From positions 3,108,572 to 3,172,571 of the forward strand of contig NZ_CP022390.1 in NCBI RefSeq assembly GCF_003076515.1: a DNA stretch of 64,000 nt. Direction: 5' to 3'. A program made the translations under genes and the position numbers. The stretch is from Alcaligenes aquatilis. GTDB lineage: Bacteria; Pseudomonadota; Gammaproteobacteria; Burkholderiales; Burkholderiaceae_B. Shown here piece by piece: positions 1 to 64,000 of this stretch (position 1 is the first letter of the stretch; every line of letters starts with the position of its first letter). Under the pieces are notes generated by a model. It was not told where the DNA came from. It saw only the letters and a program-made list of their open reading frames with translations, and made no database searches.

Positions 1-930
1 ATCTTTCTGCCCCTGCGTTTTTATCAAGGCGATATGAGTGTGCTGGCTGGGCAGGCGGCGCTGGTAGAGGAGATAGACCGCCAGGATTTTGCGGCGGTGT
101 GGGTACGTGACGTGCCTTTGTATGACCCCAGCTTCGGGGATGCGGGGCAAGTGTTCGACCCCTTTACCTATCTGGCTTTTTTGGCTGCTCGCACCAAGCG
201 GGTGGCCTTGGCCACGGGCAGTACGATTTTCTCCTTGCGTCACCCGATCGACCTGGCCAAATCCGCCTTCACCATTGACCAGTTATCGGGCGGACGCCTG
301 GTGTTGGGTATTGCTTCCGGGGACAGGCCCGTGGAGTTTCCCGCCTATGGCGTGGAGCGAGCCGAACGGGCAGAGCGTTTCGCGCAGGCTGTCAGCTACT
401 TCCGTCAGTTAACTCAAGCGGGGCAATTGAATATCGACTCTCCGCTAGGCCGCTTTGATACGGCAGAGCTGCTACCCAAGCCCGTGCATGGTTCCATTCC
501 TTTGATTGTCACCAGTTCCTCGGGACAGTCGCCCGAATGGATTGCAGAACACGCCGATGGTTGGTTGACCTACCCGGAAGCGACTCATACGCCGCTGGGC
601 CCGCAAAAGCTGGCTGCGAAAATTCGGGCCTGGCGCGCTCGGATTCCAGATGGCGGCTTTCGTCCGCATATGACCAACGAGTGGCTGGATTTGGTGGACG
701 ACCCTGATTATCCACGCACCCCTTTGCGCGGTGGCTTTACACTGCGTACCGGGCGCAAGGGGCTGATTACCTTGTTGGAGGAATGGCAGGCAGCGGGTGT
801 GAATCATGCCGCTTTGGGTATTCAGTTTTCGCAGCGACCGGCGGCGGAAATTGTCCAGGAGCTGGCTGAATATGTGCTGCCGCATTTTGCCTCTCACCAG
901 GAGCAGCCAGCCCTTGCAACAGCTTGGTAG
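1..930 (+). CDS. LLM-class flavin-dependent oxidoreductase, 5' partial
   Basis: The reading frame is already open at base 1, so the N-terminus lies upstream; the ATG at 34 is probably internal. The translation has the luciferase-like TIM-barrel signature (TGSTIFSLRHPIDLAKSAF, then DQLSGGRLVLGIASGD), as in FMNH2-dependent monooxygenases. It most resembles the luciferase-type oxidoreductase family known as BA3436 or TIGR03571 (from memory). The substrate cannot be told from sequence. A GNAT gene follows 18 bp downstream on the same strand and is probably co-transcribed. Confidence 0.85.
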   Translation: MFLPLRFYQGDMSVLAGQAALVEEIDRQDFAAVWVRDVPLYDPSFGDAGQVFDPFTYLAFLAARTKRVALATGSTIFSLRHPIDLAKSAFTIDQLSGGRLVLGIASGDRPVEFPAYGVERAERAERFAQAVSYFRQLTQAGQLNIDSPLGRFDTAELLPKPVHGSIPLIVTSSSGQSPEWIAEHADGWLTYPEATHTPLGPQKLAAKIRAWRARIPDGGFRPHMTNEWLDLVDDPDYPRTPLRGGFTLRTGRKGLITLLEEWQAAGVNHAALGIQFSQRPAAEIVQELAEYVLPHFASHQEQPALATAW

Positions 931-948
931 CGACAGGGGAATACAAGC

Positions 949-1449
949 ATGACTAGCAGTGCAGAACAGCCCGGAGCCGATGGTATTCAGATCCGGGATT
1001 TGCAGCCGCAAGACCGGGCTGCCTGGGAGCGGCTGTATCGGCAGTATGCCGAGTTTTACAAAGAACCCATGAACGAAAATATCTTGGCTCGGACCTGGTC
1101 CTGGCTGCTGGATGCGCGGCATCCTTTGCAGGGCAAGGTGGCAACGACGGCGGATGGTGCGTTGCTGGGCCTGGCGCATTACCGTCCTTTCCCGGAGCCT
1201 TTGTTGGGCAAAGAAGCAGGCTTTCTGGATGACTTGTTTGTATCTCCTGAACAGCGAGGCAGCGGACTGGGCCGTCGTTTGATTGAGGCCGTCGCCCAAG
1301 CCGGTAAGGAGCAAGGCTGGCCGTTTCTGCGCTGGATCACGGCGGCTGACAATGCCCAGGCGCGGAGGCTGTACGATGGTCTGGCTCAGGCAACAGCGTG
1401 GGTGACGTATGACTTGAATCTGGAGAAGGCTGGCGATACACAGAACTGA
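949..1449 (+). CDS. GNAT family N-acetyltransferase
   Basis: A 166-residue single-domain acetyltransferase. The acetyl-CoA binding region is visible as FLDDLFVSPEQRGSGLGRRL (about residues 87-106), with the R/Q-x-x-G-x-G/A pyrophosphate loop, followed by the C-terminal N-A-x-x-x-Y segment (DNAQARRLYDGL). The ATG at 949 has an AGGGGAA ribosome site about 8 nt upstream. It sits close behind the flavin oxidoreductase, so the two probably form an operon. Substrate unknown; the family acetylates amines in small molecules or proteins. Confidence 0.85.
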   Translation: MTSSAEQPGADGIQIRDLQPQDRAAWERLYRQYAEFYKEPMNENILARTWSWLLDARHPLQGKVATTADGALLGLAHYRPFPEPLLGKEAGFLDDLFVSPEQRGSGLGRRLIEAVAQAGKEQGWPFLRWITAADNAQARRLYDGLAQATAWVTYDLNLEKAGDTQN

Positions 1450-1507
1450 GAGTGTCTGTTCTGCTCGATGGTGAGCGTGATGGTTTGTCGCGCAAGTCTT
1501 TTGCGGG

Positions 1508-1627
1508 CTATTTCGCTAGAAGAAACCCGACGACTTGCAGACTTAATGTCCGTAATCCCAGCCCTAAGAACACATAAGGACTGGGATTACGGACATGGGT
1601 ACGCTTGATTGCCTTATTGTCCGCCAT
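1508..1627 (-). CDS. Possible 39-residue small protein
   Basis: An ORF on the minus strand, read from the ATG at 1627, begins MADNKAIKRTHVRNPSPYVF and ends GFLLAK. AGGAG lies 6 nt upstream of the ATG, which is a good ribosome site. The N-half is basic and the C-half hydrophobic. The ORF is spanned by the 16-bp inverted repeat at 1546-1596, so the arms encode VRNPS and LGLRTL. It matches no family I recognise. It may be a genuine small gene or chance coding across a structured intergenic region. Confidence 0.3.
   Translation of the reverse strand: MADNKAIKRTHVRNPSPYVFLGLGLRTLSLQVVGFLLAK
1546..1596. repeat. Perfect 16-bp inverted repeat
   Basis: The arms ATGTCCGTAATCCCAG (1546-1561) and CTGGGATTACGGACAT (1581-1596) are perfectly complementary around a 19-nt spacer. 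There is no T-tract after either arm, so it does not look like a terminator. It lies between two convergent genes and within a candidate small ORF. Confidence 0.85.
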
Positions 1628-1677
1628 AGCTCGCTCCTGGAATTATTTATGAAAAGTGAAGACGGGTGATCCAAATG

Positions 1678-1710
1678 AAGGGAAGACTTATCGAAAGCCT
1701 TCCCTTTTTT
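1678..1710 (+). terminator. Rho-independent terminator (plus strand)
   Basis: The arms AAGGGAAG (1678-1685) and CTTCCCTT (1699-1706) are followed by a run of six T ending at 1710. It would stop plus-strand transcripts from the oxidoreductase/GNAT unit before they run into the convergent efflux gene. Confidence 0.65.
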
Positions 1711-1714
1711 ATCT

Positions 1715-2914
1715 TCAAACTTCGCGTTTGACTCTTGCCTCCAGCAGCATCAAAGCCAGTAAAACCACACTGCTCATTCCTAGTCCAAAGACCACCAGCG
1801 GCCAAACCGTATCCCCATTTAGCAGGGTCACTGCCAACGTACCGATCACGCTAACGATCAGGCTTTCCACGCAAAAGTAGATCGCCACGGCGGAACCGGC
1901 CACGTCGTTGAATTGAGCCAAGGCGCCATTGGCGGTGACGGATACGGTCATCACAATGCCAATGGCGGCCAGCCACATGGGCAGGATAAAGCTGGCAAAG
2001 GAGGGATCCAGCCAGCGTTGTCCGGCTGCCAGTAGCAGGACGGCAAGGGCGATCAAGCCCATGCCGCGTTTCAGGCTCCCGGCTGTGCCCCAGCGAGCAA
2101 CAAAGGTTTTGGACAGGCGGGTGGTGGCAATCATCACCAGGGCAACACTGGCAAAGGCCAGGCTAAAGCCCATTTCCGAATAGCCCGCTTGTCCGATCAA
2201 GACTCGTGGCGCGGTCGAGAAGTAGACAAAAAATGTTCCCATCCCGGTAGAGAAGCCCAGGGTGTAGACCCAAAAGGCCGGGCTTTTGAGTACGGCCAGT
2301 GCGGACTGTTGTGAATGTATTGGTTTGGCAGGTCGCGTTTCTGGCCATTTGAGCAGTGCATGGATCCAGGCCAGCAGTCCTATGCCAGCCAAACTCAGGA
2401 AGATGGCCTGCCACCCACCCGCACGGGCAATCAAAGCACCGGCAATCGGCCCCAAGGCGGGGACAAAAGCCAGGATGGAGCTGAACAGGCTATAGATCAC
2501 TACTCCTTCAGGGCGATCGGCATAGACATCGCGCACTGTGGCAAACAAGGCCACAAGGGTGGCCGAAGCCCCCAGTGCTTGCAGCACCCGAAAACCCACA
2601 AAAGCCCAGGCGGAGCTGGACAGGGCGGCGGCTGTTGAAGCCAGCACGAACAGGGCGGCCCCTGTCAGCAAAACAGGCCGTCGGCCTATGCGATCCGACA
2701 GGGGGCCAAAGATCAGTTGCCCGGTACCCAATAGCAGCATGTACAGGCTAAGGGTCAGCTGGATAACGGCTGGGGTCGTGCCTAGAAGCGCTGGCATGGC
2801 CGGGACGACAGGCAGGTAAATATCCATCCCCAGGGAGGCGAGGATGTCGAAGGGCGCCATCAGCAGCAAGGCGGCTGGCAGCGTAAAAGCCCAGGAAGAG
2901 CGTGAGGAAGACAT
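1715..2914 (-). CDS. CmlA/FloR-type phenicol efflux MFS transporter
   Basis: A 12-helix drug:H+ antiporter of the inner membrane, about 399 residues. The N-terminal segment PFDILASLGMDIYLPVVPAM and the motifs GPLSDRIGRRPVLL (motif A) and LVALFATVRDVYADR closely match the CmlA/FloR branch of the Bcr/CflA family as I remember it; that branch exports chloramphenicol and florfenicol. I chose the ATG at 2914 (MSSSRSSWAF), which aligns with the CmlA start, over an in-frame TTG at 2965. Its ribosome site is weak (GAGTGG about 13 nt upstream), which fits regulated initiation. A nine-codon leader ORF and hairpin lie just upstream. Drug specificity is inferred. Confidence 0.85.
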   Translation of the reverse strand: MSSSRSSWAFTLPAALLLMAPFDILASLGMDIYLPVVPAMPALLGTTPAVIQLTLSLYMLLLGTGQLIFGPLSDRIGRRPVLLTGAALFVLASTAAALSSSAWAFVGFRVLQALGASATLVALFATVRDVYADRPEGVVIYSLFSSILAFVPALGPIAGALIARAGGWQAIFLSLAGIGLLAWIHALLKWPETRPAKPIHSQQSALAVLKSPAFWVYTLGFSTGMGTFFVYFSTAPRVLIGQAGYSEMGFSLAFASVALVMIATTRLSKTFVARWGTAGSLKRGMGLIALAVLLLAAGQRWLDPSFASFILPMWLAAIGIVMTVSVTANGALAQFNDVAGSAVAIYFCVESLIVSVIGTLAVTLLNGDTVWPLVVFGLGMSSVVLLALMLLEARVKREV

Positions 2915-2989
2915 AACAAAATTACCACTCGAAAAAGAAATCGGGCGGCGTCTGTTTGTTATCAATCAGCGGGATTGGAAGTACAGAAC

Positions 2990-3018
2990 GCCGCAACAAG
3001 ACAAGAGCTTGTTGCGGC
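2990..3018 (-). promoter_or_regulatory. Attenuator hairpin of the efflux gene
   Basis: The perfect 11-bp arms GCCGCAACAAG (2990-3000) and CTTGTTGCGGC (3008-3018) enclose a 7-nt loop. On the minus strand the hairpin starts one base after the leader-peptide stop codon. A third copy of CTTGTTGCGGC lies at 3142-3152 (plus strand), a few bases after the predicted transcript start, and could pair with the 2990-3000 arm instead. This is the layout of a translational attenuator. Confidence 0.75.
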
Positions 3019-3048
3019 TTATTCAGTTGCTGACTTAGTGCTCGTCAT
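3019..3048 (-). CDS. Nine-residue leader peptide MTSTKSATE
   Basis: This minus-strand ORF reads ATG to TAA and encodes MTSTKSATE. AGGAG lies 8 nt upstream of its ATG, a far better ribosome site than that of the pump. It resembles the nine-residue leader of cmlA (MSTSKNADK, from memory): same length, M/K/A at positions 1, 5 and 7, and Ser/Thr at 2-4. In cmlA, drug-induced ribosome stalling on the leader opens a hairpin that hides the pump's start region. The same role is inferred here. Confidence 0.7.
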   Translation of the reverse strand: MTSTKSATE

Positions 3049-3160
3049 GTAGACGGCTCCTCACTTAAATAATTTGCTGGGGGGTGTTGGCGAAATGCGG
3101 TACGTGTACCGGTCAGCGCAATCCCCAAGAGGGTATATGGCCTTGTTGCGGCAGTTGCCC

Positions 3161-3190
3161 ATTATAGGGGGAGGTTTTTATGGCTTTGAA
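3161..3190 (-). promoter_or_regulatory. Predicted promoter of leader/efflux transcript
   Basis: On the minus strand a perfect TATAAT (plus 3161-3166) is preceded, at an 18-bp spacer, by TTCAAA (plus 3185-3190), a 4/6 match to TTGACA. The start of transcription would fall near 3154, giving a leader of about 240 nt before the pump ATG. Confidence 0.5.
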
Positions 3191-3223
3191 GCTTCAACCC
3201 AGTATGGCTGTTGCGTTTGTGTC

Positions 3224-3664
3224 CTATCCGGTTTTGGCAAGACGCACTGCCTCGCTGGAGTTGCCGGTCTTGTTCTTCTTCACCCGGATGGCGGCAGCTT
3301 TCAGCAAGCGCTGGAATGTCGGGCATTGCGTATGGTTGGCGGCGGGGCAGTGGGCAGCGTGGCGCAAGCCTTCGCTCATGGCTTTCAGGCGCTTGATGGT
3401 GGCATCCAGTTGATCGGCCTTGGACAGCAGCAATTGCCTGTCTACCTGCGGAGCCCCATCGGGAGGCAGCATGGCCCGTATTTCTTCCAGCGATAAACCA
3501 CCCGCTTGCCCCAGGGCAATCAAGGCCAGTTGATCCAGCACTTGTGGTGTAAAACGGCGTCGTTCACCGGGGGCGCTGACTGCGCTGATCAGGCCCTCCT
3601 TCTCGTAATAACGCACGGTGGAGGAGGGCAAGCCGGTATGTTTGGCGACTTCTGAAATATCCAT
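3224..3664 (-). CDS. MerR family transcriptional regulator
   Basis: A 146-residue regulator with the N-terminal winged helix (ISEVAKHTGLPSSTVRYYEK, residues 3-22), a coiled-coil dimer helix, and a short C-terminal effector tail carrying two cysteines (C106 and C114, within HCPAANHTQCPTF). MerR proteins untwist promoters with over-long spacers. Such a promoter, with exactly 19 bp between -35 and -10 and a dyad in the spacer, lies immediately upstream, pointing at the divergent DUF2938 gene. The two cysteines could bind a metal or sense a thiol-reactive compound; the inducer is unknown. Confidence 0.9.
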   Translation of the reverse strand: MDISEVAKHTGLPSSTVRYYEKEGLISAVSAPGERRRFTPQVLDQLALIALGQAGGLSLEEIRAMLPPDGAPQVDRQLLLSKADQLDATIKRLKAMSEGLRHAAHCPAANHTQCPTFQRLLKAAAIRVKKNKTGNSSEAVRLAKTG

Positions 3665-3674
3665 CGTGTACCTA

Positions 3675-3705
3675 TTGACTTGAAGTTGACTTCAACTTCT
3701 ATGAT
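3675..3705 (+). promoter_or_regulatory. MerR-type promoter with 19-bp spacer
   Basis: TTGACT (3675-3680) and TATGAT (3700-3705) are separated by exactly 19 bp, the hallmark of MerR-activated promoters. The spacer region contains the dyad TTGAAGT-TG-ACTTCAA. It faces the DUF2938 gene and starts 10 bp from the merR start, so the regulator probably controls both. Confidence 0.75.
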
Positions 3706-3744
3706 CACTCAAAACAAGGTGCTTATCAACGGAAAGGATTGCCA

Positions 3745-4236
3745 ATGTTATCGATCAATGAGTGGGTGCAGGTGATGCTGATTGGGGTCGGAGCCACTAT
3801 TTTCATGGACATTTGGGGCTTGATTCAAAAGGCGATGGGCGTTGCTACGCTGAACTACGCCATGGTGGGCCGCTGGGCCGGACATTTGCTGCGTGGCCAG
3901 ATTACGCACAGCCATATCGGCAAGGCTGAACCGATTGCGGGGGAGTCTGCCCTGGGCTGGTTCATTCACTATGCCGTGGGCATTGTTTTCGCCTTTTTGC
4001 TGGTCGCGGTCTATGGCACCGCATGGCTGCAAGATCCCCGCTGGCTGCCCGCCGTCATGGTGGGCACGGTGACGGTCGTGATGCCCTTTTTTGTGATGCA
4101 GCCTGCCATGGGTGCCGGAGTGGCTGCATCGCGTACCCCTACGCCTTGGATCAATCGTTTGCGCAGCGTGCTGACACACGCAATTTTTGGTCTGGGCATG
4201 TACTTTGCGGCCTTGCTGACCAAGCACGTGGCCTAA
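3745..4236 (+). CDS. DUF2938 family membrane protein
   Basis: A 163-residue protein with about four hydrophobic helices, opening with a MLIGVGATIFMDIWGLIQ segment and ending with a GLGMYFAALLTKH helix; this is the DUF2938 pattern. The ATG at 3745 has GGAAAGGA about 7 nt upstream and is preferred to the in-frame TTG at 3739. It is driven by the MerR-type promoter at 3675-3705. The function of the family is not established; the context suggests a membrane response to whatever the MerR protein senses. Confidence 0.8.
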   Translation: MLSINEWVQVMLIGVGATIFMDIWGLIQKAMGVATLNYAMVGRWAGHLLRGQITHSHIGKAEPIAGESALGWFIHYAVGIVFAFLLVAVYGTAWLQDPRWLPAVMVGTVTVVMPFFVMQPAMGAGVAASRTPTPWINRLRSVLTHAIFGLGMYFAALLTKHVA

Positions 4237-4264
4237 GGCAATGTAATTTGTTGGGACATCTGTC

Positions 4265-4375
4265 ATGAGTAGCCTGAAAACCACTGGAACCATCCCGTCT
4301 GGCGTCTATCTGCTTGCCCTGAGCCTGTTTGCCATGGGCAGTGCCGAGTTTCTGATGGGTGGCATCCTGGGCTGA
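4265..4375 (+). pseudogene. Truncated MFS transporter N-terminus
   Basis: A 36-codon ORF contains SGVYLLALSLFAMGSAEFL, the first transmembrane helix of AraJ/YdhP-type sugar or drug MFS exporters, and stops at GGILG where intact members continue into the first loop. In the +1 frame, the following 115 bp (to the stop near 4473) can encode a plausible C-terminal tail (LTLSIEEAQELFLCVSQSQD) of some other protein. I read this as a deletion remnant. It directly follows the DUF2938 gene. Confidence 0.55.
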
Positions 4376-4492
4376 ATGCTTGCAGTCACGCTTGGGCCTG
4401 ACATTAAGCATCGAAGAAGCCCAGGAGCTGTTCTTGTGTGTGAGTCAGTCCCAGGATGCCGCTTCCAACTGACCGGAGGATGATGGCTGGGA

Positions 4493-5047
4493 TTAGGCCG
4501 GTTGTTTGGGCAAGGCCCGCCATTGCTGGACCGTAATACGGCTGATGTGTTCAGTCCGATAGTCCTGCAAAAACGGGTTGTACTTGTTTTCCTCGGTGTG
4601 ATGATGGCGAAAGCCACACTTGGCTTGCGCAATTTGCGATTGGGTATTGTTGGCAAAGTAGCCGCACCACAGTGCTTTCAGCTTCAGTGTTTCAAAAGCG
4701 TGTCGCATCACTTCGCGCACGGCCTCGGGGATCAAGCCTTGCCCCCAGTAAGGGACGCCAATCCAATAGGCAATTTCGCCTTCTTCTGCACTGATCTCGA
4801 CGTTGCTGTTCTTGCCGATCAGGATGCCAATACAACCGACGGCGCGGCCAATGTCCTTGTGTACGACGGCATACACTTCGGGCATATTGAAAACGGTGCG
4901 GATAATTTCGGCACTTTCCTCAACGCTGGTATGAACCGGCCAACCTGCAATCGGGCCGACTCGTTCATCTTTGGCGTATTCGTACAAATCCTCGGCGTCG
5001 CTGTCCTGCCAGGGGCGTAAAATAAGTCTTTCTGTTTGAAGTTTCAT
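4493..5047 (-). CDS. GNAT acetyltransferase, RimJ/RimL type
   Basis: A 184-residue protein starting MKLQTERLILRPWQDSDAED, the typical opening of the ribosomal-protein-alanine acetyltransferase (RimJ/RimL/SpeG-like) branch. The acetyl-CoA region is IAYWIGVPYWGQGLIPEAVR with the following FETLKLKALWCGYFANNTQS segment. Members of this branch acetylate N-termini, spermidine or antibiotics; the substrate cannot be assigned here. It stands alone on the minus strand, with a divergent AraC regulator 132 bp away. Confidence 0.85.
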   Translation of the reverse strand: MKLQTERLILRPWQDSDAEDLYEYAKDERVGPIAGWPVHTSVEESAEIIRTVFNMPEVYAVVHKDIGRAVGCIGILIGKNSNVEISAEEGEIAYWIGVPYWGQGLIPEAVREVMRHAFETLKLKALWCGYFANNTQSQIAQAKCGFRHHHTEENKYNPFLQDYRTEHISRITVQQWRALPKQPA

Positions 5048-5179
5048 TTTGTTTACTCACGGTCAAGCAGCAAACAGAATAGAAGCTGGCGGGTTTGACG
5101 AACAGAGCGGGACCTTGGCAGTTTCGGTACTTTTAGAAAGTCTTGCCTGTTGTTAGCCAGTCAAGGACAGTTCAGCCCC

Positions 5180-6043
5180 ATGCATCACATTCCACAATTA
5201 TTCAGCGCCCAAGACGGCTGCCTGACGGGCGAGACAACGCTGTCCGAAGGCGTGGGCATGCCTTTGTCTTTTGGTCATGCCTATATGACCTTGATGATCT
5301 GCCTGTCGGGTCGCGCCCTGGTCAGCCTGAACTTCAAGGATCAGGTCGTACGTACCCATGATGTGCTGGTGCTGGCCGAAGATACGATGACCTTGCTGAA
5401 ACGACGCTCGCAAGGCTTCAAGGTGTTTTTCCTGTTGATGCCCAAGAACCTGGCGTCAGAAGTGGCTTATCCGCTGCCCAATTCCCTGTTTGTGTTCCTG
5501 CACGACAATCCCTTGTGTGTGCCCCTGCAAAAGGATCGGGCTTTGCTGGCCGCATGGCTGGTGCAACTGCGCCAGATTGTGCAGGCCCGAGGGCGGTATC
5601 AACACATCATGCTGCGTAATCAGCTGCAGAACTTCTTTCTGCGTATTGCCGAGCAGATTCCGTCCGAATACCAGGGTAGCCAGTCGTTCAGCCGCAAGGA
5701 AATGATCAGTTGGCGTTTCTGGGAGCTGGTAGGCCAGCAATGTCGAAAGCACAGAGAGGTGAAGTTTTATGCGGATGCGCTCAATATCACGCCGTTTTAC
5801 CTCTCCCAACTGAGCAAAGAGTTCTTCAACGACAGCCCCAAGGTCTTGATCGACAGACAGGTGGTTCTGGAGATCAAGGCGCTGCTTTCCTACAGTCAGT
5901 TGGCAATCGGGCAGATTGCCGATCAGTTGAGTTTTGAGGATCCCTCGTATCTATGCCGTTACTTCAAGCGTCACACAGGCTTGTCGTTGACCCGCTATCG
6001 CCAGCATGAGCAGGCCCGTTCCGGTGTGGTGGCAATAGGCTGA
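5180..6043 (+). CDS. AraC family transcriptional regulator
   Basis: A 287-residue regulator. The N-terminal half is a cupin-like sensory domain. The C-terminal about 100 residues carry both AraC helix-turn-helix units: FYADALNITPFYLSQLSKE, and LAIGQIADQLSFEDPSYLCR followed by YFKRHTGLSLTRYR. I chose the ATG at 5180, with AAGGAC about 12 nt upstream; a TTG at 5150 would add ten residues. No obvious target operon is adjacent. A divergent acetyltransferase gene lies on one side and hutC on the other. Confidence 0.85.
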   Translation: MHHIPQLFSAQDGCLTGETTLSEGVGMPLSFGHAYMTLMICLSGRALVSLNFKDQVVRTHDVLVLAEDTMTLLKRRSQGFKVFFLLMPKNLASEVAYPLPNSLFVFLHDNPLCVPLQKDRALLAAWLVQLRQIVQARGRYQHIMLRNQLQNFFLRIAEQIPSEYQGSQSFSRKEMISWRFWELVGQQCRKHREVKFYADALNITPFYLSQLSKEFFNDSPKVLIDRQVVLEIKALLSYSQLAIGQIADQLSFEDPSYLCRYFKRHTGLSLTRYRQHEQARSGVVAIG

Positions 6044-6204
6044 TAGAGGGACGGTGGGGGTTGCAAGTGATCAGCTCAAGGGCGGGTCGTGCCTGGTCAA
6101 TACGATAAGAAAATGGCGATGTTGTATGGCTCAGGAAGGCGAGACGCCTGTCCGCCTGATCGATGCGTTTGGGAGTCAAACTCCAGGCGGAGCAGGTTTA
6201 CAGC

Positions 6205-6936
6205 CTACATTTTGCCGGTGAATTTATAGCGGTCGCCAGGGTGCCACAGTCTTGCGTGAGTCGTGAACTGCTCGCTGGAGAAGGTGCGGCGGTCCATCAC
6301 CAAACAGGGCTGCTGCTCTTTCATGTGTAGGGCTTGTGCGATTCTGGCGGGAGGCACCAGCACTTCAATGCTGTAAAAGCCGGTCGGCAAGGGGGCAACC
6401 CGCAGCAGATACTCGTTAGGCGTGATCTGGCTCCAATCCTGCTCCATGTAATCTGGGGCCATGTGCGCATCCACCAGACGATCTTCATATTGGATGGGCA
6501 AGCCATTTTCTGCATGAACAATAATGGAATGAAACAGGGCTGAGCCCGGTGCAATGCCATACAAGCGCGCTTGAGCCGGGCTGGCCTGCAGCCGCTCTAC
6601 GCTCAGCACCTGACAGCTATGTTGGTGGCCGCGCTCCCGTATGTCCTGCGCGATGCTGCGTATCTCGATCAAGGTGGACTGGAATTTGGGCTGCGCCACA
6701 TAGGTGCCCGAGCCTTTGATGCGGACCAGCAACTTGTCGGTGGTCAGTTCACGTAGAGCGCGGTTGACCGTCATGCGTGACACACCAAACTGCTCGCATA
6801 AAGCCAGTTCGGTGGGAATCAGATCGCCTTCGCGCCATTGGCCGGATTGGATTTTTTCCAGCACAAAATTTTTGATTTGCAGGTAGGCGGGTAACGCCGA
6901 TTCGGAGGGCGTATTGCTCGTCTGGGGGGCATCCAT
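6205..6936 (-). CDS. hutC: Histidine utilisation repressor HutC
   Basis: A 243-residue GntR-family repressor: N-terminal winged helix (IPTELALCEQFGVSRMTVNR, about residues 41-60) and C-terminal UTRA ligand-binding domain. In other proteobacteria HutC is released from DNA by urocanate. It is transcribed divergently from hutU, and the shared 285-bp region contains an inverted pair of TATAG motifs that resembles the site upstream of hutD. This supports control of both hut transcripts and of itself. Confidence 0.93.
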   Translation of the reverse strand: MDAPQTSNTPSESALPAYLQIKNFVLEKIQSGQWREGDLIPTELALCEQFGVSRMTVNRALRELTTDKLLVRIKGSGTYVAQPKFQSTLIEIRSIAQDIRERGHQHSCQVLSVERLQASPAQARLYGIAPGSALFHSIIVHAENGLPIQYEDRLVDAHMAPDYMEQDWSQITPNEYLLRVAPLPTGFYSIEVLVPPARIAQALHMKEQQPCLVMDRRTFSSEQFTTHARLWHPGDRYKFTGKM

Positions 6937-7066
6937 TCTTATGCTTTCCTGTAGGACGTGTCCACACTCAAAAGGGCCTCGCGCAGACCAGACTTAAGGT
7001 CGTGAACTGGGCAGTGAGTGAAGCCATGCTCACGGTCATGAGCTTATGCAAGACTCTGCTTGGTAT

Positions 7067-7099
7067 ATGTATAGACAACTTGAAAAAATGACTATACAT
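7067..7099. promoter_or_regulatory. Candidate HutC operator, hutC-hutU region
   Basis: ATGTATAG (7067-7074) and CTATACAT (7092-7099) form an 8-bp inverted repeat. The left half extends to TGTATAGACAA, and GTATAGACAAAG-like sequence recurs upstream of hutD at about 14941-14950. Known HutC sites in pseudomonads are TGTATA-based palindromes, so HutC binding is likely. Confidence 0.6.
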
Positions 7100-7221
7100 T
7101 GACGTGAGCTTACAAGAAAACCGTTGTTTTGTCGGCGCCTGGGCCTGCCATCAGTGTGTGGAGCAGCCTGCCAGATAGAACCAGCGCGTATCCAGAGACA
7201 CCTCAGACGGAGGACATTACC

Positions 7222-8937
7222 ATGCCAGATCATCACACTTCGGCGGCCCGCCAAGATCCTCGTTTCGATCCTGCGCGGCAGATTCATGCCCCCACGGGGA
7301 CACAGCTTAGTTGCAAAAACTGGGTGGCGGAAGCCGCATACCGCATGATTCAGAACAATCTGGATCCAGCCGTGGCCGAGAATCCGCAACATCTGGTGGT
7401 ATACGGCGGCATTGGGCGTGCAGCCCGGAACTGGGAGTGCTACGACCAGATTCTGGCCAGCTTGCGCGAACTGGAGGATGACCAGACCTTGCTGATTCAG
7501 TCCGGCAAGCCGGTGGGCGTATTTCGTACGCATAGCGATGCACCGCGTGTGTTGCTGGCCAACTCGAATCTGGTGCCCAAATGGGCCACGTGGGAAAAGT
7601 TTCACGCGCTGGATCAGGCCGGTTTGTTCATGTACGGACAGATGACGGCAGGTAGCTGGATCTACATTGGCAGCCAGGGCATTGTGCAAGGCACCTACGA
7701 GACGTTTGCCGAGGCAGGCCGTCAGCATTTTGGTGGTTCGCTGGCCGGGCGCTGGATTCTGACCGCTGGCCTGGGAGGCATGGGCGGTGCGCAGCCCTTG
7801 GCCGCGACCTTTGCTGGAGCGGTATCGCTGACGATTGAATGCAAGCAAAGCCGTATCGACTTCCGTTTGCAGACTCGTTATTTGGATAAGCAGGCGCGGG
7901 ATCTGGACCATGCGCTGGAGCTGATTGCTCAGCACACGGCCGCCAAGGAGGCCGTGTCGATTGGCTTACTGGGCAATGCGGCTGACGTGCTGCCTGAGCT
8001 GGTGCGACGCGCCCAAGCCGGTGGTTTGAAACCTGATCTGGTCACAGACCAGACCTCCGCCCACGATTTGCTCAATGGCTATTTGCCTTCGGGTTGGACG
8101 GTGGAGCAGTGGCAGGCGGCGCAGCAAGATCCCGCTCAACATGCTCGTATTCAGCAAGCGGCTGCCAAGTCTTGCGTGGTCCATGTGCAGGCCATGCTGG
8201 ATTTCCAGCAAATGGGTATTCCGGTTGTGGACTACGGCAATAACATTCGCCAAGTCGCGTTTGATGAAGGCGTGGCCAATGCCTTTGACTTTCCCGGTTT
8301 TGTGCCCGCCTATATTCGCCCCTTGTTTTGTGAGGGCAAAGGCCCATTCCGCTGGGTGGCCTTGTCGGGCGACCCGGAAGACATCTACAAAACCGATCAA
8401 AAAATCAAAGAGCTGTTTCCGGACAATCAGCACGTGCATCGCTGGCTGGACATGGCGCAGGAACGCATTGCTTTCCAGGGCCTGCCTGCACGAATTTGCT
8501 GGCTGGGGCTGGGCGAGCGTCATCGCGCCGGTCTGGCCTTTAATGAAATGGTGCGTAACGGTGAGTTGAAAGCGCCAATTGTGATTGGTCGTGACCACCT
8601 CGATACCGGCTCGGTGGCTAGCCCCAATCGCGAAACTGAAAGCATGCGTGATGGCACGGATGCCGTGTCGGACTGGCCTTTGCTCAATGCCTTGTTGAAT
8701 ACCGCAGGCGGGGCGAGTTGGGTTTCGCTGCACCACGGGGGCGGGGTGGGTATGGGCTACAGCCAGCACGCGGGTATGGTAATTGTGGCCGACGGTAGCG
8801 AGCAGGCGGCGGCCCGTCTGGAGCGGGTCTTGATTAACGATTGCGCCAGTGGTGTGATGCGTCATGCGGATGCAGGCTACGAGCTGGCGATTCAAACGGC
8901 CAAGAGTTTCGGGCTGACATTGCCCATGATCAAGTAA
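7222..8937 (+). CDS. hutU: Urocanate hydratase
   Basis: Catalyses the second step of histidine degradation, urocanate to imidazolonepropionate, with a tightly bound NAD+. The 571-residue product covers the whole family length: [16 protein letters not shown] near the N-terminus, [18 protein letters not shown] for NAD binding, and [19 protein letters not shown] near the C-terminus. I chose the ATG at 7222 ([10 protein letters not shown]), with GGAGG 6-10 nt upstream; in-frame starts further up lie in the operator region. hutH follows 18 bp later. Confidence 0.95.
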
Positions 8938-8955
8938 GAACAACAGGACAGATAA

Positions 8956-10491
8956 ATGAGCAAGCGTATCGAACTTTCGCCCGGCGCACTGACCTTGGCA
9001 CAACTGCGCCAAATCTGGCAGGAACCGACTGTTCTGACTCTGCCGCCAGAGGCGATCGGGGCCATGGATGCGTCCTCGGCCATTGTGGCCAAGATTATCC
9101 GTGAAGGTAATCCCGCCTATGGCATCAATACCGGTTTTGGCAAATTGGCCCAGCAACGCATTCCCGACCACGATCTGGAGCAGTTGCAAAAAAACCTGAT
9201 TTTGTCGCACTCCGTGGGAGTGGGTGAGCCGGTGTCCGATGCGGTTGCGCGCTTGATCATGGCTATGAAAATCGCCAGTCTGGCACGGGGATTTTCGGGT
9301 ATTCGCTCGCATGTGGTCACGACCTTGCTGGATATTCTGAATGCGGGCGTGGTGCCGTTCATTCCGTCCAAAGGTTCTGTAGGCGCATCGGGTGATTTGG
9401 CACCCTTGTCGCACATGACCTTGACGCTGATCGGGGAAGGGCAAGCCAAGTGGCAGGGTGAATGGATGCCGGCCCAGCAGGCTTTGGCCAAGGCGGGTAT
9501 CACACCGATTGTGTTGGCCGCCAAGGAAGGGCTGGCGCTGATCAATGGCACGCAAGTGTCTACGGCCCTGGCGCTGAACGGCCTGTTCCGCGCCCAGACC
9601 TTGTTCCGCAATGCGATTCTGGCCGGTGCCTTAAGCGTGGACGCCGCCAAAGGCAGTGATGCGCCTTTTGATGCGCGTATCCATGGGGTGCGTGGGCAGC
9701 CAGGACAGATTTACGCGGCCCGCCTGTATCGGGAGTTACTGGCCGGCAGCCAGATTCGTCAGTCGCACCGGGACAATGACAACAAGGTGCAGGACCCCTA
9801 CAGCTTGCGTTGCCAGCCCCAGGTCATGGGCGCGATTCAGGATCTGATCACGCAAAACGAACGTACCTTGCTGACCGAAGCCAATGCCGTCACGGATAAC
9901 CCACTGGTGTTCCCCGGTAAGGATGGCGAGCCGGATCAGGTGCTTTCAGGCGGCAACTTCCATGCCGAGCCGGTCGCGTTTGCCGCCGATGGTTTGGCTC
10001 TGGCCATTGCTGAAATGGGGGCCTTGGCAGAGCGTCGAGTCGCCTTGCTGATTGATGCCAGCATCTCCGGACTGCCTCCGTTCCTGGTGCCGTCCGCAGG
10101 CCTGAATTCGGGCTTCATGATTGCCCATGTGACGGCGGCGGCTTTGGCCTCGGAAAACAAGTCGCTGGCCCATCCCGCCAGTGTGGATAGCTTGCCGACT
10201 TCGGCGAATCAGGAAGATCACGTCAGCATGGCAACCTTTGCGGCGCGCAGGCTGGAAGACATGGCACAGAACACGGCTGCGATTGTGGCAATTGAATTGT
10301 TGTGTGCGGCACAGGGCATTGATTTTCATGCGCCTTTGCTGACTTCGGCGCGTTTGAAGAAGGTGCAGGATGCGATTCGTCAGGCCGTTCCTTTCTACGA
10401 TCAGGACCGTTATCTGGCTCCCGATATCGAGGCCCTGAAAGCCTTGGTGCTGGACGAAAGCTTGGCAGCGACGGCGGCGGATCTGTTTTAG
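8956..10491 (+). CDS. hutH: Histidine ammonia-lyase
   Basis: Removes ammonia from histidine to give trans-urocanate, the first step of the pathway and the source of the HutC inducer. The 511-residue product carries the A144-S145-G146 triad within [15 protein letters not shown], which cyclises to the MIO electrophile, and the family tyrosine region [11 protein letters not shown] near residue 55. It is co-transcribed with hutU (18-bp gap) and followed by a terminator hairpin at 10536-10569. Confidence 0.96.
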
Positions 10492-10535
10492 TTTTCATGA
10501 AGTACTGCTGATTGTTTTTGTCTCCACGAACTTGT

Positions 10536-10569
10536 CCCTGGCCTGGATCACCAAGCCGGGGATTTTTTT
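10536..10569 (+). terminator. Terminator of hutUH
   Basis: CCCTGGC (10536-10542) pairs with GCCGGGG (10555-10561), with one G-U pair, and is followed by A and seven T. It lies 45 bp after the hutH stop. Confidence 0.7.
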
Positions 10570-10579
10570 GTCGCCGGGC

Positions 10580-10641
10580 CGCCCCAAGACAAAAAGCTCC
10601 CCCTCGGGGGCAGCAAGCCGAAGGCGTAGCGTGGGGGGGGG
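10580..10641. repeat. REP-like GC-rich palindromic repeat
   Basis: AGCTCCCCCTCGGGGGCAGC, then AAGCCGAAGGCGTAGCGTGG and a G-tract, form nested dyads. I recall near-identical intergenic repeats scattered through Bordetella, Achromobacter and related genomes. No second copy was seen in this window. It lies just downstream of the hutH terminator and before the toxin-antitoxin insert. Confidence 0.5.
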
Positions 10642-10799
10642 CTTCACGACGACTCCAGCATTGCATTTCGCTGGACTACACCCTGCCGGCACAAGTCCAC
10701 GCTGAATGCTACGGCTGCTGCTGCGTCCCATACGTAGGCAGGCACGGTATCCGCTATTGAGCGATGACCTGTATTGCCAACTGAGGTGTGCCAATCAAG

Positions 10800-10958
10800 A
10801 TGGATATAAAGCTCACAAGTCACATGGCTGTGGCGATGGGTATGCGCTATGTTCATAACGAGGCGTGGAATGTGGCTGAGCGGGTGGTGAATCGGTTGTT
10901 CCACGGCGAGAGATTGATAAGTGTATCCGATACGGGTATAGTTTGGGGGTCGATATGA
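10800..10958 (+). CDS. Possible 52-residue ORF overlapping toxin start
   Basis: The ORF runs from ATG at 10800 to TGA at 10956-10958 and overlaps the toxin ATG as ATGA. It starts MDIKLTSHMAVAMGMRYVHN and ends IVWGSI. The ribosome site is weak. Its last third covers the predicted toxin promoter, so it may be non-coding or a remnant. The ATGA junction is typical of translational coupling, which is why it is listed. It matches no family I know. Confidence 0.25.
   Translation: MDIKLTSHMAVAMGMRYVHNEAWNVAERVVNRLFHGERLISVSDTGIVWGSI
10914..10942 (+). promoter_or_regulatory. Toxin-antitoxin promoter and operator
   Basis: TTGATA (10914-10919) and TATAGT (10937-10942) are separated by 17 bp. The perfect palindrome GTATC-C-GATAC (10923-10933) sits in the spacer, where the antitoxin could repress. 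Transcription would begin about 6 nt before the toxin ATG at 10955, so the leader would be very short. Confidence 0.55.
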
Positions 10959-11410
10959 CGTGCGTTCTCAAGCGCAAAGACTTTGCACGATGGCAGGCGG
11001 CCGAGAAGCTGCCCGATATTGCCTTGTGCAAGGCAGTTCAGGAGATGGAAAGCGGTTTGATCGATGTGGACTTGGGGGGCGCCTTATACAAGAAGCGGGT
11101 AGCTCGCCCTGGTGGTGGCAAAAGCGGCGGCTATCGCAGCTTGCTTTCGGCCAGAATAGGTAGCCGTTATGTGTTCTTGCATGGGTTCTCCAAGAGCGAC
11201 AAGGGGAACATCACGCAGGATGAGAAGAAAGCGCTGCAATTTGTCGGTAAGGTGTTCTTGGGTTTGTCCCCTGAAGCCTTGTTTAATGCATTGCAGGCTG
11301 ACGTGTTATTGGAGGTGCATTGTGAGCAAGATCATCGAATCGCTACGCGGCGACCTGACGGCGCTCCAGGAGGCAGGAGCGATTGGCAAGGTGACGATGC
11401 GCGAGTTTGA
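10955..11410 (+). CDS. RelE-type toxin of a type II TA system
   Basis: A 151-residue protein of the RelE branch that carries the LGGALYKKRVARPGGGKSGG core followed by YRSLLSARIG and the FSKSDKGNITQDEKKALQ segment (PF06296-like). Toxins of this group are predicted ribosome-dependent mRNA endonucleases. Relatives, as I remember them, end about ten residues after the LLEVHCEQ segment. Here the frame runs on about 30 residues and overlaps the antitoxin by 89 nt, so the tail may be an extension after a lost stop. The ATG at 10955 is preferred to the TTG at 10943. Confidence 0.8.
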   Translation: MTCVLKRKDFARWQAAEKLPDIALCKAVQEMESGLIDVDLGGALYKKRVARPGGGKSGGYRSLLSARIGSRYVFLHGFSKSDKGNITQDEKKALQFVGKVFLGLSPEALFNALQADVLLEVHCEQDHRIATRRPDGAPGGRSDWQGDDARV

Positions 11411-11624
11411 CGCGATTTGTCCGCCGCCAGTTCGGGAGTTCGATGCAGCCGACATCAAGCGGCTGCGAGAAGGCTTGAAGTTCAGCCAACCGGTATTTGC
11501 GCTTTATTTGCATACCACGGCATCGACCATACGCAAGTGGGAGCAAGGAGAAACCCATCCTACCGGCCCGGCGCTCAAGTTGCTGAACATCATTGCCGAC
11601 AAGGGCTTACAGGCCATTATCTGA
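11322..11624 (+). CDS. NadS-type HTH antitoxin
   Basis: A 100-residue XRE-fold protein. The GTG at 11322 has GGAGG 6 nt upstream. The DNA-binding part is FSQPVFALYLHTTASTIRKW followed by EQGETHPTGPALKLLNIIAD, as in HigA/NadS antitoxins encoded downstream of RelE-like toxins. It would neutralise the toxin and repress the operon, probably at the GTATCCGATAC palindrome. The pair lies between the convergent ends of hutH and hutF, which suggests insertion of a mobile gene pair at a neutral site. Confidence 0.85.
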   Translation: MSKIIESLRGDLTALQEAGAIGKVTMREFDAICPPPVREFDAADIKRLREGLKFSQPVFALYLHTTASTIRKWEQGETHPTGPALKLLNIIADKGLQAII

Positions 11625-11634
11625 TTTTTTGTAT

Positions 11635-13056
11635 CTAAGCCTTGTTCAGTAGACTACTCAGCGTTTCTTGATAGGCGGCAAAGGCCGCTTCTTCCTGCGG
11701 ATGATGGCCCTCTGTCACATAGGCCTTACCACTGACGAATACATCACGAATCGGGTTGGCGTGGGCGCGTTCGGAAAAGACCAGAGCTGACAGCCAATGT
11801 TGACTGTCCAGCCCCGCCAGACTGGAGTGTTCCAGATCAATCACCATTAAATCCGCCTGATGGCCGGGGCTGAGTTGCCCGCTGGCTCGTCCGGATGCTT
11901 GTGCGCCGCCGCGCGTGCAGGTCTCAAACACGTAGTCCGCCACAAAAGGCTGTTGGGGTGAAGTCAGCACATTGCGTTGCTGGCTGATTAATCGTTGACC
12001 ATATTCCAGCAAGCGTAGCTCGGCGCGCCAGTCCACGCAGATATGGCTGTCCGAGCCTATACCCATATGACCATGCTCGGCCAGAAAGGCGGCGGCGGGG
12101 AACAGGCCATCGCCCAGATTGGCTTCGGTGGTCAGGCACAAGCCGGCTACGGCACCGCTGCGGGCAATTTGCTTGCGCTCTTGCTCGTCGATATGAGTGG
12201 CGTGGACCAGACACCAGCGTTCGTCCACGTTGAAGTTGTCATACAGATAGGCCACCGGGCTGCAGCCTTTGACGTCCTGGCAGGCCAGCACTTCGGCCAT
12301 TTGCTCGGCAATGTGGATGTGAATCGGGTGGCGTGATGGCAGGCTGTGCAGGCCGTCGATCAGGGTATTGATGGAAGCAATATTGGTGGCGCGCAGGGAG
12401 TGGGGCGCAATACCGTAACGCCGGTCGGCATTCAACGGGTGGCTGGTGTGCAAGGACTCCAGCAGGTACAGCAACTGTGTGGGGCTATTCAAAAAGCGTT
12501 GTTGATCCTGGCGGGGAGCCTGACTGCCGAAATTGCTGTACTGATACAGCACGGGCAGCAGGGTAATGGCCAGTCCGCTGGCGCTGGCCGCTTCCATGAC
12601 GCCTTGGGCCAGCAGACTTATGGGCGCGTAATTCTGGCCGTCGCGCTGGTGGTGCAGGTAGTGGAATTCGCACACGCTGGTGTAGCCTGCTTTTAGCATC
12701 TGTATATAGAGCCAATGGGCAATGGCCTGCATGTGCTCGGGTTCCAGACGGGCGGCGAAGCGGTACATCAGGTCACGCCAGCTCCAGAAACTGTCCTGGC
12801 CTTGTCCCCGGAATTCAGTCAGCCCGCTCATGGCGCTTTGAAAAGCGTGTGAATGCAGATTGGGCATGCCCGGCAGTGCGGCGCCCAGTGCCTTATATAC
12901 GGAGCCTGCGGTGTCTATGTCTTGTTGGTTGGCTTCGGGGAGAACATGCGTCAGCGTACCGTCCCGGTCCCAGCGCAGCAGTACATTGGCTTGCCATTGG
13001 CTGTCCAGATAGGCCCAGGGGGCCCAGAGCGCATCATAGTGCCGCAGAATAGTCAT
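11635..13056 (-). CDS. hutF: Formimidoylglutamate deiminase
   Basis: An amidohydrolase of 473 residues that converts N-formimidoyl-L-glutamate to N-formylglutamate and ammonia. Metal-binding motif PNLHSHAFQ near residue 65, a further HIHIAEQ segment, and GIGSDSH towards the C-terminus. Its presence means histidine is broken down by the five-step route that ends with HutG deformylase; hutG is not in this window. The ATG overlaps the hutI stop as ATGA (13053-13056), so translation is coupled. Confidence 0.94.
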
Positions 13057-14282
13057 GGTGATTCCTTACGCAGGTCACGGCTGATGATTCCTTGGTACAC
13101 GACCAGGGCACAGCGTGGCAGGCCCATCCAGTAGACCAGCTCGGGCAGGGAGTCTATATCCCAGGCAACAAAGTCGGCGCGGGCCCCGATACTCAATTCA
13201 CCGCTGATATTCGGGGCACCCAGGGCTTTGGCAGCATGGCGGGTGACACCTGCCAGGGCCTCAGGGACTGTCAGCTTGAAAAGCGTGCTGCCCATGTTCA
13301 GCATCAATAATAGGGAAGCACAGGGGGAGGTACCGGGGTTGCTGTCGGTGGACAGGGCCATGGGCACGCCGTGTTTACGTAGCAATCCGATAGGGGGCAA
13401 CTGAGTTTCACGCAGGAAGTAGTAGGCACCGGGCAGGAGTACGGCCACGGTTCCTGCTTGTTTCATGGCGATGACACCGGCCTCATCCAGATATTCCAGA
13501 TGATCGGTAGACAGGGCGTGGTAGCGTGCTGCCATTTCTGTACCGCCCAGGTTGGAGAGCTGTTCGGCGTGCATTTTGACGGGCAGGCCCAGGTCTTGGG
13601 CTGCTTTCAGGACGCGCTCGGACTGCTTCAAATCAAAGGCAATGCGCTCGCAAAAGACGTCAACCGCATCGATCAGTCCTTCTTGTGCCAGCGTGGGCAG
13701 CATGTGATCGCACACCAGATCCAGATAGGCATCGGTTTGCCCGGCAAATTCAGGGGGCAGGGCATGGGCCCCTAAAAAGGTGGTACGTACGGTTACCGGA
13801 CGCAACTCACCCAGACGACGGGCCACACGCAGCATCTTGCGCTCGCTCTCCAGATTCAGGCCGTAGCCGGATTTGATTTCGATCGCGGTGACGCCTTCGT
13901 CCAGCAAAGCATCCAGACGACGCAGGGCCTGGGCCAGCAGTTCGTCCTCGCTCAAGGAGCGGGTGGCGTTAACGGAGGACACAATGCCCCCGCCCTGACG
14001 GGCGATGTCTTCATAGGAGGCCCCTGCCAGCCGCAAGGCAAATTCCTGGGCGCGGTTATCGCCGTAAACCAGATGAGTGTGGCAATCGATCAGGCCTGGA
14101 GTGACCCAGCGGTTTCCCAGCCTGTGTTCTTCTGTGGCTTGCTGCCACTGTGCGGGCAGAGCATGGCGCGGGCCCATCCAGGCGATACGGCCTGCCTGTT
14201 CGACCAGGCAGGCATCTTCAATGACTTGCTCGGGGTCGGCGTTGGGGGCCAAGCGTAAATCAGTCCAAAGTGTGTAGCGCAT
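13053..14282 (-). CDS. hutI: Imidazolonepropionase
   Basis: Hydrolyses imidazolone-5-propionate to formimidoylglutamate, the third step of histidine degradation. The 409-residue product has the metal motif [13 protein letters not shown], the substrate region [14 protein letters not shown], and the C-terminal [10 protein letters not shown] metal ligand region. I chose the ATG at 14282 ([13 protein letters not shown]); the longer frame would run into hutD. hutD ends 4 bp upstream and hutF overlaps by 4 bp. Confidence 0.95.
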
Positions 14283-14286
14283 GGTT

Positions 14287-14892
14287 TCATTCCGTGGGAG
14301 CGATATAGGCGTAGACCAGTGGAGCATCAGCGTGCTCGGCCTGCAGTTGCAGCGACAAGGGGGCGGATGTGCTGCCTGTCAGGGCCTGCCCGGTGTTCAA
14401 GGTCCAGCGATGTATGTCGGACTGGAGCTGGTAGCCGCCTTGCGGTGCATACAGAAAGTGCGTGCCTGCGGCCAAGGTCATGGGAGCATTCCGTCCTTGC
14501 CAGGCTTGCAGGCTGCCCTGGGCTCGGCCCCGGCGCAGCATCAGATTCAAGTCCTGCGTGGGTCCGAGCGGTAACACGCAGGCCACCCGGTCCTCGCCCG
14601 CGAAGGCGTAGGGCTGGAAAGGGTGCAGCACATGAATGTGGTCATGGTGGGTTAGCTGCATGTTGTCGCCTTTGATCAACATGATGTGTCGATCTATGCC
14701 GGGAAAGCGTGAAAAATCGCCGGAAGTGTGGACTTGGGCCAGGCTGATGCGCCAGTCAAAGTGCTCATAATCGGAATGCTTTGGGGAGCACCGTATTTCG
14801 TGCGTGGTGCCACCACCGTTTTTCCAGGGCTGCGCGGGCAGGCTGCTGATGTTTAGCAGGTCAAGCAAAGTGGCAGGGTGAGGGTCGCTCAT
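14287..14892 (-). CDS. hutD: HutD family protein
   Basis: A 201-residue bicupin-like protein with the HutD opening, [18 protein letters not shown], and a conserved [10 protein letters not shown] segment. HutD is encoded in many hut clusters. In Pseudomonas it has been proposed to cap hut expression by binding pathway intermediates, but it is not an enzyme of the pathway. Here it is the first gene of hutD-hutI-hutF, behind a candidate HutC operator. Confidence 0.92.
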
Positions 14893-14919
14893 GGTGGCAT
14901 GGCTCCGAGCAGATTTTTA

Positions 14920-14952
14920 ATTGTATATACAATAGCTGAGTATAGACAAAGT
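14920..14952 (-). promoter_or_regulatory. Candidate HutC operator upstream of hutDIF
   Basis: ATTGTATATACAAT (14920-14933) is a perfect 14-bp palindrome of the TGTATATACA type bound by HutC. It is followed by GTATAGACAAAG, matching the hutU-side site. It lies 28 bp before the hutD start. Confidence 0.7.
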
Positions 14953-15086
14953 GCGACGATTGCCTTGAAGGGGAGATCGATTTTTCAGGGTAAATCCCGA
15001 GCTGATACGGTTTGGCTACTTGCGCTGCAAGCCGCTTGGTGGCAAGGTATACGCTAATAAACCCGCGTCATAACTCATTCAAAGGT

Positions 15087-15116
15087 GCAGGATGCCTGGT
15101 TTGTCCGGCATCCTGC
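15087..15116. other. Perfect 10-bp hairpin in aminotransferase leader
   Basis: GCAGGATGCC (15087-15096) and GGCATCCTGC (15107-15116) pair around a 10-nt loop, about 70 bp before the aminotransferase ATG. No T-tract follows, and no plus-strand gene ends nearby. It may be a structured leader. Confidence 0.55.
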
Positions 15117-15187
15117 GTTCATTGTTGCAAGCTAGAAAGTTTGCATATGAAGTATTTAATCGTTCTTCTTCAGGACTTTTCCGAATC

Positions 15188-16384
15188 ATGGATACCCTCT
15201 CGCAGTCTTTTACCTTTTCCCAACGTGCCCAGAAACTGAGTGGCTCCGCAATTCGTGAAATTCTCAAGGTCACTGCGCGTCCCGAGATTATTTCCTTTGC
15301 GGGCGGTCTGCCCACTCCAGTTGGCTTTCCTGTCGAGGAAATGCAAAGCGCGTGCAACAAGGTACTGAGCGAGCAGGGTCGTGTGGCCTTGCAATACGCC
15401 ACCACGGAAGGCTATCTGCCCCTGCGCCAGTGGTTGGCAGAACAAATGAGCGCCGAAGGCTCCCCTGTACACGCCGACGAAATCCTGCTGGTGAACGGTT
15501 CGCAGCAAGCACTGGATATGCTGGGCAAGTTGTTCATCGACGAGGGCAGCAAGGTGTTGGTGGAATCGCCTACTTACCTGGGTGCCTTGCAGGCTCTGTC
15601 GGTGTACGACCCTTCTTTTGTGGCGATTCCTACCGATGGTCAGGGCATGATTCCCGAGTACGTGTCGGCTCCTGAAGCTATGGGTGCCCGTCTGCTGTAC
15701 GCACTGCCTAACTTCCAGAACCCGACCGGCCTGCGTTTGCCCTTGGAGCGTCGTCAGGATCTGGTGGAACGATGTGCTGCCGCACATATCCCAATCGTCG
15801 AGGACGATCCCTACGGCGAACTGCGTTACGCTGGCGAACGCCTGCCCAGCTTGCTGTCTTTGGGCCGCAAGGCAGGTGCCACTGTGATTCGTCTGGGCAC
15901 CTTCTCTAAAGTTCTGGCTCCCGGCCTACGCCTGGGTTACATCGTGGCTCCTGCCAAAATCATCGACAAGCTGGTGCAGATCAAACAGGCCACGGACTTG
16001 CATACCTCCACGTTGACGCAGATGGCGGTTTACGAAGCCGTACATAACGGGTTCCTGGAACAGCACCTGCCCAAAGTGCGCGATATTTACCAGAAACAGT
16101 GCGCCATCATGCTCGATGCGATGGACAAGAACTTCCCGGACACGGCCCAATGGACTCGTCCTGAAGGTGGCATGTTCATTTGGGTGACCTTGCCCGAGCA
16201 CGTGGATGCCACGGCCCTGTTGCAAAAAGCGATTGAAAATCTGGTGGCTTTTGTGCCTGGCGAGCCCTTCTACGCGGGCAAGGACGTCAAACGCAACACC
16301 TTGCGCCTGAGCTTTGCGACTGTGCCCGAGGAAAAAATTCGCGAAGGCATCGCCATCTTGGGTAAACTCATTAAAGAAGCCTGA
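15188..16384 (+). CDS. PLP-dependent aminotransferase, class I fold
   Basis: A 398-residue enzyme with the PLP lysine in TFSKVLAPGLRLGY, the EDDPYGELRY segment that holds the cofactor pyridine nitrogen, and the ALPNFQNPTGLRLP asparagine motif. It belongs to the KAT/AadAT-like group (2-aminoadipate or multi-substrate aromatic aminotransferases), without the GntR domain of MocR regulators. I chose the ATG at 15188 (MDTLSQSFTF), with AGGAC 11 nt upstream. The true amino donor is uncertain. A terminator follows. Confidence 0.88.
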   Translation: MDTLSQSFTFSQRAQKLSGSAIREILKVTARPEIISFAGGLPTPVGFPVEEMQSACNKVLSEQGRVALQYATTEGYLPLRQWLAEQMSAEGSPVHADEILLVNGSQQALDMLGKLFIDEGSKVLVESPTYLGALQALSVYDPSFVAIPTDGQGMIPEYVSAPEAMGARLLYALPNFQNPTGLRLPLERRQDLVERCAAAHIPIVEDDPYGELRYAGERLPSLLSLGRKAGATVIRLGTFSKVLAPGLRLGYIVAPAKIIDKLVQIKQATDLHTSTLTQMAVYEAVHNGFLEQHLPKVRDIYQKQCAIMLDAMDKNFPDTAQWTRPEGGMFIWVTLPEHVDATALLQKAIENLVAFVPGEPFYAGKDVKRNTLRLSFATVPEEKIREGIAILGKLIKEA

Positions 16385-16404
16385 TGGGTGTTTGGCAGGC
16401 AATG

Positions 16405-16431
16405 GACGCAGACTGATGGTCTGCGTCTTTT
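16405..16431 (+). terminator. Terminator of the aminotransferase gene
   Basis: GACGCAGAC (16405-16413) and GTCTGCGTC (16419-16427) pair around a 5-nt loop and are followed by TTTT. Confidence 0.8.
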
Positions 16432-16523
16432 CACGCGCTGGCTGGGCCAGCGTTGTGGTTTTCAAGGGTCGTCCATTTTGCTCTCTTTGCTCCTGGAGCA
16501 TGAGCAGGTTCCTGGAATCCACC

Positions 16524-16548
16524 GCATACCCTCAGCCAGAGGGTATGC
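16524..16548. other. 10-bp hairpin just upstream of ubiA
   Basis: GCATACCCTC (16524-16533) and GAGGGTATGC (16539-16548) pair perfectly around a 5-nt loop, only 13 bp before the first possible ubiA ATG. It is either a second terminator without a clear T-tract or a structured ubiA leader. Confidence 0.55.
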
Positions 16549-16594
16549 CTGTTTCTAGTCTATGGCTCAAGGCCTGGATTTAGGTTTTACCTCT

Positions 16595-17539
16595 ATGACA
16601 TCTCCATCCGCTTCGGAGTCTTCTCCGCGCCCAGATCTGTCCGATATGCGCCCCACCAATGACTGGGTGGCCCGCTATTTACCCGCCTCCTGGGGGCCTT
16701 ATGCGCGTTTGTGCCGGCTGGACCGGCCTGTGGGCACTTGGTTGACCCTCTTGCCCGCCCTGGCCGCTCTGGTGCAGGCGGCGGACGGTCTTCCTACCTT
16801 GTGGCGTGTGGTGATCTTTTCCCTGGGTGCCTTGTTGATGCGTGGCATTGGCTGCTGCTTTAACGATATGGCGGACCGCAACTTTGACCACCAGGTTGAA
16901 CGCACCCGTTTCCGGCCTTTGACCAGCGGGCAGCTCACCATGCGCAAGGCCGTGATCTTCGTGCTGGCGCAGATGGCTGTGTGTGCCTTGCTGCTTTTTG
17001 CCATCAATGAGTACAGCCGCTGGCTGGCGCTGGCCCTGTTTCCCATTGTGATGATCTACCCACTGTGCAAGCGCTTTACCTATTGGCCGCAAGTGGTTCT
17101 GGGGATCTGTTTTAACTGGGGCATGCTGATGGCCTGGTCCGACACGCAGAACATAGTGCCTTTGGGTGCCATCCTGATGTGGGTGGGCGCGATTTTGTGG
17201 CAGGTAGGCTATGACTCCATCTATGCCTATATCGACGTGGCTGACGATACCAAGCTGGGTCTGCACTCGACCGCCTTGCGTTTTCGTGAGGCCGGCAAGA
17301 CCTGGATCAGCGGTTTTTATGTAGCCGCCATGTTGTGCTGGCTGGTAGGTGGTTTGCTGTTGGACGAGCGGATTTTGTATTACGCCGTGATGGCGGTTAT
17401 TGGTGCCCATCTGCTGTGGCAGATGAAACATTTTGACGTGCGCTATCCCGAACGAGGCCTGCGCCTTTTCCGTGCCAACATCTGGGTTGGTGTTTTGCTG
17501 GTGGTGGCCGCGTTGGCGGGCACAATCAGTTTGGTTTGA
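16595..17539 (+). CDS. ubiA: 4-hydroxybenzoate polyprenyltransferase
   Basis: An integral-membrane prenyltransferase that attaches the polyprenyl tail to 4-hydroxybenzoate in ubiquinone synthesis. Both Mg-pyrophosphate motifs are present: NDMADRNFD and DVADDTKLG, the latter in the YDSIYAYIDVADD context of UbiA. Seven to nine hydrophobic helices follow the RPVGTWLTLLPALAAL segment. The start is uncertain: 16595 has TAGGT about 9 nt upstream, 16562 would add 11 residues, and 16646 would remove 17. Confidence 0.93.
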   Translation: MTSPSASESSPRPDLSDMRPTNDWVARYLPASWGPYARLCRLDRPVGTWLTLLPALAALVQAADGLPTLWRVVIFSLGALLMRGIGCCFNDMADRNFDHQVERTRFRPLTSGQLTMRKAVIFVLAQMAVCALLLFAINEYSRWLALALFPIVMIYPLCKRFTYWPQVVLGICFNWGMLMAWSDTQNIVPLGAILMWVGAILWQVGYDSIYAYIDVADDTKLGLHSTALRFREAGKTWISGFYVAAMLCWLVGGLLLDERILYYAVMAVIGAHLLWQMKHFDVRYPERGLRLFRANIWVGVLLVVAALAGTISLV

Positions 17540-17577
17540 TACGCAGCAATTTACATAAAGCTTTAAAGGTTCGAAGA

Positions 17578-18837
17578 ATGGCTTCTCCTCTTGAGTATGT
17601 TGCAACGGCGCTGTTTGCCATTGCCATCGTCCACACCTTCTCGGTTCCGGTGTTTGCACGCTTGGCCAATAAAGGCGGCAGCCATGCAGGGCTATGGCAC
17701 ATGTTGTCCGAGGTCGAAGCCGTGTTTGGCGTCTGGGCCTGTGTGCTGGTGGCTTATATGGCCGTTTTTGTGGACTTGCAGTCGGCCATCGAGTATTTGG
17801 AGAGCCGCAACTTTACCGAGCCCATGTTCGTGTTTGCGATTATGGTGGTTGCCGCCAGCCGCCCGATTCTGGAGCTGGTGAACAAGATCGTGTCGGTGCT
17901 GGCACGAGCGGTACCCGTGTCGAACCAGATTTCCACCTACTTCATCACCATTTCCGTGGTGCCGTTGGTGGGTTCCCTGATTACCGAGCCCGCTGCCATG
18001 ACCTTGGCGGCTTTGCTGCTGCATAAGGCGTATTTCCGCCATCAAGGCCATGCCGGTTTCAAGTATTTGACCGTGGGTGTGCTGTTTGTGAACGTGTCCA
18101 TTGGCGGCGTCTTGACCGCGTATGCGGCACCGCCTGTCCTGATGGTTGCCAGCACGTTTGGCTGGGACAGCGCCTTTATGGCAACGCATTTTGGTTGGCG
18201 CGCTATTTTGGCCGTCTTGATCAATGCCACTTTGGTCACACTGATTTGCCGTAAAGCTTTGCTGGAAATGGGGCAGGGCATGCCCGAGCCCAGCCAAACC
18301 CAACGCCCGGTACCGATTGGTGTCATGGCGGTTCACGTGGCTTTCCTGATAGCGGTTGTGCTCGGTGCGCATCACCCCATTGTGTTCATGGCGTTGCTGA
18401 TGCTGTTCATTGGTTATGCCCATTCGTACAAGCATTACCAGAACCCCTTGCTGGTGCGCGAAGGTCTGATGGTTGGTTTCTTTCTGGCCGGTCTGGTGGT
18501 GCTGGGTGGTTTGCAAAAATGGTGGTTGCAGGATTTGCTGGGCGGCCTGTCGCCGACGGTGCTGTTCTGGGGTGCAACGGCCTTGACCGCTGTGACCGAT
18601 AATGCTGCCTTGACCTATCTGGGCTCTTTGGTTGAAGGTACGTCGGACATTTGGCGATACATGCTGGTGGCAGGTGCTGTAACCGGCGGTGGCTTGACCG
18701 TGATTGCCAATGCACCGAACCCCGCTGGCTTTTCCATTTTGAAAGGCAGCTTCCCGGACGGGGCCATCTCACCCCTGCGCCTGCTGCTTAGCGCCGCAGC
18801 ACCGACCTTGATTGCTGCCTGCCTATTTTTGATCTAA
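17578..18837 (+). CDS. Putative Na+/H+ antiporter (PF07399-like)
   Basis: A 419-residue inner-membrane protein with about 11 hydrophobic segments. SLITEPAAMTLAALLLHKAY and TAVTDNAALTYLGSLVEG are the conserved acidic/asparagine transport motifs of the ArsB/NhaD-like superfamily, and the overall pattern fits the putative sodium/proton antiporter family PF07399. I chose the ATG at 17578, with AAAGG 8 nt upstream, because the longer frame overlaps ubiA. The ion is inferred, not shown. Confidence 0.75.
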   Translation: MASPLEYVATALFAIAIVHTFSVPVFARLANKGGSHAGLWHMLSEVEAVFGVWACVLVAYMAVFVDLQSAIEYLESRNFTEPMFVFAIMVVAASRPILELVNKIVSVLARAVPVSNQISTYFITISVVPLVGSLITEPAAMTLAALLLHKAYFRHQGHAGFKYLTVGVLFVNVSIGGVLTAYAAPPVLMVASTFGWDSAFMATHFGWRAILAVLINATLVTLICRKALLEMGQGMPEPSQTQRPVPIGVMAVHVAFLIAVVLGAHHPIVFMALLMLFIGYAHSYKHYQNPLLVREGLMVGFFLAGLVVLGGLQKWWLQDLLGGLSPTVLFWGATALTAVTDNAALTYLGSLVEGTSDIWRYMLVAGAVTGGGLTVIANAPNPAGFSILKGSFPDGAISPLRLLLSAAAPTLIAACLFLI

Positions 18838-19041
18838 ATCGGATGGCCGCCGCAGGCGGCCTGTCTGGTGGGGTGAAGTTCAGTGCGATTGCACCCCAAA
18901 AAGGGCTAAAATCACGTCAGAAGTGCCCCTGTGAACTCTTTTCGGGTTCTTTTTGAGCGGGTCCCCAGCTTGAAATTTGCTGGTATCGACCCTACTTATT
19001 TATCTCTCGAAGTTTGTTTCGGCTTTTTGTTAGGATGAGTC
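18838..19041. other. Intergenic region with two hairpins
   Basis: GGCCGCC-GCA-GGCGGCC (18845-18861) is a tight hairpin directly after the antiporter gene. GGGGTG (18870-18875) pairs with CACCCC (18892-18897), followed on the plus strand by A-rich sequence. These probably end the antiporter transcript. The remaining bases to fmdB show no further structure that I could support. Confidence 0.45.
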
Positions 19042-19305
19042 GTGCCTATCTATGCGTATAAATGCAGCTCGTGCCAATACGAAAAAGATGTGCTGCAAAA
19101 AATGTCGGACCCCGTTTTAGAGGTTTGTCCAGAATGTAATCAGCCTACCTTTACCAAACAGGTAACGGCGGCAGGATTCCAGCTCAAGGGTACGGGCTGG
19201 TATGTAACGGATTTTCGTAACCAGGGTGGCAGCAAGTCCGCAGACAGTGGCGCTACGTCCACGCCTGCGCCTGCGGCGACACCCACGTCCTCATCGTCCA
19301 GCTAA
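19042..19305 (+). CDS. FmdB family zinc-ribbon protein
   Basis: An 87-residue protein starting MPIYAYKCSSCQYEKDVLQK, with two CxxC knuckles (CSSC and CPEC) forming a rubredoxin-like zinc ribbon, then a Ser/Pro/Ala-rich unstructured tail. The start is GTG at 19042, with TAGGA about 8 nt upstream. The family is annotated as a regulator of formamidase genes in methylotrophs but is found very widely. It heads a tight unit with DUF502 (12-bp gap) and aspS, a linkage common in betaproteobacteria. Confidence 0.9.
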   Translation: MPIYAYKCSSCQYEKDVLQKMSDPVLEVCPECNQPTFTKQVTAAGFQLKGTGWYVTDFRNQGGSKSADSGATSTPAPAATPTSSSSS

Positions 19306-19316
19306 CACCACTTCTT

Positions 19317-19967
19317 ATGCGCCCCTTCAAGCGTTATTTCGTCACTGGCCTGCTCATTTGGGTGCCCTTGGTCATCACCGTCTGGGTGATGACTTTGCTG
19401 ATCGAAACGCTGGAGAGCGTGGTACCGGAGTTTCTGTCTTCGCAGGCCCTGTTCGGCCTGCGAATTCCCGGCTTTAGAATTGTGCTGGTGCTGGCGGTCT
19501 TGTTTGGTACGGGTTTACTGGCGGCCAATTACCTGGGCCGTGCAGTGGTGGATCGTTGGGAATTGCTACTTGGGCGTATTCCTTTGGTGCGTTCCATTTA
19601 TAATTCGGTCAAGCAAGTCAGTGATACGGTGTTGGCACCCGATGGTCAGGCGTTTCGCGAAGCCGTTCTGGTGCAGTATCCCAGGGCTGGCTCCTGGACC
19701 ATTGCTTTTTTGACCGGAGTACCGGGCGGACAAGTGGCGCAGATATTGGGAGACGACTTTGTCAGCGTCTACGTGCCCACAACACCCAACCCAACTTCCG
19801 GTTTTTTCCTGATGATGCCTCGGGCCGATGTACACAAGCTCGACATGACAGTGGATGCGGCGCTTAAATACATCGTATCCATGGGTGTGGTCGGCCCTGC
19901 CGAGTCGATCGCCTTACCCCCAGTTTCTGACCAGTCTGAAGGGACACCTCCCTTGGCTGGAACCTGA
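19317..19967 (+). CDS. DUF502 family membrane protein
   Basis: A 216-residue protein with two N-terminal transmembrane helices (GLLIWVPLVITVWVMTLLIE and a second around residue 60), then the DUF502 core: RIPLVRSIYNSVKQVSDTVL, AVLVQYPRAGSWTIAFLTG and VYVPTTPNPTSGFFLMMP. The role is unknown; related plant proteins affect membrane traffic and cell death. It is probably co-transcribed with fmdB and aspS. The ribosome site is poor, suggesting coupling to fmdB translation. Confidence 0.88.
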   Translation: MRPFKRYFVTGLLIWVPLVITVWVMTLLIETLESVVPEFLSSQALFGLRIPGFRIVLVLAVLFGTGLLAANYLGRAVVDRWELLLGRIPLVRSIYNSVKQVSDTVLAPDGQAFREAVLVQYPRAGSWTIAFLTGVPGGQVAQILGDDFVSVYVPTTPNPTSGFFLMMPRADVHKLDMTVDAALKYIVSMGVVGPAESIALPPVSDQSEGTPPLAGT

Positions 19968-20009
19968 ATTTTCCAATTTGCAGTTTTTACTATTTCGGAG
20001 TCATCCTAG

Positions 20010-21797
20010 ATGCGTACGTGTTATACCGGCGAGGTTTCCAAAGAATACCTGGGCCAGACGGTCAATTTGTTTGGCTGGGTACATCGTCGCCGCGACCACG
20101 GGGGTGTGATTTTCATTGATCTGCGCGACCGTGAGGGTCTGGCGCAGGTTGTCGTCAATCCTGACAACGTGCAGGCCTTTGAAGTGGCCGAACGTATCCG
20201 TAATGAGTACTGCCTGCGCATTACCGGCCGCGTTCAGGCCCGTCCTGAAGGCACCGTCAACCCGGATCTGCGTTCGGGCGAGATCGAAATCGTGTGTGAT
20301 GAGATCGAAATCCTGAATGCCTCGGTCACCCCGGCGTTCCAGTTGGATGATGACAATTTGTCCGAAACTACGCGTCTGACGCATCGCGTGCTGGATTTGC
20401 GTCGTCCGCAAATGCAGAACAACCTGATGCTGCGCTACAAAGTGGCCATGCAGTCCCGTCGCTATCTGGACGACTTGGGTTTCATCGATATTGAAACCCC
20501 CATGTTGACCAAGAGCACCCCTGAGGGCGCTCGCGACTATCTGGTTCCCTCGCGTGTGAACGCGGGCGAATTCTTCGCATTGCCTCAGTCGCCCCAGTTG
20601 TTCAAGCAAATGCTGATGGTCTCGGGCTTTGACCGCTACTACCAGATCACCAAGTGCTTCCGCGACGAAGACCTGCGCGCTGACCGCCAGCCAGAATTTA
20701 CCCAGATCGACTGCGAAACCTCTTTTCTGAACGAAGAGCAGATTCGCGAGATCTTTGAAGGCATGGTCACGCACATTTTCCGTACGGTGCAAAACGTGGA
20801 ACTGCCTACGTTCCCCACCATGAGCTGGACCGAGGCCATGCAGCGCTACGGTTCGGACAAGCCTGACCTGCGCGTCAAACTGGAGTTCGTGGACGTGGCT
20901 GATCTGATGCGTGAAGTGGACTTCAAGGTCTTTTCCGCCCCAGCCAATGACCCATCCTGCCGTGTGGTTGCCCTGCGCATTCCTGGTGGTGGCGCCATGC
21001 CCCGCAGCGAAATCGACGCCTACACCAAATTCGTCGGTATCTACGGTGCCAAGGGCCTGGCTTACATCAAGGTCAACGATGTTGCCTCGATTCCTGAAGG
21101 CTTGCAGTCGCCGATCGTCAAGAACATCCATGTTGATGTTCTGAAGCAGTTGATGGAGCGCACGGGCGCCCAGAACGGCGACCTGATCTTTTTTGGTGCG
21201 GACAAGGCCAAGATCGTCAACGACGCGATCGGTGCCCTGCGTATCAAGATCGGTCACAGCGAGTTTGGTAAAGAGAACGGTCTGTTTGAGGAAGGCTGGA
21301 AGCCTCTGTGGGTGGTGGACTTCCCCATGTTCGAATACGACGAGGGCGAAAACCGTTACTTTGCGGCTCATCACCCCTTCACCAGCCCCAAAGACGGCCA
21401 TGAAGACCTGTTGGAAACCGATCCCGGCAAGGCCTTTGCCAAGGCATACGACATGGTGCTGAACGGTTGGGAAGTGGGCGGCGGTTCGGTCCGTATCCAC
21501 CGTGCCGACGTTCAAAGCAAGGTGTTCAATGCCTTGAAGATCGGTCCTGAAGAAGCACAACTGAAGTTCGGCTTCCTGCTCGACGCGCTGCAATACGGTG
21601 CGCCTCCACATGGCGGTCTGGCTCTGGGCCTGGATCGTCTGGTCACCTTGATGGCCGGTGCCGATTCGATTCGTGATGTGATTGCTTTCCCCAAGACACA
21701 GCGTGCTCAGTGTCTGCTGACCCAGGCCCCATCGGCTGTGGATGAGCAGCAACTGCGTGAGTTGCATATTCGTCTGCGGGCTGTTGAAAACAAGTAA
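20010..21797 (+). CDS. aspS: Aspartate--tRNA ligase
   Basis: A class II aminoacyl-tRNA synthetase of 595 residues with an N-terminal OB-fold anticodon-binding domain ([20 protein letters not shown]). The catalytic core shows motif 2 ([18 protein letters not shown]) and motif 3 ([16 protein letters not shown]), plus the bacterial GAD insertion domain in the middle. The full length matches bacterial AspRS. Many members lacking AsnRS partners are non-discriminating; that cannot be judged here. Confidence 0.97.
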
Positions 21798-21815
21798 GTC
21801 AGAGCGGGGGACGGC

Positions 21816-22667
21816 GTGTCAGTGATTCGGGTAGTCAGCTACAACATTCACAAAGGCCGTTCGGCTTCTGGCAAACGGGAGTCTTTGGCGGATCTGCGCC
21901 TGGGACTTTACGGATTGTCTCCCGACTTGTTGTTTTTGCAGGAAGTGCAGGGGCGTAACCAACTGCAAGGCAGTCTGGACGCCCAGCACGAATCGCTGGC
22001 CGCTGCCTTGCGCATGAATACGGCTTATGGGTGCAACGTGGTTCGTCCTCATACGGATCACGGCAACGCCTTGCTGTCGCGCTTTCCCATTTTGCAGTAC
22101 GAAAACCAGGACATCTCCGACCATCGTATGGAACAGCGCGGTTTGCTCCATGCGGTTGTTGATGTTGGCGGCCGTCCGGTGCATTGCATTGTGGTTCATC
22201 TGGGCCTGTTCAACAGTGGCCGGGTTCGCCAGGTTCAGGCCTTGCTCGATCGTATCAAGCGCATTGTCCCTGCGGACGAACCCTTGTTGATCGCGGGCGA
22301 TTTCAACGACTGGAATAACCGTCTGGCGCCTATCTTTGTGCAGCAATTGAATCTGTACGAAGTGTTTTCCTTCTCGCCTCGCGGTCAGGCCGATAACCGT
22401 TTCCGCTTGCGCCAGCCCATCAAATGGCTGCGTACCATGCGTAAAAGCGGGCTGGTTGTGCCGGACCAAGGCATCCAACTGGGTGTCAATGGTGCTGCAC
22501 GCATGACACCCCCACCTCGTACTTTCCCCGCAGCATTTCCCTGGTTACGGCTGGATCGTGTCTATCAGCGTGGTTTTGCAGTGCGTAATGCCCGCGTGCT
22601 GGTGGGAGACCCCTGGAAGCAGTTGTCCGATCATGCCCCTATCCTGACCGAGCTGGAGCTGCCGTAA
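21816..22667 (+). CDS. Endonuclease/exonuclease/phosphatase family protein
   Basis: A 283-residue EEP-fold protein: VVSYNIHKG at the start, FLQEVQG (metal-binding Glu), AGDFNDWNN and a C-terminal SDHAPILTELEL. The GTG start at 21816 has GCGGGGGA upstream. Members cleave phosphodiesters in DNA or phospholipids. The immediate neighbour is a cardiolipin synthase-type gene 41 bp downstream, which favours a lipid-related role, but this is inference. Confidence 0.88.
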   Translation: MSVIRVVSYNIHKGRSASGKRESLADLRLGLYGLSPDLLFLQEVQGRNQLQGSLDAQHESLAAALRMNTAYGCNVVRPHTDHGNALLSRFPILQYENQDISDHRMEQRGLLHAVVDVGGRPVHCIVVHLGLFNSGRVRQVQALLDRIKRIVPADEPLLIAGDFNDWNNRLAPIFVQQLNLYEVFSFSPRGQADNRFRLRQPIKWLRTMRKSGLVVPDQGIQLGVNGAARMTPPPRTFPAAFPWLRLDRVYQRGFAVRNARVLVGDPWKQLSDHAPILTELELP

Positions 22668-22708
22668 CGGGGCATTCAGTGGTTTTCTAACGTACAGGCC
22701 TAGCCAGC

Positions 22709-23950
22709 ATGCCGAGTCTGAAGCGCGATCCACTTTGGCACGAAGGTAATCAAATCACCTTGCTGCAAAATGGCCAGGAGTTTTTTCCGGCTATCTGCGA
22801 AGCCATCGATCAGGCCAGAAAGCGTCTGCATCTGGAAACCTATATCTTCAATCTGGACGATAGTGGTCACTGTGTTTTGGACGCCTTGCGTCGAGCCAGT
22901 GAGCGCGGTGTGCGCGTACGCGTGGTAATTGATGGCTTTGGCAGCGATGTGCATGCCTTGCAAATTGCCGAGCAGTTAAAGGCCATGCGTGCGCGCTACC
23001 GGATTTATCGCCCCAAGCCGCAAGGGTGGCGCGAACCCCGCCTGTCCTTGCGACGCCTGCGCAGACTGCACCGGAAAATGCTGGTGGTCGATGAGCGCAT
23101 TGGTTTTGTGGGTGGCATTAATATTCTGGATGACTTTGATGATGTGCCCTTGATCAATGGGCAGGGCATGCCGCGTTTTGATTTCGCCGTGCGCTGTGAA
23201 GGGCCGATTGTCGATGACATGGTGCGGGCGCAGCAGGCTTTATGGCTGCGTATGGCCTGGCGCAGACGCAAGGATTGGGACAGCTTCACCCAGCGTTTCA
23301 CCTTGTGGCGCGAATGGCGCAAGCGCCGTCAGCAGCGCAAGAAGGCGGAGCAGGCCGGCCAGGTCTTTGAAGGCATACGGGCCACTTTGTTGCTGCGGGA
23401 TAATGTGCGCCATCGTCAGCAAATTGAGCAGGCTTATTTGCAGTTGTTGTGCAAGGCGAAAGAGCAGGTCATTTTGGCCAATGCCTATTTTTTTCCGGGC
23501 CGCACCTTGCGACGGCATATTGAGCAAGCCGCCGAACGTGGTGTGCGAGTACGCTTGTTGTTGCAAGGCCATGCCGAATATTTCCTGCAATATCGGGCCT
23601 GTAGATTCATGTATGGGCAGTTGCTGGATCATGGCATTGAGCTGTATGAGTACAAGGCCAGCTATCTGCATGCCAAAGTAGCCGTCATCGATGACTACTC
23701 CATGGTGGGCTCGTCCAATCTGGATCCGTTCAGCCTGCTCCTGGCGCGTGAGGCCAATGTGCTGATTCAGGATCAGCCATTTACCCAGAATTTGCAGACC
23801 AAGCTGGAGTACGAGATCGAACACAATGCTGCCAGAGTCTACCCGGAGCAATATCAGCGTCTGGGGGTGTTCAGCCGGCTGGTTGATTACCTGGCCTATG
23901 GTATGTTGCGCCTGGGCGTGCTGCTGACGGGTAAATCGTCTTTGTATTGA
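22709..23950 (+). CDS. clsB: Cardiolipin synthase ClsB-type
   Basis: A phospholipase D superfamily enzyme of 413 residues with both HKD motifs: LHRKMLVVDERIGFVGG in the first half and YLHAKVAVIDDYSMVGSSN in the second. There is no strong N-terminal membrane anchor, unlike ClsA, so the ClsB branch fits best. It makes cardiolipin from phosphatidylglycerol (or PG plus PE) at the inner membrane. It lies directly downstream of the EEP protein, in an order common in related genomes. Confidence 0.88.
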   Translation: MPSLKRDPLWHEGNQITLLQNGQEFFPAICEAIDQARKRLHLETYIFNLDDSGHCVLDALRRASERGVRVRVVIDGFGSDVHALQIAEQLKAMRARYRIYRPKPQGWREPRLSLRRLRRLHRKMLVVDERIGFVGGINILDDFDDVPLINGQGMPRFDFAVRCEGPIVDDMVRAQQALWLRMAWRRRKDWDSFTQRFTLWREWRKRRQQRKKAEQAGQVFEGIRATLLLRDNVRHRQQIEQAYLQLLCKAKEQVILANAYFFPGRTLRRHIEQAAERGVRVRLLLQGHAEYFLQYRACRFMYGQLLDHGIELYEYKASYLHAKVAVIDDYSMVGSSNLDPFSLLLAREANVLIQDQPFTQNLQTKLEYEIEHNAARVYPEQYQRLGVFSRLVDYLAYGMLRLGVLLTGKSSLY

Positions 23951-24102
23951 GGGCAATCCTGTACGTTGTGCGGGTCTTTACCCATACAAGGTGCCGCCAG
24001 CCGGGCAGCGCCTTATAAAATACTCTCTATACTTTAAGAGTTTGGTCCCGAAGGACCGAGTTTGCCGTAACCATAATTACTTTTACCCGGAGGGTGGACC
24101 AC

Positions 24103-25209
24103 ATGAAAACACGTGCAGCAGTTGCCTGGAAAGCGGGCGCACCGCTAACGATTGAAGAGGTCGATCTGGCAGGTCCCAAAGCGGGCGAAGTGCTGGTCGA
24201 GATCAAGGCGACGGGCATTTGCCATACTGATTACTACACTCTGTCTGGCGCTGACCCAGAAGGTTTGTTCCCGGCCATCCTGGGCCATGAAGGCGCAGGC
24301 GTGGTGCTGGATGTGGGCGCGGGTGTGACCAGCCTGCGTCCCGGCGATCACGTGATCCCGCTGTACACGCCCGAGTGCCGCCAGTGCAAATCCTGCCTGT
24401 CGCGCAAGACCAACCTGTGTACCGCCATTCGCTCTACTCAGGGCAAGGGCCTGATGCCGGACGGAACGTCGCGTTTCTCCATCGGTGGCAAGCCTGTGCA
24501 CCACTACATGGGCACATCGACTTTTGCCAACCACATCGTGGTGCCAGAAATTGCCTTGGCCAAGATTCGTAACGACGCGCCGTTCGACAAGGTGTGCTAC
24601 ATCGGCTGCGGCGTGACCACCGGTTTGGGCGCCGTGCTGTTTACCGCCAAAGTGGAGGCCGGTGCCAACGTGGTGGTGTTCGGTTTGGGCGGTATCGGCC
24701 TGAACGTGATCCAGGGCGCCAAGATGGTGGGCGCGGGCAAGATCATTGGTGTGGACATCAACCCCGAGCGCGAAGCCATGGCTCGCCAGTTCGGCATGAC
24801 TGATTTTGTGAACCCCAATGACGTTGAAAACGTGGTGGACCACATTATTCAACTGACGGACGGCGGCGCGGATTACTCCTTTGAATGTATTGGCAACACC
24901 AAGGTGATGCGTCAGGCGTTGGAGTGCTGCCACCGTGGTTGGGGCCAGTCCATCATTATTGGGGTGGCCGAGGCCGGTGCCGAAATCTCCACTCGTCCGT
25001 TCCAGTTGGTGACCGGCCGTGAATGGAAGGGCTCTGCCTTTGGTGGCGCTCGTGGTCGTACCGATGTACCGAAAATTGTGGACTGGTACATGGATGGCAA
25101 GATCAATATCGACGATCTGATCACCCACACTTTGCCGCTGGAACGCATTAATGAAGGTTTCGACCTGATGAATGCCGGTAAATCCATCCGTTCGGTGGTG
25201 ATGTACTGA
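24103..25209 (+). CDS. frmA: S-(hydroxymethyl)glutathione dehydrogenase (class III ADH)
   Basis: A 368-residue zinc alcohol dehydrogenase that oxidises the formaldehyde-glutathione adduct to S-formylglutathione with NAD+. The catalytic zinc region is [13 protein letters not shown] with GHEGAGVV, the structural zinc cysteines are in [15 protein letters not shown], and the NAD fold is [20 protein letters not shown]. The ATG at 24103 has GGAGG about 9 nt upstream. A GGTCC-CGAA-GGACC hairpin lies in its leader near 24045. The partner hydrolase follows. No FrmR repressor is adjacent. Confidence 0.95.
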
Positions 25210-25336
25210 TAGACGTCGCAGGAAGAGGGCGCAGGCTGCTGCCTGCACCCTTTATCCCGGTGCCAGAGTCCGTTGCCGCCCTGGGGGTGTGCCACCGGCT
25301 TGGGGCCTGATCTGCAATTGAGAACAAGAGGGGGCT

Positions 25337-26230
25337 ATGACTCAGACACTGGAACTGCTCAACGAACACCGCTGTTTTGATGGCTGGCAGCGTTATTACC
25401 AACACGCTTCGCAGACGATTGGTCTGCCCATGCGGTTTTCTGTGTATATGCCGCCACAACTACAGGCTGGTGCTCAGAAAGAGGCCGCCAGCCTGGCAGA
25501 GGCCATCGGGCAAGGCCGTGTGCCTGTGCTGTTTTTCCTGGCAGGGCTGACTTGCACAGAGGAAACCTTCATGATCAAGGCCGGTGCCCAGCGTTACGCT
25601 GCCGAGCACGGCATCATGCTGGTCACTCCCGATACCAGCCCACGTGGCGCCGGCGTGGCAGGGGAGGATGAGGGCTGGGATCTGGGCACGGGTGCTGGTT
25701 TCTATCTGGATGCCACTGAACCGGGCTGGAACAAGCATTACCGCATGGAAAGCTATGTGACCCAGGAGCTGTTTGAGCTGGTCACGACCATCCTGCCCGG
25801 TGATGCCAGCCGTGTGGGTATTTTTGGTCATTCCATGGGCGGTCATGGTGCCTTGACGCTGGCGTTGCGCCATCCCGGCAAGTACCGCTCCGTGTCGGCC
25901 TTTGCGCCTATTGCTGCGCCAACCCGCTGCCCCTGGGGTGAAAAAGCCTTTGGTGCCTACTTGGGTCAGGATCGTCAGGCCTGGGAACAGCACGACGCCA
26001 GCGCCTTGATGGCCAAGACCAGCACGCCGTATCCTGCCGGAATTTTGGTGGATCAGGGTTTGAGCGACGGTTTTCTGGCCGAACAACTGTATCCGGACGT
26101 ATTCGAGCAGGCGTGCGAGCAGGCCAAACAGCCTTTGACCCTGCGCCGTCACGACGGCTATGACCATGGCTACTACTTCATCTCGACCTTCATTCAGGAC
26201 CATCTGAATTTCCACGCCGAGCGACTGTGA
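25337..26230 (+). CDS. fghA: S-formylglutathione hydrolase
   Basis: A 297-residue alpha/beta hydrolase that splits S-formylglutathione to formate and glutathione. The nucleophile serine is in FGHSMGGHGALTLAL; LAGLTCTEETFMIKAGAQRY and DTSPRGAGVAGE are family signatures; the catalytic histidine is in HDGYDHGYYF near the C-terminus. The ATG at 25337 has GAGGGGG upstream. With frmA it completes glutathione-dependent formaldehyde detoxification. Confidence 0.95.
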   Translation: MTQTLELLNEHRCFDGWQRYYQHASQTIGLPMRFSVYMPPQLQAGAQKEAASLAEAIGQGRVPVLFFLAGLTCTEETFMIKAGAQRYAAEHGIMLVTPDTSPRGAGVAGEDEGWDLGTGAGFYLDATEPGWNKHYRMESYVTQELFELVTTILPGDASRVGIFGHSMGGHGALTLALRHPGKYRSVSAFAPIAAPTRCPWGEKAFGAYLGQDRQAWEQHDASALMAKTSTPYPAGILVDQGLSDGFLAEQLYPDVFEQACEQAKQPLTLRRHDGYDHGYYFISTFIQDHLNFHAERL

Positions 26231-26406
26231 TCGTTGGATAAACAAGGTCGTACTTTGTTATTTTCAGGTGGGCATTAAGGCGTTACTCTCAGGCAGCCAC
26301 GGTTTTTTGCCTGTTTGTGGCGTTCTGCCCACCGATTGACCGCCGTTTCCCCTCAAGTAGTGAACTTTTTCTTGCTGCGACGCTCTTATTCCTGTATCCG
26401 AAATTT

Positions 26407-26433
26407 TTAGCACTCCAGACCATCGAGTGCTAA
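26407..26433. promoter_or_regulatory. CIRCE element (HrcA operator)
   Basis: TTAGCACTC, nine bases, GAGTGCTAA: a perfect match to the CIRCE consensus. It lies 83 bp before the rpoH start codon, so HrcA should repress rpoH and link the two heat-shock systems. Confidence 0.92.
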
Positions 26434-26516
26434 ACTCAATGATTGTTGAAATACGTTTTTGGCGGTTTGAGGGCCTTGTTGAGTGCTCTCGCCGGCTGAC
26501 CTTTGAAGGATTTTCC

Positions 26517-27413
26517 ATGACACAACAAGCGAACGCTTTGGCCCTGGCGTCTGGTAATGAACTCGTCGCCGCCGTGTCTAATCCAGGCGCACTGGGGACG
26601 ATCGAAGCGTATATTTCTGCTGTTAACCGTCTGCCCATGCTCAGCGCCGAACGCGAAACCGAGCTGGGTCAGCGCCTGCGCGACCAGGATGACCTGGATG
26701 CTGCGCGCGAACTGATTTTGTCGCACCTGCGTCTGGTGGTGTCCATTGCCCGCCAGTACCTGGGTTACGGCTTGCCGCATGCCGACCTGATTCAGGAAGG
26801 GAACGTGGGCCTGATGAAGGCCGTCAAACGCTTTGACCCAGAACGCGGTGTGCGTCTGGTGTCGTTTGCCGTGCATTGGATCAAGGCCGAAATTCATGAA
26901 TACGTCGTGCGCAACTGGCGCATGGTGAAAGTGGCTACCACCAAGGCCCAACGCAAACTGTTTTTCAATCTGCGCCGCATGCGTCCGGACGGACAAACGC
27001 TGGATACGGCTCAGGTAGACGCGATTGCGCGTGAACTCGATGTGCGTCCACAGGACGTCAGCGAGATGGAAGTGCGTCTGTCCGGTCACGATATGGCTCT
27101 GGAAGCCCCGACTAATGACGACGATGACCATTTCGCGCCTATTTCTTACCTGTCCGACGAAGGGCAGGAGGAACCCTCGCGTGTGCTGGAACGTCGTGCT
27201 CAGGACATGCTGGAAGGCAGCGGCCTGGAAGAAGCGATCGACACGCTGGACGAGCGTTCGCAGCGCATTGTGCGCGCCCGCTGGTTGCAGGACGATGGTG
27301 GCGCGACCTTGCACGATCTGGCTGCCGAATTCGGCGTGTCGGCAGAGCGTATCCGTCAGATCGAAGTGGCTGCATTCAAGAAGCTGCGTGTCGCTTTGGC
27401 GGCAGCAGTTTAA
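26517..27413 (+). CDS. rpoH: RNA polymerase sigma-32 (heat shock)
   Basis: A 298-residue sigma factor with region 2 (DLIQEGNVGLMKAVKRFDPE, then FAVHWIKAEIHEYVVRNWRM), the RpoH box (QRKLFFNLRR), and region 4 (LHDLAAEFGVSAERIRQIEV). The ATG at 26517 (MTQQANALAL) has GAAGGA 6 nt upstream; an upstream in-frame start at 26427 would place the CIRCE within the coding region. A strong terminator follows at 27577-27605. It directs transcription of chaperone and protease genes. Confidence 0.96.
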   Translation: MTQQANALALASGNELVAAVSNPGALGTIEAYISAVNRLPMLSAERETELGQRLRDQDDLDAARELILSHLRLVVSIARQYLGYGLPHADLIQEGNVGLMKAVKRFDPERGVRLVSFAVHWIKAEIHEYVVRNWRMVKVATTKAQRKLFFNLRRMRPDGQTLDTAQVDAIARELDVRPQDVSEMEVRLSGHDMALEAPTNDDDDHFAPISYLSDEGQEEPSRVLERRAQDMLEGSGLEEAIDTLDERSQRIVRARWLQDDGGATLHDLAAEFGVSAERIRQIEVAAFKKLRVALAAAV

Positions 27414-27525
27414 GTCGTTTTAAAGAGTTACAAATTTCCAGGGAAACCGGCAGAACTTAAGCTGATCTTCGCGGACTAAACAATACATTTGCTGATTTTT
27501 GCCACCTATGCAATTCGGCATTTGC

Positions 27526-27572
27526 ACATCCGCTTCGGCTTCTCCTCTTCCCCTCCCTTTTGAAGCGGATGT
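27526..27572. other. 11-bp hairpin downstream of rpoH
   Basis: ACATCCGCTTC (27526-27536) and GAAGCGGATGT (27562-27572) pair around a 25-nt pyrimidine-rich loop (CTCCTCTTCCCCTCCC). It sits directly before the terminator and may stabilise the rpoH 3' end. Confidence 0.6.
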
Positions 27573-27576
27573 TTAC

Positions 27577-27605
27577 GGGACACCAGCTAGGTGTCCCTTT
27601 TTTTT
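27577..27605 (+). terminator. Terminator of rpoH
   Basis: GGGACACC (27577-27584) and GGTGTCCC (27590-27597) pair around AGCTA and are followed by eight T. Confidence 0.93.
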
Positions 27606-27622
27606 GCCCTGGTTTTTCAGCC

Positions 27623-27661
27623 TTTTTGCCTGCTGAGTCCATCTGACCTAGCAGGCAAAAA
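27623..27661. repeat. 12-bp inverted repeat before the copper receptor stop
   Basis: TTTTTGCCTGCT (27623-27634) and AGCAGGCAAAAA (27650-27661) pair perfectly. Each strand ends with A rather than T after the stem, so it is not a standard terminator. It lies between the convergent rpoH and copper-receptor genes. Confidence 0.6.
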
Positions 27662-27664
27662 CGA

Positions 27665-29716
27665 TCAGAAGGTCAAAGCAGCGCGTAGCCAGACGGTGCG
27701 ACCAGGGTCATTAAAGCGGCTTGCTGCCCCAAAACCAAACCCACTGTTCCCGGCCAGATTCAGGTGTTCGCCATAGGTCTTGTCGAACACATTATCCACA
27801 CCGGCTGTCACAGACAGATTGCGGTTGATTTTGTAGCCGCCGTACAGCGACAAGGTGCTGAAACCGCCGGTAGGCCCAAAGTCGTAACCCACCACATTCC
27901 CTTGTCCCTGCGAATAGCGATTTTGCTTGGCCACAATGCGCCAGACACCGCCTGCGGACCAAGGACCTTGCACATAATCCGCTGTCAGACGCAGATCCAG
28001 CGGGGGCATTTGCGGCAGAGCGCGGCCATCAGTGCTATTTCGACCCCAGGCATAGGCCAGGCTGCCGCCCAAGGTCCAGTTGGGCGTTGCTTTCCAGTCC
28101 GCACCCAATTCGCCGCCCATGATGCGGGCCTTGACGTTGCGGGCCTGGGTTTTCTTGCCCATCATGCCGCCGGGCAGGTAGTCGAACAAGATGTAGTCTT
28201 GAATCTGGCCGATATAGGCAGAAGCCCAGGCCGATACCGTTTCATCCTTGTACTGCGCGCCAAAATCCAGCTGCGTGGTCTTTTCAGGTTGAATCCCCAG
28301 GAAGGCACTGGGGCTGCCTTGCGGACCGCTGGCCGGGGAAATTAGTTCCCAATAATCCGGCATGCGCTGCACATGACCAATACCGGCGTACAGGCTCAAA
28401 GGCAGGGAATCCAGATCATGCTCGATACGCAAGAAGGCACTGGGCAGGGTTTCCCGACGGCGCTCGTTGGCTCCGGGGTTGGGTTTGCTCATCATGCCAC
28501 TGCCCAGGCTGGGGCGCAGATCGCGGGCGCTGGCCCAATCCAGACGTGCACCACCAATCAAACGGCTGGCGTCATTCAGATCCCAACGGGCCTCGGTGAA
28601 GATGCCGATATTGTCGAACTCGGCATCTTTTACCCAATCCTGATCACGGTAGTCCTGCATCCCCATTGCGCTGCGTTTGCGATGGCGGCTGCGCATGGCA
28701 TCCGCGCCGGTGGTTAGCGTCAGGTCGTCGCTCAAGGCCCAGTCCATGCTGAAGCGGCCGCCCCAGGTCAGACGGTCCACATTGGAAGCCATAGGCATGG
28801 ACATACCGCCGCTGGGCTTGAAGGGGCGCAGCTCGTAGTTATCCATCACATGATCGGCGTAGTTGTAATACAACTGGGCCTGCACATTGCGCAGTACGCC
28901 TTCATGCATGTCTTTCTGGAAGCGCAGACCCAAGGTTTCGCGCTTGAATTTGGTGCCGTCCATGCCACGACCGGCATAGCGGGCATAGCCGTCACCCGTG
29001 CCTGCGCTTAACTCCAGCAAGGTATCGGCATCCGGTGTCAGGCCAATGGCGACGTCTGTATTCCATTTTTTCCAGCGTGAAGGCACACGCTCGCCATCCC
29101 CGTCCTTGTAGTCTTGCGCGCGATCCTGATTGGCGGTCAGGCGGGCATAGTAAGAGGCATTGCCAGCGGCAAAGTCCACATTGCCTGCGTGACGACCAGC
29201 CGAGCCGCCCAGGATGCTGGCGTCCAGCGTGGCATCGCTTTCGGTAAAGCCAGGCGCTTTGCGCTCGAAACGTACCGTCCCGGCAGACGCGCCTGGCCCC
29301 CAGCGCACGCTTTGTGGGCCTTTGATGATGGTCAGCTCATCAAAGGATTGGGGCGAAATGTAGGAGGTGGGCGCATCCATGCGCGACGGGCAGGCACCAG
29401 GCATGGAGCTGCCATTGGTCAGCACGTTCAGGCGCGAGCCAAACATGCCACGCAGCACCGGGTCGCCGTTGCTACCGCCATTACGGATGGCGGCAAAGCC
29501 AGGGATGGTTTTCAAGTAGTCTGTGCCGTCGCTGGCGGGCAGGGGCAGGCGCGGCAGTTTGGGATTGGTGCTGAACTGCAAAGGAGATTCAGGAGCCACC
29601 CCTGTCACCACAATGGGGCTGAGTTGTTCGATAACGGTGGATTGGGCCAGGGCAATAGAGGGCACACAGGCCAGAACACCGGCGCTGATCAGGCCGGGGT
29701 TTACTAATTTCTTCAT
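27665..29716 (-). CDS. TonB-dependent copper receptor, OprC-like
   Basis: An outer-membrane receptor of 683 residues: signal peptide ending SIALAQ, plug domain, and a beta-barrel finishing in the aromatic-type C-terminus TVWLRAALTF. In the plug, C109 and M113 form the CxxxM motif (GACPSRMD) that binds copper in OprC, with M105 nearby. LRGMFGSRLNVLTNGSSMPG is the family signature. The ATG at 29716 (MKKLVNPGLI) gives a clean signal peptide; the longer start at 29776 does not. The upstream DUF2946 gene is the usual partner. Confidence 0.9.
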   Translation of the reverse strand: MKKLVNPGLISAGVLACVPSIALAQSTVIEQLSPIVVTGVAPESPLQFSTNPKLPRLPLPASDGTDYLKTIPGFAAIRNGGSNGDPVLRGMFGSRLNVLTNGSSMPGACPSRMDAPTSYISPQSFDELTIIKGPQSVRWGPGASAGTVRFERKAPGFTESDATLDASILGGSAGRHAGNVDFAAGNASYYARLTANQDRAQDYKDGDGERVPSRWKKWNTDVAIGLTPDADTLLELSAGTGDGYARYAGRGMDGTKFKRETLGLRFQKDMHEGVLRNVQAQLYYNYADHVMDNYELRPFKPSGGMSMPMASNVDRLTWGGRFSMDWALSDDLTLTTGADAMRSRHRKRSAMGMQDYRDQDWVKDAEFDNIGIFTEARWDLNDASRLIGGARLDWASARDLRPSLGSGMMSKPNPGANERRRETLPSAFLRIEHDLDSLPLSLYAGIGHVQRMPDYWELISPASGPQGSPSAFLGIQPEKTTQLDFGAQYKDETVSAWASAYIGQIQDYILFDYLPGGMMGKKTQARNVKARIMGGELGADWKATPNWTLGGSLAYAWGRNSTDGRALPQMPPLDLRLTADYVQGPWSAGGVWRIVAKQNRYSQGQGNVVGYDFGPTGGFSTLSLYGGYKINRNLSVTAGVDNVFDKTYGEHLNLAGNSGFGFGAASRFNDPGRTVWLRAALTF

Positions 29717-29814
29717 GACTAAATTCCGAAGAGCAGCCGTCGCCCAGCGGCAAATCCGCTTGGGCAATAGCAGCAAAGGAGAAAAGGCGCAGCGGCAGAG
29801 CCGAACGCGGGAAA

Positions 29815-30252
29815 TCAGGCAGGAAGAAGAAAGGGTGGGGCTCGTTGTCCCACCGGCGGGCCACGAATAAAGGCCTGTGCCAGGGCGGGATCAAGCAGGG
29901 GAAGCAGGAAGGGCCGGAAGTGGCCCAGGCTCAAGGGTGTGGCGACAGCCACAGGCGCGGGCGTCAACGCGGCTTGCAGCATGACGCAGAACGGACAGGT
30001 GGCGCTGGTAGTAGCCTCGTCCGAGTGGTCAGCGGTGTCCTCGCCCAACAAGGCTGCCCAGTGCTGCACCATTTCAGGGGGCAGGCTTTGTCCTGAAGGC
30101 AAACAGAAGGCCAGGGCATAGCCCTGATCGTTTTGCGTGGGCATGTAGCCCGCAGGCACGATTCCGCGCAGCACCACAGCCAGCAACAACAAGCACAGGC
30201 CCAGACGATGGGGCCAGCGAGTCGCAGCAGGAAAGGGACGCGGAAAATTCAT
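29815..30252 (-). CDS. DUF2946 family protein
   Basis: A 145-residue protein with an N-terminal hydrophobic helix (LGLCLLLLAVVLRGIVPAGY) and the CPFC motif of DUF2946, plus further Cys, Met and His residues that could hold copper. DUF2946 genes typically accompany OprC-like receptors and copper metallochaperones, and here the receptor follows 98 bp downstream on the same strand. A role in periplasmic copper handling is inferred from context. Confidence 0.82.
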   Translation of the reverse strand: MNFPRPFPAATRWPHRLGLCLLLLAVVLRGIVPAGYMPTQNDQGYALAFCLPSGQSLPPEMVQHWAALLGEDTADHSDEATTSATCPFCVMLQAALTPAPVAVATPLSLGHFRPFLLPLLDPALAQAFIRGPPVGQRAPPFLLPA

Positions 30253-30263
30253 GATGCGAAAGT

Positions 30264-30275
30264 ATAACCAGTTAT
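30264..30275 (-). promoter_or_regulatory. 12-bp palindrome at the DUF2946/copper promoter
   Basis: ATAACCAGTTAT is a perfect palindrome, 12 bp upstream of the DUF2946 ATG and overlapping a minus-strand TATACT. The position suits a repressor controlling the copper-receptor operon. The regulator is unknown. Confidence 0.45.
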
Positions 30276-30535
30276 GTCAAAGGCGAATTTGCGTTGGCGC
30301 AGATTCCGGCTCGCTGTCGTATCTTTGTGTAGATGTGGCTCTGGGTGCGGGGCCAGAGGCCAAAAAACGTAAATTTTGCGAGAAAAAGATAGTTCGGTGG
30401 CTGTGATGCGGGGAAAAGGCGCTATTCTGCCTTATGCGGAAAGCGGGGGGATTTTCCGTGTCGATCTGGCCTGTCCACGCCTGAATGCGTAGGTACATGC
30501 CGGTAGACTCAATGCCGATGACAAAGGATGTCGCG

Positions 30536-33136
30536 ATGCAGATTGGGCAGTTTGTGTTTGGGTTGGCAGGCCTGTTGGGGCTGGTTGCCTTTATGCCGCC
30601 TTTGGCGGGACGCTTGCGACTGCCGTACTCCGTACTCTTGGCTCTGATCGGCTTTGCGTTGGGCATCCTGTTGCATCTGCATGCCTGGGCACCCAAGATG
30701 GTGTCGGACTTTCTGAGCACCCTGCAAGCCTTCGACATCTCCTCCGAGACCTTCCTCTACGCCTTCCTGCCTATCTTGCTGTTCGAGACTTCGCTGGCCA
30801 TGAACCTGCGTAGGTTGCTCGATGATATAGGCGCCATCTTGATGATGGCCATTGTGGCCGTGGTGGTCTGTACCTTTGCCGTGGGTTATGCCCTGAACGT
30901 GGCCTCTTCCTATGGGCTGGTGGTCTGTTTGATGCTGGGCGCCATTGTGGCCACCACAGACCCAGTCGCTGTGGTGGGTATCTTCCGTGAAGTGGGTGCG
31001 CCTAAACGTCTGTCCACGCTGGTCGAGGGCGAGGCCCTGTTCAATGACGCGGCCTCGATTGCCTTGTACTCGGTGCTGCTGGCGGTGTTGACCGGCGGTG
31101 GCGAATTAAGTGGCAGCACCGTGCTGGGCAGTTTCCTGTTCAGCTTCTTGGGCGGTGGTGTTGCGGGTTTCCTGATGGGGCGTCTGGCCAGTGGCCTGTT
31201 TGTGCTGTTACGAGGCTGGCCCGCAGCGGAAGTGACGCTGACCATTGCCTTGGCATATCTGGCCTTTTTTGTGTCCGAGCACTATCTGGGTGTATCGGGT
31301 GTGGTTGCCACGGTCATTTCCGGTTTGGTGGTGGGCTCCACAGGCCGCACCCGCATGTCGCCCGCGACCTTCGAACTCTTGAGCAGCTCCTGGTCCCAGA
31401 TGGGCTTTCTGGCCAATTCCTTGATCTTCTTGTTTGCTGCCATGTTGATTCCGCGCCTGATGGCTGAAATCACCTGGATGCAGATCGGCCTGGTCGCCTT
31501 GCTGTTTGTGGTGACCTTGCTGGCACGGGCTGTCATGGTGTTTGCCGTGTTGCCCTTGCTGGGGCGCACCCGCTTTGGGACCCGAGTCAGTCGTCCCTAT
31601 CGGGTGGTGATTCTGTGGGGTGGGCTGCGTGGTGCTGTCTCCTTGGCGTTGGCCTTGGCCGTCACCGAGCAACACGCTATCCCGCATGATGTGCGCCAGT
31701 TCATCGGCGTGGCCACGACGGGCTTTGTGTTGCTGACTTTGTTTGTGAACGGGATCAGCCTGCGGCCTTTGATTCGTCGTTTGGGTCTGAACCAACTGAC
31801 TCCTCTGGAGCGCCATTTGCGCGATCAGGCGGTGAGTCTGGCCCTGGAAGAGCTGCGCGACAAGACCGAGGAACTGGGTCGGCAAGAGCAAATCAAGCCA
31901 CAAGTTATCGAGCGCCTGTGTACCGTTTTTGAGGTCAGTCAGGCCGGTGTGGCGTCGGGTCAGATCCAAAGCCTGACCGAGGCGCAGAAAGTGAAAATGG
32001 GCATGGCGATTCTATCGGCCCGTGAAGTGGAGCTGTTTTACGAGCAGTTGAAATCGCAGATTGTGGACTGGAAAACAGCCGAGTCCTTGTTAAGCCGGGC
32101 CGAGCGCATGAACGATACGGTGCGTCAGGCGGGTTTGGCTGGTTTTGAGGCCGCCATTGCATCAGACCTGCGTTACTCCCGAGGGTTTCGTTATGCGTTG
32201 CGCTTGCATTATCTATTTGGCCGGCAAGGCTGGCTGGTCCGGGAACTGGACAAGCGTTTCTCGAACCTGATCGCCAAGCGGTCAGTGGCCCAGCGTTTGA
32301 TACAGTTTGCCCAAACGGAGCTGGCTCCCTTATTGGGGCAGCAGGCCACCGGTACGATTGTGCAGGCCCATAAATTGCGTCTGTCGCAACTGGAAGATGC
32401 CTTGCATTCCTTGACGCTGCAATACCCTGTGTTTGCACAATGGTTGCAGGAATCCTATCTGGCACGAGTGGCGGCGGCACAAGAGCGAGCCCACTATCGC
32501 ACCATGCTGTCGCACTCTCTGATTACCAGCGAGATGTACGCGGATCTGGTCAAACAGATCACGCAACGCTGGCGCTATCTGGAGGAGCGTCCCACTCTGG
32601 ACATGACCATGAGTGCCATGGAGTTGATTGCCCAGGTGCCCATGTTCGATGGCATTTCCGAGCAGGCCAAAAAAGAACTGGCGCGACGCTTGCGCCCACG
32701 TCTGGCTCTGCCGGACCAGAAGATTCATCTGCGCTACGGCGGCATGCGCGTCATGTTCTTTGTGGCTTCCGGAGCACTGGAGCTGACCTTGCCCGATGGC
32801 AGTCTGGTCGAATTGGGAACAGGGCAGACGATTGGCGAGGTGAATGTCGTCGAGCATAGCGACCATGCGGGCGAAGTCCGCTCTCTGGGCTATAGCCGCC
32901 TGCTGATGCTGACCGAGCGCGACTTCGACACCTTGCGTGGCAAAGATCCTATCTTCAGTGAAAAGATCGAGGCAGTCGTGCGTCAACGCCAGCGAGCCTA
33001 CCAAGTCTGGCAGGAGTTCGAGTCCGGCCAACGCCAGCACGAAGCACTGCCACCGCTATTTGGCTTGGCGCATGCTTTGAGTGAGGCGGAGAATTTTGTA
33101 GGGCCGCCGTTACCACCTAAGACGCAAGAAAGTTGA
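30536..33136 (+). CDS. CPA1 Na+/H+ antiporter with cNMP-binding tail
   Basis: About 866 residues. The first 410 form the 12-13 helix cation/proton exchanger, with TDPVAVVGIFREVGAPKRLS and EGEALFNDAASIALY as the CPA1 ion-binding motifs and WGGLRGAVSLALAL in the late helix. A long cytoplasmic helical region follows, and a cyclic-nucleotide-binding-like beta-barrel occupies about residues 690-830 (VFDGIS-like entry, then GELTLPDGSLVELGTG-type sheet). Such tails regulate exchange; the ligand is unknown. Of several in-frame ATGs, 30536 has the best ribosome site (AAAGGAT, 7 nt). Confidence 0.88.
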   Translation: MQIGQFVFGLAGLLGLVAFMPPLAGRLRLPYSVLLALIGFALGILLHLHAWAPKMVSDFLSTLQAFDISSETFLYAFLPILLFETSLAMNLRRLLDDIGAILMMAIVAVVVCTFAVGYALNVASSYGLVVCLMLGAIVATTDPVAVVGIFREVGAPKRLSTLVEGEALFNDAASIALYSVLLAVLTGGGELSGSTVLGSFLFSFLGGGVAGFLMGRLASGLFVLLRGWPAAEVTLTIALAYLAFFVSEHYLGVSGVVATVISGLVVGSTGRTRMSPATFELLSSSWSQMGFLANSLIFLFAAMLIPRLMAEITWMQIGLVALLFVVTLLARAVMVFAVLPLLGRTRFGTRVSRPYRVVILWGGLRGAVSLALALAVTEQHAIPHDVRQFIGVATTGFVLLTLFVNGISLRPLIRRLGLNQLTPLERHLRDQAVSLALEELRDKTEELGRQEQIKPQVIERLCTVFEVSQAGVASGQIQSLTEAQKVKMGMAILSAREVELFYEQLKSQIVDWKTAESLLSRAERMNDTVRQAGLAGFEAAIASDLRYSRGFRYALRLHYLFGRQGWLVRELDKRFSNLIAKRSVAQRLIQFAQTELAPLLGQQATGTIVQAHKLRLSQLEDALHSLTLQYPVFAQWLQESYLARVAAAQERAHYRTMLSHSLITSEMYADLVKQITQRWRYLEERPTLDMTMSAMELIAQVPMFDGISEQAKKELARRLRPRLALPDQKIHLRYGGMRVMFFVASGALELTLPDGSLVELGTGQTIGEVNVVEHSDHAGEVRSLGYSRLLMLTERDFDTLRGKDPIFSEKIEAVVRQRQRAYQVWQEFESGQRQHEALPPLFGLAHALSEAENFVGPPLPPKTQES

Positions 33137-33139
33137 GTA

Positions 33140-33172
33140 GAGACAACGCCTGCTTTTAGCGGGCGTTGTCTC
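33140..33172. terminator. Terminator hairpin between antiporter and fic
   Basis: GAGACAACGCC (33140-33150) and GGCGTTGTCTC (33162-33172) pair over 11 bp, followed on the plus strand by CCTTT. One arm encodes the last codons of fic on the other strand, so a terminator is embedded in the coding end. Confidence 0.65.
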
Positions 33173-34247
33173 CCTTTAGCAAGGCCATCAAGCCTAGATT
33201 GATGAAGACCTTTTCGCGCCCGACAGTGACTTCGTTCAGGATTTTCAAGGCGACAAGATCTTTCAGTATTTTTGATGCGGTTTGCCGTTGTGCAATTCCT
33301 TGCTCCACTAGGTTTGGGATTCGGCAATACGGCTGCATAAAAATTAGATCAACCAGTTCATGGCTGTATATCTTCGGGGCTTCGTTGCGAAGTCGCTCCC
33401 GCGTGTTGTCTATGAGGTCGCAGATTGCGTTGATTTTTGCAGCGGTCCATTCAGATGTGCGGTGGATAGCTTCCAACATGTACAAAACCCACGGTTCCCA
33501 TTGATGCTCTGTTGTTACTTGCAGGAGTAAACGGTAGTACTCCTGCTTATTTTGAATGATGTAACGACTCAAATAGAGGATAGGGACTTCCAACAAGTTT
33601 TCAGAGATCAAGAACAGCAGGTTCAGTATCCGGCCCGTTCGTCCATTACCGTCACTGAACGGGTGGATAGCTTCAAATTGATAGTGCATGACTGCCATGC
33701 GAACAAGAGGGTCGATATCTCTTTGTTGATGAATGAAGTTCTCCCAGTCTGAGAGAAGATCACGTATCGTCGCTTCTCCTTGAGGTGGGGTATAGATAAT
33801 TTGCTGGGTTGCATCATTCATCAAGGCGGTTCCTGGCACCTTGCGGATATCCATGGCCACACCCTTGATCGTTTGGCATATGTCCACAGCCGTGGCTGTT
33901 GTCAGAGGTCTTTCTTTGAGGGAGCGATACCCTTTGTGTAACGCTGTACGGTAACGCAGGGCTTCTTTTGTTGCCGGATCAGCCTGTGTGTTCGAGGCGT
34001 CGTTCGCGTATTGGAAGAGCCGGTCTGCCGTTGTGACGATGTTCTCGATTTCTGAGCTTGCCTGTGCTTCCAGCATGGGGATGATATTGATCAGCATTTC
34101 CTGGTTCGGAATGCGCTTTGCCATGCCTTTTAATTCTGCTAACGATGCCTGTGCCTGGATACAGGCTTTCAGAATGGCCTTGGTTTCAATGTCAGTTTGT
34201 GGTGGGAGCCGGGGCAGATCGTTGTACGGCACTTGTGGATTGAACAT
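33156..34247 (-). CDS. Fic family AMP-transferase, self-inhibited
   Basis: A 363-residue protein: N-terminal Fic_N domain, catalytic core HPFSDGNGRTGR (residues 195-206), and a C-terminal winged-helix-like region (LVEQGIAQRQTASKILKDLV). The inhibitory helix motif [ST]xxxE[GN] is present inside the same chain as S64-SEI-E68-N69, making it a class II Fic protein whose glutamate blocks ATP until relieved. Fic enzymes AMPylate proteins; the target is unknown. Base composition is visibly lower in GC than its neighbours, suggesting acquisition. It does not need a separate antitoxin. Confidence 0.92.
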   Translation of the reverse strand: MFNPQVPYNDLPRLPPQTDIETKAILKACIQAQASLAELKGMAKRIPNQEMLINIIPMLEAQASSEIENIVTTADRLFQYANDASNTQADPATKEALRYRTALHKGYRSLKERPLTTATAVDICQTIKGVAMDIRKVPGTALMNDATQQIIYTPPQGEATIRDLLSDWENFIHQQRDIDPLVRMAVMHYQFEAIHPFSDGNGRTGRILNLLFLISENLLEVPILYLSRYIIQNKQEYYRLLLQVTTEHQWEPWVLYMLEAIHRTSEWTAAKINAICDLIDNTRERLRNEAPKIYSHELVDLIFMQPYCRIPNLVEQGIAQRQTASKILKDLVALKILNEVTVGREKVFINLGLMALLKGDNAR

Positions 34248-34332
34248 ACTTAGGTCCCTAAAGAAACATGTGGATCACGCTATGAATTCTATTGAGACCT
34301 GCCTGATATGTCGATTTTTTTCTATTTTTTAA

Positions 34333-34410
34333 ACACATATGAATTATGTGTACAAGCGATAGACATGTTTTTGAGATACGTCGAAAAATAGTGTTTTTTC
34401 CAACATGTCT
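34333..34410 (-). promoter_or_regulatory. AT-rich fic upstream region with two dyads
   Basis: ACACATA-TGAAT-TATGTGT (34333-34351) is a 7-bp dyad. AGACATGTT (34361-34369) and AACATGTCT (34402-34410) form a wider 9-bp dyad. Both lie upstream of the fic start on a T-rich background and could be operators. Confidence 0.45.
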
Positions 34411-34441
34411 CAAAAGTCTACGTATTACATCCTTGTGTTGA

Positions 34442-35335
34442 TCAGATCAAGCGCACCCAGTGATCCACTAGCAGCGCCCCAAACAGAACCGCCAGATAAA
34501 TGATGGAAAAGCGGAACAGCTTACGGGACAGTTCATCGCTGTAGTGGCGGTGTAGTTGATGGGCGTATTGAATGAAACGGGCGCCCAGCAAAAGGGCGGT
34601 AGCCAGGTACAGAGGGCCGCTCATGCGGATGATAAAGGGCAGCAGGCTGGAGGCCATCAGGATGTAGCTGTAGAGCAGCACATGCAGCGTCGTAAATGTT
34701 TTGCCATGGGTGACGGGCAGCATGGGCAGGCCGGCGCGCTGGTAGTCGTGTTGACGGTAGAGCGCCAAGGCCCAGAAGTGCGGGGGCGTCCAGATAAAGA
34801 TAATCAGCACCAGCAGCCAGGCTTCTGCCGGTACAGCGTTGGCGATGGCGGCCCAGCCCAAAGCAGGCGGCATGGCACCGGACAAACCACCGATCACGAT
34901 GTTTTGTGGGGTCAGGGGTTTGAGGATCACGGTATAGATCACCGCGTAACCAATGAAGGTGGCCAGGGTCAGCCACATGGTCAGCGGATTGACCCAGTAG
35001 TACAGCACCAGCATGCCTATGCCGCCCAGCAAACCGGACATGGCCAGCACTTGGGGTGGGGTAATGGTGCCGCGTGCCGTACCGCGTCGGGCGGTGCGCA
35101 GCATGCGGGCATCAATCTGGCTTTCGATCAGGCAATTGATGGCAAAGGCGGCAGCCGCCAGCATCCATATGCCTAGCGTGCCTGCGACCACCGTACCCGG
35201 ATCGGGCAGGCCGGGAGCAGCCAGAAACATGCCGATTACGGCACAGAAAACAGCCAGTTGGGTGACTCGTGGTTTAGTCAGTACCAGATACTGGCGCAGG
35301 AGCGAGGCGGGAGCCAGGGTAGCGGTGTTTGTCAT
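34442..35335 (-). CDS. ctaB: Protoheme IX farnesyltransferase (heme O synthase)
   Basis: A polytopic inner-membrane prenyltransferase of 297 residues that adds a farnesyl group to heme b. UbiA-superfamily motifs appear as [18 protein letters not shown] and the later [15 protein letters not shown] chose the ATG at 35335 ([10 protein letters not shown]), with AAGGAA 7 nt upstream. ctaA, which converts heme o to heme a, ends 62 bp inside this gene's start, an unusually long overlap. This is the last gene of the oxidase assembly operon. Confidence 0.94.
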
Positions 35336-36347
35336 ACTGTATTCCTTGGGGGACAGTCGACTTGCGGGAAAGCCGTACCAACAGGGTGACGCAGCATAAA
35401 ACGAGACCGGCAGCTCCCCCATTATGCAGGACGGCAATCAAAAGAGGCCACTGGAAAAAGATCGTGGTTAACCCCGTGATGAGCTGTGCCAACAGCAACA
35501 AAAGGACTAATGTTGCCGGGCGACGCAGTACGGGATCGGCGCGCAGTTTCCACGCGACTGAACCCAAAATCAGAAACACCAGAAAGGCCATATTTCTATG
35601 AACCCAGTGAATGGCGGTCAGTGCAGCCTGGGAAATCATCTCGCCAGAAGGCAGCTCGCCCAGCGCGCGAAACAGCGAAAACCCGCCATGCAAATCCATC
35701 TCGGGTATCCATTGGCCGTGGCATTGCGGAAAGTCCATGCAGGCCAGCGCCGCATAGTTGGTGCTGACCCATCCACCCAGGCCGATCTGAATCGTTAGCA
35801 GAATGAAGGCGCCAATCAGCCAAGGTCGCCAGCGGCGGGTGACAGGAGAGACCGGCGGGCCAGGGTTCTCGCGTACGGCCAGCCAGGTCATCAAGGCCAG
35901 TACGCTCATGCCGCCCAGCAAGTGGGTGGTGACGATAATAGGCATCAATTTGTGGGTGACGGTCCAGGCACCAAAGGCTCCTTGCACGCAGACGGCCAGC
36001 AAGGTGAACAGGGCCAGCCGAGCCGAATAGCCCAAGGTGTGACGATGCCGCCAGGCCATCCAGACGATGGCAATAATCAACATGCCCAAGGCCGCGCCCA
36101 CATAGCGGTGAATCATTTCAATCCAGGCCTTGCCCCAACTGACTGGGCCATAAGGCATGGCTTGATAGGCTTGCTCGATATGTGCGCTCGCGCCTAGCGG
36201 CGAGAGTTTGCCATAGCAACCGGGCCAGTCCGGGCAGCCCAGGCCCGAATCTGTCAGACGGACAAAAGCGCCGAACATGATCAGGTCCAAGGTCAGGAAC
36301 CAGGTCAGGTAGACCAGTTTGCGGTAGCGTTGGCGGATATCGGCCAT
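35274..36347 (-). CDS. ctaA: Heme A synthase (COX15/CtaA)
   Basis: Oxidises the C8 methyl of heme o to the formyl group of heme a. The 357-residue product has eight predicted helices and the conserved heme-ligand segments [40 protein letters not shown] and [11 protein letters not shown]. The first loop contains [14 protein letters not shown], a cysteine pair that is typical of the family. The C-terminus extends 62 bp into ctaB. Confidence 0.95.
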
Positions 36348-36351
36348 AAAC

Positions 36352-36981
36352 TTATCCGATGCGTGAGTTGTTCAGCAGTTTGCGTATGTCGGTGCGAACT
36401 TTGATAGGGTCGGCATCACCGGGGAAAACCATCATTAAATTGCCATTGGGGTCGATGATCCACATGCCATTTTTGACAGCTTGTTCGGCAGCACGGCTGT
36501 CGGTTCCAGGGGCTAGAAACTCGGCCAACTGGCCCGGATCGGCGCGCAGCATATGAGTGCCTAGATAGGCTTCCAGAATTTGTTCCGAAGGCTGGCCTTG
36601 GTCCGTCACAAACCAGACGCGGGCGAGTCGGTCTACATTCTTACCCTGGCTGGCATGGGAGTTGCGCAGGATAAACAGCTTGCGTACGCAGCTTTCGGGG
36701 CAGGCGCTCTCGTCGGCACTGACCAGTACCCAGCGGCCCCGCAGGGACTGCAGATCAAAGGCCTCGCCTTGCAGGGTCTGCAAGGGTAGGGTGGCAGGTG
36801 TCGGTACGCTACGTTGTGGCTCAATCAACTGACCATAGGCATTGCTTTGCTCAGGCCGCAGCCCCAACGAAGGCATGTAGTAGGCCGCCAGCGCAAACAG
36901 TACCGGTGCCAGACTGACTGCCAGCAGCAGATACAACGGAGTCAGGGAACGCGGGCGGGCAGGGGTTTGAGTCGTGTCCAC
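36352..36981 (-). CDS. SCO-like thioredoxin-fold oxidase assembly protein
   Basis: About 209 residues: one N-terminal membrane anchor (LYLLLAVSLAPVLFALAAYY), then a periplasmic thioredoxin-like fold with CPESC, a CxxxC motif as in the SCO copper chaperones of cytochrome oxidase, and a late IIDPNGNLMMVFP segment. It differs from classic SCO1 in lacking an obvious downstream copper-ligand histidine. I chose the GTG at 36981, with AAGGAAAA 7 nt upstream; a TTG at 37005 overlaps surf1. It lies between surf1 and ctaA, so a role in oxidase maturation is likely. Confidence 0.75.
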   Translation of the reverse strand: MDTTQTPARPRSLTPLYLLLAVSLAPVLFALAAYYMPSLGLRPEQSNAYGQLIEPQRSVPTPATLPLQTLQGEAFDLQSLRGRWVLVSADESACPESCVRKLFILRNSHASQGKNVDRLARVWFVTDQGQPSEQILEAYLGTHMLRADPGQLAEFLAPGTDSRAAEQAVKNGMWIIDPNGNLMMVFPGDADPIKVRTDIRKLLNNSRIG

Positions 36982-36982
36982 G

Positions 36983-37765
36983 TCAGGTTTTCCTTGTAGG
37001 GGCAAAGTTGGGTCTGGAGCGTCGTAGCCATTTCCACGCTACACCGATCCAGGCACACAGGGCAATCAGGGCAAAACCGAACCATTGCAGGGCATAGCCC
37101 CGGTTCTTTTCAAAGTCGATATTCGGGTCGGGCCAGTTGGTTTGCAACTGCGAGGCGGGGGCGGTCTGGGCCAGCACACGGGGCAGTACAGGCAGATCAA
37201 TGCGGCTGCGCAGATCTTCCAGGGCCAGGTTCTGCACCACAGGGGGCGTACCAGAAGGGCTGGGCAAGTGCTCGGGCAAGGGACTGCTGCCTAGCTCAAA
37301 CAGACGCGGCACGCGTTCCAGTAATTCACCGGAGATGGTCTCGGAGCCGGACGGTGCGTCCGGTACGCTAGGCGCCTGTCCCGGTACGCGAGCTAGCCAA
37401 CCTCGGAGTACGAGCAGGCTGGAGCCTGCCAGATCACCTTCGTCCAGCACAAAAGGAGTCGCAATCCAGTAGCCCGGCTTACCTTTGAAATTGCGATTAT
37501 CCAGGAGTACAGTTAACTCACTGCGCCAGGAGCCGTGCACGGCGACAGACTGCCACAAGGCACCTTTATCCAGGCTGGCCTGGGAATCAATATGAAGGGG
37601 AGCTTGTTGGCGGCCTTGTTCAATTTGTTGTGCCAGGCTTTGACGTTCCTGTGCGCGGCTCAGTTGCCAACGCCCCAGGCTAATGAACAGCAGCATCAGC
37701 AAACCCAGACAAACCAGGGCAAGCAGGGGTCGAGTCGAAGAAGAACGAGAATTGTTGCTGGACAT
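36983..37765 (-). CDS. SURF1 family protein
   Basis: A 260-residue assembly factor for heme-copper oxidases: N-terminal helix (LLALVCLGLLMLLFISLGRW, with the GRWQL SURF1 signature), periplasmic domain containing GKPGYWIATPFVLDEG and LVLRGWLARV, and a C-terminal helix (WFGFALIALCAWIGVAWKWL). SURF1 assists heme a insertion into subunit I. The ATG at 37765 is used; the longer frame would overlap the divergent DUF2909 gene. Confidence 0.92.
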   Translation of the reverse strand: MSSNNSRSSSTRPLLALVCLGLLMLLFISLGRWQLSRAQERQSLAQQIEQGRQQAPLHIDSQASLDKGALWQSVAVHGSWRSELTVLLDNRNFKGKPGYWIATPFVLDEGDLAGSSLLVLRGWLARVPGQAPSVPDAPSGSETISGELLERVPRLFELGSSPLPEHLPSPSGTPPVVQNLALEDLRSRIDLPVLPRVLAQTAPASQLQTNWPDPNIDFEKNRGYALQWFGFALIALCAWIGVAWKWLRRSRPNFAPTRKT

Positions 37766-37793
37766 CCATTCAACCTGAAGCGGGGGAGACGTA

Positions 37794-38000
37794 ATGCGTG
37801 TGCTAGTTCTGATCGTGTTTCTGGGGATTATTGTGTCGCTGGGTTCGGCCCTGGTGTATTTGATGCGGGACCGGGGTAACTCCAATCGCATGGCCTATGC
37901 CTTGACCTGGCGAGTGGGCTTGTCCGTGGCCCTGTTCCTGTTTGTGTTGCTGGCCCATTATCTGGGTTGGATTGAAAGCACCGGCGTGCCCTTGGCCTGA
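37794..38000 (+). CDS. Twin-transmembrane protein (DUF2909)
   Basis: A 68-residue protein with two hydrophobic helices (VLVLIVFLGIIVSLGSALVY and VGLSVALFLFVLLAHYLGWI) around a short basic loop, the DUF2909 pattern. The ATG at 37794 has GGGGAG 6 nt upstream. It is the only plus-strand gene inside the oxidase cluster, divergent from surf1 (28-bp gap) and convergent with ctaE. Its position is conserved in related genomes as I recall; the role is unknown. Confidence 0.82.
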   Translation: MRVLVLIVFLGIIVSLGSALVYLMRDRGNSNRMAYALTWRVGLSVALFLFVLLAHYLGWIESTGVPLA

Positions 38001-38034
38001 GGTAAAAACCCAGGCCCGAAGAAATGGGCCTGGG
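38001..38034 (-). terminator. Terminator of ctaE
   Basis: CCCAGGCCC (38009-38017) and GGGCCTGGG (38026-38034) pair over 9 bp. On the minus strand the hairpin is followed by TTTTT. It ends the ctaC-to-ctaE transcript, so surf1 needs its own promoter. Confidence 0.8.
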
Positions 38035-38044
38035 GCATGAATCA

Positions 38045-38920
38045 CTAGAACCAGTAGACGTACAGATACAAGCCCAACCACACCACATCCACAAAGTGCC
38101 AATACCAGGCGGCACCTTCAAAACCAAAGTGGTGCTCGGCGGTAAAGTGACCGCGCATCAACCGTATCAGCATCACCGTTAGCATGGTGGCACCGATAAT
38201 CACGTGAAAGCCGTGAAAACCCGTCAGCATATAGAACAAGGCCCCATAGGCGCCGGAGGTGAACTTCAGGTTCAGTTCGGCGTAGGCGTGCAGGTACTCG
38301 TAGGCCTGGCAGGCCACAAAGGCAAAGCCCAGTGCGACCGTCATGAACAGCCAGAAGATTGCGCTGCTACGCTTGCTGGCGCGCAGTGCATGGTGAGCGA
38401 TGGTCAGGGTAACGCCCGAGGTCAGCAGCAAAGCCGTGTTGATCGTTGGCAGCCATAGCGGGCCAACTGTCTGGAACGGAGCGATCGTGCCCGCTGGCCC
38501 CTGATTGGGCCATGTCCCGGTAAAGTCCGGCCAGAGCAGGGCGCGGTGATCCAGATCGCTTAACAGCGGTGTGGAAATTTCGCGGGTATACCAGAGCGCC
38601 CCGAAAAAAGCGGCAAAAAACATGACTTCGGAAAAGATGAACCAGGACATACTCCAGCGATAGGAGATGTCTACGCGTGTGCTGTTCAGGCCCGTTTCGG
38701 ATTCACGCACGGCGTCGCTGAACCAGAAGAACAGGACCAGCAGGAAGCTGAGAATCCCGACCAGGAACACCCAGAAACCGCCCGGCCAGTTATTGATCCA
38801 GGTTGCCGCACCCAGCAGCGTCAGACATAGGGAAAGGCTGGCGCGTACCGGGTGTCCCGACAAGCCGGGGACGTAGTAATACGGCGCCTTGGATGGGTGA
38901 GCCGTAGTCTCGACATGCAT
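38045..38920 (-). CDS. ctaE: Cytochrome c oxidase subunit III
   Basis: A 291-residue inner-membrane subunit with seven helices. The opening AHPSKAPYYYVPGLSGHPVR, WSMSWFIFSEVMFFAAFFGA with its conserved glutamate, and FHGFHVIIGATMLTVMLIRL are classic COX3 segments. It supports the catalytic core and the proton-uptake path. The ATG at 38920 has GAAGGAGAA upstream. It follows DUF2970 in the operon and is followed by a terminator. Confidence 0.96.
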   Translation of the reverse strand: MHVETTAHPSKAPYYYVPGLSGHPVRASLSLCLTLLGAATWINNWPGGFWVFLVGILSFLLVLFFWFSDAVRESETGLNSTRVDISYRWSMSWFIFSEVMFFAAFFGALWYTREISTPLLSDLDHRALLWPDFTGTWPNQGPAGTIAPFQTVGPLWLPTINTALLLTSGVTLTIAHHALRASKRSSAIFWLFMTVALGFAFVACQAYEYLHAYAELNLKFTSGAYGALFYMLTGFHGFHVIIGATMLTVMLIRLMRGHFTAEHHFGFEGAAWYWHFVDVVWLGLYLYVYWF

Positions 38921-38970
38921 AGTGTTCTCCTTCGGGTCATGTGCCCTGGGGCACAGTATCCGGCCAGGGT

Positions 38971-39195
38971 TCAGCCGGCCTGACCAATGAACCAGCGGGC
39001 CACCATAATCAGGCCCACAACGAAAACAACCGTGGCGATCAAGGCGGCAATAATCAGATAGACCGGATTGATCTTGGCAATGTCCTGTTCATGGTCGCTG
39101 CCACGACGGACTCCAAAAAAACCCCAGGCAATGGCTTTCAATGTCTGGAAAAAACTGAGCTTGCGCCGTGTGAGGTCCCGAAAATCGTCATCCAT
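38971..39195 (-). CDS. DUF2970 family membrane protein
   Basis: A 74-residue protein: basic N-terminus (LTRRKLSFFQTLKAIAWGFF, which is the DUF2970 signature) and one C-terminal helix (LIIAALIATVVFVVGLIMVA). It starts one base after the stop of the preceding small gene, and its ribosome site lies in that gene. It is found between ctaG and ctaE in many betaproteobacteria. Role unknown, presumably oxidase assembly or membrane insertion. Confidence 0.85.
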   Translation of the reverse strand: MDDDFRDLTRRKLSFFQTLKAIAWGFFGVRRGSDHEQDIAKINPVYLIIAALIATVVFVVGLIMVARWFIGQAG

Positions 39196-39196
39196 A

Positions 39197-39310
39197 TCAC
39201 TGTCCTAGAAATTGACTGCCTTTTAGAAAGGTCCAGGCCATGATGGCAATGACGAACACGGCCAGGAGCAATCCCAGACGGCGGTTGCGACGGCGTTGTT
39301 CGGGGGTCAT
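39197..39310 (-). CDS. Cytochrome oxidase small assembly protein
   Basis: A 37-residue single-helix protein, MTPEQRRRNRRLGLLLAVFV then IAIMAWTFLKGS. GGAGGAA lies about 6 nt upstream of the ATG at 39310, a very strong site. In related genomes this small gene is followed by ctaG (Cox11-type copper chaperone); here DUF2970 follows directly and ctaG is not between them. Confidence 0.8.
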   Translation of the reverse strand: MTPEQRRRNRRLGLLLAVFVIAIMAWTFLKGSQFLGQ

Positions 39311-39326
39311 GGGCGTTCCTCCAGTG

Positions 39327-40934
39327 TTACTTGACGACAGGGGGGACTTCAAAGGTGTGATGCGGGGCGGGCGAGGGCACCGTCCATTCCAGACCTTCTG
39401 CGCCTTCCCAGGGCTTGGCACTGGCCACTTCCCCTTTACCGCGAGCGGCCTGGATCACGATGTAGATCAATAGCAGTTGCGACAGGCCAAACCAGAAGGC
39501 GCCAATGGTGGCAATCTGGTGGAAATCCGTGAACTGACCAGCGTAGTCCACATAGCGGCGTGGCATGCCTGCCAGACCCAGAAAGTGCATGGGGAAGAAG
39601 GTCACGTTGAACGAGATCATGGTGGACCAGAAGTGGATCTTGCCCAGACGTTCGTTGTACATGCGGCCTGTCCACTTGGGCAGCCAGTAGTAGGCACCAC
39701 CAAACAGGGCAAAGAGCGATCCGGCTACCAGCACATAGTGGAAATGAGCCACCACGTAATAGGTGTCGTGAACCGCAATATCAATGGGGGCTACGGCAAG
39801 GATCAGGCCGGTAAAGCCGCCAATCGTGAACACGAAGATAAAGCCGATGGAAAACAGCATGGGCGTTTCAAAAGACAGCGAACCGCGCCACATGGTGGCC
39901 ACCCAGTTAAAGATTTTCACCCCGGTCGGAATGGAAATCAGCATGGTGGCGTACATGAAATACAACTGCCCGGTTACTGGCATGCCGGTGGTGAACATGT
40001 GGTGCGCCCACACCAGGAAGGACAGAATTGCAATGGCGGCGGTTGCATACACCATGGAGGCATAGCCAAACAGGGCCTTGCGCGAGAAGGCCGGCACGAT
40101 GGCCGACACAATCCCGAAGGCCGGCAAGATCATGATGTAGACCTCGGGGTGACCAAAGAACCAGAAAATGTGCTGGTACAGAACCGGATCGCCACCACCG
40201 GCTGCGTTAAAGAAGTGGGTGCCAAAGTGGCGGTCGGTCAGCAGCATGGTCACGGCAGCGGCCAGCACAGGCATGACCGCAATCAACAGGTACGCGGTAA
40301 TCAGCCAGGTCCAGCAAAACAGCGGCATTTTCATCAGCGTCATGCCAGGGGCGCGCATGTTCAATACCGTCACCACAATATTGATGGCTCCCATGATGGA
40401 GGACGCGCCCAGAATATGAACCGCAAAAATAGTGAAGTCCATGCCGGGGCCCATCTGCAAGGACAGCGGTGCATACATGGTCCAGCCACCGGCAGGTGCG
40501 CCGCCCGGCACAAAGAAAGATGCGGTAAACAGAATCGCGCCCACGGGCAGCAGCCAGAAGCTGAAGTTGTTCATGCGGGCAAAGGCCATGTCCGAGGCAC
40601 CGATTTGCAACGGAATCATCCAGTTGGCAAAGCCCACAAATGCCGGCATGATCGCGCCGAAAATCATGATCAGGCCGTGCATGGTGGTGAACTGGTTAAA
40701 CAGCTCGGGCCGGAAAAATTGCAAGCCCGGCTGGAACAGTTCTGTACGCAGCAGCAAGGCCAGCACGCCGCCCTCCAGCAACATCACAAAGGAGAAGATC
40801 AGGTACATGGTCCCGATGTCTTTGTGATTGGTGGCGAACAGCCAGCGACGCCAGCCGCTAGGGGTGGCATGGGCATGATGGTGATCATCATGTCCGCTCG
40901 GGTTCGCTACATGGTCGACGGTGACGCTACTCAT
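39327..40934 (-). CDS. ctaD: Cytochrome c oxidase subunit I
   Basis: The catalytic subunit, 535 residues, twelve helices, carrying heme a, heme a3 and Cu[18 protein letters not shown] holds the CuB histidine crosslinked to tyrosine; [18 protein letters not shown] holds two heme-binding histidines; [15 protein letters not shown] holds the first heme a ligand. This is an aa3-type A-family oxidase. The ATG at 40934 has AAGGAG 6 nt upstream. The preceding gene is ctaC. Confidence 0.97.
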
Positions 40935-41009
40935 GCTTGACTCCTTGCTGCACTCCCCCTGGCCGTAGTCAGGGATGGATTGATAGTGTGATAGGCGGTG
41001 CGCGCAGAA

Positions 41010-42170
41010 TTAGCGCTGTTGCTGGACATCGGCGGGCATCACGACAGGATCAGGCCCTTTGCCCGCGTTGCCCCAGGCATTGCGTGTGTAGGTAATGACC
41101 GCTGCAATCTGAACGTCGTTAAGTTGATTGCGGAAGGCGGCCATCGCGGTGCCAGGGTGACCATTTAACACCGTGTCAATCTGGCCTTTTTTGGGGGCAA
41201 GGACAAACTTCGTATCGCCATCCAGAGCGGGGAAGGTGCCGGGCATGCCTTTACCGTTGGCCTGGTGGCAAGCCACGCAGTTTTGCGCAAAGATCTGTTG
41301 GCCGCGCTCGATCAACTCGTCTTTTGTCCACTCTTTATTGGGATCGTCGGCCTGGGCAGTCATCAAGTCGTTCTGCTCTTTGGCCCACGTGTCGTAGTCG
41401 TCTTGCTCCATCACTTGCACCACGATGGGCATGTAGGCATGGTCCTTGCCGCACAGCTCGGCACATTGGCCACGGTAGGTGCCGACCTTATCCGCACGGA
41501 ACCAGGTATCGCGCAAAAAACCAGGGATGGCATCTTGCTTGACGCCAAACTCGGGCACCATCCAGGAATGGATGACATCCTCGGCAGTGAGCATGACGCG
41601 CACTTTCTTGTTGACCGGCACGACCAGTGGCTTGTCCACTTCCATCAGATAGTTGGGGCCAATGGGTTCGCGACCTTCAATCTGGGCGCGGGGGGTGGAC
41701 AGGTTGGACAGGTATTTCACGCCCGTGGCTGGGCCGTCCAGATACTCGTAGCCCCATTTCCACTGATAACCCGTGACCTTGACGGTCAGATCGGCGCTGC
41801 TGGTGTCCTTCATGGCCACCACCGTTTTGGTGGCAGGCAGCGCCATGCCGATCACGATCAGAAAGGGGATGATAGTCCAGGCTACTTCCACCCCCAGGTG
41901 CTCGTGAAAGCGCGCGGCAATTGCACCCTTGGACTTGCGATGCCGGATGATGGAATAGAACATCACACCGAACACGCCAATAAAGATGATGGTACAGATA
42001 ATCAGCATCATCCAATGCAGCCAGGCAATGTCCTGGGCGATGGGGGTAACCCCGTTATGCAAATTGAGCTGATTGACACGGGGGCCACCTTCCATATTGG
42101 TGACCTGAGCCAAGCTAGGCCCTGCCGTCGAACAGGCGGTCAGAGCAAATAAACTTCTCCACATCTTCAT
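41010..42170 (-). CDS. ctaC: Cytochrome c oxidase subunit II fused to cytochrome c
   Basis: A 386-residue exported protein: signal peptide ending SLAQ, two membrane helices, and a CuA cupredoxin domain with ligands H201, C236, E238, C240, H244 and M247 (QCAELCGKDHAYM). A C-terminal class I cytochrome c domain carries C298-VA-C301-H302. The fused heme domain is typical of caa3-type subunits and lets it accept electrons from cytochrome c. It is first in the operon, 275 bp from the divergent NUDIX gene. Confidence 0.95.
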   Translation of the reverse strand: MKMWRSLFALTACSTAGPSLAQVTNMEGGPRVNQLNLHNGVTPIAQDIAWLHWMMLIICTIIFIGVFGVMFYSIIRHRKSKGAIAARFHEHLGVEVAWTIIPFLIVIGMALPATKTVVAMKDTSSADLTVKVTGYQWKWGYEYLDGPATGVKYLSNLSTPRAQIEGREPIGPNYLMEVDKPLVVPVNKKVRVMLTAEDVIHSWMVPEFGVKQDAIPGFLRDTWFRADKVGTYRGQCAELCGKDHAYMPIVVQVMEQDDYDTWAKEQNDLMTAQADDPNKEWTKDELIERGQQIFAQNCVACHQANGKGMPGTFPALDGDTKFVLAPKKGQIDTVLNGHPGTAMAAFRNQLNDVQIAAVITYTRNAWGNAGKGPDPVVMPADVQQQR

Positions 42171-42445
42171 TGTTGTCCCTCTTTTGGTGTTGCCATGCCA
42201 AACCGGGGTTCGGCTGCGTCAACGCTCCGAAAAATCCAACGCTGGAAGAAACTGCTGTGTTGCAGTGGCGGGCTTGTGGCAGCTAAGTGCTGGTCCGCTC
42301 GAAGTTTTTAATTGCTTATTTGTTCACGGAAATTATATAGAACTTGCTTTAGCCTTCAAGGGCAGGGTATGTCCCTAGACGACAAGGTTGGACTAAACGC
42401 TACAAAAGCCGTAACGGAGCAAGGCTTGAATTACAATCGCCGACT

Positions 42446-43273
42446 ATGACTTTGTTCCAGAACCGATCACTTACTCAGGCCTTGCGTCAGCGCATGGCCA
42501 GCCTGACCAGTCAGCTGCAACAATTGCCCCCGCCGGGCAGCCGTCCTGTCACTGTTGATGGGCGCGTGGCCGGATGGATCACCCCCAAGGCCGCTCGTTG
42601 TATTGAGCCCTTGCCCGGGGTCTCGATTGAAGAAGATGTCTTGCGTCTGAGCGATTGCCCCAGCCAGGAACTGAGCTTGGCTCAGGTCCTGGATCAGGTC
42701 GCCTTGCGTTTGCAGGAAGGCGGTTGCATCCGGGCCTGGCGTGACGAGTTGTTGGACGTGGTCGGAGAAGGGCAATGTCTGTCCCGCATTGAACGTGGTG
42801 CCGTGCGGCCCTTGGGTTTTCTGACGCAAGCGGTGCATTTGAATGGTTGGTCCACAGACGGCCGAATCTGGGCCGCGCGTCGTTCCCCCACCAAATCGAC
42901 AGACCCGAATATGTGGGACACGCTGGTCGGGGGATTGGCGGTCAGCGGTGAATCGTTGCAGACCTCCCTCATACGCGAAAGTTATGAAGAAGCAGGTTTG
43001 GCCGAGTCCGTGCTGGTCAATTGCACCCCTTTGCGCGTGTCCTTGCGCATGCATCGTCGCCTGCCGGAAGGCTATCAGGTGGAGAACGCCCTGGTTAGCG
43101 ATTGCGTGCTGGCTGACGATGTGCGGCCCCGCAATATGGACGGCGAGGTTAGTGAGTTTCGCTTATTGACGCTGGATGAAGCCTGGCAAATGATAGAAGC
43201 AGATTTGTTCACCCTGGAAGCGCAAGTGGTGCTGATCGACAGCATCAAGCAGCATCTGGACAAGCTGGCCTGA
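42446..43273 (+). CDS. NUDIX hydrolase (DUF4743-type)
   Basis: A 275-residue protein. An N-terminal DUF4743-like region of about 120 residues is followed by a NUDIX domain with the box GGLAVSGESLQTSLIRESYEEAGL, written here in parts: GGLAVSGE, then RESYEEAGL. All catalytic residues (E, RE, EE) are kept. WAARRSPTKSTDPNMWD before the box is typical of thiamine-diphosphate-type or Nudt hydrolases of eukaryotic TPK-linked architecture. The substrate is not known. The 275-bp gap upstream shows no clear operator. Confidence 0.88.
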   Translation: MTLFQNRSLTQALRQRMASLTSQLQQLPPPGSRPVTVDGRVAGWITPKAARCIEPLPGVSIEEDVLRLSDCPSQELSLAQVLDQVALRLQEGGCIRAWRDELLDVVGEGQCLSRIERGAVRPLGFLTQAVHLNGWSTDGRIWAARRSPTKSTDPNMWDTLVGGLAVSGESLQTSLIRESYEEAGLAESVLVNCTPLRVSLRMHRRLPEGYQVENALVSDCVLADDVRPRNMDGEVSEFRLLTLDEAWQMIEADLFTLEAQVVLIDSIKQHLDKLA

Positions 43274-43317
43274 ACCTGGGCATTACCGGGCAGGCACCAA
43301 CCTGATGGGAGCGACGC

Positions 43318-44211
43318 ATGAACCCGAATCCTTTTGGTATACCTGATTTCAATGCCCTGGGCAGCGGCAACAATCCATTGCTGCGCAGCATGGATATGAT
43401 GGCGCAGGCCTGGAAAAACATGGCCAGCGGGGGAGCGGGCGATGTCGGCTCGGGCATGATGCCCAGCTTGTCCCCTGATGATCTGGATCGCCGTATCCGT
43501 GACTTGCGTGCAGTGGAGAGCTGGTTGCAGTTGAACCTGTCCATGCTGAGCACCACCATCCAGGGGCTGGAGATTCAGCGCTCCACCCTGGCGGCGATCA
43601 AGACCATGGCGCAGCAAGGCACCCAGGCTGCTGGTGGGAAAAATCCTTTTGAAGCCTTTATGGCTTTCAATCCCATGGCGGCCGGTGCTGCAGCGGCCGA
43701 GAGTGCCGCCAGTGTCTCGAGCACCCAGCCTGGGGTCAGTCAGCCTGAAACCGCAGCGCAAACGGCCTTCCAGCAAGCATCGGCACAGCCACAACAAGCG
43801 TCGCCACAGCCCGACGCGGCTGCCAATCAGGACAGCTCCAAAGATAAACAGCCCGGCGCTCAGCAGGACGCAGGTGCAGGTAATCCCGCTGCGCAAGCGT
43901 GGTGGAACATGCTGCAACAGCAATTCGATGCCATGGCGACCGCTACAGCCGCATCGATGCAGCAGGTGGAAAACTATCGCCAGCAGGCGACCAAGGCCAA
44001 AGCGGCCGGGTCGGCCAAGCCCCCTAAACCGGCCGCCGCCGATGCCCAGACTTCTGCCAAGACCAGTGCTCCGGCAACAGCCAAACCGGTAAAAACGGCC
44101 GCAAAAGCAGCGACTAAAACGGCGGCCAAGGCGGCCACCAAAACGGCGGCTAAAAAAACCGCCACGCGCAGCACCAAAAGTAGTACCAAAAAAACGGATC
44201 GACCAACCTAG
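43318..44211 (+). CDS. phaM: PHA granule regulator PhaM
   Basis: A 297-residue protein. The N-terminal about 110 residues (PFGIPDFNALG, DLDRRIRDLRAVESWLQLNL) match PhaM of Cupriavidus, which binds PHB synthase PhaC and anchors granules to the nucleoid. The middle is Gln/Ala/Pro-rich. The C-terminus is a histone-H1-like array of AAK, TKT and ATK repeats that binds DNA (TAAKAATKTAAKAATKTAAK). GGGAG lies 6 nt before the ATG. glmU follows. Confidence 0.88.
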   Translation: MNPNPFGIPDFNALGSGNNPLLRSMDMMAQAWKNMASGGAGDVGSGMMPSLSPDDLDRRIRDLRAVESWLQLNLSMLSTTIQGLEIQRSTLAAIKTMAQQGTQAAGGKNPFEAFMAFNPMAAGAAAAESAASVSSTQPGVSQPETAAQTAFQQASAQPQQASPQPDAAANQDSSKDKQPGAQQDAGAGNPAAQAWWNMLQQQFDAMATATAASMQQVENYRQQATKAKAAGSAKPPKPAAADAQTSAKTSAPATAKPVKTAAKAATKTAAKAATKTAAKKTATRSTKSSTKKTDRPT

Positions 44212-44224
44212 TAGGTAAATTTTT

Positions 44225-45595
44225 ATGCTTAATATCGTGATTCTGGCAGCAGGCATGGGCAAGCGTATGCAGTCTGACCTGCCCAAAGTACTGCACCCTA
44301 TCGCCGGCAAATCCATGCTGGCCCACGTGCTCGACAGCGCACGTGAATTGGAGCCGGAAAAAGTTGTGGTCGTGGTGGGGCATGGCGCCGAGCGCGTTCA
44401 GCAAACCTTCGCTCAGGCCGAGCTGGCCTTTGCCTTGCAGCAACCTCAACATGGCACGGGCCACGCTGTACAACAGGCTGTGCCTGAACTGGTCGGTGGC
44501 GACCAGCAAGATGACGCCACGCTGGTTCTGTATGGCGACGTCCCTCTGGTCCAGGCTGACACCTTGCGACGCTTGTTGGCCGCGCGTGGCCAAGGCGTGG
44601 CTGTATTGACTGAAACGCTGGCAGACTCCACCGGCTATGGCCGCATCATTCGCGGTGCTGACGGTTCCGTGCAACGCATTGTTGAGCACAAAGATGCCAA
44701 CGACGCCGAGCGTGCCGTGAAAGAGGTCAATACCGGCATTTTGGTGGCGCCCACGGCCCGCCTGAAAGACTGGTTGACCCGCATTACCAATGACAATGCA
44801 CAAGGCGAGTATTACCTGACCGACATCATCGCCTTGGCGGTTGCCGATGGCGTGTCGGTGCAAGCTGCTCAACCCGCTGCTGGCTGGGAAACCCTGGGTG
44901 TGAATAGCCGCATTCAACAGGCTGAGCTGGAGCGTTTGTGGCAAGCCGAGCAGGCCCGTCGCTTGCTGGAAAAAGGCGTGACACTGGCTGACCCGGCCCG
45001 CTTTGATCTGCGCGGCACACTGGAATGTGGCCGCGATGTGTTCATTGATGTGGGCTGCGTGTTTGAAGGCAAGGTCGTGCTGCAAGACGGCGTGCGTGTT
45101 GGCCCGCATAGCGTGCTGCGTGACGTGACCATCGGTGCTGGTACACAGATCGAAGCCTTCAGCCATCTGCAACAAGCCCAGGTTGGCGAACAAGCCCGTA
45201 TCGGCCCTTACGCCCGCCTGCGTCCAGGTGCTGTGCTGGCCAATCACACCCACGTAGGCAACTTCGTGGAAATCAAGAACACCCAACTGGGCGAAGGCTC
45301 CAAAGCCAATCATCTGGCCTATATCGGTGATGCCGATGTGGGGCAGCGTGTGAACATTGGCGCGGGCACCATCACCTGCAATTACGACGGCGTGAACAAG
45401 TTCCGCACCGTGATTGGTGACGATGCGTTCATCGGCTCCGATACGCAGTTGGTGGCCCCGGTGACCGTAGGCCGTGGCGCAACGATTGGTGCGGGTACGA
45501 CCCTGGTGCGCAATGCACCGGATGATCAGTTGACCCTGTCGCGTTCGGAACAGCGCAGCGTGTCCGGCTGGAAGCGCCCGGTTCGTAAATCTTGA
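44225..45595 (+). CDS. glmU: GlmU bifunctional enzyme
   Basis: Makes UDP-N-acetylglucosamine by acetylating glucosamine-1-phosphate and then uridylylating it. The 456-residue product has the N-terminal pyrophosphorylase signature [19 protein letters not shown], a linker helix, and a C-terminal left-handed beta-helix with hexapeptide repeats ([20 protein letters not shown]). It supplies peptidoglycan and LPS. glmS, the first enzyme of the same pathway, lies 2.1 kb downstream. Confidence 0.97.
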
Positions 45596-45703
45596 TGTGT
45601 GTTAGCCCCTCTTTGGTATGGCCCCCTTTGCGTTGCAAGGGGGGGCGTGCTGCCTGCTTTGGTGGCATAGCAAGCCCGGATGGGCGGATTCTGGGTGGTC
45701 GCC

Positions 45704-46822
45704 ATGCGCATTCTGCAGCTTAATTTCGAGCGCGGCTGGCGCGGTGGCGAGCGGCAGACCTTGTTGAGTCTGCTGCATATGCAGCAGGCTGGCCATCAGG
45801 TCAGCTTGCTGGCCAGAGGCGATGAGGAATTGGCCAAGCGTGCCAAAGAGCAGGGCTTGAGCGTGGTGGAGTGTGCCTCTGTGGGTGCCGCACTGCGCTA
45901 CTTGCTGGTACATGGCCGTGGTTTTGATATCGTCCACTCTCAAACCGCGTCCTGCATGAGCTGGTTGGCCCTGCTGCATTTCTGGCTGCCCAAGCGGGTC
46001 GTCTTTACACGTCGCACGGCTTTTCCGGTTGATCGTAAACGTATCGAGCAGCGTAGTGGGCGGCAAGCAAGCATCCCCTTAAGTTCCAAAGAGCGCCGCA
46101 CGCGCTGGAAATGGCGCAAGGCGGATCGCCTGGTGGCCATCAGTCAGGCAGCGGCAGCCGAGCCGCGTCGCCTGGGTTTTTCTGTAGACGTGATTCCCAG
46201 CGCCATTGACTATGTGGAGCAGGACGACGCCTATGTGAACCACTTGCGGCAGCGTTGGAATCCGCAAGGCTTGCACGTTCTGGGGACGATGGCAGCATTG
46301 ACGGCAGAGAAAGATCCCTTGACCCTGATTCGTGCCGTTCATGCCCTGTATCAGCGTCGTCAGGACTTTGTGTTTTTGCATTTTGGTGCGCCTGGTTCCG
46401 AGTCCTTAGCGGCACAGGAACTGATTGTGCAATTGGGCCTGGAGTCCTGCTACAAGCTGGCGGGTTTTGAAGCTCGCCCTGAACAAGCGTATCGCCTGAT
46501 GGATGGCTTTGTCTTGAGTTCCCGGCATGAGGCCCTGGGTTCCAGTGTCCTGGATGCGTTCGTGTATGACGTTCCCGTGACGGCGACGATGGCGGGGGGC
46601 TTGAGCGAGCTGCTGGACAATGGGCGCGGTACCTTATGCGCGGTAGGGGATGCGCAAGCCATCGCCCAGGCTTTGGACGCCACTTTGAGCAATCCGACGG
46701 CCGCGCGGCAACAGGCCGCACTGGCACATCGCTGGGTGCAGCAGGAGCATGACCCCGCTGTCATGGTGCAGCGTTACCTGCGTCTGTATCAGCAACTGGT
46801 GCAACAACGCGCACGAACCTGA
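45704..46822 (+). CDS. Glycosyltransferase family 4
   Basis: A 372-residue GT-B glycosyltransferase. The N-terminal domain starts MRILQLNFERGWRGGERQTL; the C-terminal domain has the GT4 donor-binding run DGFVLSSRHEALGSSVLDAF with the E-x7-E pattern, followed by TATMAGGLSELLDNG. The acceptor is unknown; LPS or exopolysaccharide synthesis would fit. The ATG at 45704 is preferred on homology grounds; 45680 would add eight residues. A GC-rich hairpin around 45621-45646 precedes it. Confidence 0.85.
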   Translation: MRILQLNFERGWRGGERQTLLSLLHMQQAGHQVSLLARGDEELAKRAKEQGLSVVECASVGAALRYLLVHGRGFDIVHSQTASCMSWLALLHFWLPKRVVFTRRTAFPVDRKRIEQRSGRQASIPLSSKERRTRWKWRKADRLVAISQAAAAEPRRLGFSVDVIPSAIDYVEQDDAYVNHLRQRWNPQGLHVLGTMAALTAEKDPLTLIRAVHALYQRRQDFVFLHFGAPGSESLAAQELIVQLGLESCYKLAGFEARPEQAYRLMDGFVLSSRHEALGSSVLDAFVYDVPVTATMAGGLSELLDNGRGTLCAVGDAQAIAQALDATLSNPTAARQQAALAHRWVQQEHDPAVMVQRYLRLYQQLVQQRART

Positions 46823-46898
46823 ACGCGGCTGTTTTAATCTGCTTCTGCGCGTTCTACTCTTTGCTCTTGTGCTGACCTTCACGTGTGTTTTAATTCCT

Positions 46899-46998
46899 GC
46901 CACAGCCACAGCCACAGCCACAGCCACAGCCACAGCCACAGCCACAGCCACAGCCACAGCCACAGCCACAGCCACAGCCACAGCCACAGCCACAGCCA
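46899..46998. repeat. Hexanucleotide tandem repeat, about 16.7 x GCCACA
   Basis: A perfect, uninterrupted 100-bp run of GCCACA units between two convergent genes (glycosyltransferase and Lrp). All six frames are open through it, giving Thr-Ala, Ala-Val, Gly-Cys or Leu-Trp dipeptide runs, but no frame has a credible start. Such tracts change length by slippage. Confidence 0.95.
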
Positions 46999-47041
46999 TG
47001 TTCTTTGCCGATAGCGTTTCGGCGTAAAAACTTGGCCTGGT

Positions 47042-47518
47042 TTAGATCTTCGCCGCAGGTAAAGGGACTCGTGTCTCGAACTTGGCCTGATGAATCGAGA
47101 AGAAGCTGCGAATATTGCGGATATTTGCCTGGTTGGTGAACAGGGCATGAGCCAGCTTGTGATATGCCGTCATATCGCTGACCTGCAGGATCACAATGAA
47201 ATCCACGCCAGTAGAGACCCGATAGCATTGCGTCACCGCAGTTTCCGGTGCCATCAGGCGCTCGAATTGCTGCAGATATTCTTCACCCTGACGGTCCAGC
47301 GTAATCTCTACAATCGCCGTCAAACTGGGGCCCAGTTGTTCCGGATCCAGCAAGGCGACCTGCCTGCGAATCACCCCTTGTTCACTTAAACGACGCACTC
47401 GCCGCAAGCAAGTTGGGGCAGAGGCATGCACGCGCAAAGCCAGCGCCTGATTGCTGATGGAAGCATCATTTTGCAGCTGCTCCAGAATGCGTAAGTCCAG
47501 CTCGTCCAGTTCAATCAT
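47042..47518 (-). CDS. Lrp/AsnC family transcriptional regulator
   Basis: A 158-residue regulator: N-terminal HTH (LDLRILEQLQNDASISNQAL, then RVHASAPTCLRRVRRL) and C-terminal RAM ligand-binding domain (CYRVSTGVDFIVILQVSDMT). Family members bind amino acids and form octamers on AT-rich DNA. Here the AT-rich, motif-repeated region separating it from glmS is a likely target. Ligand and targets are not known. Confidence 0.92.
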   Translation of the reverse strand: MIELDELDLRILEQLQNDASISNQALALRVHASAPTCLRRVRRLSEQGVIRRQVALLDPEQLGPSLTAIVEITLDRQGEEYLQQFERLMAPETAVTQCYRVSTGVDFIVILQVSDMTAYHKLAHALFTNQANIRNIRSFFSIHQAKFETRVPLPAAKI

Positions 47519-47719
47519 GACAATGTTTATCTATCTATGATGAAATAAAATTCCGTTAAATAAAATGAAATTTGTTTTTCTTTCATATTGATTATTAAAT
47601 GAAATTTTAATTCATTTTAGAAAAAAAATAGACATAAAATTTTTTGTGTTTCAGATCAGAATAGGCGGATTGAATTGATTAGCTGGCCCACCAAAAGGGG
47701 CCATGAACAGGAGTTGGCT
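47519..47719. promoter_or_regulatory. AT-rich lrp-glmS intergenic region
   Basis: About 200 bp, strongly AT-rich against a GC-rich background. It contains repeated ATGAAAT cores: near 47538, AAAATGAAATTT at 47562-47573, AAATGAAATTTT at 47597-47608, and the inverted ATTCATTTTA just after. Lrp-family proteins bind such arrays, so it may be the regulator's own operator and the glmS promoter. Confidence 0.5.
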
Positions 47720-49546
47720 ATGTGTGGAATTGTTGGCGCGGTGGCGCAACGCGATATTGTTCCCGTGCTGCTGGAGGGGCTGCAGCGCCTGGAGTACCGG
47801 GGCTACGATTCTTGCGGGGTTGCTGTTCATGCGCAGGGTCAGTTGTTGCGGGCACGCAGTACACAGCGTGTGGCCGAGCTGCAAGAGCAGGTCAAGGCGG
47901 ATCAACTGCAAGGCTTTACCGGCATTGCTCACACACGCTGGGCAACCCATGGCGCACCGGCGACTCATAACGCCCACCCGCATTTCTCCGGCAAGGGCAA
48001 AGCGCGTATTGCGCTGGTGCATAACGGCATTATCGAAAACCATGACGAACTGCGCACCGAGCTGCAAAACATAGGCTACGTGTTCGAGAGCCAAACCGAT
48101 ACTGAGGTGATCGCTCACCTGATCGACCACCTGTACAACGGTGACCTGTTCGAGGCCGTGCAGCAGGTTATTCGCCGTTTGACCGGTGCCTATGCCATTG
48201 CCGTGTTCTGCCAGGATGAGCCGCATCGTGTGGTGGGTGCTCGCCATGGTTCGCCCCTGGTCGTCGGCGTGGGCCAGAACGAAAATTTCCTGGCATCGGA
48301 TGCCCTGGCATTGGCCGGAACCACCGATCAAATCATCTACCTGGAAGACGGTGATGTGATCGATCTGCAGATCAATAAAGTGTGGATCATGGACAAGGAC
48401 GGCCGCACCGTTGATCGTCCCGTACACACCGTGCATTTGCACACCGCTGCGGCTGAATTGGGCCCATACCGCCACTTTATGCAAAAGGAAATCTTCGAGC
48501 AGCCCCGTGCGGTGGGCGATACCTTGCAAGACATTGAAAGCGTTACGCCCGAGCTGTTTGGCGACCAGGCCTACAAGGTTTTTCAGGATATCGACAATGT
48601 GCTGATTCTGGCTTGCGGCACCAGCTATTACGCCGGTTTGACCGCCCGTTACTGGATCGAGTCCCTGGCCAAAATCCCCGTTAACGTGGAAATCGCCAGC
48701 GAATACCGCTACCGCGACAGCGTGCCCAACCCCCGCACTTTGGTGGTGACGATTTCCCAGTCCGGCGAAACCGCCGACACCCTGGCCGCCTTGAAGCATG
48801 CCCGCAGCCTAGGCATGGAGCAGACTCTGACCATCTGCAACGTGGCCACCAGCGCCATGGTGCGCGAGTGCAAACTGTCCTACATCACCCGTGCTGGCGT
48901 AGAAATTGGCGTGGCTTCGACCAAAGCCTTCACCACCCAGTTGACCGCCTTGTTCTTGCTGACCATCGCACTGGCTCAAGTCAAAGGACATCTGAATCAG
49001 GAGCAGGAAGGCGACTACCTGAAAGCCCTGCGCCATTTGCCTACCGCTATCGCAGCCGTGTTGGCACTGGAGCCGCAAATCATGGCCTGGGCTGATCGTT
49101 TTGCCAGCAAGGAAAACGCCTTGTTTCTGGGCCGTGGCATGCATTACCCCATCGCCATGGAAGGCGCGCTGAAGCTGAAAGAAATCAGCTACATCCACGC
49201 CGAAGGCTACCCCGCCGGTGAACTGAAACACGGCCCTCTGGCCCTGGTCACCGAAGCCATGCCTGTAGTCACCATCGCCCCACGCGATGAGCTGCTGGAA
49301 AAGCTGAAATCCAATATCGAAGAAGTCCACGCACGCGGTGGCGAACTGTACGTGTTTGCTGATGCCGATACCCGTATCGGCAGCAGCGAGCGTGTGCACG
49401 TGATCCGCATGCCAGAGCACTACGGCAAGTTGTCCCCCATCTTGCACACCGTGACACTGCAATTGCTGGCGTATCACACCGCCTGCTCGCGTGGTACGGA
49501 CGTGGATAAACCACGGAATTTGGCCAAGAGTGTGACGGTGGAGTGA
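47720..49546 (+). CDS. glmS: Glutamine--fructose-6-phosphate aminotransferase
   Basis: The first step of hexosamine synthesis. The 608-residue enzyme begins [12 protein letters not shown], so C2 becomes the catalytic N-terminal cysteine. The glutaminase domain shows [11 protein letters not shown] and [10 protein letters not shown]. Two SIS domains follow ([36 protein letters not shown]). The C-terminus ends with [13 protein letters not shown], the typical tail. The ATG at 47720 has AGGAG 6 nt upstream; the longer frame would displace the essential cysteine. Confidence 0.97.
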
Positions 49547-49621
49547 GCGAGATTTAAGCGGCAAAGACCGGAAGTAAAATCTGTCCGGTCTGTTGTCAAT
49601 TGACACTGTCCGAGTTTCATC

Positions 49622-49665
49622 AAAACCCACCGAATTGACATTGATTTCGGTGGGTTTTGATTTTT
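49622..49665 (+). terminator. Terminator of glmS
   Basis: AAAACCCACCGAA (49622-49634) and TTCGGTGGGTTTT (49646-49658) pair over 13 bp, followed by GATTTTT. A second dyad, AGACCGGA/TCCGGTCT (49565-49591), lies just upstream. Confidence 0.88.
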
Positions 49666-49695
49666 AAGCGGTTGGAGCCCGTAATTTGGTGGGCC

Positions 49696-49890
49696 ATGAA
49701 GTATTCAGAAAAAGTTAACCGTTACAAAATTCTATTCATAAATAAGAAGAAAATCGGAGTTTTATTGATAGCGATATACCCGATAGTGAGGTTTGTGCCC
49801 AGTAGAGGGAGCTTTGTATTTGAAGATCTGAAGAAGCGAGCGGAGTCCCTCAAAATAGCCCCATTTGTCGCCCCAAACACACACCGCTAG
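49696..49890 (+). CDS. Possible 64-residue hypothetical protein
   Basis: An ORF from the ATG at 49696 begins MKYSEKVNRYKILFINKKKI and has a short hydrophobic stretch (GVLLIAIYPIVRFV). The DNA is AT-rich and lysine-heavy, unlike its neighbours, and the ribosome site (GGTGGG) is only fair. No family is recognised. It could be non-coding sequence between glmS and the iron cluster. Confidence 0.2.
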   Translation: MKYSEKVNRYKILFINKKKIGVLLIAIYPIVRFVPSRGSFVFEDLKKRAESLKIAPFVAPNTHR

Positions 49891-49911
49891 CGAACTGTAC
49901 AGACAGCACCA

Positions 49912-49940
49912 TATAATAATTGATAACGATTCTCATTATC
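49912..49940 (+). promoter_or_regulatory. Fur-box promoter of the fecI-type gene
   Basis: TATAAT (49912-49917) is overlapped on its 3' side by TGATAACGATTCTCATTATC (49921-49940), a close match to the Fur consensus GATAATGATAATCATTATC. Iron-replete Fur would block initiation. Confidence 0.8.
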
Positions 49941-49960
49941 TGTCAGTGCGGAGTACCCTC

Positions 49961-50530
49961 GTGTCATCTTCAGTTCTACCCTTGTCAGGTGTGTCTTTGG
50001 CCGATTCGGTCGAGTCACTTTACTGCGACCACCACAGTTGGTTGCAGCGCTGGCTGCATCATCGATTGGGTGGGGCAGACCAGGCGGCTGACTTGGCGCA
50101 GGATACGTTTGTACGCTTGCTAAGCAGCCGTTCCCGCTGGCAATTTGCCAGTCCCGGCGAAGCCCGTGCCTATTTGCGCAAGACAGCGCAAAACCTGTGC
50201 ATCAACTTGTGGCGACGTCAGGAAATTGAACAGGCCTGGTTGGATATTCTGGCCGCGACGCCCGAGAATGTTTACCCCTCGGCAGAACGTCAGGCCATGA
50301 TTTTGCAGGCCCTGGAAGAGATCAGCGCCATGCTCAGCAGCCTGTCTCCCAAAGCGGCCAAGGCGTTTACCCTGGCCGTCATTTGCGAGATGACAGACGA
50401 TGAGGTCGGCGCAGAAATGGGTATTTCCGGCCGCATGGTGCGCAAGTATGTGGCGCAAGCCATGTTGGGCTGCATCAGCTTGCAGGCTTGCCAGACCGTC
50501 GCAGAATTGCGTCAGGAACCTCAGTACTAA
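49961..50530 (+). CDS. FecI-type ECF sigma factor
   Basis: A 189-residue sigma-70 family protein with region 2 (ADLAQDTFVRLLSSRS) and region 4 (ALEEISAMLSSLSPKAAKAF, then MTDDEVGAEMGISGRMVRKY). I chose the GTG at 49961 (VSSSVLPLSG), with GGAG 8 nt upstream and just after the Fur box; the longer frame from 49865 would run through the promoter. The pattern fecI-fecR-receptor indicates cell-surface signalling in response to a ferric siderophore. Confidence 0.88.
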   Translation: MSSSVLPLSGVSLADSVESLYCDHHSWLQRWLHHRLGGADQAADLAQDTFVRLLSSRSRWQFASPGEARAYLRKTAQNLCINLWRRQEIEQAWLDILAATPENVYPSAERQAMILQALEEISAMLSSLSPKAAKAFTLAVICEMTDDEVGAEMGISGRMVRKYVAQAMLGCISLQACQTVAELRQEPQY

Positions 50531-50535
50531 GTTTC

Positions 50536-51540
50536 ATGAAGCACGGTTCCAGTTTTTCTTCCTCGTCCACTCCTCCCCACGCCGTTTTGATGCAAGCCGC
50601 CGAATGGTATGCCTGTCTGCGCGATGGCAAGGCCAGTGCCGAGCAACGTTCCGCCTGGCAGAGCTGGCTTAAGCAGGACGAGATGCACAGTACCGCCTGG
50701 CGTTATGTGGAGGAAGTCAGTCGCAGTTTTGAGCCTGTACGTAGCGTGCCGGATTCGCGCTGTGTGGTGGAGAAATTGCACACGGCCAACGAGCGTTTGC
50801 ATCAACGTCGTCGCGTTCTGGCCGGTGTGGTTGCGCTGGCAGGAACGGGAGTTGCTAGCTGGTTGAGCTGGCGTCATTCCTGGCTGCCGTCCAGTGTTCT
50901 GGCCTTGGCGGCTGACCACTCTACACAAACCGGCGAGCAGAACCAGATTGTGCTGGCAGACGGCTCTCGGCTTTGGTTGAACACCTCCTCGGCAATTGAT
51001 GTGAAGTTCACTGCGCAGGCTCGCCATATTGTGTTGATGTCGGGCGAGATCTTTATCCAGACGGCCAAGGACGACATGGACAGGCCGTTCACCGTTCAAA
51101 CCCCGCAGGGCAATATGCGCGCTTTGGGTACGCAATTCAATGTGCGTATGGACCAGGACTGTACGCAGTTGGCGGTCTATGAAGGGGCCGTGCAGGTGTC
51201 TACGGCAAAAGGTCAAAACACCGCCACGGTACAGGCGGGCAAGCAGGTGCACTTTAGTGCGCAGCGCATCCGGCACAGCATGGACGCCGAGCAGGCACGT
51301 GAGGCCTGGACCAAAGGCGTTCTGGTGGCTGACAACATCGCCTTGCGTAGCGTGATCAAGGAATTAGGTCGTTACCGCAAAGGCTATCTGGGTGTGGATG
51401 ATGCCGTGGCTGACCTGAAGGTCTATGGCAGTTTCCCCATTCATGACACGGACCGTGTGCTGAAAATGTTGGCTTCGGCACTGCCGATTCGTATCGACCA
51501 GCCCATGCCCTGGTGGACCAGTGTGCAAGCTCTGGATTGA
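50536..51540 (+). CDS. FecR-type anti-sigma regulator
   Basis: A 334-residue membrane protein. The cytoplasmic N-terminus has the DUF4880-type helix (AAEWYACLRDGKASAEQRSA), one membrane segment follows around residue 95, and the periplasmic FecR domain contains VLADGSRLWLNTSSAIDVKF and FTVQTPQGNMRALGTQFNVR. It passes the receptor signal to the adjacent sigma factor, whose stop lies 5 bp upstream. The ATG at 50536 is used; 50590 is an alternative. Confidence 0.9.
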   Translation: MKHGSSFSSSSTPPHAVLMQAAEWYACLRDGKASAEQRSAWQSWLKQDEMHSTAWRYVEEVSRSFEPVRSVPDSRCVVEKLHTANERLHQRRRVLAGVVALAGTGVASWLSWRHSWLPSSVLALAADHSTQTGEQNQIVLADGSRLWLNTSSAIDVKFTAQARHIVLMSGEIFIQTAKDDMDRPFTVQTPQGNMRALGTQFNVRMDQDCTQLAVYEGAVQVSTAKGQNTATVQAGKQVHFSAQRIRHSMDAEQAREAWTKGVLVADNIALRSVIKELGRYRKGYLGVDDAVADLKVYGSFPIHDTDRVLKMLASALPIRIDQPMPWWTSVQALD

Positions 51541-51831
51541 TTGCGCAGGGCATAGCAGCAGCAATCATCATAAAAATTACAAAAATAAAAACCGATTAAA
51601 TTCAAAGGCTTGCCCGGTTTTAGGTAAAAAACCCTCAAAAACATGCAAAAGCAGGTTCCGGGTTTTGGAGACTTGGTGGTTTTAGACAGTAAGAGGACCT
51701 GATTGGCGTGAGGCCAATGAAGCAGGAGGCGGGCCGCAGTGCCCGCTCAGTACTGAACATCAACGCAAGAACATCGTTCAGGTTCATCGTTTTTATTGTG
51801 ACTGACCCGTGTTTTTGAAGGATGTCTCCTT
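51541..51831. other. Intergenic region upstream of the siderophore receptor
   Basis: This 291-bp gap probably contains the promoter used by the neighbouring sigma factor. It holds a GCGGGC/GCCCGC hairpin near 51735-51750 and two GAACATC repeats (about 51756 and 51770). No convincing -35/-10 pair or coding sequence was seen. Confidence 0.35.
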
Positions 51832-54366
51832 ATGCATCGTCGCCCCGATCCCCTTTCCCTGTCCAAGGATGCAGGATCGCATTGCGCCTCTTTGCGTCCA
51901 CTGGCCCTGGCCCTGTCTGTGTTGATGGCCGGCAGCGCCTTTGTTGTGAGTATCCAGCCTGTCCAGGCGGCTACGCAAAACAGCCCGACGGCCGACAAGA
52001 TCCAGCGTTATGACATTCCAGCCGGCCCCTTGAGCCGTGTGCTGATGCGTTTCTCGCAAGAGAGCGGGGTGTATCTGGTTGGCGCGGGCAGTGTGGCCGA
52101 AGGCAAGCAAAGTGCGGGTCTGAAAGGCAATTACAGCGTCGCGCAGGCCTTGGATACCTTGCTGGCTGGCACGGGCATTCGCTACTCGCGTGATGCCAAT
52201 ACGGTGAACTTGTGGCCTGTTACGGAAACCACTCAGTTGGAACCCGTGCGTGTTAAGGGCAGCCTGACCCGCGCGACTGAAGACACCGGCCTGTACACGC
52301 TCAATGGCACCAGTAGTACCGCCACTCGTCTGAACATGGACACCCAGCACACCCCGCAATCGGTCAGTGTGATGACGCGTCAGCAAATGGATGACTTTGG
52401 CCTGAGCAGCTTTGATGATGTGATGAACTTCACCACCGGCGTGACGGCCAATACGGCGGCAGTCGGTGGCGGCTTTCAGTTTCAGGCTCGTGGCTTTGAC
52501 ATCAGCAATGTGCAGGTGGATGGCGTGCAAAGCAGCTACCGGGCGGCTGGACGTGGCGCATTCAATCCTATTTCTCTGGATATGGATTTATACGACCGCG
52601 TGGAAGTCGTGCGCGGTGCGACAGGTTTGTTGTCTCCTACCGGCGAGCCTTCCGCTTTGATCAACCTGATTCGCAAACGCCCTCAGGCTGAGTTTGGCGG
52701 CAAATTAAGCGCCCACTATGGTTCCTGGAACGATAAGCGTGTGACAGCCGATGTGACTGGCCCGCTGACCGAGGATGGCCGTTTACGGATGCGCGTTATT
52801 GGTTCGCGCAAGCAAGCGGACTCCTTCATGGATCACCAGGATCACAAGAACGACTTGCTGTCCGGCATGCTGGAGTTTGACCTGACTGATCGAACCTTGC
52901 TGACCGCAGGCTACGACTATCAAACCGCCAAGCTGCGTGGTGAAGGCAATATGGGCGTGCCTTTGTTTACCAGCGAGGGTGACCGTATTGACGTTTCGCG
53001 TTCCATGTCGCTGGTGCCGGACTGGACCTACTGGGATAAAAAGCATCAAAACGCCTTCTTCTCGGTCGAGCACGAGTTTGAAAACAAGTGGAATGCCAAG
53101 CTTAGCTACAGCCATCAACGTGACGATGGCGATGCCTTGATTACCGGTCTGGGGCAGGGCGTGAACCCCGTGGTGCGTCCGGACGGATCCGGTATGGGTA
53201 TCCGCGCTAACCTGGCCGCCAATGGCTATCGCCATCAGGACAACCTGGAGTTGTCGGCCAATGGTCCTTTCAAGATGTTTGGCCGTGAGCACCAGTTGAT
53301 GTTTGGTTTTAACGGCACTCGCAAGCGTGACACCACGTACACCATGCAGGTCAGCGATACCCGCAACTGGTTCATTCCCAATATTTACGATTGGGACGGC
53401 TATATGCCCGAGCCCAGTGTCAGCCGTACAGGGGAATGGAACCGGGTCCACACACGCGAATACGGCTTCTTTGCCGGCACGCGTCTGAACATTATTGATC
53501 CGCTGAATGTGATCATGGGCATGCGCTTGTCGGACTACAAAACCTACCGCGACAACTACGGTAAAGACGGCCAGTTCACCGGCGTGTCCAATGAATTGCG
53601 CAACCGCAATGAAATTACGCCGTACTTTGGAGTGACGTATGACATCAACCCGAACCTGACTGCCTACGCCAGCTATACCCGCCTGTTCCAACCGCAAAGC
53701 TACAAAGACATCAACGAGAACTTCCTTGATCCTATCACCGGGGTTAACCGGGAAATCGGTCTGAAAGGCAGCGTGATGGACGAGGCTCTGCAGTTCTCCC
53801 TGGCTGCTTTCGAGACCCGTCAAAACAATCTGGCCGTGCTGGACCCTTCGGTGCCGGATGATTTCCTCTTGCCTGATGGCAGCCGCCCCTATGTATCTTC
53901 GGGCGCAGGCAACAAAACCAAGGGTTTTGAAGTGGAACTGAACGGCGCACTGAGCAAGAACTGGAACGTATTTGCTTCTTATAGCTACGCCAGCACTAAA
54001 GACGGCGAGGGCGAGCGTATCCACACCTACATTCCCAGCCAAACCTTCCGTCTGGGCACCATGTACCAGTTCTCTGGTGCGTTGCAGGGCCTGAGCGCCG
54101 GTGCCACCGTGAACTGGTTTGGCAAGCGGGATCTGTGGACGGCCGGCCGCCCTTATACCGCCAGCAATGGCAAGGCGCTGGAAGACACCCATAGCAGCTA
54201 CGCCCTGGTGGGTCTGCACGCCAATTACCGCGTGAACCAGCACTGGAATGCCAAGCTCACCGTCAACAACCTCTTTGACAAACGGTATTACGACAACTTC
54301 GTGATCTTCCGGGCACGTTACGGCGCGCCGCGCAATGTGCATCTGTCCATTGATTACCAGTGGTAA
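51832..54366 (+). CDS. TonB-dependent siderophore receptor with STN domain
   Basis: An 844-residue outer-membrane receptor: signal peptide to about residue 47 (ending VQAATQ), STN signalling domain (IQRYDIPAGPLSRVLMRFSQ to GTGIRYSRDANTV), TonB-box region (LEPVRVKGS), plug (TPQSVSVMTRQQMDDFGLSS), and a 22-strand barrel ending in HLSIDYQW with a terminal aromatic residue. The STN domain contacts the FecR-type protein encoded just upstream. AAGGA lies about 9 nt before the ATG. The siderophore is not identifiable. Confidence 0.94.
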   Translation: MHRRPDPLSLSKDAGSHCASLRPLALALSVLMAGSAFVVSIQPVQAATQNSPTADKIQRYDIPAGPLSRVLMRFSQESGVYLVGAGSVAEGKQSAGLKGNYSVAQALDTLLAGTGIRYSRDANTVNLWPVTETTQLEPVRVKGSLTRATEDTGLYTLNGTSSTATRLNMDTQHTPQSVSVMTRQQMDDFGLSSFDDVMNFTTGVTANTAAVGGGFQFQARGFDISNVQVDGVQSSYRAAGRGAFNPISLDMDLYDRVEVVRGATGLLSPTGEPSALINLIRKRPQAEFGGKLSAHYGSWNDKRVTADVTGPLTEDGRLRMRVIGSRKQADSFMDHQDHKNDLLSGMLEFDLTDRTLLTAGYDYQTAKLRGEGNMGVPLFTSEGDRIDVSRSMSLVPDWTYWDKKHQNAFFSVEHEFENKWNAKLSYSHQRDDGDALITGLGQGVNPVVRPDGSGMGIRANLAANGYRHQDNLELSANGPFKMFGREHQLMFGFNGTRKRDTTYTMQVSDTRNWFIPNIYDWDGYMPEPSVSRTGEWNRVHTREYGFFAGTRLNIIDPLNVIMGMRLSDYKTYRDNYGKDGQFTGVSNELRNRNEITPYFGVTYDINPNLTAYASYTRLFQPQSYKDINENFLDPITGVNREIGLKGSVMDEALQFSLAAFETRQNNLAVLDPSVPDDFLLPDGSRPYVSSGAGNKTKGFEVELNGALSKNWNVFASYSYASTKDGEGERIHTYIPSQTFRLGTMYQFSGALQGLSAGATVNWFGKRDLWTAGRPYTASNGKALEDTHSSYALVGLHANYRVNQHWNAKLTVNNLFDKRYYDNFVIFRARYGAPRNVHLSIDYQW

Positions 54367-54398
54367 GCCTTTTTCCTATCTTCTTTCGAGCCGATTCT

Positions 54399-55640
54399 AT
54401 GACCTTGTTTACTTCTCGCTCTCTTGTTTCTGCGGTTTACCTTGCCTTGGCAATGGGAGTATCCACGAACTATGTTCATGCCAAGACACCCGCTCCCGTT
54501 GCCTATCAAGCCGTCACTCAAGAACAGATCATGCAAAAAACCACGGCCGCTGAGGTGCTGGAAATTGTCTACAGCCCCAAGCAATCCAGTTTGTTCGTGT
54601 CCTCGCCAAACTGGGAGGATGAAACCTTGTCGCGCACCTTGGTGCTGGATCCCACGACCTTGGCGATCCAGCAAGAAATCCCGATGGACGTTAAAAGCTT
54701 TGGCGTGGCTTTGGACGATGCGGCCGACCGACTTTATCTGACACAGGGCTTTAATGGCGGTATTGCCGTGGTTGATACCGCTCGCAAGGAACTGATCAAG
54801 CGTATTGCCGTACAAGAAAAAATCAATTTCCAGGAAGCCATTGCGGCTGCGGATTTTGGTCAGGCACGCAAAGAGGGTTTGTTAAAGATGCTGGAGCGTT
54901 TTAACGTCACCGAGGACTTCCAGTACAAGATGCGTGAATTGGTGGTGGACAAGAAAAACCACCGCGTGTTTGCGCCTGGTCTGGGCCTGGGTTTCGACAG
55001 CGTGCTGTTCGTGGTGAATACCCAGACTATGGAACTGGAAAAAGTGCTGCCCGGCTTTGGCTATAACGTCGTGGGCATCACCCTGGATGAGGCCAATAAC
55101 CGCTTGTTTGTCTCCAATATGCAGGGCCAGATCATGGTGGTGAACAGCCAGACGCTGAACATTGACCAAGTGTGGGAAACACAGGCGGACCAACTGTTGA
55201 ACCTGAGCTATGACCCCGAGCACAACCGCCTCTTCGGGGTAGACCAGGGGATTGACCGTGATGACGCCCGTAATCTGCACCTGGAGCGTGAGTACAAGCG
55301 TCGCAGCCCAGGCCACCAAGTGTTTGTGCTGGACGCTTCTAACGGCAAAACCCTGGCGGTCATGCCCACCGGCGAAGTGCCGATTGGTTTGCGTTTTGAT
55401 GCCGCATCCCAGCGTCTGTTTGTAGCCAACCGAGGTGGTGTGCGCGAGAAAGAAGGCAAGGGCTCGGTCAGCGTATTTGACACGGTGAACTACAAGCCGC
55501 TGCAAACCATTGAGCTGGCCCCACACCCTAACAGCCTGGAATACATCCCCGCTGAAAAAGCCTTGTACGTGTCGGTGAAGAACGATGGTAACAGCAAGGA
55601 AAAAGGGACCAAAGAACGGATGGTGCGTATCCAGTTCTAA
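54399..55640 (+). CDS. YncE-like periplasmic beta-propeller protein
   Basis: A 413-residue exported protein. The signal peptide ends about VSTNYVHA, and the mature part has repeated blades of the type NRLFVSNMQGQIMVVNSQTL and QRLFVANRGGVREKEGKGSV, as in YncE. In E. coli yncE is Fur-controlled and near the TonB receptor yncD. Here the gene follows a siderophore receptor by 32 bp, so it may assist that receptor or bind the same ligand. The ATG at 54399 is preferred; 54360 overlaps the receptor. Confidence 0.82.
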   Translation: MTLFTSRSLVSAVYLALAMGVSTNYVHAKTPAPVAYQAVTQEQIMQKTTAAEVLEIVYSPKQSSLFVSSPNWEDETLSRTLVLDPTTLAIQQEIPMDVKSFGVALDDAADRLYLTQGFNGGIAVVDTARKELIKRIAVQEKINFQEAIAAADFGQARKEGLLKMLERFNVTEDFQYKMRELVVDKKNHRVFAPGLGLGFDSVLFVVNTQTMELEKVLPGFGYNVVGITLDEANNRLFVSNMQGQIMVVNSQTLNIDQVWETQADQLLNLSYDPEHNRLFGVDQGIDRDDARNLHLEREYKRRSPGHQVFVLDASNGKTLAVMPTGEVPIGLRFDAASQRLFVANRGGVREKEGKGSVSVFDTVNYKPLQTIELAPHPNSLEYIPAEKALYVSVKNDGNSKEKGTKERMVRIQF

Positions 55641-55690
55641 GCTGGTTTCACCAGCAGCCATGCTGCATGATTGATTGACAAGGTGGATCT

Positions 55691-55727
55691 AAGCCCGAGT
55701 TCGGCGTCATGCTGAGCTCGGGCTTTT
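55691..55727 (+). terminator. Terminator of the receptor/yncE transcript
   Basis: AAGCCCGAG (55691-55699) and CTCGGGCTT (55717-55725) pair over 9 bp and are followed by further T. Confidence 0.85.
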
Positions 55728-55772
55728 CTATGTGTTTGGATTGCTTGCGGTATTTAGTGCGAAACTATAAGA

Positions 55773-55784
55773 TTAGATATCTAA
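55773..55784 (+). promoter_or_regulatory. Perfect 12-bp palindrome TTAGATATCTAA
   Basis: It lies 56 bp before the small gene's ATG at 55840. The TTAG-N4-CTAA form resembles MarR-type operators. No MarR gene is near. Confidence 0.5.
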
Positions 55785-55839
55785 CTAAATTGAGATTTTC
55801 AGCACGTTGTGCGTATCTTTAGCGAAAGGAAACCCGCCT

Positions 55840-56190
55840 ATGTCTCACTATCTGATCGAGCTTTATTCACCCAATGCCAAGTGGAATGCACTGCCTGCCG
55901 AGCAGCGACAGCACTTTCTGGCCAGTCTGCAGGAAGCAATGGGCGGACTTTCCAGCCTGGGTATTGAGGTATTGTCTCTGGCTGCGACTGAACACGATAT
56001 TGATCACGCCAGCGACCACCGCTTTATGGGCATTTGGCGTTTTCCAAATCAACAGGCATGCCAAGCATTGCTGGCCGGTATCAAAGCCAGCGGCTGGTAC
56101 GAGTATTTCGACCATGTGAATGCAGCGGGTGCAGAAGGGGGTTTTGCTCAACACTTGGCGGAGCTGGCTAAGGATTCTCAGCTTGTGTGA
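55840..56190 (+). CDS. Small DUF6616-like protein
   Basis: A 116-residue protein starting MSHYLIELYSPNAKWNALPA, with a ferredoxin-like ABM/YciI pattern and the conserved SGWYEYFDHVNAAGAEGG segment. I associate this with DUF6616, but not firmly. The ATG at 55840 has AAAGGA about 10 nt upstream; a start at 55807 would add 11 residues. It is monocistronic, behind a perfect palindrome. Members of the fold are often small stress or degradation proteins; the function here is unknown. Confidence 0.65.
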   Translation: MSHYLIELYSPNAKWNALPAEQRQHFLASLQEAMGGLSSLGIEVLSLAATEHDIDHASDHRFMGIWRFPNQQACQALLAGIKASGWYEYFDHVNAAGAEGGFAQHLAELAKDSQLV

Positions 56191-56222
56191 GGGTCAGAAA
56201 GCCAGGAGGATCCGTCAAAAAG

Positions 56223-56269
56223 CGTTCATAGATTATAGTTTATGTGATATAAACGGTTATCTATGAACG
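56223..56269 (+). promoter_or_regulatory. Nested hipBA operator
   Basis: Outer arms CGTTCATAGAT (56223-56233) and ATCTATGAACG (56259-56269) enclose the inner arms GTTTAT (56238-56243) and ATAAAC (56249-56254). The structure is a 47-bp nested dyad, 19 bp before the hipB ATG. Confidence 0.75.
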
Positions 56270-56287
56270 ATATTTGTTGTCTGTGCC

Positions 56288-56608
56288 ATGCCCAAAAAAC
56301 TTGCCCCTACCCCTTTTTACTTGCCAGCCGTCGAGTCACGGGCCCTGGTTTGGGGGCGCTGCATTCGTACTCAACGTGTTGCTCAGAAAATTACAGCTCG
56401 AGTCTTTAGTTCAAGAGTCGAGGTCTCGGAAAGTACATTACGCCGAATGGAGCGAGGCGATCCGGCTGTGACGATGGGGAGCTATTTGACTGCTCTGGCA
56501 GCACTCGGTCTGCTCGAATCCATCGTGCCAATGCCCGATGCTCATTGGAGTAGCGGCGATACGAAGGGGCGTGCAAGACTGGGCAGAGATGACGATGAGT
56601 ATTTCTAA
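56288..56608 (+). CDS. hipB: HipB-type HTH antitoxin
   Basis: A 106-residue XRE protein: RCIRTQRVAQKITARVFSSR, then VEVSESTLRRMERGDPAVTM is the helix-turn-helix. The C-terminal tail is acidic (RDDDEYF). It binds HipA and represses the operon, probably at the 47-bp nested dyad just upstream. The stop overlaps the hipA start by 20 bp, so translation is coupled. Confidence 0.88.
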   Translation: MPKKLAPTPFYLPAVESRALVWGRCIRTQRVAQKITARVFSSRVEVSESTLRRMERGDPAVTMGSYLTALAALGLLESIVPMPDAHWSSGDTKGRARLGRDDDEYF

Positions 56609-57854
56609 GCCCTTATACGTTTATTTGCAGCGGCCTGACACGGGTCAATGGGTGACCGTTGGCCGGTATATCCACGACTCGTCAGCCAAGCTTGGCCAGT
56701 TTATGTATGCGCCTAGCTATCAGGATGCAGGTCTACCATGGTCAATTGATCCGGTTAACTTACCGCTGAGTGGCTCTGTTCCAATTCAGGCGAGTCGCTA
56801 TGGTGGCCTGCATGATGCGCTACGTGATGCTTGTCCCGACGCATGGGGCCGCTTACTCATTCAAAGGCAACACGGATTAAGTGACAGCTCTCCAAACCAT
56901 GCTTATCTTCTGAAGGCTGGTAATGCCGAGCGTTGGGGAGCACTGGCGGTCGGCTCTTCGCCTAAGCCCTCGATCGCAGAATTGTCCGCCCCGCCCATCG
57001 CAGAAATTGAAAAGCTGAGCGCAGAGCTGCAAGCCATGCAACTGCGCCGCCCTCCGGTGGATCCGCATTTGCGTCGTCGGCTGATGGCCACACCCAGTAT
57101 GGGTGGAGCAAGACCGAAAGCAACCGTTCGTGATGGTGATCAGTTCTGGCTTGTGAAACCGATCCTGTCATCTGATACCGAGGATATTCCGCGTCTTGAA
57201 CATGCAGCTCAAGAGTGGGGCCGGGCAGTGGGCTTGAACTTTGCACAAACCGCGTACACGGGTTTTGGTGAGGACTCCGCACTGAGTGTGATGCGCTCAT
57301 TGAGGTTTGATCGCCAACATGGCCTTAGGGTCATGACATTGAGTGCGGCATCCTTGCTGCAGACGGAGTATCCCGGTCATTCAGGCTCATCGGCCTGGAG
57401 TTATCCCAACTTGGCCAGAACGTTGACGATGATAGGCGCTCCTCAGGAGGACGCCATTGAATTGTTCTGTCGCATGATTTTCAATGCGGTTATTGGCAAT
57501 GACGATGATCATCCCCGTAACCATGCAATCCATTATCTTCATGATCAGGGCCGATGGCGTTTGACGCCCGCTTTTGATGTCGTTCCTAATCCAGATTTCA
57601 TCCCTCAGTATCTAGCGATGGAGTTGAGTCATGGAAGCCGCCAGATCAGCCGAGCCAATGCGTTACACGATGCCAAAGCCTTTGGCTTGTCAGGCGATGA
57701 AGAAGCGGCGGAGCTGCTTGACGGGCTGCTGGCCAGGATAGAAGGGCAATTTGATCAGGTGCGCCTCCTGCTTGGACCTCGTCTGGAATCGCTCATGCAG
57801 GAGCGGTTGTCTGAAGGACTGCGGCGCATGCGTAGTTATCGTATTTCGACCTGA
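56589..57854 (+). CDS. hipA: HipA family Ser/Thr kinase toxin
   Basis: A 421-residue kinase-fold toxin. The N-terminal Couple_hipA-like region starts KPLYVYLQRPDTG; the P-loop-like MGGARPKA carries a nearby serine that HipA proteins autophosphorylate; the catalytic loop is NDDDHPRNHAI (about residues 304-314); the metal-binding PAFDVVPN follows. HipA of E. coli phosphorylates GltX and causes persistence; the target here is unknown. The ATG at 56589 overlaps hipB; 56595 is an alternative. Confidence 0.9.
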   Translation: MTMSISKPLYVYLQRPDTGQWVTVGRYIHDSSAKLGQFMYAPSYQDAGLPWSIDPVNLPLSGSVPIQASRYGGLHDALRDACPDAWGRLLIQRQHGLSDSSPNHAYLLKAGNAERWGALAVGSSPKPSIAELSAPPIAEIEKLSAELQAMQLRRPPVDPHLRRRLMATPSMGGARPKATVRDGDQFWLVKPILSSDTEDIPRLEHAAQEWGRAVGLNFAQTAYTGFGEDSALSVMRSLRFDRQHGLRVMTLSAASLLQTEYPGHSGSSAWSYPNLARTLTMIGAPQEDAIELFCRMIFNAVIGNDDDHPRNHAIHYLHDQGRWRLTPAFDVVPNPDFIPQYLAMELSHGSRQISRANALHDAKAFGLSGDEEAAELLDGLLARIEGQFDQVRLLLGPRLESLMQERLSEGLRRMRSYRIST

Positions 57855-57976
57855 TCAGATAGTCCGGGTGCTTGATGCTGCACCGCATCTCAAGGAAAAC
57901 CTCCATGTACGGCAGCTAAGCATGGCGGCACACTGGAAGATAGGCCGCGCCCGCCCGGGGGTGGCCTGTTTTCGGG

Positions 57977-59908
57977 ATGAGCGCAGATATGCAGTCTTCA
58001 CATGTGGCACACGTCCAAGAGATCACGGCTGTTTGGCAGGGCAGCCTGTCCCGGCGCGATCAGGCCGTGGTCCATAGCTGGCGACGGTGCATCGAGCATC
58101 ACAGGCTGGACCCGGCCCAGGCCTGCGAGGCCTATATCGTGCCGGACTCCCAGTTGCGCGAGCACCGTCAGCAGTCCGAAGCCCTGATCAATATTGCGCG
58201 CTCCGGGCTGGAGCGTCTTTATCAGCAGGTTTCCGGGCTGAATTACGTGTTGCTGCTGTCCGATAACAAGGGCGTCACAGTGGATTTTCTGGGGTCGGAA
58301 GGCCAGCGCGATGCCTTGCGGCATGCCGGTCTGTATATGGGCTCGGAATGGTCCGAAGAGCGCGCAGGGACGTGCGCGGTGGGCACTTGCTTACATACGG
58401 GCGAGGCGCTGACCATTCATCAAAACGATCATTTCGATCATATGCATGCGCCCCTGTCCTGCACGGCGGCGCCTATCTATCATGACGACGGCAAACTGGC
58501 GGCGGTGCTGGATTTGTCCTTGTTGCAGTCTCCACAGGCCAAGGCCAGCCAGGGTTTGGCGCTGCACCTTGCCAACGCGGCGACCCGCCGTATTGAACTG
58601 GCCAATTTGATGGCCTGCCATCGGCAGGAATGGATTTTATGTTTGTCGCAGTCGCCAGAGTTTTTGGACATTGATCCGGAAGCGGCGATTGCGATTGATG
58701 GCTCTGGCCGTATCAAGGGCATGACCCATACGGGTGCCCGGATTCTGGCGCGGGCGGCGGGGGTGGACTGGCGCAATCCTGCGGGCTTGCTGGGGCAGAG
58801 CTTAGTGCGCTTTGTGCATCTGGAAGTGGATCAGTTACCGACCTTGATGCGCTATCGCCCTACGCAGGAACGGGTCATCATGGCGCGGGATGGCAGCGTG
58901 TTGTTTGCCCATGCCATTGAGCCTCGGCGTGTATTGAGCAATCGGTCTGTGGGGATGGATGGGGCGGCCGTGGATGCCGCTTTGCCAGAGGCTCTGCGCG
59001 GCTTGGCGGGCACGGATGCGGCCATGCAATCCATGCTGTTGAAAGCCGCGCGTTTGGCAACGCGGGAGATGCCGGTGCTGTTGCAGGGCGAGACGGGTTC
59101 GGGCAAAGAATATCTGGCGCGTGCGATTCACACGGCTAGCGGCCGTCGCGGGAATTTTGTGGCCGTCAATTGTGCAGCCTTGCCCGAGAGCCTGATTGAA
59201 AGCGAATTGTTTGGCTATCTGGCCGGCACGTATACCGGCGGCGCTGCACGAGGTCGCACGGGTTTGATTGAGGCGGCTGATGGCGGCACTCTCTTCCTGG
59301 ACGAGATTGGCGATATGCCGCTGGCCCTGCAAAGTCGTTTGCTGCGCGTACTGGCCGAGTCCGAGGTAATGCCTTTGGGCGCACGCACAAGCAAGCGCGT
59401 GGACCTGCGCGTGATTTCAGCCAGCCACCATGATTTAAGTGCCCTGGTAGAGCAAGGCCGCTTCCGTGCGGATTTGCTGTATCGCCTGAATGCGGCCGTG
59501 CTGACCTTGCCTGCCTTGCGTCAGCGCAGTGATCTGGAATGGTTGGTGCAGCAGATATTGCATCGGCGTAATAAGGGCGATGTGCCCGGTTTGTCCCCCG
59601 AGGCCTGGCAAGCGCTGCAAGCTTACGAGTGGCCGGGTAATTTGCGCGAACTGGACAATGCCTTGGTGCTGGCCTTGGCCTTGGCAGAAGGCTCCTGCAT
59701 TGAGGTGCAGGATTTGCCAGAGGCTTTGCGAGAGCGGCGCCTTGCCACCTCTACAGGCAGCCCGACAACGGTGCACTCGGCCGGGGAATCGTCCTGGCAG
59801 CAGGTCTTACAGGCCTGTGGTGGCAATGTCAGCGCAGCGGCTCGGCAGCTTGGAATCAGCCGGTCCACCTTGCATCGTTATATCAAACGGGCAGGTCTGA
59901 CTCACTAA
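57977..59908 (+). CDS. Sigma-54-dependent activator, AcoR-like
   Basis: A 643-residue enhancer-binding protein: N-terminal GAF-type sensor (about residues 75-210), AAA+ domain with Walker A GETGSGKE (from G371) and Walker B GGTLFLDEIGD, and a C-terminal Fis HTH (GNVSAAARQLGISRSTLHRY). The sigma-54 contact loop reads GTYTGG (G417-G422) instead of GAFTGA, an uncommon form. The order resembles AcoR, the acetoin regulator. It lies directly upstream of a consensus -24/-12 promoter driving the monooxygenase gene. Confidence 0.92.
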   Translation: MSADMQSSHVAHVQEITAVWQGSLSRRDQAVVHSWRRCIEHHRLDPAQACEAYIVPDSQLREHRQQSEALINIARSGLERLYQQVSGLNYVLLLSDNKGVTVDFLGSEGQRDALRHAGLYMGSEWSEERAGTCAVGTCLHTGEALTIHQNDHFDHMHAPLSCTAAPIYHDDGKLAAVLDLSLLQSPQAKASQGLALHLANAATRRIELANLMACHRQEWILCLSQSPEFLDIDPEAAIAIDGSGRIKGMTHTGARILARAAGVDWRNPAGLLGQSLVRFVHLEVDQLPTLMRYRPTQERVIMARDGSVLFAHAIEPRRVLSNRSVGMDGAAVDAALPEALRGLAGTDAAMQSMLLKAARLATREMPVLLQGETGSGKEYLARAIHTASGRRGNFVAVNCAALPESLIESELFGYLAGTYTGGAARGRTGLIEAADGGTLFLDEIGDMPLALQSRLLRVLAESEVMPLGARTSKRVDLRVISASHHDLSALVEQGRFRADLLYRLNAAVLTLPALRQRSDLEWLVQQILHRRNKGDVPGLSPEAWQALQAYEWPGNLRELDNALVLALALAEGSCIEVQDLPEALRERRLATSTGSPTTVHSAGESSWQQVLQACGGNVSAAARQLGISRSTLHRYIKRAGLTH

Positions 59909-59949
59909 GACTCGACCTGAGACACAGGCTGCGACACCTGATGCACCAC

Positions 59950-59969
59950 CTGTGCCACAACTGGCACAG
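59950..59969. promoter_or_regulatory. Candidate upstream activator site
   Basis: CTGTGCCA (59950-59957) and TGGCACAG (59962-59969) form a perfect 8-bp dyad with a 4-nt centre. It is about 50 bp upstream of the -24/-12 promoter. A further GCGACAC direct repeat (near 59930 and 59988) surrounds it. Confidence 0.6.
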
Positions 59970-60020
59970 TTTCATCGCCTTAAAACAAGCGACACTCCTT
60001 TAAAACAAGCCGTTCCCGAT

Positions 60021-60037
60021 TTGGCACGACGTTTGCT
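60021..60037 (+). promoter_or_regulatory. Sigma-54 promoter (-24/-12)
   Basis: TTGGCACGACGTTTGCT matches the consensus TTGGCACR-N4-TTGCW, with GG at 60023-60024 and GC at 60035-60036, ten bases apart. It is 62 bp upstream of the monooxygenase ATG. Confidence 0.93.
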
Positions 60038-60099
60038 ATGAACTCCATAGCTGGACAGCAAAAGTCCGGCGCAACACTAAAACGATATGGAGACAAATC

Positions 60100-61917
60100 A
60101 TGCAAACACAGCAGCAACTGCAGCCGTCTGCGCGACAGTTGGACACGGTTCTTGAACAGTTGACCCATGCGCTTGCCAGCAATGCACCAGACGATGCGGC
60201 AGCCCTGTTTGCCCAAGAATGCTTTTGGCGTGATCTGGTCATGTTCACCTGGAATATCCGAACCATGGAAGGGCGCGAGCAGATCCGCGACATGCTGACG
60301 CAGCAGCAACAAGGCGCCATGTCAGCCCGGTTTGAGCGCGACAGTGCCGAGCCGGTCAGTGACGACGGCCAGGGTCTGGTGGAAGGCTGGTTCCGTGTGG
60401 AAACCGATGTGGCGCGTGGCTACGGCCATATCCGCGTCAAGCATGGCAAGATCTGGACCTTGCTGACCACCATGTCGGAACTGAAAGGTCACGAGGAGCC
60501 GCTGGGTGTGCGCCGTCCCATGGGGGCCGAGCATGGCATCCGGCGGGGTCGCCAGACCTGGCAGGAGCGCCGTCAGCAAGAGCAGGCGGAGCTGGGCACC
60601 ACGGAGCAGCCCTATGTGTTGGTGATCGGCGGCGGGCAGGGTGGTATTGCGCTGGGTGCGCGTCTGCGGCAATTGAATGTGCCTGCGCTCATCATTGATC
60701 AGCATGCTCGCCCCGGCGATAGCTGGCGCAAACGCTATAAGTCCTTGTGCCTGCACGACCCCGTCTGGTACGACCACCTGCCTTACATGCCTTTCCCCGA
60801 CAACTGGCCTGTCTTTGCGCCCAAGGACAAGATTGGCGATTGGTTGGAAATGTACGTCAAGGTGATGGAGCTGAATTACTGGAGCAGCACCGTGTGCAAG
60901 AAGGTGCGCTATGACGAAGTCAACCAGACCTGGGAAGTGGAGATCGAACGTGATGGCAAACCCATGACCCTGCGGCCCCAGCAGTTGGTCTTTGCCACGG
61001 GTATGTCCGGCAAGGCGAATGTGCCCAACATACAGGGGCAGGATGTGTTCAAGGGTGAGCAGCAACATTCCTCGCAGCACCCCGGGCCGGAAGCGTATGC
61101 GGGCAAGAAAGTAGTGGTGATCGGGGCCAATAACTCGGCGCACGATATTTGCGCGGCATTGTGGGAGGCGGGGGCGGACGTCACCATGGTGCAGCGTTCG
61201 TCCACCCACATTGTGCGATCCGACTCCCTGATGGAGATCGGTTTGGGCGATCTGTATTCCGAACGGGCACTGGCATTGGGAGTCACCACGCGCAAGGCAG
61301 ACTTGCTCTTTGCCTCCCTGCCGTACCGCATCATGGCGGACTTCCAGATTCCTGTGTACGACAAGATCCGCGAGCGTGATGCACAGTTCTACCAGAAGCT
61401 GGAGGCGGCAGGCTTCATGCTGGATTGGGGCGATGATGGTTCCGGCCTGTTCATGAAGTATCTGCGTCGCGCGTCGGGTTACTACATCGACGTGGGTGCT
61501 TGCGAGCTGATTATCGATGGCAGCATCAAGCTGAAGTCGCGGACTGACATCAGTCATTTGACCGAGAACGCCGTGGTGTTGAGCGACGGTACGGAATTAC
61601 CAGCGGACCTGGTGGTGTATGCCACGGGCTACGGTTCCATGAATGGCTGGGTGGCTGATTTGGCAGGCCAGGAAATGGCGGACCGGGTGGGCAAGTGCTG
61701 GGGTCTGGGTTCGGAAACCACCAAAGACCCCGGGCCGTGGGAAGGCGAGCAGCGCAATATGTGGAAGCCGACGCAGCAGCCAAATCTGTGGTTCCACGGC
61801 GGCAACTTGCACCAGTCGCGTCATTACTCCCAGTATCTGGCCTTGCAGCTTAAAGCGCGTCAGGCGGGCCTGCCGGTGCAGGTGTATGGAATGCAGGAGG
61901 TGCATCATCTGCGTTGA
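60100..61917 (+). CDS. Flavin-containing monooxygenase with NTF2-like domain
   Basis: A 605-residue enzyme. About 150 N-terminal residues form a SnoaL/NTF2-like domain (LFAQECFWRDLVMFTWNIRT, GREQIRDMLTQQQQ). Next comes the FAD fold (VLVIGGGQGGIALGARLRQL, from about residue 173), the FMO-type motif FKGEQQHSSQH at about residue 317, where the last position is His and not the usual Tyr or Trp, and the NADPH fold (KKVVVIGANNSAHDICAALW). The substrate is unknown; ketones or amines fit. Expression should depend on sigma-54 and the adjacent activator. Confidence 0.85.
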   Translation: MQTQQQLQPSARQLDTVLEQLTHALASNAPDDAAALFAQECFWRDLVMFTWNIRTMEGREQIRDMLTQQQQGAMSARFERDSAEPVSDDGQGLVEGWFRVETDVARGYGHIRVKHGKIWTLLTTMSELKGHEEPLGVRRPMGAEHGIRRGRQTWQERRQQEQAELGTTEQPYVLVIGGGQGGIALGARLRQLNVPALIIDQHARPGDSWRKRYKSLCLHDPVWYDHLPYMPFPDNWPVFAPKDKIGDWLEMYVKVMELNYWSSTVCKKVRYDEVNQTWEVEIERDGKPMTLRPQQLVFATGMSGKANVPNIQGQDVFKGEQQHSSQHPGPEAYAGKKVVVIGANNSAHDICAALWEAGADVTMVQRSSTHIVRSDSLMEIGLGDLYSERALALGVTTRKADLLFASLPYRIMADFQIPVYDKIRERDAQFYQKLEAAGFMLDWGDDGSGLFMKYLRRASGYYIDVGACELIIDGSIKLKSRTDISHLTENAVVLSDGTELPADLVVYATGYGSMNGWVADLAGQEMADRVGKCWGLGSETTKDPGPWEGEQRNMWKPTQQPNLWFHGGNLHQSRHYSQYLALQLKARQAGLPVQVYGMQEVHHLR

Positions 61918-61977
61918 TTGATATTTGCCTTGTTGTTCGAGGCGGGGCGTGTAGGTCTGCACCCTGTTCTGATTTCG

Positions 61978-62014
61978 GCCAGATTATCGACATGATGATC
62001 TGGCTCTTTTTTTT
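61978..62014 (+). terminator. Terminator of the monooxygenase gene
   Basis: GCCAGAT (61978-61984) and ATCTGGC (61998-62004) pair and are followed by TCTTTTTTTT. Confidence 0.85.
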
Positions 62015-62518
62015 GCGTGTCTTAGGCGGGGTAGCCGTGTTTGCATCGCAAGCAAGGTTGCCAAGGCGGTGGTTTTGTTAGCCGCTCTGCTAAATCTTTT
62101 ACCTTATGTATCTGGTCTGAGTGCCTCCTTCAGACAACAAAGCCTGGCTTAAGGGCTCTGTTCTTGCCCCGGCCCCTCCCTGTTTCAAGAGGCCATAGTG
62201 GCTTGGTTGAAAACGTGTGAACAGCAGTCGTGGAGCGTGTTAGGGCAGATTGAGTCGAGTCAGCATGATGATCTGAATCTGATGGCTAAAAACGGGTTGC
62301 TATAGCTTGGATGAATGGGGTTGAGTTAAAAATAGATTAAATTTTTATAAGGAAAATGCTTGTAGCATTTCGTAGTTTACGGGTGGGTTGGAAATGTTAC
62401 GGTAGAACCATCCATTGCAAACAAGGAAATTTTTTTGATTGCATTGGACTCCTTTTAATAGCAGGGTTAAGGGAATTTTTAATTCTAAAAATACTCTTTC
62501 TGATATTGGAGAAAATCT
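62015..62518. other. Long intergenic region before the BON gene
   Basis: About 500 bp, becoming AT-rich after 62280. No ORF with a credible start was found. The last 200 bp probably contain the stress promoter of the BON gene (TATAAGG near 62348). No other structure is supported. Confidence 0.4.
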
Positions 62519-62863
62519 ATGAAAAAATCCGCCATCCTATCCAGTTTTTTAATGGCCTCGGCCCTGAGTCTTGGCCTGCAAGGCGGCGCAATGGCTAATG
62601 AGCCTGCCGTTAATCAGGACCATTCCGCAACTGCGGGCGAAGCCGTCAGCGATACCTGGATCACCACCAAAATCAAGGCTGATCTGGCCAGCACCAAGGA
62701 TTTGAAAAGCACGGATATCTCTGTTGAGACCAATAATGGTGTTGCAACATTGACCGGTACCGTGCCCAGCGAAATTGAGCACAAGAAAGCCGTTGCTGCA
62801 ACGGAGAGTGTAAAAGGCGTTGTGAAAGTCGATTCGTCGGGATTGAAAGTCAAGCCGGAATAA
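62519..62863 (+). CDS. BON-domain periplasmic protein, OsmY-like
   Basis: A 114-residue exported protein. The signal peptide (SFLMASALSLGLQGGAMA) ends at ANEP, followed by one BON domain: SDTWITTKIKADLASTKDLK, ISVETNNGVATLTGTVPSEI, then VKGVVKVDSSGLKV. BON domains bind membrane phospholipids; OsmY-type proteins are induced by osmotic and stationary-phase stress. The ATG has GGAGA 7 nt upstream. The CsbD gene follows 53 bp later, another stress protein. Confidence 0.9.
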   Translation: MKKSAILSSFLMASALSLGLQGGAMANEPAVNQDHSATAGEAVSDTWITTKIKADLASTKDLKSTDISVETNNGVATLTGTVPSEIEHKKAVAATESVKGVVKVDSSGLKVKPE

Positions 62864-62916
62864 TTATTTCGCTATCAATCCTTATTGTGAATTCCTTTTG
62901 AAATAGGAGAGCGACT

Positions 62917-63114
62917 ATGAATGAAGATACGATTAAAGGTAAATGGAAACAGTTGTCCGGTAAGATTCAGGCAAAATGGGGCAAGTTGACCAATGACGAT
63001 ATTGATGTTGCTGAAGGCAATACCGAATATCTGGTTGGGAAAATTCAGGAACGCTATGGCATTGCGCGTGAAGAAGCTGAAAAGCAAGTCCGCGACTTCA
63101 ATGGCGGCGTCTGA
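62917..63114 (+). CDS. CsbD family stress protein
   Basis: A 65-residue protein beginning [20 protein letters not shown], the CsbD signature, followed by [20 protein letters not shown] and a C-terminal [15 protein letters not shown] helix. CsbD-like proteins (YjbJ in E. coli) are abundant, small, hydrophilic proteins of the general stress response with unknown activity. GGAGAG precedes the ATG. A terminator follows, and the BON gene lies upstream, giving a likely two-gene stress unit. Confidence 0.93.
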
Positions 63115-63140
63115 TCCTCAGGTTTGATTGCCAGGCATAC

Positions 63141-63170
63141 AAAACGCCCTGCATAAGCAGGGCGTTTTTG
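63141..63170 (+). terminator. Terminator of the BON/CsbD unit
   Basis: AAAACGCCCTGC (63141-63152) and GCAGGGCGTTTT (63157-63168) pair over 12 bp around ATAA. Confidence 0.92.
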
Positions 63171-63256
63171 TGTGTGCGGCAGGACTGGGCGGTGTCATGG
63201 TGGGGGCATTCAGGAATGCTTACCCCTCTTGTTTCCAACTGGTTCGTGCAGTCCAG

Positions 63257-64000
63257 TCAGTCCTCATCCATCTGCTGATAGCGCTCGGCCAGGTAATCCA
63301 GCAGCGCCCGCACGGCAGGCATTTGCCCGCGACGGGATGAGAACACCGCATGAATGATCTCGCGTCGGGGAGCCCATTCCGAAATCAGTTTCACCAAAGA
63401 GCCGTCGGCCAATTGATCACAAACTACCAGGGTTGGCAGTTGAACTACACCGACGCCTTTCAAGGCGGCACAGCGCAGGGCTGTCATGTCGGTGGTGATC
63501 AGGCGAGGGCTGTGATGCAGCACAGCCTGTGCCCCGTCGGGGCCGAACAAGGTCCAGGTATGGTTTTGCTGCGGCAGACCCAAGGCCAGGCTGGGATAGT
63601 CCGCTAGATCGGCCGGCGAACCGGGCAAGCCGTGTCGGGCGATCAGCTCCGGACTGGCGACCAAACATTGGCTACGGTCGGACAGCGCACACATTACCAG
63701 ATCGCTGTCTTGTAATGGAGGGGGGCGGACGCGAATGGCAATATCCAGCGCTTCCCCGATCAGGTCGACACGCCGGTTGGTCGCATCCAATTGGACGGTG
63801 ACATGCGGGTAGCTGACCATGAAGTCGGCCAACATATTACTGACATGAGCGTTCAGCAAGGTGATCGGGCAACTGATGCGCACCACACCACGTGGTTCGG
63901 CACGTGTCAGTTCGATGGCTGCCTGTGCCGCCTCAGCCTCCACCAGCATGGCCTTGCAGTGTTCGTAATAGGTCTGGCCGATCTCGGTCACGGTAAAGCG
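63257..64000 (-). CDS. LysR family regulator, N-terminus beyond window
   Basis: The minus-strand frame is open to base 64000, so the HTH domain lies outside. The part inside starts RFTVTEIGQTYYEHCKAMLV, the linker helix of LysR proteins, and continues through the substrate-binding domain (GVVRISCPITLLNAHVSNML; LDIAIRVRPPPLQDSDLVMC). This looks like the aromatic-compound or quinone-sensing branch (DsdC/PA3398-like), but the target gene is not visible. Confidence 0.9.
   Translation of the reverse strand, partial: RFTVTEIGQTYYEHCKAMLVEAEAAQAAIELTRAEPRGVVRISCPITLLNAHVSNMLADFMVSYPHVTVQLDATNRRVDLIGEALDIAIRVRPPPLQDSDLVMCALSDRSQCLVASPELIARHGLPGSPADLADYPSLALGLPQQNHTWTLFGPDGAQAVLHHSPRLITTDMTALRCAALKGVGVVQLPTLVVCDQLADGSLVKLISEWAPRREIIHAVFSSRRGQMPAVRALLDYLAERYQQMDED

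Follow-up and report, generated by a model that had tools for sequence, protein, structure and literature searches.

A probable cmlA-type translational attenuator upstream of a chromosomal CmlA/FloR-family efflux pump gene in Alcaligenes aquatilis

The chromosome of Alcaligenes aquatilis carries a gene for a phenicol-type efflux pump whose start codon (ATG at 2914, minus strand) has only a weak ribosome site, GAGTGG, and is preceded by a nine-codon open reading frame that stops against a perfect hairpin. This arrangement raises the question of whether the small frame and the RNA around it govern synthesis of the pump, and through which base pairings. Coordinates refer to the window, i.e. the whole 64-kb stretch of DNA that was analysed. 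An initial annotation, made from the letters of the window, had described a leader, an 11-bp hairpin, a third copy of the hairpin arm, a TATAAT and a weakly initiated pump gene, and all of these elements were found where it had placed them. The pump exceeds the curated NCBIfam cut-off of NF033134 (609.8 versus 450 bits) and is thereby a member of the CmlA/FloR efflux pump family; it is neither FloR nor CmlA proper, reaching 596.6 of the 700 bits and 384.6 of the 875 bits set as the respective exception-level cut-offs, and is ~70% identical to plasmid FloR and 50% identical to CmlA1. At E ≤ 1e-60, the pump is present in 8 of the 10 genomes of the genus. The MerR gene upstream of it is also its neighbour in the other seven pump-bearing genomes, in one case (L087) as a 42-aa remnant next to a DUF2938 gene that is shortened too. 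A GNAT gene lies on the other side in L085, L087, L090, L091 and L002 (the latter representing L088), is fragmented in L089 and was not found in the flanking sequence examined of L086. The pump gene is thus chromosomal and has conserved surroundings. The features of the locus are as follows.

3161..3166, minus strand: TATAAT, -10-like element of the presumed leader promoter, seen in the sequence and also in relatives
3142..3152, minus strand: third copy of the hairpin arm, GCCGCAACAAG, private to the window genome, a possible competitor for arm 2
3057..3061, minus strand: AGGAG, ribosome site of the leader, 8 nt before the leader ATG
3019..3048, minus strand: leader frame MTSTKSATE with its stop (ATG 3048-3046, nine sense codons, TAA 3021-3019)
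3030-3028, minus strand: leader Ala7, predicted penultimate residue by the stalling rule of PMC11832420
3027-3025, minus strand: leader codon 8, predicted P site by the same rule (PMC11832420)
3008..3018, minus strand: arm 1 of hairpin P1, GCCGCAACAAG, from sequence and alignment
2983..3000, minus strand: arm 2, of which 3000-2990 (CTTGTTGCGGC) would form P1 with arm 1, and 2994-2983 would form P2 with arm 3
2945..2955, minus strand: arm 3, ACAGACGCCGC, which would pair with arm 2 in P2 and whose 3' part is shared with P3
2941..2948, minus strand: 5' strand of P3, CCGCCCGA, overlapping arm 3
2925..2932, minus strand: arm 4, the 3' strand of P3, TCGAGTGG, holding the weak ribosome site of the pump
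1715..2914, minus strand: CmlA/FloR-family phenicol efflux pump, assigned with NF033134

In the reading that we favour, the locus is probably a cmlA-type translational attenuator that responds to phenicols and belongs natively to a chromosomal pump of the CmlA/FloR family. Without drug, ribosomes would complete the nine-codon leader and depart, arms 1 and 2 would form P1, and arm 3 would be left to close the weak ribosome site of the pump in P3, a state in which little pump should be made. With a phenicol, a ribosome would stall with Ala7 as the penultimate residue and codon 8 in the P site, covering most of arm 1; arm 2, thus freed, would pair with arm 3 as P2, and the formation of P2 would disrupt P3 and expose the start of the pump gene. 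We infer the drug-dependent stalling, the order of these events and the rise in pump synthesis from the arrangement of the parts.

The RNA of the window itself is in keeping with such a structure. P1 is a perfect 11-bp hairpin (3018-3008 with 3000-2990) that begins directly after the leader stop, and the segment 3154-2890 folds more stably than 200 of 200 dinucleotide shuffles (z = -4.30), with the P3 stem again appearing in the fold. No Rfam family matched 2600-3800 of the window at E ≤ 1. The leader has its own ribosome site 5' of the pump and shows constraint at the codon level: one-base codon differences are synonymous in 58% of cases versus 23% expected, counted over pairs of related sequences, which hence are not independent. 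Translation of the leader is predicted on these grounds.

The initial annotation had named a lack of conservation of the leader or the hairpin arms in close relatives as evidence that would speak against it. The leader and both arms of the hairpin were found in all eight pump-bearing genomes of the genus, and the TATAAT 5' of the leader also recurs in the other seven. Beyond the genus, the comparison comprised 142 loci (L002-L143) from several collections, one of them the best 80 of 190 loci; the set includes duplicates from the same genome (e.g. L003/L090) and many near-identical floR copies. A strict pattern, defined as a short frame with its stop 0-3 nt before GCCGCA, is present in 131 of the 142, and plasmid-borne cmlA1 and floR are likewise preceded by a leader and hairpin. 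The 11 misses comprise six loci that have lost the element, four without a stop directly before the arm and one (L133) with an altered arm. The element-less loci, five floR copies in Bacteroidota and one further genome (L032, L037, L039, L040, L049 and L136), have been cut before or inside the element, just 5' of the pump ATG, while in L057, L081, L134 and L135 the leader frame continues into the hairpin.

A covariance model of the leader and P1, built from 51 of 55 representative loci and searched with stricter filters, gave 13 matches of at least 44 bits in 398 genomes of the phylum, and the 13 genomes concerned are the 13 that hold the pump. Within the genus, the 8 of 10 genomes with a strong match are the eight with the pump. 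Some of the 13 strong matches fit by construction, since these loci contributed to the model; what carries weight is chiefly that no strong match occurs without the pump. The next-best matches score at most 29 bits. Twelve of these weaker matches were inspected for a similar switch before other genes, with base 1501 taken as the first base of the match, and were judged to be chance matches, coding sequence or hairpins unrelated to the element.

Which stems the arms form was assessed on the 136 loci that yielded a leader-to-start sequence (89 distinct), reduced to 55 representatives of <92% identity, with L106 and L135 excluded for length. P1 is paired in 99.0% of cells and 5 of its 11 pairs have changed on both sides. 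For P2, these values are 90.3% and 7 of 12, and the number of double-change cells, 19, compares with 7.1 in shuffled alignments and 6-12 in slid controls. The compensatory changes thus point to the downstream arm 3 (2955-2945) as the conserved alternative partner of arm 2. The column statistics of P3 are more modest, with 75.7% of cells paired and 25 double-change cells versus 12.3 in shuffles, and double-change pairs and further pair types no more numerous than in shuffles; the column count is weak owing to shifts of register between clades. Single-sequence folds, compared with shuffles of base composition (not of dinucleotides), were hence used besides the column counts. In these local folds, at least three of the 5-6 positions of the ribosome site are paired in 55 of 55 representatives, with a mean z of -1.9 (below -1 in 47 and below -2 in 24); the eight folds that are no better than shuffles (z > -1) include several floR versions. 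RNAalifold, run on the alignment, yielded P1 alone. P2 and P3 would be mutually exclusive, as the bases CCGC of arm 3 serve both, and the comparison together with the local folds indicates a set of alternative stems, one of which closes the ribosome site. The parts of the element, their conservation, the compensatory changes in P1 and P2 and the recurrent fold over the ribosome site can all be read from the aligned loci.

It is unlikely, though worth weighing, that the leader and its stalling work as proposed and act on mRNA stability or transcription elongation rather than on initiation at the pump gene. An increase of floR mRNA itself in the presence of drug has been reported (PMC8256890; PMC5890775, citing Lang et al.), which such a mode of action would explain. 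Against it, the predicted P3 covers the pump ribosome site, and the window sequence has no T run after P1 or P3, and hence nothing that resembles a standard intrinsic terminator. Translational attenuation remains the preferred reading.

The leader peptides were compared with the residues known to promote arrest. Counted back from the hairpin arm, codon -3 encodes Ala in 40, Ser in 11 and Thr in 4 of the representatives, i.e. in all 55; Asp predominates at codon -2 (41, with Thr in 8), as does Lys or Arg at codon -1 (48) and Lys at codon -5 (39). According to PMC11832420, chloramphenicol arrests ribosomes best with Ala as the penultimate residue, followed by Ser or Thr, and both a P-site Asp and a Lys at position -3 favour arrest; the cmlA motif KNAD has been employed experimentally as a chloramphenicol arrest peptide (PMC10192921). 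By its residues, the consensus K-S-A-D|K matches the published arrest motif, with codon -2 placed in the predicted P site. The window leader, K-S-A-T|E, keeps the Lys at -3 and the Ala at the predicted -1 position and has Thr instead of the favoured Asp in the P site. In the eight genomes of the genus the leader reads MTSTKSATE in four and MTSTESATE, with Glu for Lys5, in the other four, and the Alcaligenes leaders deviate at one or two positions from the motif that arrests best. Judged by its sequence, the window leader appears to retain the arrest-favouring residues of a cmlA-type attenuator, and it can be described as a variant of the cmlA and FloR leaders, in line with the suggestion of the initial annotation that the cmlA logic is used here with a different peptide.

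The effect of a stalled ribosome was modelled with a mask that ends 16 nt beyond the P-site codon, a limit set by the usual size of a ribosome footprint, and that covers 8 nt of arm 1 and all of the RNA before it. In the free RNA from leader to start codon, P1 exceeds a probability of 0.5 in 55 of 55 representatives and P2 in none. With the mask, P2 exceeds 0.5 in 37 and stays at or below it in 18; the start codon becomes more open in 34 and less open in 11, and the ribosome site in 22 and 8, respectively. When the leader was masked without reaching arm 1, the ribosome site was unchanged on average (0.23). For the window, masking raises P2 from 0.00 to 0.89, the openness of the start codon from 0.32 to 0.79 and that of the ribosome site from 0.13 to 0.29. 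A plasmid-type floR version (L022) behaves similarly with regard to P2 (0.00 to 0.95) and the start codon (0.42 to 0.72), its ribosome site being unchanged, and L004, whose arms are shared with another common floR version (L005), shows no change at all.

The full-length folds, which start at the predicted transcript start and charge no cost for closing a helix around the ribosome, argue against a simple picture of the switch. The exchange between P1, P2 and P3 is not reproduced in that of the window, and under the mask arm 2 pairs mainly upstream in five of the eight Alcaligenes loci, i.e. the window and, at 0.53-0.88, L085, L086, L088 and L089; it pairs with arm 3 in L087, L090 and L091. The upstream partner in the window is the third copy of the hairpin arm. 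The initial annotation had assigned the switch to this copy, which would pair with arm 2, enclose the leader and exchange with P1. The proposal has some substance: a count over both strands of the 64-kb window gives three copies of the 11-mer GCCGCAACAAG, all at this locus, versus 0.10 expected, the third exact copy lies near the predicted transcript start, and masking arm 1 raises its mean pairing probability with arm 2 from 0.00 to 0.99. The fold is hence physically possible, and this part of the claim stands. The part that made the third arm (3152-3142) a conserved partner was rejected, as an exact copy is confined to the window among 131 loci, a copy matching at 10 or more of 11 positions occurs in 3 of 131, and the arm is absent from the seven other pump-bearing species of the genus, each represented by one genome. 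In addition, the pump start stays closed in the full-length fold (0.38 free, 0.35 masked), so that pairing of the third arm with arm 2 would damp rather than induce. As the basis of induction, the third arm is very improbable; the folds suggest that, if transcribed, it would damp the response in this one genome.

The least probable account, in which the neighbouring MerR-type regulator controls the pump at its promoter and the leader is a relic, can draw on the adjoining MerR gene, on the imperfect arrest motif of the Alcaligenes leaders and on the mobile floR copies that lack the element, and it is scarcely credible in view of a leader and arms that are nearly unchanged in the genus while the sequence immediately upstream has diverged, a codon -3 restricted to Ala, Ser or Thr, and the retention of the leader in L087 beside the MerR remnant.

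Returning to the cmlA-type attenuator, the arrangement invites comparison with known systems. In Gram-positive attenuators of the cat-86 type, a leader with a Lys-Thr-Asp-Lys stretch on which chloramphenicol stalls the ribosome precedes a resistance gene, and one stem-loop itself covers the ribosome site; the gene is there an acetyltransferase and not a pump. The closest parallel is cmlA1 of Tn1696, an attenuator with two alternate stems that is already known (PMC8876359, citing Stokes and Hall 1991). As described there, it shares with the window a nine-residue leader, a hairpin right after the stop, two alternate stems and a pump of the same family (PMC8876359), and MSTSKNADK is followed by the same arms in L082. 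The two leaders are identical at 3 of 9 residues. The ribosome site of cmlA1 is strong (AAGGAG) and closed by TCCTT, whereas that of the window is weak and closed by CCGC, and cmlA1 is an integron cassette whereas the window locus is chromosomal.

For floR, a nine-residue leader and an 11-bp hairpin have been reported as a putative attenuator that does not overlap the ribosome site (PMC5890775), and a later paper reports the same lack of overlap, calls the role of the hairpin unclear and describes induction of floR mRNA (PMC8256890). The floR leader (MGNSKSADK in L083) agrees with that of the window at 4 of 9 residues, the hairpin is likewise of 11 bp, and arms 3 and 4 can be aligned. The two floR papers describe the first hairpin alone (PMC5890775, PMC8256890); arms 3 and 4 are added here, and the fold over the ribosome site is less distinct in the floR versions. 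These conserved downstream arms, which could link the hairpin to the ribosome site and which bear compensatory changes, could be a new element, and are a candidate for the missing link between the floR hairpin and its ribosome site. The spread of the element through the native pump family and the apparent agreement of the leaders with the arrest motif are likewise contributed by the present comparison. In searches that most subscription journals lay outside, no publication on this locus was recognized from title or start of abstract among the matches listed, and no paper was found on a cmlA leader peptide in Alcaligenes. Since floR is a widespread gene for florfenicol and chloramphenicol resistance, it is of value that arms 3 and 4 make the question of its induction directly testable with natural sequences.

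The distribution of the element suggests that drug-triggered control is native to the chromosomal pump family and was not acquired with mobility, and the composition of the leaders suggests that selection on them has converged on the residue preferences established by structural work on chloramphenicol. A broader reading traces the switch to a single ancestral drug-sensing RNA of four arms, present in the family before plasmids and integrons captured its genes. On this reading, the peptides, held at the arrest motif over 51 distinct leaders (their start codons come from a script, and some few may be misplaced), record a long natural exposure to phenicol-like arrest, the floR hairpin acts at a distance, releasing or holding the arm that frees the ribosome site rather than touching that site, and the third arm may damp the response here. 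We find this plausible and are nonetheless slightly more inclined to doubt than to accept it. The confidence given to the full mechanism and the lower confidence given to this family-wide reading both take account of those floR versions for which modelling shows no switch.

Several minor observations were made at these loci. In Comamonas testosteroni (L004), the cmlA1 leader MSTSKNADK and the cmlA1 upstream sequence stand 135 nt before the ATG of a FloR-type pump with FloR-type arms; judged by its sequence, this locus is a natural cmlA1/floR hybrid joined at the conserved hairpin arm. In L085-L088, the 5' untranslated region between the predicted transcript start and the leader lies within an inverted repeat (TGTCGCG / CGCGACA) that the window lacks. 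After the DUF2938 gene, the window has a 36-codon frame (4265-4375, plus strand) which ends after a stretch resembling helix 1 of an MFS transporter and which may be what is left of a gene. Finally, a long hairpin lies 3' of the pump at 1547-1595 (TGTCCGTAAT...ATTACGGACA) and is the sole match to its pattern in the genome, and two hairpins similar to it lie 3' of the pump in L088.
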